This document shows positions 1-39,012 of a stretch of DNA of 39,012 nucleotides, one piece after another. Under the pieces are notes generated by a model. It did no database searches. It saw nothing but the letters and a program-made list of their open reading frames with translations, and was not told where the DNA came from. The position numbers were made by a program, and so were the translations under genes. The DNA is taken from NCBI GenBank assembly GCA_905233645.1, contig CAJODZ010000009.1, positions 1 through 39,012 of the forward strand. Direction: 5' to 3'. The stretch is from an uncultured Synergistales bacterium (GTDB lineage Bacteria; Synergistota; Synergistia; Synergistales; Aminobacteriaceae). Positions within the stretch are counted from its first letter, which is position 1. Every line of letters starts with the position of its first letter.

Positions 1-49
1 CTGCCCTTAAATTTTGGACAGGAGCAAAATTTTACTCTTAATTTTTAAA

Positions 50-1063
50 TTATTTTAAGTCCGAGAAGTATTTAATTGTGCGAACCATTTGGCTCGTGTA
101 TGAGTTCTCGTTGTCGTACCATGAAACAACCTGTACAAGCGTATTGCCGTCGGGCATTGCTAATACTTTTGTCTGTGTAGCATCGAAAATTGAACCGGCT
201 GTGCTGTCAATAATATCTGATGATACGATTTGGTCTTCGTTGTACTCAAATGATTCTGTCTCGGCTTTTTTCATAGCGGCGTTAATCTCATCAACCGTTA
301 CTTTGCCTTTTACAACTGCGTCAAGAATTGTCGTTGAACCTGTTGCTGTCGGTACACGCTGTGCAGCTCCGTTTAATTTGCCGTCTAACTCAGGAATAAC
401 AAGTCCGATAGCCTTCGCAGCACCTGATGAAGCAGGAACGATATTTTCAGCAGCAGCTCTTGAACGTCTTAAATCACCTTTGCGATGAGGCCCGTCAAGT
501 ACCATTTGGTCGCCGGTGTAAGCGTGAACTGTCGTCATGAAACCTGATACAACCGGAGCTAAATCGTTTAACGCTTTCGCCATAGGAGCAAGGCAGTTAG
601 TCGTGCATGACGCGGCTGAGATAATCGTGTCTGACGGCTTTAAAATCTTATGGTTTACGTTGAATACAACTGTCGGTAAATCATTTCCAGCAGGAGCTGA
701 GATAACAACTTTACGAGCACCGGCTTTAATATGAGCTTCGGCCTTCGCTTTTGACGTATAGAAACCTGTGCACTCTAAAACGACATCAACTTTTAATTCG
801 CCCCATGGTAAATTAGCTGCGTCTTTTTCTTCGTAAATCTTGATTGTTTTGCCGTCGATTGTAATCGTTCTGGCCTCATCATCTGAAGTTACTTTGCCTT
901 TGTAACGTCCGTGCGTCGTGTCATATTTTAATAAATGAGCTAACATTTTCGGGCTTGTCAAATCGTTAATCGTGACAACTTCGTAACCTTCAGCATTGAA
1001 CATCTGACGGAAAGCTAAACGGCCAATGCGTCCAAAACCGTTAATAGCAACACGTACAGCCAT
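50..1063 (-). CDS. gap: Glyceraldehyde-3-phosphate dehydrogenase, type I
   Basis: [20 protein letters not shown] start, SCTTNCLAP active site, WYDNENSY motif. Confidence 0.98.
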
Positions 1064-1224
1064 AGTTAAAAACCTCCATTTAAATTATAAAAATTGTTAA
1101 ATTATAAAAAAATTAAAAATAAAATAAATAAAACTAAAAAAAATCACTAAGCTAAATAAATAGCCGTTCGTTTAAATGAGAAATTATATTAAATTATAAG
1201 CCCTAATCCGTTATAACAAAATAC

Positions 1225-1261
1225 AAAAAAGCCCGGAGATTGTATGATTTTTTCTCCAGGC
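1225..1261 (-). terminator. Rho-independent terminator of flagellin
   Basis: Minus strand GCCTGGAGA-N13-TCTCCGGGC followed by TTTTTT; 9 bp stem with one G-U pair, just 3' of the flagellin gene. Confidence 0.8.
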
Positions 1262-1305
1262 TACGGGTTGGATTGTCGTAGAAAAATTTATAGCTAAAAC
1301 TAAAA

Positions 1306-3912
1306 CTACTGTAATAAGCTTAAAACTGATTGAGGCAACTGGTTCGCTTGAGCAAGCATTGAAGTTCCTGACTGGTTCAAAATCTGGTACTTCACGAAGT
1401 TCATCATTTCCTGCGCCATGTCTGCGTCTCTAATTCTGGACTCAGCAGCCGTTAAGTTGGAGCTTGTCGTTGTCAAATTGCTAATCGTGTATTCAAGCGA
1501 GTTCTGGAAAGCACCGATTTTCGCGCGCTGTGTTGAAACTTTGTTAATCGCCGCGTCAACAAGTCCGACTGCTTTTGAGGCCGCTTCACGCGTTGTAACG
1601 TTTACACCTGAAACTCCGAGTGATGCCGCTGTCATGTTACCGATATCAATCGCAATGTCTTCGCCTTCGTTTGCACCAATCTGATAAATCGTGCTGCTGT
1701 CAACGATATGTACAACTGCTTCGTACGGAGAGGTGTCGCTCTCTAAAATGAAGTTCTCTTCACTGTCGCTCCATGCTGCTTTAATACCGGCCATAGCGTT
1801 AAATTCGATGTCAATATTCTCGTGTAAAACGCCAATCAAATGGTTGTCCGAAACTTTGATGTTCGTAGCTATCGGTGTACCGGTGTGCGCGTCGTTGATT
1901 GATGCCAGGAATGCAGCCGCTGAACTTTCACGAACGACGTTAAACGCAAGTTTGTTAATTAAATCTTCGTCGCCGCTGAATGTTAAATTACCAGCTTCAC
2001 CAGCTAATAATGACCTGAAAATGAACGTTCCGGGAACGGTCTCAAGTCCTTGCGTAGGCATATCTACACCCTGAGTTTTTTCAACGAATGTGCAGAATTT
2101 ATCAGCTTCAGCCGCGTTAATGTACTGTGCTTGACCTAACTCGTTCGCGATAGCGTTATTGAATTTAGCCTGAACGTCGTTAAGAGTATCAGTAGCATAA
2201 AGTGTAATCGATGTTGACTGGCCGTCGCCCTGAATAATCGTAATGCTCTGCGGGTCATCAAGCATAAATACGCCGGAAGTGTTCCAGAATGTATTTAAAT
2301 CGCGTAATTTCGTGTCGCCGGTTGCTGTCTTGCCGATGTAAGCTGTTGTGAAGCTCGCAAGCTCGTCGCCGTCGTTCTTAATTTCAAATGCTTCGTTGGT
2401 CGTAATCATAACGTCGCCCTGATAAGCTGTTCCGTTTTCGCCGTTAAGGTAATAATTTCTGAAGTGAATTTCCTTATTTCTGGCCTCGACCGAATTTAAA
2501 TTATAGGTAATACCTTTAATGTCTCCATCGTCGCCGTCATTTCTGCAAACGTAGTAAGTTGTCTCGTCTGTCTCACTGTCAACAACGTTTTCGCTCTTCC
2601 ATGTATAAGGCCAGTCAGGGTCAAGTTTAGCTTGAACTGTAACGCTGATGTCCGGGCTAATCTCTTCGGTGTCTTCATTGCTGTCAAGGTCGCCGCCGTT
2701 ACCAACAACTGTTAAAACGAATTTCGCGCCTTTTGTGAAAATATCTTTGTATGATAAATCCGATGAAACACTGTCTCCCATGTTGAATGCAAGATGCATG
2801 GAGTCTTCATCTTCTGCGTCAACGTAATCCTCTTCGCCAAGTAAATCCGAAAGGTCAACGTTACCAAGAGCCTCACCCTGGTCGTTACGGCCAATACGTA
2901 TATTCTCTTTTACATAGCTGTTTACAGAACCGTCAACGCCTAAAACGTTTGATTGAGCTTTTAAAATAATATTATTATCGGTTACAGACGTAATCTCAAA
3001 TAAAATGCTCGCGTTATTTAATGCGTTGCTTGCGTCGATTGAGAACATGTTTTCAACTTCAGCGGCTAATAAAGCTCTTGTCTCTGTTGAGGCATCGTCA
3101 TCTTCTACAGTACTGCCGTCTTCAGCCGAAATTCTCAAACCCTCTTCATTACGTGTAAAGCCATATGCCGCAGAAATATACGCGCTGTTTTCGGGAGCAA
3201 AAGCTTCCTGGCTGGCACTCACAACAAAGTTAGCTGCCGGTAATTCGTTGACTGCAACTTTTGTGATGCCGTCTGTGCTGTTAATGCTAACGTCCGTAAT
3301 AACGTCCGGGTGCTTAATTGTCATTATCGTACTTTTCTGAACTTGACCCTGTCCTGTTTGATTGGGGTCGACCTTAATTCTGATTTTGTAGTTACCTTCA
3401 AATGATTTTTTCTGGCCGAACTGGTCAATTTCACGTAATGAACCGCGAACGAAGGCTTTAACGCTCAAATTACTCGTTGATACTGTACCTGCTGAACTGC
3501 CGTCAAGTAAACGCTTTTTGTTGAATTGTGTTGTGTTAGCTATTCTATCAATTTGGTCTTTAATCTGGTCAATTTCAAGCTGAATATAACTTCTGTCCTG
3601 GCTCGTTAATGTATCGTTTGAAGCCTGTACGGACAATTCACGCATACGCTGTAATAATGAGTTCGTCTCGCCTAAAGCACCCTCAGCCGTCTGTAACATC
3701 GAAACGCCGTCTTGAGCATTACGAATGGCCATTTCCAAACCGCTGATTTGTGAGCGCATCTTCTCACTGATAGCAAAACCTGCCGCGTCGTCTGCTGCTG
3801 AGTTAATTCTTAAACCTGTTGATAATTTTTCGATTGAGCTTTCTAACGCATTATTTGTTGAATTCAAAGCGTTGTAAGCTGTTGTAGCCGGAATATTATG
3901 ATATATACGCAT
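1306..3912 (-). CDS. fliC: Flagellin with very large central variable region (868 aa)
   Basis: Conserved N-terminal D0/D1 (LSTGLRINSAADDAAGFAISEKMRSQ...NAQDGVSMLQTAEGAL) and C-terminal D0/D1 (ESRIRDADMAQEMMNFVKYQILNQSGTSMLAQANQLPQSVLSLL). Confidence 0.97.
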   Translation of the reverse strand: MRIYHNIPATTAYNALNSTNNALESSIEKLSTGLRINSAADDAAGFAISEKMRSQISGLEMAIRNAQDGVSMLQTAEGALGETNSLLQRMRELSVQASNDTLTSQDRSYIQLEIDQIKDQIDRIANTTQFNKKRLLDGSSAGTVSTSNLSVKAFVRGSLREIDQFGQKKSFEGNYKIRIKVDPNQTGQGQVQKSTIMTIKHPDVITDVSINSTDGITKVAVNELPAANFVVSASQEAFAPENSAYISAAYGFTRNEEGLRISAEDGSTVEDDDASTETRALLAAEVENMFSIDASNALNNASILFEITSVTDNNIILKAQSNVLGVDGSVNSYVKENIRIGRNDQGEALGNVDLSDLLGEEDYVDAEDEDSMHLAFNMGDSVSSDLSYKDIFTKGAKFVLTVVGNGGDLDSNEDTEEISPDISVTVQAKLDPDWPYTWKSENVVDSETDETTYYVCRNDGDDGDIKGITYNLNSVEARNKEIHFRNYYLNGENGTAYQGDVMITTNEAFEIKNDGDELASFTTAYIGKTATGDTKLRDLNTFWNTSGVFMLDDPQSITIIQGDGQSTSITLYATDTLNDVQAKFNNAIANELGQAQYINAAEADKFCTFVEKTQGVDMPTQGLETVPGTFIFRSLLAGEAGNLTFSGDEDLINKLAFNVVRESSAAAFLASINDAHTGTPIATNIKVSDNHLIGVLHENIDIEFNAMAGIKAAWSDSEENFILESDTSPYEAVVHIVDSSTIYQIGANEGEDIAIDIGNMTAASLGVSGVNVTTREAASKAVGLVDAAINKVSTQRAKIGAFQNSLEYTISNLTTTSSNLTAAESRIRDADMAQEMMNFVKYQILNQSGTSMLAQANQLPQSVLSLLQ

Positions 3913-4049
3913 TTTTTAGCCTCCTGCAAACGGGTTCTCCTGAAATTTTTTAAACCCCGTCTAAAATTTTTAAAAATTAAAATTAAATTACATTCCTTTG
4001 TTGCGTTCTCTAAAACATTAAATCCGGCCTCCATGCCTGTTCAAATTAT

Positions 4050-4076
4050 TTATCGGATTGAGAATTACAAACTTTA
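4050..4076 (-). promoter_or_regulatory. Sigma-28 (FliA/SigD)-type promoter for flagellin
   Basis: Minus strand TAAAGTTT-N11-TCCGATAA, one mismatch from the consensus TAAAGTTT-N11-GCCGATAA; lies about 140 bp upstream of the flagellin start. Confidence 0.85.
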
Positions 4077-4165
4077 CTTATTTGAAAAATTAAAAAATTT
4101 TTATCGCGCGTATATAATTTTCGGGTTAATTAAAATTTGCATAATATAAAAAGGATTTTTTAAAC

Positions 4166-4774
4166 ATGATAGCAATCATAAATTATGGTGTCGGAAATTT
4201 ATTCTCGCTGCAATCATCGTTCAAAGCGATAAATTTCGACGTTGTAATAACTTCAAACCCCGACGAAATTTTAAAAGCTGACAAAATTATTTTGCCCGGA
4301 GTTGGTGCTTTTGGTGATGCGGCTGAAAAATTATTCTCTTCCGGATTAGCAGAGCCGTTAATTGAACAAGCACATAATAAAATTCCGATTTTAGGGATTT
4401 GCGTAGGAATGCAGTTATTATTTACAAAGAGCTTTGAATTTGGCGAACACAAAGGCTTAAATTTAATTCCTGGTTACGTTGACGCTATTGCAAAAATTAT
4501 TCCGTCCGATTTAAAAATTCCGCAAATCGGTTGGAACGCATTAGACATTAAAAAATTTGACGGCGTTTTTAAAAATTCTAAACAGGGCGATTTTGTATAC
4601 TTCGTTCATTCTTATAGTGCGTTCTGTGATGAAAAATATATTACTTCAACAACAGAGTACGGCGCGAAAATTACTGCTTCAGTTCAACACGAAAATATTT
4701 TCGGCGTTCAGTTCCACCCTGAAAAGAGCGGCGATGTTGGATTAAATATATTAAAAGCGTTTTGCGAGGTGTAA
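4166..4774 (+). CDS. hisH: Imidazole glycerol phosphate synthase subunit HisH
   Basis: Class I glutamine amidotransferase: MIAIINYGVGNL, GICVGMQLLF, GVQFHPEKS. Confidence 0.96.
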   Translation: MIAIINYGVGNLFSLQSSFKAINFDVVITSNPDEILKADKIILPGVGAFGDAAEKLFSSGLAEPLIEQAHNKIPILGICVGMQLLFTKSFEFGEHKGLNLIPGYVDAIAKIIPSDLKIPQIGWNALDIKKFDGVFKNSKQGDFVYFVHSYSAFCDEKYITSTTEYGAKITASVQHENIFGVQFHPEKSGDVGLNILKAFCEV

Positions 4775-4783
4775 ATTTTTATC

Positions 4784-5500
4784 ATGATAATTTTTCCGGC
4801 GATTGATTTATTTGACGGCCAGGCTGTTAGATTATTCAAAGGCGATTATAAAAATATGACCGTCTACGATAAAGAACCCGTTAATACAGCTTTGAAATTT
4901 AAAAACTCCGGCGCAGAATGGTTACATGTGATTGATTTAGAGGGCGCAAAATCCGGAACAAGCAAAAATTTTGATGTCATCTTAAAAATTAAAAACGCAA
5001 CTAATTTAAAAATTCAAACCGGCGGCGGCATTCGTGATTTAAAAATTGTTGAACATCATTTAAAATCAGGAATTGACCGCGTAATTTTAGGTACAGCAGC
5101 CGTAACTAATCCCGAATTTGCGAAAGACGCTGTTAAAAATTTCGGGGCTGAAAGAATTGCGGTCAGTGTTGATATAAATAATAATCAAGTCGCTATAAAA
5201 GGCTGGCAGGAAAATTCTAATTTAAACGCGCTTGAATTTTGCGAAAAGATTTCTAATGACGGCGTTAAATATTTAATCAGTACTGATATTTCACGGGACG
5301 GAACTTTAACGGGCGCGAATGTAAATTTATATGACACGCTTAAAAAAATAGCTGGCTTAAAAATTATTGCTTCGGGCGGCGTAAAATCGATTGATGATAT
5401 TAAAAAGCTTGCTGAGTTAAAAATTTATGGCGCGATTATCGGCAAAGCTTATTACACAGGTAATATAGACATTAAAAACGCAATAGAGGTTTCAATTTAA
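4784..5500 (+). CDS. hisA: Phosphoribosylformimino-5-aminoimidazole carboxamide ribotide isomerase HisA
   Basis: MIIFPAIDLFDGQAVRLFKGDY, GGGIRD; between hisH and hisF. Confidence 0.95.
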   Translation: MIIFPAIDLFDGQAVRLFKGDYKNMTVYDKEPVNTALKFKNSGAEWLHVIDLEGAKSGTSKNFDVILKIKNATNLKIQTGGGIRDLKIVEHHLKSGIDRVILGTAAVTNPEFAKDAVKNFGAERIAVSVDINNNQVAIKGWQENSNLNALEFCEKISNDGVKYLISTDISRDGTLTGANVNLYDTLKKIAGLKIIASGGVKSIDDIKKLAELKIYGAIIGKAYYTGNIDIKNAIEVSI

Positions 5501-5503
5501 ATC

Positions 5504-6247
5504 ATGATTACAAAAAGAATTATTCCATGTTTAGACGTTCGCAATGGCCGTGTTGTAAAAGGCGTAAATTTCAAAGAATTAAATGATGTAAATTCACCGG
5601 TCGAACTTGCAAAATTTTATTCAGACAACGGGGCGGACGAATTAGTTTTTTATGACATTACTGCTTCATCAGACGGGCGAAAAATTTTTACGGATATATT
5701 ACGCGAGACTGCACAAAATGTTTTTATCCCGTTGACAGTCGGCGGCGGAATTTCGAGCGTAAAAGATTTTGAAAGAGTTTTAGGCTGCGGAGCCGATAAA
5801 GTCAGCGTAAACACAGGTGCAATAAATAATCCGTCTTTAATTCCTGAAGCAGCAAAATTATACGGTTCGCAATGCGTTGTAATTTCGGCTGATATAAAAC
5901 GTGTCGGCAATCAATTTAATATTTTTGCGCGCGGCGGACGTGATGATACAGGGATTGAGGCTATTGAATGGGTTAAAAAATGTGTCGGCAATGGAGCGGG
6001 CGAAGTCGTTGTAAATTCGATTGACACGGACGGCGTTAAAAAGGGTTTTGATTTAGAGTTGCTCGAAAAAATTTGTGCTGTTGTGAATGTTCCTGTGATA
6101 GCGTCTGGCGGTGCAGGCTGTATTGAAGATTTTATAACGCTGTTCAAAAAAATTCCTGATGTTAGTGCAGGTTTGGCGGCTTCGATATTTCATTTTGGCG
6201 AAGTAAAAATTTATGTGAAAGATAATAATATTCTCGTCAGATTATAA
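5504..6247 (+). CDS. hisF: Imidazole glycerol phosphate synthase subunit HisF
   Basis: MITKRIIPCLDVRNGRVVKGVNF, PLTVGGGI, ASGGAG. Confidence 0.97.
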   Translation: MITKRIIPCLDVRNGRVVKGVNFKELNDVNSPVELAKFYSDNGADELVFYDITASSDGRKIFTDILRETAQNVFIPLTVGGGISSVKDFERVLGCGADKVSVNTGAINNPSLIPEAAKLYGSQCVVISADIKRVGNQFNIFARGGRDDTGIEAIEWVKKCVGNGAGEVVVNSIDTDGVKKGFDLELLEKICAVVNVPVIASGGAGCIEDFITLFKKIPDVSAGLAASIFHFGEVKIYVKDNNILVRL

Positions 6248-6256
6248 ATTAAATTT

Positions 6257-6291
6257 AACAGTCTCTAAAAATTCGGAGGCTGTTATTTTTT
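6257..6291 (+). terminator. Rho-independent terminator of the hisHAF unit
   Basis: AACAGTCTC-N10-GAGGCTGTT followed by ATTTTTT; 9 bp stem with one G-U pair. Confidence 0.8.
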
Positions 6292-6385
6292 GCAACTACG
6301 TTTACAACTACAAAGAGCTTTTTAAAAATTAGTCCCTGCAAAATTTTTCAGAAATATTTTAAAAAACAAAGTGTCGATTTTTTTT
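6286..6385 (+). repeat. Two-box intergenic repeat, copy 1
   Basis: TTTTTGCAACTACGTTTACAACTACAAAGAGCTTT ... AAACAAAGTGTCGATTTTTTTT; 73 bp from the GCAAC start to the AACAAAG start. Confidence 0.75.
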
Positions 6386-6511
6386 AAGCCGTTAAAATTA
6401 AATCTAACCGCTAAAAATTTTTATGCATGTATATTTACGCCGATATTAAAATAATTTAGCGTACGTGAATTTTTAAATTTAATTTTTTAATCACAAGGAG
6501 TTTTTAAAAAT

Positions 6512-7066
6512 ATGGCTAATAATTCAGGAATTGGATATATAACTATCGACGGTAATGAAGGTTTAATAAGGGGCGCGCTCTTAGTTGTTGATGTTCGCGG
6601 TATCCCGTTAGATTTTAGATACACGGATTATATAAAACCTACAAAGCTTGAACGCATTTTGTATGGTAACGCTTTAGATACTTATTTAAAACAAGAATTG
6701 ATTTTACAAAGTTTGTTGGACGCTGTAGAAGTTGAGCCGCAATTATGGATTTGCAGCGATATGAATTTATTAACACCGCTTAAAGAGAATGGACACGTTA
6801 AAGCTGTTCTCGTATCGGCTTCAACAAGACAACCGTTAGAAAATGTCGGCAGTATTGAAAGCACGAGCGAACCTAATGTTTTTTATTTGCAGGCTGACGG
6901 AGTTAGCGCACCGTTAAGATTAGTTTTTGCGGCCGGCACTCGTTCTGATGAAATTCAAAATTCGGCTGCTCTGTTAGTTGAGGCGGCTGGCACAATGGAA
7001 ATTACAGAACCGTTCACTCGCATTCAAAAAGCTCTGGCCTCTCTTGCGTCCGGTACTGAAGGTTAA
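6512..7066 (+). CDS. Uncharacterised protein, 184 aa
   Basis: Full ORF with a Shine-Dalgarno-like sequence (CACAAGGAG); followed closely by co-directional ORFs; no family recognised. Confidence 0.8.
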   Translation: MANNSGIGYITIDGNEGLIRGALLVVDVRGIPLDFRYTDYIKPTKLERILYGNALDTYLKQELILQSLLDAVEVEPQLWICSDMNLLTPLKENGHVKAVLVSASTRQPLENVGSIESTSEPNVFYLQADGVSAPLRLVFAAGTRSDEIQNSAALLVEAAGTMEITEPFTRIQKALASLASGTEG

Positions 7067-7074
7067 TTTAAATT

Positions 7075-7662
7075 ATGGCTTTTGAGCAAGTTAAAAATTT
7101 TGTATCAAGACATGTTTCGCGGCGAATTGATGTTAGATTTCATGATGTTCAAATATCGAGCTTCCCTGAAATTAAAACTAAGCGCGAAAAAATTTCCGTC
7201 TACCCTTTAAAAGCTAAAACTCAAGTTCAGACGATAAAGCCGCTTGATTTTAAAACTGAATTAGAATGCAAAGTTCAGGGCTTTAAATTTGAACAGGGTT
7301 TATTAAAAGTTAGAGGCGGTTTTATAAAGCTTTTTACAAAATATGATTTCAAAATTCGTAAAGTCGAAAAGATAAAACCAGTGCGCCCGAAAAATTCTTT
7401 GCGTCAAATTATTACTATTCCTCAAGAAAGAATGAACCGGATTAAATGGCAAAAACTTCGTCCGAGAGTTGCGCCTGGTGAAATGGTTATTGCTTGGTAC
7501 GGACCTATTGTTGAAAGTGCCGTGTTAAAATTAGTGTTGAATAAACAGGCCGGAACGTTGTTAATTTGGTACGACAGCAGAAGCAGAAAATTTAGCACAC
7601 GCGGTTTGTTTTTATGTCGAAAGTTAGAATCCGGCTCGCGTCCTGAATGGCGATGGGTCTAA
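7075..7662 (+). CDS. Uncharacterised basic protein, 195 aa
   Basis: Full ORF 8 bp after the previous one; Lys/Arg-rich; no family recognised. Confidence 0.8.
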   Translation: MAFEQVKNFVSRHVSRRIDVRFHDVQISSFPEIKTKREKISVYPLKAKTQVQTIKPLDFKTELECKVQGFKFEQGLLKVRGGFIKLFTKYDFKIRKVEKIKPVRPKNSLRQIITIPQERMNRIKWQKLRPRVAPGEMVIAWYGPIVESAVLKLVLNKQAGTLLIWYDSRSRKFSTRGLFLCRKLESGSRPEWRWV

Positions 7663-7689
7663 AAAATTTTTAAGGAGAATTATTTAAAA

Positions 7690-8310
7690 ATGGAACCCCT
7701 TGAGGGCAATGTAAGCGTTGGCGAAATTCTTGACTGTGTTGTTGAGCAGGTTATGCCGTATGGAGCTTTTGTCCGTATACTTAAAACAGGTCGTAAAGGA
7801 ATGATACACATTTCTGAACTTGCTTTTAATTACGTAAAAAATATCGGTGATGTAATTTCAGTTCAAGACAAAGTTAAAGCTAAAGTCATTAAAATTGATG
7901 AACGTGGACGAGTTGATTTATCGATTAAACAACTTTCAGAACGTCCAGCGGCTAGAGAGCATCAACCTTCTTCAAATCGTGAAAATCAAAATCGCGAACA
8001 TCATGAAAATCGTGATAGCCGTGAAAATCGAGAAGCGCGCGTAAATAATTTTAATCATAACCGCAATAATAACCGCAACTTCAATAACCACAATAATCAC
8101 AACCGCAATAATAATAATTATGAACGTGAACGCGAAATTGAACACGAACACGAACGCGAAAGAGAAGAGCCAGACACTTTTGAGAAGAAAATGGCTTCAT
8201 TTATGAAAATCAGCGAGGCCAAGCTTACGGATCTTAATGCCAGAAATTCCGCGAGGTCGGGGCATGGCAGGAAAAATAACAGTAATTCGAGAAACACTAA
8301 TAAATTTTAA
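7690..8310 (+). CDS. S1 RNA-binding domain protein with N/H/R/E-rich disordered C-terminal region
   Basis: GEILDCVVEQVMPYGAFVRILKTGRKGMIHISELA...VKAKVIKIDERGRVDLSIKQ is an S1 fold; the C-terminus is low complexity. Confidence 0.9.
   Translation: MEPLEGNVSVGEILDCVVEQVMPYGAFVRILKTGRKGMIHISELAFNYVKNIGDVISVQDKVKAKVIKIDERGRVDLSIKQLSERPAAREHQPSSNRENQNREHHENRDSRENREARVNNFNHNRNNNRNFNNHNNHNRNNNNYEREREIEHEHEREREEPDTFEKKMASFMKISEAKLTDLNARNSARSGHGRKNNSNSRNTNKF
7972..8170 (+). repeat. Degenerate short-repeat coding tract
   Basis: Repeated GAAAATCG/CG, AACCGCAATAAT and GAACGYGAA units encoding NREN, HNRNNN and EREREHE tracts. Confidence 0.7.
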
Positions 8311-8908
8311 TCAAGCTAATAAATTCGGGAGTTGGCCAATAAAATTAAAAAGCCTCACTCCCGTTTCAAGTTTTGATTTAAAATTCCTGACACAAATTTT
8401 TGCAAAGCATGGCCGGAAGTTTGAGCATGATTTAATTTTATGTTCGGCGCGGCGCTGTAAATATAATTTCATTCAAGTGTTATTATGCAAATCTTTTGAC
8501 GCTCATTTAAAACCATTTCCAACAAATTTTTGGCTGACATGTCCGTATTTAATTTACCGTGCTGCAAAACTTGAGGCGCAAGGCGGAGTAAAACAGCTTG
8601 AAAATTTTTTAACCGCGCACAATAAATTCAAAGACTGGGATAAATATAACCGTGGTCACAGTCTTTTAAGAATGAGCCTGATAAATTTCCGAACGAGAGA
8701 TTTTTTACGCAAGCACAGACCAAAAATTTTTAACGCTCTAAAATCAAACGGTATCGGCGGCATAAAAACACGTCCCAACGAAATTAAAATTAAGTGTTTA
8801 CATTTGCAGACGGCTTCATTTTTAGCGTTAGACTATCACCCAGCTGAATTATGGCTCAAAAATAACGGGCTTATAAATGATTGTAACTGTGAAAATTATT
8901 GCTGTTGA
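8264..8908 (+). CDS. DUF501-like protein
   Basis: PFPTNFWLTCPYLIYRAAKLEAQGGVKQLE resembles DUF501; ORF opens at 8237 but MAGKITVIRE at 8264 is a plausible start; overlaps the S1 gene. Confidence 0.75.
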   Translation: MAGKITVIRETLINFNQANKFGSWPIKLKSLTPVSSFDLKFLTQIFAKHGRKFEHDLILCSARRCKYNFIQVLLCKSFDAHLKPFPTNFWLTCPYLIYRAAKLEAQGGVKQLENFLTAHNKFKDWDKYNRGHSLLRMSLINFRTRDFLRKHRPKIFNALKSNGIGGIKTRPNEIKIKCLHLQTASFLALDYHPAELWLKNNGLINDCNCENYCC

Positions 8909-9100
8909 TAAGTTTTAAAAAATATTTTTGCAAAATTAAAAAATCCTAAGCCGTTTTTTACGTCAACATACATCTAATAATTAAGGGTAAATACAAATCG
9001 CCAAATGAAAATTTTTATGCGATAATGACCAGCACAAACCGTTCAGAAAATTTTGCAGGTGTGAAATTACCCGCTTGTTTTTAAAACCGGAAAGGAGTTT

Positions 9101-10651
9101 TTGCTGATGATTCAAAGACTACACCGCAGCGATCTTGGAAATTCATTAAGGACGCTGATGGAGAATGACCCCGCCTTTCGTCCAGTGGCATATTTTTCGA
9201 TGGAAGTCGGCTTGAAGGAATCGATCCCCACATATTCAGGAGGACTCGGCGTTTTAGCGGGTGATATTCTGAAGAGTGCCGCCGATTTAGGAGTACCAAT
9301 GGCCGGAGTAACGCTTTTATATAAAAAGGGCTATTTCGTTCAGGAATTTAATCAGGATGACTGGCAAAAAGAGAAACCCGTAGTTTGGGACCCATCAAAA
9401 GAATTAACAATGTTGCCAAACCGCGTCAAAATAAGTGCTCAAGGGCGCGAGGTTCAAATTGCTATTTGGGTTTATGAAATAATCGGCGCGACGGGTTATC
9501 CGTTACCTGTTTATTTCCTTGATACAGATATTGAACCCAACCACCCAGACGACCGCAAATTATGTTGGTATTTATACGGAGGCGATAATCGTTACAGATT
9601 ATGTCAAGAGCTTATTTTAGGTGTTGGCGGTTTGCGTGCGTTGAGAGATTTGGGCTACATGAATATTGATACTTTCCATTTGAACGAAGGCCATGCAGGA
9701 TTTTTAACGTTAGAGCTTATGCGTGAGCTTGGTTATTATGACCCCGATAAAATTCGCGACCAGGTTGTTTTCACGACACATACACCAGTTCCGGCAGGAC
9801 ATGACTATTTTGAGTTTAGCATGATTGACCAGGTTTTCCCTGATGAAGCGCGCAGCACAATTCACAAAATGATGCCCAACATGCCCGGAGTTTCAATGAC
9901 TGAATTAGGTTTACGCTACAGCCGTTACGTTAATGGTGTTGCTAAAAAACATGCTGAAGTTAGTAATGCAATGTTCAAAATGGAGACGGTTGACTGGATT
10001 ACAAACGGTATTCACCCCACAACATGGATTAGCTCAGGAATGCGCAAGCTTTATAATAAGCATATTCCAGGTTGGGAGTTAGACCCAGGCCGTTTAGTTC
10101 AGGCGTTGACAATTCCAAAAGATGAATTATGGGCGGCACATCAAGCAGCGAAATTAAGATTATTTGCAAGAATACTTGAAACTAACGGCGTACAGCTTGA
10201 CCCAGATGTATTAACATTAGGCTTCGCGAGAAGAGCTGCAACTTATAAACGAGCAGATTTATTATTAACGGATATAAATCGTCTTAAAAAGATTGCTGGT
10301 AATAAGCGTGTTCAGTTCGTTTTCGCAGGGAAATCTCACCCACATGATGACGGCGGCAAAAGATTATTACAAAAAATCCGTAAGGCGTCGCGTGAGCTTG
10401 AAGATGATATCCCAATAGTGTTTATTGATAATTACAATATGGAAATTGCGTCGTTATTAACTCAGGGTGTAGATGTTTGGTTAAATACTCCTGTTAGACC
10501 AAGAGAGGCCAGCGGAACGAGCGGTATGAAATGCGCAATGAATGGCATTATGAATTTCAGCGTGCTTGACGGTTGGTGGATTGAAGGTTGGATTGAAGAC
10601 GTTACAGGTTGGTCAATCGGTCCTGAACCCGTTGAGACAGAAGCTAACTGA
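9101..10651 (+). CDS. glgP: Alpha-glucan phosphorylase (GT35), N-terminal ~95% in this frame
   Basis: PVAYFSMEVGLKESIPTYSGGLGVLAGD, HLNEGHAGF, PREASGTSGMK; ends at TGA TGA in the linker after WSIGPEP. Confidence 0.93.
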   Translation: MLMIQRLHRSDLGNSLRTLMENDPAFRPVAYFSMEVGLKESIPTYSGGLGVLAGDILKSAADLGVPMAGVTLLYKKGYFVQEFNQDDWQKEKPVVWDPSKELTMLPNRVKISAQGREVQIAIWVYEIIGATGYPLPVYFLDTDIEPNHPDDRKLCWYLYGGDNRYRLCQELILGVGGLRALRDLGYMNIDTFHLNEGHAGFLTLELMRELGYYDPDKIRDQVVFTTHTPVPAGHDYFEFSMIDQVFPDEARSTIHKMMPNMPGVSMTELGLRYSRYVNGVAKKHAEVSNAMFKMETVDWITNGIHPTTWISSGMRKLYNKHIPGWELDPGRLVQALTIPKDELWAAHQAAKLRLFARILETNGVQLDPDVLTLGFARRAATYKRADLLLTDINRLKKIAGNKRVQFVFAGKSHPHDDGGKRLLQKIRKASRELEDDIPIVFIDNYNMEIASLLTQGVDVWLNTPVRPREASGTSGMKCAMNGIMNFSVLDGWWIEGWIEDVTGWSIGPEPVETEAN

Positions 10652-10844
10652 TGAAAGTCTTGACGCAAACGATTTATATGAAAAACTCGACCAAAAGGTA
10701 ATACCCACCTATTATAAAAATCATGAAAAATGGGTGGATATGATGCGCCACACGATAGCATTAGACGCGAGCTTCTTTAATACACACAGAGTAGTTCGTG
10801 AATATGCGTCGAAAGCGTATTCGATAGACTTTAGAGGAATGTAA
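10650..10844 (+). pseudogene. glgP: C-terminal segment of the same glucan phosphorylase, in the +1 frame
   Basis: DESLDANDLYEKLDQKVIPTYY...MMRHTIALDASFFNTHRVVREYASKAY is the expected C-terminal region, one frame ahead. Confidence 0.85.
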
Positions 10845-10895
10845 AAAGCAATAACGCAATAATTATTATTGAAAGGAATGTATTTTTAAGAAGCC

Positions 10896-12350
10896 ATGAC
10901 TAAAGGCAACAGGTTAAAAGTGCTGTTTGTAACAACGGAACTCGCTCCCTTTTCAAAAGTTGGGGGGCTTGGAGATGTAGCCGGTTCGTTACCCAAAGCG
11001 TTAAGTCAGGCCGGTGTCGATGTCCGTGTTGTAACTCCTGCATGGCCCGGTGTGCTTGAGAAAGTCGCTGAATCGGGATTAAAAACCACAACTTTGAAAA
11101 CGCAAGTTTATGCGGCTTATGACTGGCGTATACACTCTGCTACGGTTATCAAAGCTGAAGTTAAAGGAGTTCCGACGTATTTTTTAAAATCCGATGATTA
11201 CGCTGGCGATATGTATCCCTCGCAATTAAATTATTGGACTGCTTCGCCTTTTGCTGTATTTTGTATGCAGGCGTTAGAGTTAAAAAATGCTGTGGACTGG
11301 GAACCTGATATTTATCATTGTCATGATTGGACTTCAGCATTTTTGCCGTGTTCGTTAGCTTGGCATCGTTATTATCGTCAAGTTGGTGGCCGGAGCATTA
11401 TGACTTTGCATAACGTAGCTTATCAAGGAATTTTTGAACCGTCGCCGTTTTTGGAAGCGTCAGGGCTTGAGCCTTGGAGTTTCAGCTCGTCAACAATGGA
11501 ATTTTACGGACAAGTTAATTTATTAAAAGGCGGTATCGTTGCGGCTACGGCTGTTACGACTGTTTCGCCAACGTATGCCGGAGAAATTCAGACGTATGAA
11601 TCGACGCGCGAGCTTTCAGGAATTTTATATCAGCAAAGAAGTAAATTACGCGGCATTTTAAACGGACTTGACACAAAATATTGGGACGCTGAGAAAGATA
11701 AACTAATTCCCAAAAATTTCAGCGTCAAAGATTTAAAGGGTAAATCAGCCTGCAGAAGAGAATTATTAGAGCGTGCTGGTTTTGACACCGGAACGGACGC
11801 GCCTATAATCGTCGGGGTCAGCCGTCTTGTTGAGCAAAAAGGCTTTGACCTCGTTCTGAACGGAATAAATGAGATAAAAGCAATGGGCGCGAAGTTAATA
11901 ATTTTGGGGTCGGGTCAAGACTGGATTGAGAATGGATTAAACCAGGCAGCTGAAGCAAATCCCGACAGCATAAAATTTTTCAGGGGTTACGATGAGCCGT
12001 TATCACATGTTTTATATTCAGGCGGCGACATATTTTTAATGCCGTCAGTTTTTGAGCCGTGTGGTTTATCGCAGATGATTTCGATGAGATACGGGACAGT
12101 TCCTGTAGCTCGTGAAGTTGGAGGCTTACGCGACACTGTATTTGATGTTGACAGACCTGAAGGCGGTAACGGATTTACTTTCCAGACCTGCGACACTGAA
12201 GGCATGTTATGGGCATTGAGGCGCGCTGTTGAGCGTTACCGTAATAAAGATGCCTGGCAGGAAATAATGCTTGAAGGAATGCGCGAAGATTTTACTTGGG
12301 ATAAATCAGCTCTGTTATATAAAGAGTTATACGAAGATTTGATGCAATAA
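10896..12350 (+). CDS. glgA: Glycogen synthase
   Basis: LKVLFVTTELAPFSKVGGLGDVAGSLPKAL, FMPSVFEPCGLSQMISMRYGTVPVAREVGGLRDTV. Confidence 0.97.
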   Translation: MTKGNRLKVLFVTTELAPFSKVGGLGDVAGSLPKALSQAGVDVRVVTPAWPGVLEKVAESGLKTTTLKTQVYAAYDWRIHSATVIKAEVKGVPTYFLKSDDYAGDMYPSQLNYWTASPFAVFCMQALELKNAVDWEPDIYHCHDWTSAFLPCSLAWHRYYRQVGGRSIMTLHNVAYQGIFEPSPFLEASGLEPWSFSSSTMEFYGQVNLLKGGIVAATAVTTVSPTYAGEIQTYESTRELSGILYQQRSKLRGILNGLDTKYWDAEKDKLIPKNFSVKDLKGKSACRRELLERAGFDTGTDAPIIVGVSRLVEQKGFDLVLNGINEIKAMGAKLIILGSGQDWIENGLNQAAEANPDSIKFFRGYDEPLSHVLYSGGDIFLMPSVFEPCGLSQMISMRYGTVPVAREVGGLRDTVFDVDRPEGGNGFTFQTCDTEGMLWALRRAVERYRNKDAWQEIMLEGMREDFTWDKSALLYKELYEDLMQ

Positions 12351-12363
12351 TAGTTAAAAATTT

Positions 12364-12419
12364 TTCCTCCTGTTGAAAGCCCGTTTGATTAAAAAATTTT
12401 TGACAGGAGGAATTTTTTT
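12364..12419 (+). terminator. Rho-independent terminator after glgA
   Basis: TTCCTCCTGT ... ACAGGAGGAA perfect 10 bp stem followed by TTTTTTT; long (~29 nt) loop. Confidence 0.7.
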
Positions 12420-12456
12420 ATAGACATTTTCAAATTTAAAAGGGGGATTTTTCAGC

Positions 12457-13782
12457 ATGTACACAGGCAAACACGGACGAGTATTAGGAATAGTCTTAGC
12501 TGGCGGCAAAGGTGAACGCTTAATGCCTTTAACCCGTTACCGTGCGAAACCAGCGGTATATTTTGCGGCGAAGTATCGTATTATTGATTTTGCTCTATCT
12601 AATTTAATCAACAGCGGTATTTACTCGGTATATGTTCTTGTCCAATTTAAGAGCCAGTCCTTAAATGAACATATCGAGCGCGGCTGGCAGTTTGGCGGAG
12701 CTATGAGGGGTCGTGACTTCTTTGTAACATTAGTTCCTGCTCAGATGTGGAGCGGTGAGCATTGGTTTCAAGGGACGGCCGACGCTGTTTATCAGGCAAT
12801 GCATTTAATCACCCGTTACAGAGCTGACAGAGTTTGTATTTTTGCGGCAGACCACATTTACAAAATGGACGTTGACCAAATGTTAGCGTGGCACGTTGCT
12901 CAAAAAGCAGATGTTACGATTGCGGCGAACGTTGTTCCAGTTGAGGACGCTACGCAATTCGGCTGTATCAGAACTGACAAGAACGGCAGAATTTTAGAGT
13001 TCATGGAAAAACCTGCTAACCCTCCTGAAATTCCAGATAAACCCGGTTATAGTTATGTCTCAATGGGAAATTATGTTTTTGAGCGTAAAGTACTTGAGGA
13101 AGCATTAAACTCAGACGCTATGCAAGAGACGAGCCATGATTTTGGTAAAGACATTATCCCGAACTTAGTTGAGCACGGAATGAAAGTTTGCGCGTATGAT
13201 TTTTCGACGAACGTTTTGCCTCATCCAAGTGCAGAAATCGAATTAGTTCATCAATGGCGCACTGATAAACCGTATTGGCGCGACGTAGGAACTTTACAAG
13301 CTTACTGGCAAGCGCACATGGAGTTAATAGGCCATGAATCCGAAATGACGCTTTATAATCCTATGTGGCCGATTAGAACTGTATCATTTGGTGATCCCCC
13401 GTCCTATTGTTATCCTGACAGCGGCCATGAATGCAATATTAACCGTGTTATGTTGTCAGAAGGCAGCCGTATTTTTGGTGCGTCGGTAACAAATTCAGTT
13501 TTAGCGCGTAACTGTTTAATTCAGGCTGGTTCAGTAGTCGAAGAGAGTATTATTGGCCATGATGTTGTCATAGGTCGTAATTGCCGCATTAAAAAAGCGA
13601 TTATCGACGGTCATAATATTATTCCGGACGGAACAGTAATCGGCGAAGACCCAGAACAAGACGCGAAAAATTATTATGTTGATCCAAAATCGGGACTTGT
13701 TGTTGCCGGAGTACCTAAAGCGTTTTATCAATCAGGTAACGACGACAGTGAAGAGGCCGCGAGCTGGGATTCAATGGGCTAA
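12457..13782 (+). CDS. glgC: Glucose-1-phosphate adenylyltransferase
   Basis: GIVLAGGKGERLMPLTRYRAKPAVYFAAKYRIIDFALSNLINSGI. Confidence 0.97.
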   Translation: MYTGKHGRVLGIVLAGGKGERLMPLTRYRAKPAVYFAAKYRIIDFALSNLINSGIYSVYVLVQFKSQSLNEHIERGWQFGGAMRGRDFFVTLVPAQMWSGEHWFQGTADAVYQAMHLITRYRADRVCIFAADHIYKMDVDQMLAWHVAQKADVTIAANVVPVEDATQFGCIRTDKNGRILEFMEKPANPPEIPDKPGYSYVSMGNYVFERKVLEEALNSDAMQETSHDFGKDIIPNLVEHGMKVCAYDFSTNVLPHPSAEIELVHQWRTDKPYWRDVGTLQAYWQAHMELIGHESEMTLYNPMWPIRTVSFGDPPSYCYPDSGHECNINRVMLSEGSRIFGASVTNSVLARNCLIQAGSVVEESIIGHDVVIGRNCRIKKAIIDGHNIIPDGTVIGEDPEQDAKNYYVDPKSGLVVAGVPKAFYQSGNDDSEEAASWDSMG

Positions 13783-13810
13783 AGAACGTTTTATAAATTT
13801 GAAAAATTTT

Positions 13811-13840
13811 ACCCCTCAGTTCAAAGCTGAGGGGTTTTTG
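13811..13840 (+). terminator. Rho-independent terminator after glgC
   Basis: ACCCCTCAG-TTCAAAG-CTGAGGGGT-TTTTG, perfect 9 bp stem; between convergent genes. Confidence 0.92.
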
Positions 13841-13849
13841 TTTAAATTT

Positions 13850-15721
13850 TTAGAATGGCTGAATTTCGCTAAACGTAATTTTTAAATTTGAGGCATAACA
13901 TTTTAGGCCAGCGCCTTTTAAATTTGCGCCGTAAAATCTGATTGATTTGACACGCTTAATATTAAAATCGCCGTTCATGAATTTTTCAAAGTCGTTCATG
14001 TCTAATAAAATATTGCTAATGATTACGTCGTTGTTTAAATTATCAGGGACTACGCGCCTTTTTTCTATAGTCCCGTCGTAATATTCAATTTCAGCGAAAA
14101 CACTTGGAATATAAAATAACGCTTTCATAATTTTCCCAAATAAACTCAATTTAAAATCTACGCGCATTGTGCAAAATTTATCAGCCGGAATTTCGATGAC
14201 TTCACTTGAATTTATTTCGCGCGTTTCAAACTCTTTAAGAGCTTTAATTTTGGGGGTTGAACGTTCAAGCAAGAATATATTATTTTTAGGGTCATACAAT
14301 TTAATTTTATAATGCGAATATATTGCAAGCCAAGTCGATGGACATTCAATCAATGAAAATCTTCCGTCTATAGCACCCATGTTAAAAATTAAAAATTCCG
14401 GAGCTTTATTATCATCATTAAAAAATTCAGCATTCAAATTATCAAGCCATGGTGTATATGCGCTATAAGCTTGAAAAATCGGCATTGCTTTAAAATTTTC
14501 AGGGCTATCAAATGAATATGCAAGCTCAGTAGGGTAAATAGAATAAGTTTTACCTTTAATAGCTTCCTTAAAATCATTATTTAATTTTAATTCACGAGCA
14601 TCAACTATTTTACTGACCTTAACGATTGACTTTACATTATCATAAAAATGCACAAAAGGGTTTGTAAACGGATTATTTGACGAAATTAAAAACATAAACG
14701 CGAACAAATAATAAGTGTGCTTACGTTTTATGCTGAGTACATTTAAATTCAACGGCATAAATAAAATAAACAACGATAAATAAACGCTCAACGCCGGAAC
14801 TATTATCATGTGCCGAACAAATAATAAATGTTTCAAAGCCATACACAGCGGAAATAAAAATAAAAGCGTTATTGCAACGTTTTTAAGATTAAAAATTTCA
14901 GGCCATGCAAATTTTTTAACGAAATAAATAAAAATAAACGTATAACCAATCAAAACAGGTACAAACGGTTTATTAAAAGGCATTCCCATAGCTGAAATAT
15001 AACCTGTTGAAATTTCTGATGCACCTTTTATATAAAAATATAATTCGTTTAAACTTGGGTTATAAATTAGCCATATAACTAAAAATATAGTTGGAACTGA
15101 TATCATTCCGGCCATGTATTGAAAAATTTTGTCCCGCCGTATAAAAATCGCGGTAAAACTAAAAATAAAAAGTAATGCTAAATTCGCAGCACCTGAATTA
15201 AATTTCGTAAACGCTGAAAAAATAGTAATAAAAACAGCAAGCCAGTAAAAAATATTATTTCCGCCGTTCAGACAAATTAAAAGCATTGTCAAAATCAAAA
15301 TAGTGAGTATATATTCAGGAAGTATCCAACCTGTTAAATAAGCGTAATATAAAAATACTAACGCAACGAAAATGTTACTGACATGTGAATTTAAATGCTC
15401 AAGTTTTTTTGAAAATAATGCATATGAAAAAGTGAAGCAAGTTAGTAAAGTAATCGCACACCAAAAATAAAATGCAAATTGTGTTAGATTTACGTCAACA
15501 TTGCAAAATGCAAACAACCAACCTAACGGCCCATAGGTAAAAATAATATTTTTCCCCCATAATCTTCCTTGAGAGAAAAATTTATTAACAGCATACACCC
15601 ACGACGCATCAAGGCCGCTGACTACATTGGATACATTGAAAAAAAACGCTAAAGCTCCGAATAATGCAATATAAAAAATTTTGACAGCATTTAATTCGAT
15701 TTTTGCTAAAAATTTTTTCAT
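13850..15721 (-). CDS. Multi-pass integral membrane protein, possibly glycosyltransferase/polymerase-like
   Basis: 623 aa with many hydrophobic segments; directly upstream genes are GT2, epimerase and nucleotide-sugar dehydrogenase. Confidence 0.7.
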   Translation of the reverse strand: MKKFLAKIELNAVKIFYIALFGALAFFFNVSNVVSGLDASWVYAVNKFFSQGRLWGKNIIFTYGPLGWLFAFCNVDVNLTQFAFYFWCAITLLTCFTFSYALFSKKLEHLNSHVSNIFVALVFLYYAYLTGWILPEYILTILILTMLLICLNGGNNIFYWLAVFITIFSAFTKFNSGAANLALLFIFSFTAIFIRRDKIFQYMAGMISVPTIFLVIWLIYNPSLNELYFYIKGASEISTGYISAMGMPFNKPFVPVLIGYTFIFIYFVKKFAWPEIFNLKNVAITLLFLFPLCMALKHLLFVRHMIIVPALSVYLSLFILFMPLNLNVLSIKRKHTYYLFAFMFLISSNNPFTNPFVHFYDNVKSIVKVSKIVDARELKLNNDFKEAIKGKTYSIYPTELAYSFDSPENFKAMPIFQAYSAYTPWLDNLNAEFFNDDNKAPEFLIFNMGAIDGRFSLIECPSTWLAIYSHYKIKLYDPKNNIFLLERSTPKIKALKEFETREINSSEVIEIPADKFCTMRVDFKLSLFGKIMKALFYIPSVFAEIEYYDGTIEKRRVVPDNLNNDVIISNILLDMNDFEKFMNGDFNIKRVKSIRFYGANLKGAGLKCYASNLKITFSEIQPF

Positions 15722-15742
15722 GGTGAGTTTTATATTCCTTTG

Positions 15743-16471
15743 CTACTTAAAAATTCTTTTAAATCCGACACTAAACGATTTGAGAAACCATTTAAAATAT
15801 GACGGTAACCAAGCAATTATTTTAAATCGTGATTGACCATTCGTGCGGTCATGCCATGTTGTTGGAACTTCAGAAATATTTAATCCCATTGAATAAGCTT
15901 TCACAACAAGTTCAAGCCCTAATTCAAATCCTCCGTTACTTTCGATTTTAACGGTGTTTAAAAACTCTTTGCGGTAAAGTTTAAAACTGTTCGTCGCGTC
16001 ATTAGTTGGAACTCCAGCAAAATAATGCATGATTAAGCACGCCGTTTTTGACATTAAACCTTTGATGAATGGCCCTCCGATTTGAGCACCGCCTTTCATG
16101 TAACGCGAGCCACAAACTATTGCAGAATTATTTTTTTCAGCAATGTCGAGCATTTTATTTATTGTTTCGGGGTCATCTGACATGTCGGCCATAGTTACGA
16201 GCGCATATTTTGTGTTTGCATATTCAAGTCCTGTTTTAATTGCATTTAAAGCACCGCGCCCGTATTTATTTTTAACAAGCTTAATTTCAGGTACGGTGTT
16301 TTTAATTTCATTGACCGCCGGAATAGTGTTATCTTCATCAAAATCGTAAACAATTAAAATTTTTAAATCATGCTTAACAACCTTTTTGATAGCCAAAGCC
16401 AGCGGTTTTATATTTTCGCCTTCGTTATAAACAGGAATTACAATGCTTAATAACGTGTTAGATTGCATCAT
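15743..16471 (-). CDS. GT2-family glycosyltransferase (dolichyl-phosphate mannosyltransferase-like)
   Basis: LSIVIPVYNEGENIKPLA, MADMSDDPE, CGSRYMKGG. Confidence 0.9.
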   Translation of the reverse strand: MMQSNTLLSIVIPVYNEGENIKPLALAIKKVVKHDLKILIVYDFDEDNTIPAVNEIKNTVPEIKLVKNKYGRGALNAIKTGLEYANTKYALVTMADMSDDPETINKMLDIAEKNNSAIVCGSRYMKGGAQIGGPFIKGLMSKTACLIMHYFAGVPTNDATNSFKLYRKEFLNTVKIESNGGFELGLELVVKAYSMGLNISEVPTTWHDRTNGQSRFKIIAWLPSYFKWFLKSFSVGFKRIFK

Positions 16472-17480
16472 TTTTAATTTGTTCTCTTATCCAAGGAATG
16501 ACTTCATCTAGAATTTGTGAGAGCGTCGTTTCAGCTTTGAAGCCTAATAATTTTTCAGCTTTCTCAACTGACGGAACTCTATTTTGAACGTCATATTTAA
16601 AAGGCTCATCACTAACATAGTTAAATGGAATTTCATCACCGTGAATTTTTTGCCAGATAACTTTTGCAAGCTCTAAAACACTTGTTGAAACGGGCGTAGA
16701 TAAATTGAAATCCTGATTTATTGCGTTATCGCTTTCAATACACTTTCTAATTCCGCGTGCTAAATCTCCGCCGTAAGTGTAATGCCTGACTTGATTGCCT
16801 TTGCCTAAAATGTGTAAAGGATTTTGCCCCTTAAGAACTTTTTGAACTAAATCCGGTACAACGTGGCTCATCGCGAGTTTTATATTTCCGGATAATATTT
16901 CACTATCACATAACGCACGTTTTTCACCAGTTCCAACACAATTAAACGGTCTAATAATCGTATAAGGCAGTCCGTATTGTTCAAATGCACCTTGAGCGTA
17001 ATATTCACAGGCTAATTTTTGAAAACCGTATGTGCTTTGAGGCGGCGGACATTGTCTTTCATCACCTTCGACGCTTGGAAATTTCTCAGTGCTTTCAAAA
17101 ACCATGCTCGAACTTAAGATATTTATCTTCCTCAGATGTTTGTTTTTAAAAGCCCATACAGCCGCGTCAAAGGTTGAAGCAGTAATGCGTTCGTTTTCAG
17201 CAAGTAAATCATAAGCAAAGCGGTGAAAATAAGGTATTCCGCCAATCATCGCCGCAGCCCCTAAAACTTGGTCGCAGTCTGAAATTAACTCTTTCATTAA
17301 GTCAACGTCTTTAGCATCGCCCTGAACAAATTTATAATTCGGGTGATCGTCGTACGATTTTTGAACAGGCCCGTACTTTGAAAAATTATCAATGCCGACA
17401 ACTTCATGACCGCGTTCAAGTAAATCTTCTACCAAATAACCGCATATAAAACCAGCTGAACCTGTAACTAAAATTTTCAT
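16458..17480 (-). CDS. NAD-dependent epimerase/dehydratase (extended SDR)
   Basis: MKILVTGSAGFICGYLVEDLLERGHEVVGIDNFSKYG; STYGFQKLACEYY. Confidence 0.93.
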   Translation of the reverse strand: MKILVTGSAGFICGYLVEDLLERGHEVVGIDNFSKYGPVQKSYDDHPNYKFVQGDAKDVDLMKELISDCDQVLGAAAMIGGIPYFHRFAYDLLAENERITASTFDAAVWAFKNKHLRKINILSSSMVFESTEKFPSVEGDERQCPPPQSTYGFQKLACEYYAQGAFEQYGLPYTIIRPFNCVGTGEKRALCDSEILSGNIKLAMSHVVPDLVQKVLKGQNPLHILGKGNQVRHYTYGGDLARGIRKCIESDNAINQDFNLSTPVSTSVLELAKVIWQKIHGDEIPFNYVSDEPFKYDVQNRVPSVEKAEKLLGFKAETTLSQILDEVIPWIREQIKNDAI

Positions 17481-17482
17481 GC

Positions 17483-18661
17483 TTATTTATTCCTCCAAAC
17501 GTTCCAGCAATCGACAAAAGGAACATCAATTTTTAAATCTAAATACTCTTTATGAGGTACGCCCAAAATAACACCGTCAGCACGTTTTAAAATTTCATCA
17601 AGCGGTTCAGTGTTTAAATAAGGGTCATGAATTAACGGGATGGCCATTTTAAACTCAAGGACTTTTTTAACTTTAAATGAGAGACTTTCTCGCGTGTCGT
17701 CATTATTAGCTTTGAATGCCATACCTAAAATTGCGATGTTTTTATCTTTCAAGCTTTGCATCTTCTTTTCAAGCTGACCAACTACGAAATCAGGTAACCC
17801 CTCATTAACGAGCATTCCCGCTTGGCCTAAAAAGAATTTATTGTTGTAAAACGCTGATAATTGCATTGTGTCCTTAAATAAACACGGTCCAGCAGCAAAA
17901 CCTGCACGTGCAAAATGTTTAGCTCTAGGGTAATCATCAGAAAGTGCGTCTAAAATTTTATAGAAATCATAGCCACGCTCTTCGACCATCATATAAAATT
18001 GGTTAGCTATAGCAAACTCAAGATAACGCCAAGAATTAGTCATCAATTTTGCGAGCTCGGCCTCTTCTAATTCGAGTTTAATAATTTTGGGGGCAATATT
18101 GCTAAAAATTTCCGAAGCTTCCTCAAATGCTTTATCGTTATTTGCTGAAACGAGCTGAGGCAACGTGAAAATTTCTTCAATGCCTTTACCTTGTACAATT
18201 CTTTCGGGACAGAACGCTAATTTACACGGCGCATTAAAACTTTTTACGAGCATATTTTCAACGACTTTAGACACACCTGGGAAAATCGTACTGCGTAAAA
18301 TTATTAGCTGGTCAGGATTTAAATACGGCAAATATAATTTTATGACTTTGAGAACATCGTTAATTTTAGGATTTAAATGTTCGTCAACTGGAGTACCTGT
18401 AACAAAAATAACCGCATCAGAATTTTTAACAGCGCTCATATCCTTTGTGGCTCTTAATTTTTTATTAGCTAAGCATTTTTTTAAAAGCTCTTCCGCGCCG
18501 GCTTCTTGAAATGGGACGCAACCACTGTTAATTTTATTTATAACGTCGTCGTTTATATCAACAAGAGTAATATTACCCTCTGTATTTTTACCGAAAGATA
18601 GGGCTACTCCCAATGGGAAACCAACATGACCGCAGCCACCGATAATGCAAATTTTTTTCAT
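17483..18661 (-). CDS. UDP-glucose/GDP-mannose dehydrogenase family protein
   Basis: KKICIIGGCGHVGFPLGVALS, FCPERIVQGKG, GMAFKANNDDTRES. Confidence 0.92.
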   Translation of the reverse strand: MKKICIIGGCGHVGFPLGVALSFGKNTEGNITLVDINDDVINKINSGCVPFQEAGAEELLKKCLANKKLRATKDMSAVKNSDAVIFVTGTPVDEHLNPKINDVLKVIKLYLPYLNPDQLIILRSTIFPGVSKVVENMLVKSFNAPCKLAFCPERIVQGKGIEEIFTLPQLVSANNDKAFEEASEIFSNIAPKIIKLELEEAELAKLMTNSWRYLEFAIANQFYMMVEERGYDFYKILDALSDDYPRAKHFARAGFAAGPCLFKDTMQLSAFYNNKFFLGQAGMLVNEGLPDFVVGQLEKKMQSLKDKNIAILGMAFKANNDDTRESLSFKVKKVLEFKMAIPLIHDPYLNTEPLDEILKRADGVILGVPHKEYLDLKIDVPFVDCWNVWRNK

Positions 18662-18741
18662 GATAATAATTAAAAACCTCCTAAACTTTATAAATTTTAG
18701 CTCATTATTAGTTTTCGGAGAGAAATAAATATTTTTAACAT

Positions 18742-18776
18742 AAAAAATCCCCCCGTTATAATTTTCTGCGGAGGGA
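18742..18776 (-). terminator. Rho-independent terminator after the ferritin-like gene
   Basis: Minus strand TCCCTCCG(C)...CGGGGGGA followed by TTTTTT. Confidence 0.75.
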
Positions 18777-18806
18777 AATTTTTTAAATATATTCTAGAAA
18801 ACTGGA

Positions 18807-19268
18807 TTATTTTACAAAAGAGTTATACCAGTTTTCGCGGCCAATGAGTTTAATGAGTTCAAGCTGCTGTCCGCCCCAGTACATGTCCTCTTCTTCGTCC
18901 TTGTAATAATCTTTGAGCATGTCGTAGGTCGTGACATCGCATTTCGCTGTTTCCATGATACCAGCAAGCCACGCTAAACCGTCTTTTGAGACCTGTAAAT
19001 CATATTTCACAAATTCGAGCGCGTCGCAACAAACAGGAGCGTCTTTTTTATCTCCATTCTTGACTTCTCCGCCTAAATCTAAAATTCTATCGACGCACTT
19101 AATGACATAGCCTCTTTCTTCTTCGGCATGTTCAGCGTATTTGTCAGCTAACTTTTCTAAACCCTGCGATGCAAAAATTCTTGACTGAATTGCATGTCCG
19201 TCGGCCTGTTGGGCAAGCTGAGTTACAATTTCCTGAAGTCCTGCAATAATTTTTTCTTTGTCTGACAT
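18807..19268 (-). CDS. Ferritin-like (four-helix, Glu-rich) protein
   Basis: Helical; EHAEEERGYV and YKDEEEDMYW carboxylate motifs. Confidence 0.75.
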   Translation of the reverse strand: MSDKEKIIAGLQEIVTQLAQQADGHAIQSRIFASQGLEKLADKYAEHAEEERGYVIKCVDRILDLGGEVKNGDKKDAPVCCDALEFVKYDLQVSKDGLAWLAGIMETAKCDVTTYDMLKDYYKDEEEDMYWGGQQLELIKLIGRENWYNSFVK

Positions 19269-19494
19269 AGTGAACTACCGCCACTTATAGAAGATGGCAG
19301 CTTCCTTTAATCCTCCTAACCTGAATACTTCTTAGCCTTCAGGATTTCGTTTTACAGGAATCAGTTTATGAGGCTAACCCTTCCCTACGCTCCATAGGTA
19401 CTGTTACCTTACGGGCAACATTTGAAAACCTGCGTGGCATTATACCATACAGGCAATTCATCTCCCACTTGAAGAAGTGGGAGTCTTCTTGCTA
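19269..19494 (-). mobile_element. Protein-less IS200/IS605-like remnant (PATE/MITE-like) with both end hairpins and omega-RNA-like interior
   Basis: Minus strand LE-like TAGCAAGAAGACTCCCACTTCTTCAAGTGGGAG (9 bp stem, 4 nt loop); RE-like GGAAGCTGCCATCTTCTATAAGTGGCGGTAGTTCACT; no ORF inside. Confidence 0.75.
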
Positions 19495-20328
19495 GTTAAT
19501 GATAAAAATTTCTGGCTCAAGCCGAGACATAAAAGCACCAGAAAATTTTATCATGATATCGTTCATTTCTTCGCTGGTTGATTTAATTGCGTGCTTTGGA
19601 CATCTGTTTACGCAAGCAAAACAGCCAATGCATTTATCAAGGTCAAATTTTTTATTCTCAATGTCAATAGCGTCAACCGGACAATGACGAACACAAGTTT
19701 TGCATTTTATACAAGCGTCTGAAATTATTTTTAATTTATATGACGGCGGAAGCATATACGGTTCATCGGGGTGTTCTTCACGATAAGCAATAATTTGATT
19801 GCCTGCTTCAGCAGATGACCAATTTGTTTTTGGCATTGTGTGAAGATTTAAATCGCCGCTCAAAACTTTTTCATAAGCACGCTTGCCGAAATCTAACATA
19901 ATTTTTTCGTCTTCAGCATCAGGCCGTCCGTCTCCAAGTTCAGGACTTATAGAATGCCTGGCTATAAAAGCTCCCAACGCCGCAACTTTGAAACCCTGTT
20001 TTTCAGCGCGTGAGAGCATTTCGTTAAGAGCTATCCCGTAATAACCGTTGCCATAAGTTATAACACCAATAAAAGGCGTATCATTAGCATTAAGACAGGC
20101 AAAAATTTTATCAAGTTGCATTAAAATCAGTCCGGCTGTCATAGTTCCGAAAATCACTAAATCACCGCTGTCAAAATTGTAATCTTTCTTGCGGCTTTCT
20201 ACACTTAAAAGGTCGTGAGTTTCAACGGGAATATCTTTGATTGACGACGCAATCTTTTTGACGATTTTCTCACTTAAACCGCTGGGGCTGAAGTAAACTA
20301 AATGCAATTTTTTAATTTTCTTAGCCAT
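19492..20328 (-). CDS. EFR1-family flavodoxin-ferredoxin fusion
   Basis: Flavodoxin-like N-terminus (LVYFSPSGLSEKIV) plus two 4Fe-4S motifs CIKCKTCVRHCPVDAI and CIGCFACVNRCPKHAI. Confidence 0.9.
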   Translation of the reverse strand: MAKKIKKLHLVYFSPSGLSEKIVKKIASSIKDIPVETHDLLSVESRKKDYNFDSGDLVIFGTMTAGLILMQLDKIFACLNANDTPFIGVITYGNGYYGIALNEMLSRAEKQGFKVAALGAFIARHSISPELGDGRPDAEDEKIMLDFGKRAYEKVLSGDLNLHTMPKTNWSSAEAGNQIIAYREEHPDEPYMLPPSYKLKIISDACIKCKTCVRHCPVDAIDIENKKFDLDKCIGCFACVNRCPKHAIKSTSEEMNDIMIKFSGAFMSRLEPEIFIIN

Positions 20329-21053
20329 TAGTCCAACCTCATTATTATTTTTTCTTCAAGATTTTTATAACCTTCGGGCGTGTGCGTTGAAAGATAAATC
20401 GTAGGATTATTTTTAATGAATTCGCGAACTCTATTTAATGTATCGCGCGCAGCTTCTAAATCCTCAAAGACGATTGATAATTTATTTTTCTTTAATGCCG
20501 TGTCATTGTAAGTTACGTCGCCGTGAAGCATGTAATATACGCCGTCGTCGCCCTCAACTATTACGATACTGTTACCTTTAGTATGTCCGCGTGCTTTGAT
20601 GAAATAAATTCCGTCTGCGATTTTTTGAGAGTGTTCAAAATTTTTATATGCGCCGTCTGTATATTCGCATCTGATAATATTTTCGCCAGTCAATTTCAAA
20701 GCGTCCGCGTCTTCAGGCCCGATATAAATTTTTGCGTTCGGGAAACTTTTAAGCTCGCCTGTGTGGTCAGGGTGTTTATGAGTAACGAGAATTTTTGTAA
20801 CCTGTTCTTTTTTGTAACCGAGAGCCTCGAATCCTGCAACATAATCATTAACTTTACGATAGCCCTTAAACTCTTGTTCAGCAGGCAAGCCCGTGTCAAC
20901 TAAAATAACCTCTTTGCCAGTGTCAATCAAAAAATTTTGAAGGCTTGCCGGATATGTAACATCATGTCTTCCGTCGCTCTTATTTTCTCCGCCGAATAAA
21001 AAATCTTCCGCAAAAGAACCGTCATCATAAAGTTTTACTACTTTTATTTCCAT
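20328..21053 (-). CDS. Metallo-beta-lactamase-fold hydrolase
   Basis: VTHKHPDHTGEL, VDTGLP, LHGDVTYND. Confidence 0.9.
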   Translation of the reverse strand: MEIKVVKLYDDGSFAEDFLFGGENKSDGRHDVTYPASLQNFLIDTGKEVILVDTGLPAEQEFKGYRKVNDYVAGFEALGYKKEQVTKILVTHKHPDHTGELKSFPNAKIYIGPEDADALKLTGENIIRCEYTDGAYKNFEHSQKIADGIYFIKARGHTKGNSIVIVEGDDGVYYMLHGDVTYNDTALKKNKLSIVFEDLEAARDTLNRVREFIKNNPTIYLSTHTPEGYKNLEEKIIMRLD

Positions 21054-21074
21054 AATAGTTTTACCCCCTAAGAA

Positions 21075-21470
21075 CTATAACGAAAATTCTTTGCTCTCGC
21101 CTGTCATCGTTGAGCAAACAGCTTTCCAAGTATCAAGATAAAAAATTTCAAACTTCCCGTCGCCGACCGAATACATTTTCGATAACGAAGGCATAACTTC
21201 AAGAGCTTTTTTCTGAGTTTCGGACGTTGTAGCAAATTTAACCGTACCTGTTATTCTCATTGTGTTAAATTTTTCATCGGTACACGCAATTTCAATTTTT
21301 GGATTAGCAACAAGCTGTTTATAAACGGGTTTTTTATTTGATGTACAGAAAGCTAATTTGCCTCCGCAGTCCATAACAAAACCGAAAGGTCTAACGTGAG
21401 GCTGGTCTTCGTCAACAGTGGCAATATAAAAAATTTTCGCGTTCTGTAAAAATTCTAATACTTCTTTCAT
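21075..21470 (-). CDS. Pyridoxamine 5'-phosphate oxidase-like (FMN-binding split-barrel) protein
   Basis: ATVDEDQPHVRPFGFVMDCGGKLAFCTSNKKPVYKQL. Confidence 0.88.
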   Translation of the reverse strand: MKEVLEFLQNAKIFYIATVDEDQPHVRPFGFVMDCGGKLAFCTSNKKPVYKQLVANPKIEIACTDEKFNTMRITGTVKFATTSETQKKALEVMPSLSKMYSVGDGKFEIFYLDTWKAVCSTMTGESKEFSL

Positions 21471-21503
21471 AGCGATAACTAAACTCCTTAATTTTTATTA
21501 AAA

Positions 21504-21799
21504 ATTTTTGGCGGAAAATGGAAGTTACCGATAATTTGTATTTTGGCAAACAAACAACCTCAACGTTACAGCTCAATACGGCGTAAGCTTAAAGATTTAT
21601 GTTAGCTCAATCATTAAGGGAATTGGAAGCCGATAATTTGATTTCCAGACACCAATATAACGAAATACCTCCTCACGTCGAATATACTTTAACAGAAAAA
21701 GGCCGCAGCTCTTTGAGTTTCGTAACGGAGGCGGCAAAATGGGCTGTGGGAGAAATGGGTAATCAAAATTTGTGTCCGGACTGCGGAAAATGTATTTAA
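21504..21799 (+). pseudogene. HxlR-family transcriptional regulator remnant
   Basis: One frame reads IFGGKWKLPIICILANKQPQRYSSIRRKLKDLC*; a second reads MLAQSLRELEADNLISRHQYNEIPPHVEYTLTEKGRSSL...; together they form a 5'-truncated, frame-broken HxlR domain. Confidence 0.85.
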
Positions 21800-21836
21800 T
21801 TCAAAGATTTTATATTTACTGAGAAATATTTTTAAA

Positions 21837-24413
21837 TTACATTTGTGCGGCGATGCTTGCTTTTTTTAAACGAACGAGAATTTTTAATGCTTGCATTGGC
21901 GTTGTGTTATCAGTGTCCAAATTTATAAGCTCTTGTATTATTGCGTCCGTATCTGTTGAAAAAATCGAAATTTGACGGCGTAATGCTCTCTGCTCTAAAA
22001 CAGGTTGTGCATCAGGGATTTTCGATGGCTCAAAATTTCCGCTCTCAAAAATTTTTAATAATTCAAACGCACGCCCTAATACTGAATTTGGTAAACCGGC
22101 TAAACGTGCTACTTCAATCCCATATGAACGCGAAGCCGCACCCTCTTTAACGTGATGTAAAAATATTATTCCGTCGTCGCCTTCTGAAACGGCCATGCTG
22201 TAATTTTTAATGCCCTGTAATCTTTCCTCAAGGCATATTAACTCATGACAATGCGTAGCAAATAACACACGCGCTTTTGATTGTGAGTGTAAATATTCCA
22301 AAACTGCCCACGCTATGCTCATGCCGTCATATGTTGCTGTGCCGCGTCCAATTTCATCGAGAATTATTAAGCTCCGGTCAGTCAAATTATTTAAAATATT
22401 CGCCGTCTCTAACATCTCAATCATAAATGTACTATTGCCACGTACTAAATCATCGTGCGCCCCAATTCTCGTAAACACGCGGTCAATAATTCCGATTTCG
22501 GCACTTTCAGCAGGTATCCATAAACCAGCCTGAGCCATTATCGCTAATACTGCGGCCATTCGTAACCAAGTCGATTTACCAGCCATGTTCGGCCCCGTCA
22601 AAATTATTATTCGCGCGTTATCGTTTAAATTTATATCGTTCGGGACAAAAACATTATCTTTAACACCGGCTTCGATTACAGGGTGGCGGCCGTTCTTAAT
22701 ATTAAAAACATTGCTCTCGTTTATAACAGGGCATGTAAAATTTCTAGCTCCGGCAATTTCAGCACCAGACGCTACACAATCTAACACACCTAATAATTTT
22801 CCGGCCATTTGTAATTTATCACTTTGATTTATAACGTCTTGAACAACTTTATAAAAAAGTTCTGTCTCAAGTTTTGCGATTTCGTCTTCACTGTTATTCA
22901 TTCGTTCTTGAAAATCGCGCAACTCTTTTGTTACGTAACGTTGAGCATTCGTTAAAGTCTGTTTGCGTTCAAAATGAGGCGGTGTGAAATTTAATCCAGC
23001 TTTCCCGATTTCTAAATAATAGCCCATTGCTTGAGTATGTCCGGCTTTTAATTTAGGTGTCGAACTTGCTAAACGCTCGCGCTCTAAATATTGTTCAAGC
23101 CATTTTTCGCCCTGACTGGAAATTTCGCGCCAAGACATTAAATCTTGATTGAACTCCGATTTTATAAAATTTCCATTAGCGATATTAGCCGGTAAATATT
23201 CTTCGAGCGCGCTTTCTAATTCGTCAAGCAATTCGCTAAAATCAGGAATATTTTTTAATAAATTTTTTAACGGCTCATCAATTTTTAACGCTTTAATTTC
23301 CGGAATAACTCTCAAAGTTTCACGTATTGCTCCCAAATCACGCGGGTTACCTGTTCCGAGTGCCAGTCTTGATAAAGAGCGTTCAATATCACGGGTTCCA
23401 GCTAATAAATCCTGCAGCTTGATTAAATTTTTGCGGTCTTCGATTAAAAGTTTTATAGCGTTCTGCCTGCGTTGTATGGCTTTGATGTCCATTAACGGCT
23501 TTAAAATCCATTTTCTAAGAGTTCGCCGTCCTGTAGCTGTTCTGCATTTATCCAAGCACGTAAACAAAGATAAACTATTTGGCGCGAGTTCGGGCGTAAG
23601 CTCTAAATTCCTCTGTGCTTGAGCGTCAATACTCATATAACCTTTTGAAATCAACGGCGAAATTTTTAACACTCCGCTCATCGTTGAAAATTGTGTTGCT
23701 GAAAGATAATCAAGAACTGCCCATGCACAACCTATACAAGCGTCTTCAGAATTAACACCTAAGCCGTCTAAGCTTTTTAATTTGAGAAAATTTTTTAATC
23801 TTTCGGCGGCGTTGTAAATTTTAAAATTTTCTGAGTTAATCGCATGAGAATTGTAATCATTTAAAAATTCGGGCTTATTCTTTAAACTTGACGGATACAA
23901 AATTTCACCAGGTTCAAACGCTCCGAGCATTGCTAAACCTTCACGCAATTCAAAACTTCCAACTTCTAATTTACCTGTATCGACCGATAACAAAGCCAAC
24001 GAAATTTTTTCACGAAAAATATTTACGGCTGCTAAATGTCCTGAATTATCGTTTGAATTTTCTTCAGGCACATATGTTCCGGGCGTAACAACTCGAACAA
24101 CTTTACGTTCAATCAATTTCGCGCTGCCGGCTTCAGTCATTTGTTCACAGATTGCGGCGCGATAACCTGCTTTAATTAGACGGCCAAGATAAGAATTTAA
24201 AGCATGATACGGAATGCCGGCCATAGGGATTTTTTTGTCATGGTCTCTTGCTGTTAAAGCTATATCCAACGCGGAGGCAGCTTTTTTAGCGTCGTCGAAA
24301 AATAATTCGTAAAAATCGCCCATTCTAAATAGTAATAATTCTTCGGGGTATTTTTTCTTAAGCTCTTTATATTGACCGAGCCAAGGGGTAATTTTTACAT
24401 CGTTGGGTATCAT
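21837..24413 (-). CDS. mutS: DNA mismatch repair protein MutS
   Basis: ILTGPNMAGKSTWLRMAAVLAIMAQ, LIILDEIGRGTATYDGMSIAWAV. Confidence 0.98.
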   Translation of the reverse strand: MIPNDVKITPWLGQYKELKKKYPEELLLFRMGDFYELFFDDAKKAASALDIALTARDHDKKIPMAGIPYHALNSYLGRLIKAGYRAAICEQMTEAGSAKLIERKVVRVVTPGTYVPEENSNDNSGHLAAVNIFREKISLALLSVDTGKLEVGSFELREGLAMLGAFEPGEILYPSSLKNKPEFLNDYNSHAINSENFKIYNAAERLKNFLKLKSLDGLGVNSEDACIGCAWAVLDYLSATQFSTMSGVLKISPLISKGYMSIDAQAQRNLELTPELAPNSLSLFTCLDKCRTATGRRTLRKWILKPLMDIKAIQRRQNAIKLLIEDRKNLIKLQDLLAGTRDIERSLSRLALGTGNPRDLGAIRETLRVIPEIKALKIDEPLKNLLKNIPDFSELLDELESALEEYLPANIANGNFIKSEFNQDLMSWREISSQGEKWLEQYLERERLASSTPKLKAGHTQAMGYYLEIGKAGLNFTPPHFERKQTLTNAQRYVTKELRDFQERMNNSEDEIAKLETELFYKVVQDVINQSDKLQMAGKLLGVLDCVASGAEIAGARNFTCPVINESNVFNIKNGRHPVIEAGVKDNVFVPNDINLNDNARIIILTGPNMAGKSTWLRMAAVLAIMAQAGLWIPAESAEIGIIDRVFTRIGAHDDLVRGNSTFMIEMLETANILNNLTDRSLIILDEIGRGTATYDGMSIAWAVLEYLHSQSKARVLFATHCHELICLEERLQGIKNYSMAVSEGDDGIIFLHHVKEGAASRSYGIEVARLAGLPNSVLGRAFELLKIFESGNFEPSKIPDAQPVLEQRALRRQISIFSTDTDAIIQELINLDTDNTTPMQALKILVRLKKASIAAQM

Positions 24414-24420
24414 TTTTTAA

Positions 24421-25158
24421 TTACAGCCTCCATGCATCTTCGTTTGAAATATTTTCGAGTGCGTGAATAACTTTAGCACAAATGTCCGGTATGTCAGCTT
24501 TAAAATTTGCGAGCATGTTACGAACTTCTTGCCTCTTAGTAATTTTTGCGTAAGGGCATGGCGTTTGTAAAACAGGTAATTCAAGGCGTTTAACTTCGTC
24601 AATAATTGCGTTCTCGCTCAACAAAATTAACGGCCTTATTACATTTACATTCGTGCGCGACATAAAAGCCATTGGTTTAAAACTTTTAGCGCGTCCAGTG
24701 TGAAATAAATTCAAAAAGAACGTTTCGACCGCATCATCTTCACTATGACCCAACGCAATTTTATTAAAGCCATTCTCGTGAGCAAAGCTGCTTAAAATTC
24801 CTCGTCTCATATTTGCACAAAGTGAACACGGAGATTTTTCGTTACGGATTTTAATAATTTTCATAATGTCAGAATTTTGTATAAAGTATTTAATATTTTT
24901 CGCGGCGCAATAATTTTCTAATTCGTTTAAATCCATTCCAGAAATTTTCACGGTTAAAGCAGCGATATTAAATTTAATTGGGCTACGTTTAGAAAATTCG
25001 TCGAGCGCGTGTAAAAGTAATAAACTATCTTTGCCGCCTGATAACCCGATTAAAATATTATCGTCCTGATTTATTAAATTAAAATTTGAAATTGCGCGAC
25101 CGATTTTACGCCTAACGCTTAAATTTAAATTTTCGTGCCATTTTAAATTATTATTCAT
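24421..25158 (-). CDS. tRNA 2-thiocytidine biosynthesis TtcA-like PP-loop ATPase
   Basis: ILIGLSGGKDSLLLLHAL, CSLCANMRRG; ORF opens at 25197, MNNNLKWHENLN at 25158 is the likelier start. Confidence 0.87.
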   Translation of the reverse strand: MNNNLKWHENLNLSVRRKIGRAISNFNLINQDDNILIGLSGGKDSLLLLHALDEFSKRSPIKFNIAALTVKISGMDLNELENYCAAKNIKYFIQNSDIMKIIKIRNEKSPCSLCANMRRGILSSFAHENGFNKIALGHSEDDAVETFFLNLFHTGRAKSFKPMAFMSRTNVNVIRPLILLSENAIIDEVKRLELPVLQTPCPYAKITKRQEVRNMLANFKADIPDICAKVIHALENISNEDAWRL

Positions 25159-25428
25159 GATTAAAAATTTTAGCGCATAAAAATAATATAGGTGCAATAA
25201 CTTGATAGTACAGCCGCCGCAAACTTATAATTTCAATCATGAATTAAATAATAATATAGTATCTAATTTTTCTAGAAAGTACGGTGCGTTGAAATTTTAA
25301 TTAACAAAATAGCTAAAAAACTCGAACTCATATGGCCGGGCAAAGACGAAAAAATAAATCCTGAACCGCGCATTTTAATTGAGCGTCCCGATTTATCGAA
25401 CACAGAACACGACCCCGAAACTCAGAAC

Positions 25429-26865
25429 ATGTTAATTCACGGGGATAATTTAATTGCTCTTGCGTCTCTAGAACACCAATTCGCCGGAAAAGTTAAATGC
25501 GTTTACATCGATCCACCGTACAACACAGGCTCTGCCTTTGAACAATATGACGATAATTTTGAGCATTCAAAATGGCTTAATTTGATGAGGCCAAGACTGG
25601 AACTTTTGCGAAAGCTTTTAGCTGATGACGGTGTTATTTTTGTGCAAATTGATGATAATGAGCAGGCTTATTTGAAAATCATAATGGACGAAATTTTTGG
25701 TCGAGATAAGTTTATAGCTAATATAATATGGCGCAAAAAAGCTGGTGGTGGTCAAGACGCTGAATTTTTCAGCATAGAGCATGAAAATATTTTAGTGTAT
25801 AGAAAAAACACGTGGAAGATTGTCGATGCTAAAAGAATGCCTAATGAAAACGAATATAATAAAATTATCAATGGTCGCAAAGCTAAGATATTGAAACTTG
25901 AAAAATGGGGAACTTCACCTTACAAAGATGACAGACCCTCATTGTATTATTCTATAAAGAACCCCGACGGTGAAGATTTTTTCCCATCAGCACCTGACGG
26001 GAGAGACGGACGCTGGAGAAAAAAGCCAGAAACACTCGACACGGAACATATTAAGTGGGAAAAAAGAAATGGTCGTTGGATACCATATGAAATTTTATAT
26101 TTTGATGAAGCAGAGGATAAAACTATTAAAACTCGTAGCATATGGACGGATTACGGAAATAACACCGAAGCAGCGAATGAAATAAAGTCTTTGTTCTATG
26201 CAAAAGCCTTTGCAACCCCCAAGCCCGAAAGACTAATCGAACGCATTTTAACTCTTGCAACCAATCCAGGCGATTTAGTTTTAGATTCGTTCTTAGGTTC
26301 AGGAACAACAGCAGCAGTAGCTCATAAAATGAATAGACGCTATATCGGAATTGAAATCGGCGAACACGCTTACACACATTGCAAAACGAGGCTCGACAAA
26401 GTCATATCCGGCGAAGACTTAGGCGGAATAACGAAGTCAACTGGTTGGACAGGCGGCGGCGGGTACAGATTTTACGAATTAGCTCCAACGCTTATAAATG
26501 AAGACGAATACGGACAATTATATATTAACGGTTTCTACGATGACGAAACTTTAGCAAGAGCAATAGCACTTCATGAAGGATTTACATATGCTCCCGATGA
26601 AAGCATTTTCTGGAAACAGTCAAAGGGCAGCGAGAAAAGTTACCTCTATGTTACGACACGTTTTGTAAATCAAGCATTTGTTAATTCTATTCAAAGCACC
26701 ATGAAAGATGATGAATATCTGATAATTGTCTGCAAAGCCCATGAACGCGGCATTACGAGTTCGCAGATAGCCGTTAAAAAAATTCCGCAGGCTGTTTTAA
26801 AAAACTGTGATTTCGGGAAAAACGATTACAATTTGAACATTAACGGAGATGATGAAAATGATTAA
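25429..26865 (+). CDS. Type III restriction-modification methyltransferase subunit Mod (N6-adenine, beta class)
   Basis: VYIDPPYNTGSAF then FLGSGTTAAVAHKMNRRYIGIEIG; homology continues upstream in frame (KKLELIWPGKDEKINPEPRILIERPDL) with no canonical start codon. Confidence 0.92.
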   Translation: MLIHGDNLIALASLEHQFAGKVKCVYIDPPYNTGSAFEQYDDNFEHSKWLNLMRPRLELLRKLLADDGVIFVQIDDNEQAYLKIIMDEIFGRDKFIANIIWRKKAGGGQDAEFFSIEHENILVYRKNTWKIVDAKRMPNENEYNKIINGRKAKILKLEKWGTSPYKDDRPSLYYSIKNPDGEDFFPSAPDGRDGRWRKKPETLDTEHIKWEKRNGRWIPYEILYFDEAEDKTIKTRSIWTDYGNNTEAANEIKSLFYAKAFATPKPERLIERILTLATNPGDLVLDSFLGSGTTAAVAHKMNRRYIGIEIGEHAYTHCKTRLDKVISGEDLGGITKSTGWTGGGGYRFYELAPTLINEDEYGQLYINGFYDDETLARAIALHEGFTYAPDESIFWKQSKGSEKSYLYVTTRFVNQAFVNSIQSTMKDDEYLIIVCKAHERGITSSQIAVKKIPQAVLKNCDFGKNDYNLNINGDDEND

Positions 26866-29470
26866 CGACCCTGAATATATTAGCGGCGTAATGTCCTTAC
26901 GAAAACCGCAGGTAAAATCTCTAAACATACTGGACAGTATTTTGAAGACCGTAACGCCTCATAAGGGAATGAATTTAACGGAGGCTCTTGCGTCTGTGCA
27001 TTCGCTTTATCCGACATGTACAGATTTTGAACGGGATTTTATGTCTTTAACATTCGCGCTTGCGACAGGAGTTGGAAAGACCCGTTTAATGGGAGCTTTT
27101 ATAGCTTATCTCTACACAAATCACAATATCCGTAATTTTTTCGTAACTGCTCCCAACACCACAATATATGAAAAGCTAAAACGCGATTTAGGAGAGCCGG
27201 AAAGTCTAAAATATGTTTTTAACGGATTGGACTGCTTTAATTCATTGCCTGAAATTTTTACAGAAGATGATTACAGGACAAGACAGATTACTTTTAATGA
27301 GGCGTATGGTGTCCGTATTTTTATATATAACATTGACAAGTTCAACAGAGAAGACGCAAGAATGAAGAGAGCTAACGAAATACTTGGAGAATCTTTTTAT
27401 AATTATCTTTCTGCGTTAAATGATTTAGTTCTCATTATGGACGAGTCTCACCATTATCGCGCTGAACGTGGCATGGCCGCTTTGAATGAATTGAAGCCAG
27501 TTTTAGGATTAGAGCTAACAGCTACTCCAATAGTGAACAAAGGAAGCAAACAGATTCACTTTAAGAATGTTGTTTATGAATATCCGCTTTCAAAGGCTAT
27601 TGAAGACGGTTACACGCGTACGCCGTTTGCTACAACAAGAGCTGATATTAAAGCTTATAATTTCGGTGATGAAGAACTTGACAAAATAATGCTGAAAGAC
27701 GGAATAATACTTCATGAAGACGCAAAAATTGCCTTAAAAAATTATGCTATATCCAGCGGTAGAAAAATCGTAAAACCTTTTATGCTTATTGTCTGTAAAG
27801 ATACAAACCACGCCGAATGGGTCAATAGTTACGTAACGTCAGATAAATGCAGTCATGGTTATTACAAAGATAAAACGCTAGTAATTCACTCGAAGCAGAA
27901 AGGCGCGGAAAGTGATGAAAATATGCGTCTTTTAATGGACGTTGAAAATCCTAAAAACCCGATTGAAATTGTAATTCATGTGAACATGCTCAAGGAAGGC
28001 TGGGACGTTAATAATCTTTATACGATTGTCCCTTTAAGGACGGCAACATCAAAAATACTTCGTGAACAAATGGTCGGGAGGGGGCTTCGTCTTCCTTACG
28101 GTGAACGGACGGGCGACAGCGTTGTTGATTCGGTGAAGATGACTGCTCATGACAAATTTTCGGAAATTTTAGAAGCGGCTAGAAAAGGAGATTCTATTTT
28201 CAAAGCCGGAAACGTAATAAATATTGAAGACTTAGAGAAAAACGCTTCTCCACAGTTGACTTTTGCTTTCCCGTCGGCGAACAACGATGAAGCATATAAA
28301 TATACAAAGTTGTCTCAAAGTCCAGAACTAGACAATACATTCGATAAGTTAAGAATTACTATTCAGCTAAAAGTAGAAGACGGCATTCAAGATGAGAAAC
28401 CGCTGGAAAAAGTTGTTGCTGAAACACTCGAAGAGGCAAAAGATTTAGGGCAGACATATAAAGACAACGCAAACCCTTTAAATTCTTGGGTTCGTAATGA
28501 AACAGAGCGGACTTATGAAAAAGCGAAACACCACTTTATTCCGATACCGCAAATAAAAATTACGTCAACGGGCGTTGAAGATTACGGGTTTGATGACTTT
28601 GATTTAGAGTTGTCTGCATTTAATCATACGCCCATAGGTGATGACAAAATCGTTATTCAAAATTTAATTGATGCAGGAGACAAGCAATTTATTAAAGGAG
28701 GTAGGATTGATTTCGACACGGTTAAACCGGTTGAAGTTTTATTGACCGAGCTTTATAAAAAGCCCGAAATTGATTACGAAAAAGCTTCTGCCTTAGCATT
28801 AAAACTCGTTAAGAGCGTTTGTGATAAATATAACGGTCTTTATGATATTAACGGCTTGCGTAACATCGTCATGATGAACAAATATGACATAGTTAATGAG
28901 ATTTATACTCAAATGTTACAGCATCTTCATCAAACGAACGGCTTTCTGCAAGAAGAGGTTTTCAAAAACAGAGAGCGAAACATTAAACCGAATTACAAAT
29001 ATAAGCAGGAAGCAAATTTATATGACACCATTACAGGAAACATCAGCTCTATTTTATTCACGGGAATTAAAAAGGGAGTTTTCAGTTCCGCGAAGTTTGA
29101 CAGCTATCATGGAGAATTAACATTTGCCCGATTATTGGAAAATGATAAAGACGTTCAGAATTGGCTTAGACCTGCTCCGCTTGAATTTAACATAACTTAT
29201 GGAACTGGAAGAAGATATGAACCTGATTTTGTTGTAGAAACTGACAAAATTATTTATTTAACAGAGGTAAAGGGTGAGGACAGGCTCAATGACCCAGATG
29301 TACAGGCCAAAAAAGAACGCGGAATAAAATATTGCGAAATAGCTTCCCGTTGGGGAAAAGCAAACGGATTTAAAGATTGGCGATATTTATTCATTCCGGC
29401 AGACGAAATAAAAGCTAATTCAACATTCGGCCAGCTAGTGCAAAGATTTGCAAAACAAGTAGATATTTAA
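26849..29470 (+). CDS. Type III restriction enzyme Res subunit
   Basis: ALATGVGKTRLMGAF Walker A, LIMDESHHYRAERG, C-terminal YEPDFVVETDKIIYLTEVKGE PD-ExK-like motif; overlaps the mod 3' end. Confidence 0.93.
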   Translation: MMKMINDPEYISGVMSLRKPQVKSLNILDSILKTVTPHKGMNLTEALASVHSLYPTCTDFERDFMSLTFALATGVGKTRLMGAFIAYLYTNHNIRNFFVTAPNTTIYEKLKRDLGEPESLKYVFNGLDCFNSLPEIFTEDDYRTRQITFNEAYGVRIFIYNIDKFNREDARMKRANEILGESFYNYLSALNDLVLIMDESHHYRAERGMAALNELKPVLGLELTATPIVNKGSKQIHFKNVVYEYPLSKAIEDGYTRTPFATTRADIKAYNFGDEELDKIMLKDGIILHEDAKIALKNYAISSGRKIVKPFMLIVCKDTNHAEWVNSYVTSDKCSHGYYKDKTLVIHSKQKGAESDENMRLLMDVENPKNPIEIVIHVNMLKEGWDVNNLYTIVPLRTATSKILREQMVGRGLRLPYGERTGDSVVDSVKMTAHDKFSEILEAARKGDSIFKAGNVINIEDLEKNASPQLTFAFPSANNDEAYKYTKLSQSPELDNTFDKLRITIQLKVEDGIQDEKPLEKVVAETLEEAKDLGQTYKDNANPLNSWVRNETERTYEKAKHHFIPIPQIKITSTGVEDYGFDDFDLELSAFNHTPIGDDKIVIQNLIDAGDKQFIKGGRIDFDTVKPVEVLLTELYKKPEIDYEKASALALKLVKSVCDKYNGLYDINGLRNIVMMNKYDIVNEIYTQMLQHLHQTNGFLQEEVFKNRERNIKPNYKYKQEANLYDTITGNISSILFTGIKKGVFSSAKFDSYHGELTFARLLENDKDVQNWLRPAPLEFNITYGTGRRYEPDFVVETDKIIYLTEVKGEDRLNDPDVQAKKERGIKYCEIASRWGKANGFKDWRYLFIPADEIKANSTFGQLVQRFAKQVDI

Positions 29471-29768
29471 ACATAATTCAAATTCGATAAATTTCGTGTT
29501 TTGCTGGAAAGCAATTTTTACTATCTAGATGAAGCGGAAATACTCAAAACATAATCTTAGGCAATAAAATTGAAAAAACGTTTTATTTAAGTGTTAATGT
29601 CGTTTTAAAAAATTATTTTAATGAGAGTACACTTTTTTGTGATTTTCTAGACATAAAAACAGAATAACAGGAAGATTTTTGACATACTTGAAAATATGAA
29701 ACAATTAAAGCACTTCCTTAACTTTTTAGAGTAGTATAATCGCTGAAAAGATTTTTACAGGAGGTTTT

Positions 29769-30200
29769 TTGAAAATGCAAGTGAAAAATAAAAAACGTAA
29801 GGGCTTTACCTTAATTGAAATAATGGTTGTCGTTGTAATCTTGGGTTTGTTAGCGGCGTTAGTCGTACCTAGAATAGGCCCTCAAGTTGCAGAAGCTCAA
29901 CGTACAGCAGCAAGAACTCAAATTCGTAGTTTAGAGGACGCTCTCGAAATGTATAACGCTAATAATGGTTTTTATCCAACGACACAGCAAGGCTTAGAAG
30001 CTCTCGTTAACGCACCAACTACAAATCCAGTTCCTAAACATTATCGCGAAGGCGGTTATTTGAATAAAGTTCCTGATGACCCGTGGGGCAATCCTTATAT
30101 CTACCGTAATAGAGACGGCAAAATTTTAATAATCAGCACTGGCCCGGACGGTGAAGAGGGCGGTGAAGGCGTTAACGCTGACATCACGAACGAGGACTAA
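29769..30200 (+). CDS. gspG: Type II secretion major pseudopilin GspG
   Basis: [27 protein letters not shown] prepilin signal; [23 protein letters not shown]. Confidence 0.94.
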
Positions 30201-30211
30201 TTTTTTATAAC

Positions 30212-30712
30212 GTGAATAATAATTTCAAAAAGGGTTTTACATTAGTTGAGATTTTAATAGTTGTAGCAATTATAGGGATTTTGTCGGGAGTTATGCTTCC
30301 GCGAATCTCTTTTTATTTTGAGCCGCCGCAAACAATTTTGACACGCTCGCTCGAAGAGGCAGGGAATTTAGCTTTAAGGGGAGTACCTGTTCGTTTTGTG
30401 TTTAAACCTGAAAATTCCTCAAGGCGCGGCGAAATTTTAGTTGAGACTTTACAAAAAGCTGAACCCGACCAAAACAGTCTCAGCGCATTTCTAGGTACTC
30501 AACCCAAAACAGAGACGTTAGAATGGCGCGAATATAAATTATCAAACATGCCCGAAGGAAAATATTGGCGGCTAGAACCAGACGTAATCTATTTCTACAC
30601 GGACGGCTCATGTACTCCCGCGAAAATTTCTTATGCTGAACAAAATATAAGCGAAGCGCAAGCAGAAATTTTTATTTTGACGGTTACGGGTTATTGTTTT
30701 AAACAGGAATAA
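30212..30712 (+). CDS. Type II secretion minor pseudopilin (GspH-like), GTG start
   Basis: KKGFTLVEILIVVAIIGILSGVMLPRISF prepilin signal; 11 bp after gspG. Confidence 0.83.
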   Translation: MNNNFKKGFTLVEILIVVAIIGILSGVMLPRISFYFEPPQTILTRSLEEAGNLALRGVPVRFVFKPENSSRRGEILVETLQKAEPDQNSLSAFLGTQPKTETLEWREYKLSNMPEGKYWRLEPDVIYFYTDGSCTPAKISYAEQNISEAQAEIFILTVTGYCFKQE

Positions 30713-30722
30713 TTTTTTTAAC

Positions 30723-30757
30723 AGCACTCGTTTTCAAAAAATTGGCGAGTGCTTTTT
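30723..30757 (+). terminator. Rho-independent terminator after the pseudopilin genes
   Basis: AGCACTCG...CGAGTGCT followed by TTTT, perfect 8 bp stem. Confidence 0.85.
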
Positions 30758-30843
30758 GATTGTGTGAAATTTTTTATCACATGTCTTATAATAACGCATA
30801 TAATTTTCTGACCAAATAGATTTTTAATTCGTAATACCCTTAT

Positions 30844-30942
30844 TTTTTGCAACTACGTTTACAACTACAAAAAAGCTTTCACAAATTTAATCACTAACTT
30901 TAAAAAAACATTTTGTTTTTTAAACAAAGTATCAATTTTTTT
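30844..30942 (+). repeat. Two-box intergenic repeat, copy 2
   Basis: TTTTTGCAACTACGTTTACAACTACAAAAAAGCTTT ... AAACAAAGTATCAATTTTTTT; 74 bp box spacing. Confidence 0.75.
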
Positions 30943-31154
30943 AGACGCTATTTTTAAAATTCATTTACTAAAAAAGTTTGACCAATAAATTTTTGAAAAC
31001 ATTGGCTTGAAAAATTTTTAATGCTTTTTAATATGAACATGTTTATAAAATATGCTTGCCCTTGTGAATGTTCATTCAAAAATTTTGCATACATATTTGA
31101 TTTTTATGCAAGTGCCGCAAAAATTTAAATACTCTGCATTTATTCTAAGTATAT

Positions 31155-31183
31155 TTGACAAATTTTATATTAGCATCTAAAAT
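31155..31183 (+). promoter_or_regulatory. Sigma-70-type promoter for gdhA
   Basis: TTGACA-N17-TAAAAT about 80 bp upstream of the gdhA start. Confidence 0.7.
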
Positions 31184-31269
31184 TTCCGGCGAATTTTTTA
31201 ATAAGTGCAAAAATTTAAATTATTCGCAATATTTTATTTATATTTTATTTTTTAAGTAAGGTGTTTTTT

Positions 31270-32550
31270 ATGGCAAGACGTACATCAGATAATGTTATTC
31301 TCAGCACTGCTTTGAGCGATTTCTATGATGCAGCCGATTATATGGGACTTGATGAAAAATTAGTTTCGATTTTAAGTAATTCTGAACGTAGAATAGATGT
31401 TTCCGTACCGGTCGAAATGGAAGACGGTTCAGTTGAAGTTTTCAAAGGTTATAGAGTTCAGCATTCCACAGCTTTAGGCCCGTCAAAAGGTGGTATTCGT
31501 TACGCACTCGATGTTACTGGTGCTGAGTGTGAAGGACTTGCAATGTTAATGACTTGGAAATGCTCACTCGCTGGTATTCCTTACGGCGGCGGTAAAGGCG
31601 GTATTTGCTGCGACCCCACGAAATTAACGATTAAAGAAAAAGAGCGTATGTCAAGAACGTTCGGTGCTCGTATTGCTCCTATCATTGGCCGTTGGAGTGA
31701 TATCCCTGCTCCTGATATGTATACGGGCGGTCAGGAAATGGTTTGGATTATGGACACGATTTGCAGAATGATGGGACATTTTGAGCCTGCTCTTTTAACT
31801 GGTAAGCCCGTAGGTTATTGGGGAGCTGCCGGAAGAACAGAAGCTACTGGTCGCGGAGTTGCTGCCTGCGTAACAGAGTTAATGCGCGCGAAAAGCCTTG
31901 ACCCTTCAAAAATGAAAGCTGTTATTCAGGGTTTCGGTAACGTCGGAAGTTATACAGCGTCGATTTTACAGGATGCCGGTGTAAGAATTGTAGGTATCAG
32001 CGATACTTCAGGTGCGTATTACAATCCTAACGGAATTGATATCGAAAAAGCTTTTGAATATATGAACAGAGACCCGAAGCGTAGAGGCCGTAAGCTTGCA
32101 GGTTTTGAAAATGAGAATTGCGAAAAAATCCCTGACGAAGATTTAATCGGTCTTGACTGTAACTTCTTCATTCCTTGCGCAAATCAGGCTGTCATTAACG
32201 AGAATACAGCAGGCAAATTAAAAGCAAGATACGTTTTCGAAGGTGCTAACAGTCCTACAACTCCAGAGGCCGAGAAAATTTTAGAGGACGCGGGCGTAAT
32301 CGTTGTACCTGACTTTTTAGCGAACGCCGGTGGTGTTATCGGTTCATATTTTGAGTGGGCACAGAACTTGCAGGGTTTCCCGTGGACAGAAGAAGAGTAC
32401 AACAAGAGACTTGTAGACCTTATGACGAGCAATTTCAGACGCGTTTGGGATTACTCGACTGATAAGAAAATCACAATGAGACGTTCAGCGTATGTCTGTG
32501 CTATTAAACGCGTTGCGGACGTTGTTGATATCAGAGGCATTTATTTATAG
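31270..32550 (+). CDS. gdhA: Glu/Leu/Phe/Val dehydrogenase family, likely glutamate dehydrogenase
   Basis: GPSKGGIRYALDV, SLAGIPYGGGKGGI, QGFGNVGSY; ORF opens at 31261. Confidence 0.94.
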   Translation: MARRTSDNVILSTALSDFYDAADYMGLDEKLVSILSNSERRIDVSVPVEMEDGSVEVFKGYRVQHSTALGPSKGGIRYALDVTGAECEGLAMLMTWKCSLAGIPYGGGKGGICCDPTKLTIKEKERMSRTFGARIAPIIGRWSDIPAPDMYTGGQEMVWIMDTICRMMGHFEPALLTGKPVGYWGAAGRTEATGRGVAACVTELMRAKSLDPSKMKAVIQGFGNVGSYTASILQDAGVRIVGISDTSGAYYNPNGIDIEKAFEYMNRDPKRRGRKLAGFENENCEKIPDEDLIGLDCNFFIPCANQAVINENTAGKLKARYVFEGANSPTTPEAEKILEDAGVIVVPDFLANAGGVIGSYFEWAQNLQGFPWTEEEYNKRLVDLMTSNFRRVWDYSTDKKITMRRSAYVCAIKRVADVVDIRGIYL

Positions 32551-32569
32551 AGCTTAGGCTTTATGCACT

Positions 32570-33487
32570 ATGACTAAAATTTTTATTGACGGCAGCGCAG
32601 GAACTACAGGTTTAAGAATACGTGAAAGACTTTCAGCGCGTAAGGATATAAATTTAATTACGTTGTCTGAAGAATTTCGTAAAGATTTAAACGCAAGACG
32701 CGACGCTATAAACAATGCTGATATCGTGTTTTTGTGCTTGCCTGATAAAGAAGCTGTCGCCGCCGTTGATTTAATTGATGATAAAAATTTAAACACAGCC
32801 GTAATTGATACATCTACTGCTCATCGAGTTAGTGAGAATTGGGATTACGGCTTTCCCGAAATTAACGGACTACGTGAAAAAATTATAAATTCTAAAAGAA
32901 TTGCTAATCCTGGCTGTCATGCTACGGGCTTTATATCGTTAGTTGCGCCGTTAGTTGAATTAGGTTTAATTGCGAAGGACGAAAAATTAACTTGTTTTTC
33001 ATTAACCGGATATTCAGGCGGAGGCAAAAAGATGATAGCGCAATATGAAGACACTAACCGCGATAAAAATTTTGACGCACCGGCTTTATACGGGTTATCA
33101 CAAGAGCATAAACATTTACCGGAAATGCAAAAGTTATGTCATCTTGAAAACGCGCCGATTTTTTGCCCTATCGTAGCTGATTATTATTCAGGGATGGAAG
33201 TAGTAGTTAATTTATTTGACAGGGATATAAATCAAATCAAAGCCGCGTATAAAAATTATTATTCCAATAATAAAGGGCTTGTAAAATTTTCTGAGCTTGA
33301 AAGCAATTTTGCATACGCTAACGAATTTTCAGGGCGCGACGATTTAATAATAAGCGTAACCGGAAATAATGAACGTGTAAATTTGATTTCGCGTTTCGAC
33401 AATTTAGGCAAGGGAGCTTCAGGCGCGGCTGTTCAGAATATGAATTTAATAATGAACGTCGACGAATTTACAGGCTTAGTGTTTTAA
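32570..33487 (+). CDS. argC: N-acetyl-gamma-glutamyl-phosphate reductase (short type)
   Basis: KIFIDGSAGTTGLRIRERL, RIANPGCHATGF, LTGYSGGGKKMI. Confidence 0.94.
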   Translation: MTKIFIDGSAGTTGLRIRERLSARKDINLITLSEEFRKDLNARRDAINNADIVFLCLPDKEAVAAVDLIDDKNLNTAVIDTSTAHRVSENWDYGFPEINGLREKIINSKRIANPGCHATGFISLVAPLVELGLIAKDEKLTCFSLTGYSGGGKKMIAQYEDTNRDKNFDAPALYGLSQEHKHLPEMQKLCHLENAPIFCPIVADYYSGMEVVVNLFDRDINQIKAAYKNYYSNNKGLVKFSELESNFAYANEFSGRDDLIISVTGNNERVNLISRFDNLGKGASGAAVQNMNLIMNVDEFTGLVF

Positions 33488-33529
33488 ATAGATTTTCATC
33501 ATAGAACCCGACTTAAATTTTTTATTCAA

Positions 33530-33554
33530 CTCTCGTGTAAAAACGAGGGTTTTT
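33530..33554 (+). terminator. Rho-independent terminator after argC
   Basis: CTCTCGT-GTAAAA-ACGAGGG-TTTTTG, 7 bp stem with one G-U pair. Confidence 0.75.
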
Positions 33555-33559
33555 GTTTT

Positions 33560-34498
33560 TTAATTAAGGGGAGCAATTCTTTTTATGCCGTTTAATAATT
33601 CCTCAAGAGCATGTAAATTAGCAGCGTCTTTTAAATCTTTTGCTAACGTGAAAATTTTATATAACCTGTCATTTTGTGAAGGCGTTAATAATTCTTGAAT
33701 GAGCATAAAATCTTTTTCAAGTGCTTTTAGCCTGGCTTCTGCATTATTATTTTTGTCATGGACACCGGCTAATAAACTCGTACCGTTTAAAATAATATTA
33801 TTTATAAATTCAGGCTTAATTTTTAATTCGCTATATAACAAATTTTTCACAATGGGTATATTTATTAAACCGCCGGTGATAAAAATCTTTTCAGGCTCGT
33901 AAATTCGTATGTTGCTATTTAGAAAATTTATCACGTCAAAAATCTCAAAACGAATTAAACGTTCAAAATCTTCGCGCAAAACTTTTCGCCCGTTTAATTT
34001 GATTATTTCACGTTCTGATAAATCACGTTTTAAAGCTCCGGCCTCGTTGTCGTTAATTTCGTTCGATAAACGCAAGCTTAAATATTTTGCAAAAATGTTA
34101 TCGAATTTGTTGCCGCTGAAATTTTTTAATGTCAAGTTTTTCTCAACAGCACTATTAGAAATTATTTCAAGCTCCGAATTTAAATAACCCGCGTCCAAAA
34201 TTAAGAATGTTTTATTGGAGTTGACAAATTTGATTTTAGCCTGAGTTTTCGTAATAAATTTAACGTTCTCAAATCCGGCCTCGTTGGCTGTTGATTTAAT
34301 AGCGTTCAGTTTTTCAGCCGAGTATTCGTCAGGAACAGCAATAACACAAGAGTTTACGAACTCGTTAAAAAATATCTCACTGCCTTCACGAATTTCTAAT
34401 AAAGTTTTTCCGGACGTTATAAACTTAATTTCATGGCCGTCAAAAAATCCGGCGCGTAAATTTTTAGTCCCGTAATCAATAGCTATCGACTGCTGCAA
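33560..34498 (-). CDS. Divergent Hsp70/actin-fold ATPase with short helical C-terminus
   Basis: IAIDYGTKNLRAGFFDG phosphate-1-like, FLILDAGYLNSELEII phosphate-2-like, IFITGGLINIPIVKNLL adenosine-like motif. Confidence 0.72.
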   Translation of the reverse strand: MQQSIAIDYGTKNLRAGFFDGHEIKFITSGKTLLEIREGSEIFFNEFVNSCVIAVPDEYSAEKLNAIKSTANEAGFENVKFITKTQAKIKFVNSNKTFLILDAGYLNSELEIISNSAVEKNLTLKNFSGNKFDNIFAKYLSLRLSNEINDNEAGALKRDLSEREIIKLNGRKVLREDFERLIRFEIFDVINFLNSNIRIYEPEKIFITGGLINIPIVKNLLYSELKIKPEFINNIILNGTSLLAGVHDKNNNAEARLKALEKDFMLIQELLTPSQNDRLYKIFTLAKDLKDAANLHALEELLNGIKRIAPLN

Positions 34499-35766
34499 AT
34501 TAAATACTCCTTCTCAAAATTCAAAGCCTTTAACGTATAAATTTTATTATGTTCGAGATTTTGTGAATGCGCTTCGATATAATTCTCTGTGTAACCTTTA
34601 AAATCGTTTTCAGCCAAAATTTTGACATTACGCCCGATAAATTTAACAGCATAATTTTTTAAAAGCTCGTCGCCTAATTTAATTGCTTGAGTTTTGCGAA
34701 ATGCTTTAATTTGGTCTGGGACTTTATCAGGAAATTTTGCGGCCAAAGTTCCGTCACGCTCCGAATATGAAAATACATGCACGCGCCCTAAACCAGCCTC
34801 ACGCATAGTTTTTAAAGTGTTTTCAAATGCAATATCGCTTTCGCCAGGAAAACCGGTTAAAATGTCTGATGATATGTGCAAATCTTCATCAATGATTTTT
34901 CGGGAAAGTTCGCAAATTTTTATGAAATCTGAAGAACTGTAGCCGCGCCGCATTGATTTTAAAATTCCGTCATCTCCGCTTTGTAAAGGCAAATGCAAAT
35001 GATGACAAAAACTTTCGCAATTTTTTAACGCCGTCATTAAGTTTACATCAAGGCTAAAAGGCTCTAACGAACCTAATCTCAAACGAGGAATATTTTTTAA
35101 CTTCGCAAGTTCGTTAATTAAATCCGCAAGCGTTAAATTTAAATCCCGTCCGTAAATTCCTAAATGAATGCCCGTTAAAATAATTTCCTGAACACCATTT
35201 GCAATGACGTTTTTGATTTCGCTGATTATATTTTCAAGAGGACGGCTCACGGGACGGCCACGCAAAAACGGAATTATGCAATACGTGCAAAAATGATTAC
35301 AGCCGTCTTGAATTTTTATAAACGCTCTCGAATGTAAAACAGGCTTTTTTATTCCGAGTTCTTCCCATTTTGAAAAATCTTGATTATCGTTTCGTAAGTC
35401 GATAAATTTTTCGCTGTCAGGATTTTTTAAGAGCGCGTCTAAAATTTCGGGCAATAAATTTTTATTCCGCGTTCCAGTCAAAATATTTATGCCTAACTCT
35501 TGAGCTTGCGCCGTGTCAATCTTTTCAGCCCAACAACCGCACACAGCAAGAGCACCATTTTTTAAAACACGTCTTGCGCGTCGAATAATCTGTCTGCATT
35601 TTTTATCAGCTTCGCCAGTTACTGAACAAGTTACGATGACGGCGGCGTTAAAATCTTCGTGTAAATCATTTACAATTTCGTGGCCGAGCGTTTTTAATTT
35701 TTCAGCAATAAATTCGCCCTCGTACAAACTTGAACGACAGCCCAAAACGTGAACTAAAATTCTCAT
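34483..35766 (-). CDS. mtaB: tRNA methylthiotransferase, MtaB-like radical SAM enzyme
   Basis: GCRSSLYEGEFIAEKL, IQDGCNHFCTYCIIPFLRGRPVSRP; ORF opens at 35796, MRILVHVLGC at 35766 is the likely start. Confidence 0.9.
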   Translation of the reverse strand: MRILVHVLGCRSSLYEGEFIAEKLKTLGHEIVNDLHEDFNAAVIVTCSVTGEADKKCRQIIRRARRVLKNGALAVCGCWAEKIDTAQAQELGINILTGTRNKNLLPEILDALLKNPDSEKFIDLRNDNQDFSKWEELGIKKPVLHSRAFIKIQDGCNHFCTYCIIPFLRGRPVSRPLENIISEIKNVIANGVQEIILTGIHLGIYGRDLNLTLADLINELAKLKNIPRLRLGSLEPFSLDVNLMTALKNCESFCHHLHLPLQSGDDGILKSMRRGYSSSDFIKICELSRKIIDEDLHISSDILTGFPGESDIAFENTLKTMREAGLGRVHVFSYSERDGTLAAKFPDKVPDQIKAFRKTQAIKLGDELLKNYAVKFIGRNVKILAENDFKGYTENYIEAHSQNLEHNKIYTLKALNFEKEYLICSSR

Positions 35767-36644
35767 GAATTTAAAACAGCCTCGCAGCCCCACCAATCAT
35801 TTAACTCAATTTCGCGAACGATTTTTAAATTAGTTTTAGCGAGTGCATTTTTAAAAATATCCTGTTCGTTTTTTGTCATGCCTGAGAAAATAGCAACACC
35901 GTTATTTTTTAAGACATTTTGAATTTCCGGAACTAATTCCAAATTCGGAGCTAATAAAATATTTGCGGTAATAGCGCCGACTTTCCCGTAATCAAAATTT
36001 TTTAATAAATCACCGACTTCAAAAATATAATTTTCAGGATTGATTTTATTGAGTTCAAAGTTACGTTTAACTTCGTCCAATACGGCAGGGTCAATATCGC
36101 GAGCGTAAACTTTTTCAGCACCCAATTTCACCGCCGCAATCGATAAAATGCCGCTTCCTGTTCCAACGTCCAAAATATTTTTAACGTGATAATTTTTAAA
36201 AGCGTCCTCAAGCAGCATCAAAGCTATTTGCGTGCTCTCGTGATAACCAGTTCCAAAAGCGCACGCCGGAAAAATCAGCAAATTGATTTTATCGGGGTTT
36301 AAACTTTTTTCATGCCATGACGCGGCCACAACGATATTTTCACCAACATTAAGCGGCGGAAAAGCGTCAATATATTGAGTTGCCCATGATTGATTTTGAA
36401 TTTGCGAATGCGAGTTAATTTTTATGTTTGGAAAATCTTTTAACGTGTTATTTATTCTTTCGAGCAAGCTTGTAATATTTTCATCAGCATTGTAATAAGC
36501 ACGCATAATTAAATTTTTACCGCTGTCATTGAGAATTTCTGAACCTTTAGAATTAGTAAGCTCAGAAACGGTCATTAAACTTTCATCATTATCATCGTTT
36601 GTAATAAATTCGACGACGTGCCAAAAATTTTGTTCATTTTGCAT
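35763..36644 (-). CDS. prmA: Ribosomal protein L11 methyltransferase
   Basis: FGTGYHESTQIALMLLE, ILDVGTGSGILSIAAVKLGAEKVYARDIDP, ANILLAPN. Confidence 0.93.
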   Translation of the reverse strand: MQNEQNFWHVVEFITNDDNDESLMTVSELTNSKGSEILNDSGKNLIMRAYYNADENITSLLERINNTLKDFPNIKINSHSQIQNQSWATQYIDAFPPLNVGENIVVAASWHEKSLNPDKINLLIFPACAFGTGYHESTQIALMLLEDAFKNYHVKNILDVGTGSGILSIAAVKLGAEKVYARDIDPAVLDEVKRNFELNKINPENYIFEVGDLLKNFDYGKVGAITANILLAPNLELVPEIQNVLKNNGVAIFSGMTKNEQDIFKNALAKTNLKIVREIELNDWWGCEAVLNS

Positions 36645-36715
36645 TTAAAAAGCCTCCTTTTTTAAATATAAATTATAAAGCTTTGAAACATGATAAAAAT
36701 TTTTAAAGCACTCGT

Positions 36716-36814
36716 AAAAAATTTAACACTTTGTTTCAAACTCGACATGCTTAAAAATTATGCGGCTGTTAAATTTTAAAAAGATTTTTTGTAGTGGTAA
36801 ACGTAGTTGCAAAA
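36716..36814 (-). repeat. Two-box intergenic repeat, copy 3
   Basis: Minus strand TTTTGCAACTACGTTTACCACTACAAAAAATCTTT ... AAACAAAGTGTTAAATTTTTTAC; 75 bp box spacing. Confidence 0.75.
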
Positions 36815-36977
36815 CTCAATATGATTTTTTAATTTGAAAAGATAATTTTGGGTGAAAAATATTATATCAAAAGTTTTTTGGAATATTCTTCACCGCGTCA
36901 ACTGAACAAGCATATTCATCATAATGTTAGAGTATAATTACTCAGAAAATTTTTATGAACGAAAGGATTTTTAACGC

Positions 36978-37697
36978 TTGCTTGAAATTTTAAATCATTG
37001 CCGTGAATGGTTACGCGATAATGTTAATTCAGCCGGTGCGTCAGGAATAGTGTTAGGGCTTTCAGGCGGTATAGACTCTGCTGTTGCGGCTGTCATTGCG
37101 CGTGAAGCTTTAGGGCGTGAGAAAGTTTTAGGAATAATTATGCCGTGTCATAGTATTTCACAAGACCAGGCCGACGCGGAATTATTAGCTAAAAAATTTG
37201 ATATTGATTACAAAATAATTGACTTAACAGAAGTTTTTGACGCTGCTTTAAAAGCTATAGGCCAAGAAATTCCGGTTGCTGCTCAGTCAAATTTAAAAGC
37301 CCGTTTAAGAATGAGTATTTTATATGCAAACGCTCAGGCAAAAAATTTTTTAGTTTGCGGAACTAGCAATAAATCAGAATTTGAAACAGGATATTTCACA
37401 AAGTACGGCGACGCTGGAGTAGATTTAATGCCCCTCGCTGATTTTTTAAAACGTGATATTCGTGAAATGGCGCGGGCTTTAGAAATTCCTGCAAGCATAA
37501 TCAATAAAGCTCCAAGCGCGGGATTATATGAAGGTCAAACAGATGAGAACGATATGGGCTTTACATATGAAGTTTTAGATGAGTATTTAAGCTCAGGCAA
37601 AATTCATGACGTAAAAGCTCGTGAACGTATAGAAACAATGCGCAGGAACAGTGAACATAAACGCCGCCCTGTGCCAATTTTTAAAAAGGAGATTTAA
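36978..37697 (+). CDS. nadE: Ammonia-dependent NAD+ synthetase, TTG start
   Basis: IVLGLSGGIDSAVAAVIA, GTSNKSEFETGYFTKYGDAGVDLMPLADFLKRDI. Confidence 0.95.
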   Translation: MLEILNHCREWLRDNVNSAGASGIVLGLSGGIDSAVAAVIAREALGREKVLGIIMPCHSISQDQADAELLAKKFDIDYKIIDLTEVFDAALKAIGQEIPVAAQSNLKARLRMSILYANAQAKNFLVCGTSNKSEFETGYFTKYGDAGVDLMPLADFLKRDIREMARALEIPASIINKAPSAGLYEGQTDENDMGFTYEVLDEYLSSGKIHDVKARERIETMRRNSEHKRRPVPIFKKEI

Positions 37698-37703
37698 TTT
37701 AAA

Positions 37704-38456
37704 ATGTCAGGTCATTCAAAATGGGCTAATATCAAACACAGGAAAGCTGCCCAAGACGCAAAAAGAGGAAATTTATTTCAAAAATTAGTTCGTGCGATTA
37801 TCATTGCTGCTAAAGACGGCGGCGGCGACCCTGCTATGAACATGCGTTTAAAAACTGCTATCGAACGTGCAAAGGCTGTCAGTGTTCCAATGGATAATAT
37901 TACTCGTGCAATTAAACGCGGTACGGGTGAATTAGGCGATGTAACTTACGATGAATTAACTTACGAAGCTTACGGGCCGGGCGGAATTGCTGTTTTAGTA
38001 AACGTCATGACAGATAACCGTAACAGGACAACTCCTGAAATTAGAGCTTTATTAACACGTAACGGCGGTCAAATGGGAGAATCCGGAAGTGTTGCATGGA
38101 TGTTTGACCGTAAAGGTGTTATCGAAATTAAAGGCGAAAATTTAAGTGAAGATGATTTAATGACGTGCGGACTTGATAACGGTATGAGCGATATGGAAAA
38201 GAATGATACCGGCTTTACTGTTTACTGCGAACCTGGTGATTTGGACGCTTTGCAGAAAGCCTTAGAGGATAATAAATACAATATCGAAAATGCCGAAGTC
38301 CAAATGATTGCAAAAACGCCGGTGGAAATTTCAGATGTTGAAACAGCACGCAAAGTTTTCAGGCTCATTGATACTCTTGAAGAACATGACGACGTTCAAA
38401 ACGTTTATTCAAATTATGATATTCCCGACGAGATAGCCTCACAGATTGAAGAATAA
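37704..38456 (+). CDS. yebC: YebC/PmpR family protein
   Basis: MSGHSKWANIKHRKAAQDAKRGNLFQKL. Confidence 0.98.
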   Translation: MSGHSKWANIKHRKAAQDAKRGNLFQKLVRAIIIAAKDGGGDPAMNMRLKTAIERAKAVSVPMDNITRAIKRGTGELGDVTYDELTYEAYGPGGIAVLVNVMTDNRNRTTPEIRALLTRNGGQMGESGSVAWMFDRKGVIEIKGENLSEDDLMTCGLDNGMSDMEKNDTGFTVYCEPGDLDALQKALEDNKYNIENAEVQMIAKTPVEISDVETARKVFRLIDTLEEHDDVQNVYSNYDIPDEIASQIEE

Positions 38457-38473
38457 TTTTTTAATAATTTAAC

Positions 38474-38944
38474 TTGAACTGTTTAGGAATTGACCCTGGA
38501 GTAGCTTTGACCGGTTACGGCTTTGTCGAAAAAACAGAGGAAGGCTATTTAACAACGGGTTACGGGTGCATTAAGACGGGCAAGAAATTAGCATACGGTG
38601 AAAGACTGGAAATAATTTATAACACCATTCTTGAACACATAAATAATTTCAAGCCCGATTTTTTAGCGGTTGAACGTTTATTTTTTGGCCGTAACGTTAC
38701 GTCAGCAGGCAATGTGTATCAGGCGAGAGGAGTAATTTTATTAGCTGCTCACCGTTCAAATATTCCTGTTGTTGAACTATGGCCGACCCAAATTAAATTA
38801 CATATTTGCGGTGAAGGCCATGCTAATAAAAAAGATATTCAAGAACGTGTTAAAAATATGCTTGCGCTTGAAAAAGTGCCTAAACCTGATGACACTGCAG
38901 ACGCTTTAGCTTGTGCAATAGCCGGATTACAACAAGGGATGTGA
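38474..38944 (+). CDS. ruvC: Holliday junction resolvase RuvC, TTG start
   Basis: CLGIDPGVALTGYGFVE, LAVERLFFGRNVTSA, DTADALACAIA. Confidence 0.96.
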   Translation: MNCLGIDPGVALTGYGFVEKTEEGYLTTGYGCIKTGKKLAYGERLEIIYNTILEHINNFKPDFLAVERLFFGRNVTSAGNVYQARGVILLAAHRSNIPVVELWPTQIKLHICGEGHANKKDIQERVKNMLALEKVPKPDDTADALACAIAGLQQGM

Positions 38945-39012
38945 TTTTTATAAAAAGTTTTAATAAAAAATTTGGCCTGTTAAAAATTTTATGGGTCATT
39001 ATTTTTATATTT

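Follow-up and report, generated by a model that had tools for sequence, protein, structure and literature searches.

A two-box intergenic element spaced evenly along the chromosomes of rumen Synergistaceae

Non-coding elements of about 160 bp, each with two conserved boxes, recur at regular intervals (13-18 kb) round the chromosomes of rumen Synergistaceae, a pattern suggestive of a system that marks or organises the whole genome. The analysis, which used MAG sequences, shows the architecture of the family and its genome-wide copy number, near-random orientation to genes, species-specific coupled half-sites, purifying selection in place, even spacing, and turnover of positions between distant species. 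Three copies lie in the window, the whole 39,012-nucleotide stretch of DNA that was analysed, which is contig C9 of a MAG of 1.57 Mb and 80% completeness (G000). The closest named relatives of the gdhA gene of the window belong to Synergistaceae MAGs from the rumen of goat, sheep and deer. No known family fits the element among the families tested, and no description of such an element was found in the literature covered by open-access papers.

A preliminary description of the window had reported two shared boxes at three sites, offset by 73, 74 and 75 bp. Both boxes match exactly at all three sites and the offsets are confirmed (Table 1). By chance, the window would be expected to hold 0 exact matches to box 1 in shuffles and 0.26 to box 2, and a full-sensitivity model scan of the window returned three copies only, with the next best match at E = 0.01. 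Copy 3 sits between the divergent genes nadE and prmA. Elements assigned to class B, including copy 2 of the window and L071, have flanking (T)CTGACCAAW repeats approximately 170-190 bp apart; the two flanks of L071 have about 25 identical bases in common. Beside mtaB and prmA the window also contains a 312-aa ORF (33560-34498, minus strand) with a weak MreB/actin-like Pfam match that falls under the curated cut-off.

Table 1. Parts of the three element copies in the window.
Copy	Feature	Position	Strand	Basis or remark
1	Weak -10-like GATTATAA, overlapping the hisF stop codon	6240..6247	+	Sequence; scores poorly in -10 scan
1	Terminator-like hairpin AACAGTCTC..GGAGGCTGTT and T-run	6257..6291	+	
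1	Box 1, tandem 12-bp repeat CAACTACGTTTACAACTAC and A-run	6293..6316	+	Exact match 6292-6314
1	Middle, constrained length, semi-conserved sequence	6317..6363	+	
1	Box 2	6364..6384	+	Exact match
2	-10 hexamer TATAAT, 63 bp upstream of box 1	30787..30792	+	-10 scan
2	Class B spacer motif CTGACCAAATA	30808..30818	+	Partner TGACCAATAA at 30979-30988
2	Box 1	30850..30873	+	Exact match 30849-30871
2	Box 2	30922..30942	+	Exact match
3	Extended -10 TTTGATATAAT	36861..36871	-	-10 scan
3	Box 1 (CAACTACGTTTACCACTAC and A-run)	36787..36809	-	Exact match 36788-36810
3	Box 2	36716..36736	-	Exact match

The genome-wide family predicted from these three copies exists. Box 1 (CAACTACNTTTACNACTAC) occurs in 89 exact copies in G000, and the reversed control pattern in 0. 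Allowing <=3 mismatches adds approximately 11-13 more, including three with one mismatch and six with two, so that elements including near matches number about 100. With so few near-match forms beside the 89 exact ones, box 1 is almost letter-perfect across the G000 copies, while the remainder of the element is variable. Box 2 is found exactly at 55 places in this genome, nearly all with a box 1 partner. Searched with a sequence model spanning box 1 to box 2, 25 of 43 genomes in the genus carry the element, and roughly ten of these have 20-86 copies each; since the model derives from the G000 dialect, these counts are to be read as minimum values. The other 18 genomes yield no match to it; they may lack the system, or may carry dialects that the model does not recognise. 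The exact G000 dialect is absent from the genome-contig and viral-contig collections searched and is specific to G000 among the genomes searched. A named example from a relative is L103, from Synergistaceae RGIG3442 (goat rumen), in which every part of the element is present in the ATCAGCTAC dialect.

In order, the element consists of an extended -10 promoter, a variable stretch of about 45 bp and a T-run, followed by box 1 and, beyond a middle of about 47 bp, by box 2. The promoter, the tandem 12-bp structure of box 1, the dialects and the even spacing were all overlooked in the preliminary description. Strong extended -10 sequences of the best-score class precede 47/89 copies in G000, mostly 54-65 bp upstream of box 1, compared with 0-2/89 at control offsets; in the complete genome of the relative G035 they precede 67/74 copies (0-2 at control offsets). 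The distance from promoter to box 1 varies (-45 to -72), making a tight promoter-box mechanism unlikely. A strong terminator-like hairpin ends the stretch between promoter and box 1 in approximately 62% of copies in G000 and 28% in G035 (shuffled sequences, <=1%), and is commoner where the upstream gene lies on the same strand (odds ratio 4-6). The offset from box 1 to box 2 is 73 bp in 15 copies of G000, 74 bp in one and 75 bp in 57, and it is 72 bp in G035, a distance that would be close to seven helical turns. The DNA between the boxes, earlier called divergent, is not simply so: across copies it keeps a recurring skeleton that occurs in two lengths, 2 bp apart. Apart from the class A hairpin, no consensus RNA fold was found over the interval between the boxes, and no conserved RNA structure spans it; no Rfam family matches an element, in agreement with the preliminary description, which recognised no named riboswitch or T-box in it. 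Phasing of A-tracts at the helical 10-11 bp is not above control. A/T-tract blocks do occur every 18 bp or so, between the boxes and within them, from +34 to +88 relative to box 1, in both G000 and G035, and not at the 10.5-bp helical period. Terminal inverted repeats were not detected in G000 (end-to-end inverted similarity 9.9 vs 9.6 in the reversed control), and element ends in G035 display weak AT-rich inverted similarity only (11.0 vs 8.8).

Box 1 in the relatives is likewise a tandem 12-bp repeat, the halves of which agree with each other and co-vary between species. Dialects include ACAACTACATTT-ACAACTAC (G006, G021), TCAACTACATTT-TCAACTAC (G013, G036, G042), GCCACTACATTT-GCCACTAC (G017, G028), ATCAGCTACTTT-ATCAGCTAC (G020), and ACAGCTAC pairs (G031, G034, G040). 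Two box 1 types, GCAACTACATTTACACCTAC and GGGGACTACAATGGGGACTAC, occur together in each of G035 and G007, and the coupling of half-sites also holds in the GGGG dialect. At one orthologous site both halves have changed, L292 reading GCCACAAC..GCCACAAC and L325 ACCACTAC..ACTACTAC. Because the halves are coupled, box 1 is probably read twice by one and the same recognition surface, in the simplest case that of a putative tandem DNA-binding protein.

The in-depth analysis of spacing covered two genomes, using within-contig gaps in G000 and the complete sequence of G035. The 48 gaps in G000 average 12.8 kb with a CV of 0.46, against 0.86 for random placement (0/5000 as low), and only 3 are shorter than 5 kb where 16 would be expected. 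Taken singly, the dialects of G035 are less regular: the GCAAC-type (59 copies) is near random (CV 0.94) and the GGGG-type (41 copies) has a CV of 0.74. Together they leave 85 gaps with a mean of 17.75 kb and a CV of 0.445 vs 0.942 at random (0/5000), with 6 gaps under 8 kb vs 32 expected. Only one GGGG copy has a GCAAC neighbour within 6 kb, where 12.8 would be expected, and a null limited to intergenic slots gives a CV of 0.91, never below 0.67. The low combined CV, the mutual avoidance and the passing of the intergenic-slot null establish that the two dialects fill one another's gaps. In G006 and G018 all 16 listed within-contig gaps exceed 9 kb, which is consistent with evenness, if weakly so.

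Selection in place was assessed in one species pair, G035 and G007, whose genes flanking the elements have a median protein identity of 97%. Among 57 matched loci one probably holds no element, leaving 56 aligned pairs; since the share of G035 loci that were matched (76%) is about the completeness of G007 (75%), little selection by detection is expected. The T-run and box 1 together have 2.3% substitutions, box 2 has 3.0%, the middle 5.2% and the spacer between promoter and box 1 6.0%; other intergenic DNA has 6.6% and third codon positions 12.5%. Box 1 and the middle each show 0.28% indel events per site, against 1.7% in the promoter-box 1 spacer and 1.97% in intergenic DNA, so that indels between the boxes are sevenfold fewer than in intergenic DNA. 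Of 357 promoter positions in the TG and the hexamer, 0 have changed, vs 6.9% in the flanks (p = 8e-11). These substitution, indel and promoter figures show that the promoter, both boxes and the distance between them are functional in place, as the preliminary description had supposed of the element as a whole; the sequence of the predicted transcript in between is not. Since the sequence from promoter to box 1 evolves near the intergenic rate, a sequence-specific RNA is disfavoured.

With genes called by simple ORF rules, the G000 copies are intergenic, with clear coding exceptions in 2/89. Random orientation or spacing, or copies inside coding regions, had been named beforehand as grounds for doubting a functional element; orientation is indeed near random, but the box spacing is constant and few copies are coding. 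The three window copies do point, loosely, to a downstream gene as first described, but genome-wide the downstream gene lies on the element strand in only 48/84 cases (p = 0.23). No strand bias relative to replication was seen by GC skew. Just one pair of copies lies very close together; it flanks aroD, which is neither a transposase nor a DNA-binding gene.

Positions turn over. Between G000 and G035 no site has the same neighbour genes to its left and right (0 sites), from which it follows that positions have turned over at approximately 60-70% protein identity. One candidate empty site was found in G035, at C5:9047-10966, which instead holds a restriction-modification-like two-gene locus (a DNA methyltransferase and a probable nuclease); G007 has an element there (L181). 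HemC of G000 (L058, C25:20546-21505) carries a 21-residue in-frame insertion that is absent in 11 aligned relatives and contains box 1 read backwards (VVVNVVAK) together with part of the upstream stretch; judged from this alignment, box 1-bearing DNA can evidently be inserted. The insertion resembles Rickettsia palindromic elements inside genes. The second coding box 1 (L034, G000:C11 near 11400) lies in a low-complexity FliK-like (flagellar hook-length) ORF in the same frame (VVVNVVA).

Several explanations compete for these observations. Regulation in cis, with the element as promoter or leader of the downstream gene, was suggested at the outset and draws on the promoter, on the three window copies that precede genes and on a weak bias in G035 (45/72 downstream genes on the element strand, p = 0.04). 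It is now very unlikely indeed, since orientation in G000 is near random: same-same (24), divergent (24), convergent (20) and both-opposite (16) arrangements are nearly equal. A leader or operator is further opposed by the commonness of convergent contexts, by the hairpin and T-run that would stop transcription between promoter and gene, and by neighbour genes that are not conserved between species. A large family of small-RNA genes, whose shared box 1 would serve for base-pairing or for protein binding, would account for the conserved promoter, the fixed direction and the rigid length from box 1 to box 2; it is nonetheless improbable, as the hairpin and T-run ahead of box 1 would leave that box largely untranscribed in about 62% of G000 copies, neither a consensus fold between the boxes nor an Rfam match speaks for it, and the even spacing is left unexplained. 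Highly doubtful, too, is a role in natural transformation, as a DNA uptake signal that differs in dialect from species to species as the Neisseria DUS does. Like DUS and USS, the element has dialects, is evenly spread and orientation-neutral, and often lies by terminators, and the distribution of USS along genomes is relatively even (PMC7811141). Unlike them it is 10-20 times sparser (one per 13-18 kb instead of about 1 per kb), it has almost no one-off variants (3 one-mismatch forms vs 89 exact, unlike gradual accumulation), and its bipartite unit of about 160 bp, with a constrained promoter and a rigid 73-75 bp module, finds no explanation in uptake.

A stronger rival, although unlikely on balance, is a selfish MITE-like element moved in trans by a transposase or recombinase that binds box 1, the dialects being its specificities and the evenness a result of target immunity. 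Mobility is indicated by position turnover and by the in-frame hemC insertion with its box 1, and the second subfamily with its own box 1 would also fit. Known promoter-bearing MITEs such as Correia (CREE) resemble the element in being 100-200 bp long, intergenic and present in about 100 copies, with terminator-like parts and sigma70-like promoters (PMC10969869). The element differs from them in its regular spacing along the chromosome, in its tandem 12-bp dialect sites, in the absence of clear terminal inverted repeats in G000, and in a promoter and box spacing constrained in place: orthologous copies keep promoter, boxes and box spacing, which is not expected of idle copies. Immunity would moreover need to act across two dialects, and no autonomous copy was seen. 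REP/BIME sequences are likewise extragenic and present in many copies, and the reverse strand of box 1 contains GTAG, but the element is not palindromic and is evenly spaced, and Y1_Tnp/RAYT has 0 matches in G035 (100% complete), G006, G018 and G013, all of them element-rich. A purely selfish element leaves constraint in place and interleaved dialects unexplained.

The copies may well be transcribed sites, set at regular distances, on which a dialect-specific DNA-binding protein docks, with a probable role in chromosome organisation. This reading accounts for the largest share of the observations, and we favour it tentatively and at somewhat less than an even chance. The lack of shared sites between G000 and G035 and the hemC insertion, it must be said, also fit a mobile element with immunity. 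Under the docking-site reading, a sequence-specific protein would bind the 12-bp repeats of box 1 as a tandem pair, and a partner at box 2 would join it in a nucleoprotein complex. RNA polymerase would start at the promoter and be halted at the T-run by the hairpin, the bound protein or both, and what matters would be that transcription takes place next to a fixed complex, not the RNA itself. Sites every 13-18 kb might then act in chromosome organisation, as boundaries of topological domains or as anchor or loading points, and new copies would come by insertion and be retained where spacing demands. The sites are dispersed, regular and constrained, as chromosome-organising sites should be. The matS, Noc/SlmA and parS sites number tens to about 100, are dispersed and are read by a sequence-specific protein; they are short palindromes without promoters. 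The element shares with them its tens to about 100 dispersed sites and a predicted protein reader, and departs from them in being a direct repeat within a rigid 100-bp module and in its turnover of dialects.

It is possible, though more speculative, that the family forms a genome-wide ruler, in which about 100 transcribed two-site elements, with two interleaved dialects tiling the chromosome every 18 kb or so, would define domains by way of dialect-specific DNA-binding proteins and gain new sites by insertion. Should the family prove to be a mobile element instead, its conserved copies and an immunity reaching across dialects would make it unusual. The division of bacterial chromosomes into domains, and the question whether dedicated sequence sites set their spacing, have long been open problems; the element gives a direct handle on them, since box 1 DNA may serve to fish out the binding protein and the sites can be tested singly.

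Follow-up and report, generated by a model that had tools for sequence, protein, structure and literature searches.

A probable protein-less IS200/IS605 element with a promoter-like box and an RNA-like core at a gene junction of an uncultured Synergistales bacterium

Results and discussion

The EFR1 and ferritin-like gene locus

The window, as the whole analysed stretch of 39,012 nucleotides from an uncultured Synergistales bacterium is called here, carries on its minus strand a gene for an EFR1-type flavodoxin/ferredoxin protein (19492..20328, with Fer4 domains) followed by a gene for a ferritin-like protein (18807..19268, PF00210, E=2e-13). The EFR1 gene ends with a TAG stop at 19494-19492, the ferritin-like gene starts with an ATG at 19268-19266. 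An initial annotation, made from the letters alone, had described the stretch in between, 19269-19494, as an ORF-less IS200/IS605-like element bounded by two hairpins. Both hairpins were located, a perfect CTCCCACTT-GAAG-AAGTGGGAG hairpin at 19462-19483 and a second palindrome (CCGCCACTT...TGGCAG) at 19278-19300 that adjoins GTGAACTA on the plus strand, and the ORF list holds no frame of at least 50 aa inside the element. The position between the two genes was right, but the exact edges were not: alignment of the copies from the same genome set the borders of a complete PATE-type IS200/IS605 mini-element of 232 bp at 19501 (left end, LE) and 19270 (right end, RE) on the minus strand. The element had also been said to abut the ferritin-like ATG (19266-19268); the two are adjacent, with a single T between the right end and the start codon.

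Copies and ends of the element

A 256-bp query (19255-19510) yielded 20 matches in the own genome (G000; 1.57 Mb, 94 contigs, 80% complete). About ten were complete or near-complete short copies, several were fragments at contig ends and a few were the ends of longer elements. Besides the window copy, the near-complete copies were 84-92% identical over ~210-280 bp, most of them somewhat longer than the 232 bp of the window. Twenty own-genome matches with unrelated flanks exclude a chance similarity. The copies agree from the C at 19501 to the C at 19270 and diverge beyond, except for a constant TTTAT on the left. Nearly every copy is preceded by TTTAT, rarely by TTAT or TTTAC, and closes with GGTAGTTCAC, while the right flanks are random and no target duplication was present in the alignment. 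At the window locus this target or transposon-adjacent motif (TAM) lies 5' of LE at 19502..19506 on the minus strand, where it is at the same time the 3' end of the EFR1 coding sequence (GAA ATT TTT AT). The element begins with CATTAAC and ends with GTTCAC, which are not inverted repeats; the hairpins are subterminal. The LE hairpin (CTCCCACTTcttcAAGTGGGAG, 19462..19483, minus strand) showed compensated changes in the copies L011 and L014, and the RE hairpin is CTGCCATCTTCTATAAGTGGCGG (19278..19300, minus strand). Shared ends, subterminal hairpins without terminal inverted repeats, a fixed target without duplication, multiple mobile copies and the lack of a protein gene place the element among the non-autonomous IS200/IS605 derivatives known as PATEs.

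Six contigs of the own genome (C24, C38, C51, C58, C72 and C82) end in or near copies; the assembly is therefore interrupted by the mini-element, which probably has more copies than were counted. Around CCCATAGCCTCGGAAACTGATT in the core, copy L012 (G000:C26:19395-19674) has an internal duplication; ~19 nt are missing there from the window copy and a longer stretch from L016. A 17-bp inverted repeat of 94% identity lies at 19499-19554, in the 3' part of the EFR1 gene (ATGATAAAAATTTCTGG / CCAGAAAATTTTATCAT, 22-nt loop). One arm takes in TTTAT and the three bases with which the element begins, and the element could therefore have inserted into a hairpin. A match of the same positions, 19499-19554, to the Rfam family mir-3012 was rejected as a chance match to this inverted repeat.

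Related elements with TnpA and TnpB

TnpB C-terminal ORFs on contigs C57 and C68 of the own genome (PF07282) run directly into the same RE, AAGTGGCGGTAGTTCAC, and on contig C63 a matching LE (92% over 63 bp) is followed by a putative TnpB start. From the placement of TnpB relative to the ends, the sense of the element is the minus strand, with the perfect hairpin in LE and the other in RE. The initial annotation, sound in substance, had missed this orientation as well as the −10 box and the omega-RNA-like core described below. In other species of the genus, matching LE and RE enclose complete TnpB genes (~1.3 kb), and LE-TnpA-TnpB-RE elements of 1.7 kb with matching ends were present in two genomes (G033 C31 and G016 C191). 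Pfam assigned the genus elements to Y1_Tnp (E 4e-42) and Cas12f1-like_TNB/OrfB_IS605 (PF07282/PF01385/PF01797). The initial annotation had called for a search for tnpA/tnpB elements with these ends; TnpB tails in the own genome and complete elements in the genus, with and without TnpA, bear out its assignment to IS200/IS605. Two TnpB types occur in the genus: one of 425-444 aa that tends to TTTAT|CAT-like targets, like the window family, and another that follows TTTAA|C targets.

An intact cognate TnpA was not found in the 80%-complete own assembly, where Y1 matches were contig-end fragments. Among these are IS200-like Y1 transposase fragments (L029-L032) at the ends of contigs C27, C17 and C6, which suggest a separate multicopy IS200 element that was not assembled whole. 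The own genome also harbours a different protein-less IS605-like element of ~280 bp with the TTTAA target type (L169, G000:C46:3919-4196), with a match of 126 bits to the TnpB-type omega-RNA.

For the frequency in the genus, a covariance model of the tails of TnpB elements was used (model R1), which matched in 36 of 43 genus genomes. Sixty R1 loci with upstream DNA were hand-picked among the matches listed, partly from loci already known to have a nearby LE, and the protein-less fraction is thus only an estimate: 29 loci had a full-length TnpB, 7 had part of one (several of these run off a contig end), 6 were unclassified, and 18 were LE-RE elements of ~180-410 bp with at most the last ~45 codons of TnpB. 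Protein-less derivatives probably arose repeatedly in the genus, and in the window lineage more than a dozen copies have accumulated.

A promoter-like box and an RNA-like core

The element is more than a fusion of two ends, since an extended −10 box and a structured core follow the LE hairpin. The extended −10 promoter-like box (TGGTATAAT, 19439..19447, minus strand) is recognised by its conserved position, and its activity is a prediction. Family copies have 6-8 of the 8 matches at a constant distance from LE, most of them all eight, and the best score averaged 7.3 of 8 across 27 protein-less elements, compared with 5.4 in shuffled sequence. A sigma-70 scan that required a −35 box did not report it.

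The core occupies 19270..19430 on the minus strand. It is ~160-180 nt long in the family and ~19 nt shorter in the middle of the window copy than in sister copies. In the family stems 98.7% of the cells are paired, with few broken pairs; the copies are so alike that covariation within the family is weak. The best structural sign is an apical stem that is kept while its length changes, as CCTGAA...TTCAGG is shortened to CCCG...TGGG and CCTG...CAGG. The RNA fold of the window copy itself is unexceptional (z -1.45). The equivalent region of TnpB-bearing elements has strong covariation, with 41 double-change cells against 18.6 after shuffling.

Model R1 matched the window element from end to end with 42.9 bits (E 1e-11). 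After removal of RE the 5' part scored 9.3 bits, hence most of the score comes from the shared RE. Outside RE, homology extends only to the first hairpin and a GCCU/AGG helix; an ACC-hairpin and this helix are common to both types. In the first hairpin, ACCUAUGG-AGC-GUAGG of the window type corresponds to ACCUGUGG-GAC-GCAGG of the TnpB type with pairs exchanged. In its middle the core is unlike the TnpB omega-RNAs. The reverse model R2, built from window-type elements, matched in 25 of the 83 family genomes searched, mostly at TnpB-type tails, among them tails in other genomes of the genus. Because of the weak 5' match and the score driven by RE, we call the core omega-RNA-like, not a proven omega-RNA. 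Rfam gave nothing above threshold for the window element, its sister copies or the TnpB elements.

In the genomes G007, G018, G026 and G034, across species, the core is 86-95% identical, and relatives with a matching core include goat-rumen Synergistaceae and uncultured Fretibacterium assemblies. The covariance search of the 83 family genomes found high-scoring window-type copies in 5 species, and those inspected were protein-less. A TnpB-linked mother copy of the window core was not found by the pattern search of genome contigs and viral contigs or by the DNA search of 43 genus genomes. RE adjoins the flank on one side of the element and TTTAT stands on the other; by analogy with the reRNA architecture (PMC8612924), the guide is predicted to be the ~20 nt of host DNA directly past RE, the start of the ferritin-like gene (TATGTCAGACAAAGAAAAAA, 19250..19269, minus strand).

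The rewritten gene junction

The ferritin-like protein was present in 14 of 61 genomes searched. The comparison with empty sites proposed in the initial annotation was possible at nine orthologous loci with both genes intact, where the genes are separated by 14-35 bp without the element. In these relatives EFR1 ends with LEPEIF[FIM] or ELFL before the stop, and in most of the nine loci a Shine-Dalgarno sequence (TAGGAGG) overlaps the stop or follows it. The annotation had made its reading depend on related IS605 elements and on a sequence other than a leader conserved in relatives; the elements exist, and the nine loci lack the sequence. In the window EFR1 ends with LEPEIFIIN, encoded at its end by ATC ATT AAC TAG, and from the C of ATC onward the sequence belongs to the element. 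The ORF list, the copy alignment and the orthologous loci place the stop (19492..19494, minus strand) within the LE sequence CATTAACTAG. The element thus supplies the EFR1 stop, as had been supposed, and occupies the place expected for the native TAGGAGG leader of the ferritin-like gene, which agrees with the supposed leader replacement.

The native stop/SD leader is gone in the window and the native spacer is missing entirely, perhaps with the exception of one T. A simple IS605 insertion removes nothing, and so at least ~13 bp (stop and SD), judged by the relatives, were lost before or after the insertion. Two relatives have GAAATTTTTATG-TAG at the end of EFR1, and others have a similar T-rich ...TTTAT(G) in their leaders. 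With the motif at both places two routes are possible: an insertion at the EFR1 end with a later deletion on the right side, or an insertion in the leader together with a repeat-mediated deletion on the left side. By the borders given here, the element-free junction would read TTTAT joined to TATGTCAGAC, or have a native TAGGAGG leader between the two. In one relative (L050, G034:C41) EFR1 appears truncated after its first Fe-S motif, and a few bases on the ferritin-like gene follows in frame. The window copy illustrates how one insertion rewrites a gene junction, as a stop for one gene and a leader for the next.

Interpretation and alternatives

With high probability the feature is a protein-less IS200/IS605 element (PATE) that was inserted 3' of TTTAT at the EFR1 end and mobilised by TnpA in trans. 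Precedent supports a mobilisation by a Y1 TnpA that would recognise both subterminal hairpins, and the many copies make past movement in trans very likely. A TnpA from elsewhere would peel and paste the element as a single strand without target duplication. From the extended −10 box an omega-RNA-like transcript may start, with a 3' end reading into the ferritin-like gene. Together with TnpB made elsewhere and the flank as guide (TATGTCAGACAAAGAA), it could direct a cut of the empty site, upon which the element would be restored; it could also give the ferritin-like gene its new leader. A guide function of this transcript for TnpB in trans is conceivable, at somewhat less than an even chance.

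A reading as an ordinary conserved intergenic leader, riboswitch or terminator would suit the co-oriented genes on both sides and the hairpins, but the empty orthologous loci refute it, and many copies at unrelated sites without an Rfam match leave it practically no probability. Recruitment of the element to serve the ferritin-like gene as promoter and 5' leader would fit the absent native stop/SD, the promoter-like box pointing into that gene and a weak SD, GGCGGT, 8 nt upstream of the ATG. We consider such domestication improbable, since the element occupies the EFR1-ferritin-like locus in one genome only and other copies lie at unrelated intergenic sites; its strong AGGAGG is > 40 nt away from the ATG, and GGCGGT is inside the RE hairpin.

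A stronger contender, though falling short of even probability, is a dead PATE, a mere passenger of transposition with recognisable ends, a decaying core and no functional RNA. The core middle unlike TnpB omega-RNAs, the weak match of the 5' part alone, the internal deletion of the window copy against its sisters and the failure to find an intact cognate TnpA in the own assembly agree with decay. The core identity across species, the retained −10 position and the helices kept through length changes disagree with it. A further, tentative proposal is held as a minority possibility: a swarm of stand-alone guide-RNA transposons in the genus, gene-less and consisting of promoter, omega-RNA and ends, would parasitise TnpA for moving and TnpB for retention, each copy aiming a trans-supplied TnpB at its own empty site. 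Within it, the window family would have acquired a scaffold of its own, distinct from all TnpB-linked omega-RNAs found in the genus. The usual view of protein-less IS200/IS605 elements is that of dead ends that retain their termini alone; many of those described here keep a promoter-like box and an RNA part. If the RNAs of these elements act in trans, an element need not encode the nuclease itself to be retained by RNA guidance. A limited literature search found no paper on IS605 elements with an omega-RNA only, and precedent may exist; one paper reportedly touches on such elements in Geobacillus.

Comparison with known systems

In the preferred reading, the element is a PATE and so belongs to a class already known (PMC3119063, PMC7290912), not to a new kind; the added interest lies in the conserved promoter-like box and RNA-like core, in how often such elements recur within the genus and in the rewritten junction. 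As in the PATEs of Haloquadratum walsbyi, of which the homogeneous ones are > 90% identical, the element is protein-less, multicopy and without target duplication, and has near-terminal palindromes in common with IS605-type transposons of the same genome (PMC3119063). In the parts of that report available to us these PATEs are described as fused terminal sequences, with a promoter or guide-RNA part unreported, whereas the present element resides in a bacterium and has a structured core and a conserved −10 box (PMC3119063). A PATE-like element of Halanaerobium hydrogeniformans is similar in its composition of LE hairpin, tnpB 3' end and complete RE without tnpA, but it is a single copy, in contrast to the proliferated family with a distinct core described here (PMC7290912). 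In ISDra2, TnpA excises single-stranded circles and inserts them 3' of the target, and TnpB with an RNA from RE plus ~16 nt of flank cuts the empty site of TAM and flank (PMC8612924). Unlike the ISDra2/IS608 type, the window element has no TnpA or TnpB gene and uses TTTAT instead of TTGAT/TTAC as target; it shares with this type the subterminal hairpins, the insertion 3' of a short T-rich target doubling as TAM and, as a prediction here, an RE RNA scaffold that continues into the flanking DNA (PMC8612924).
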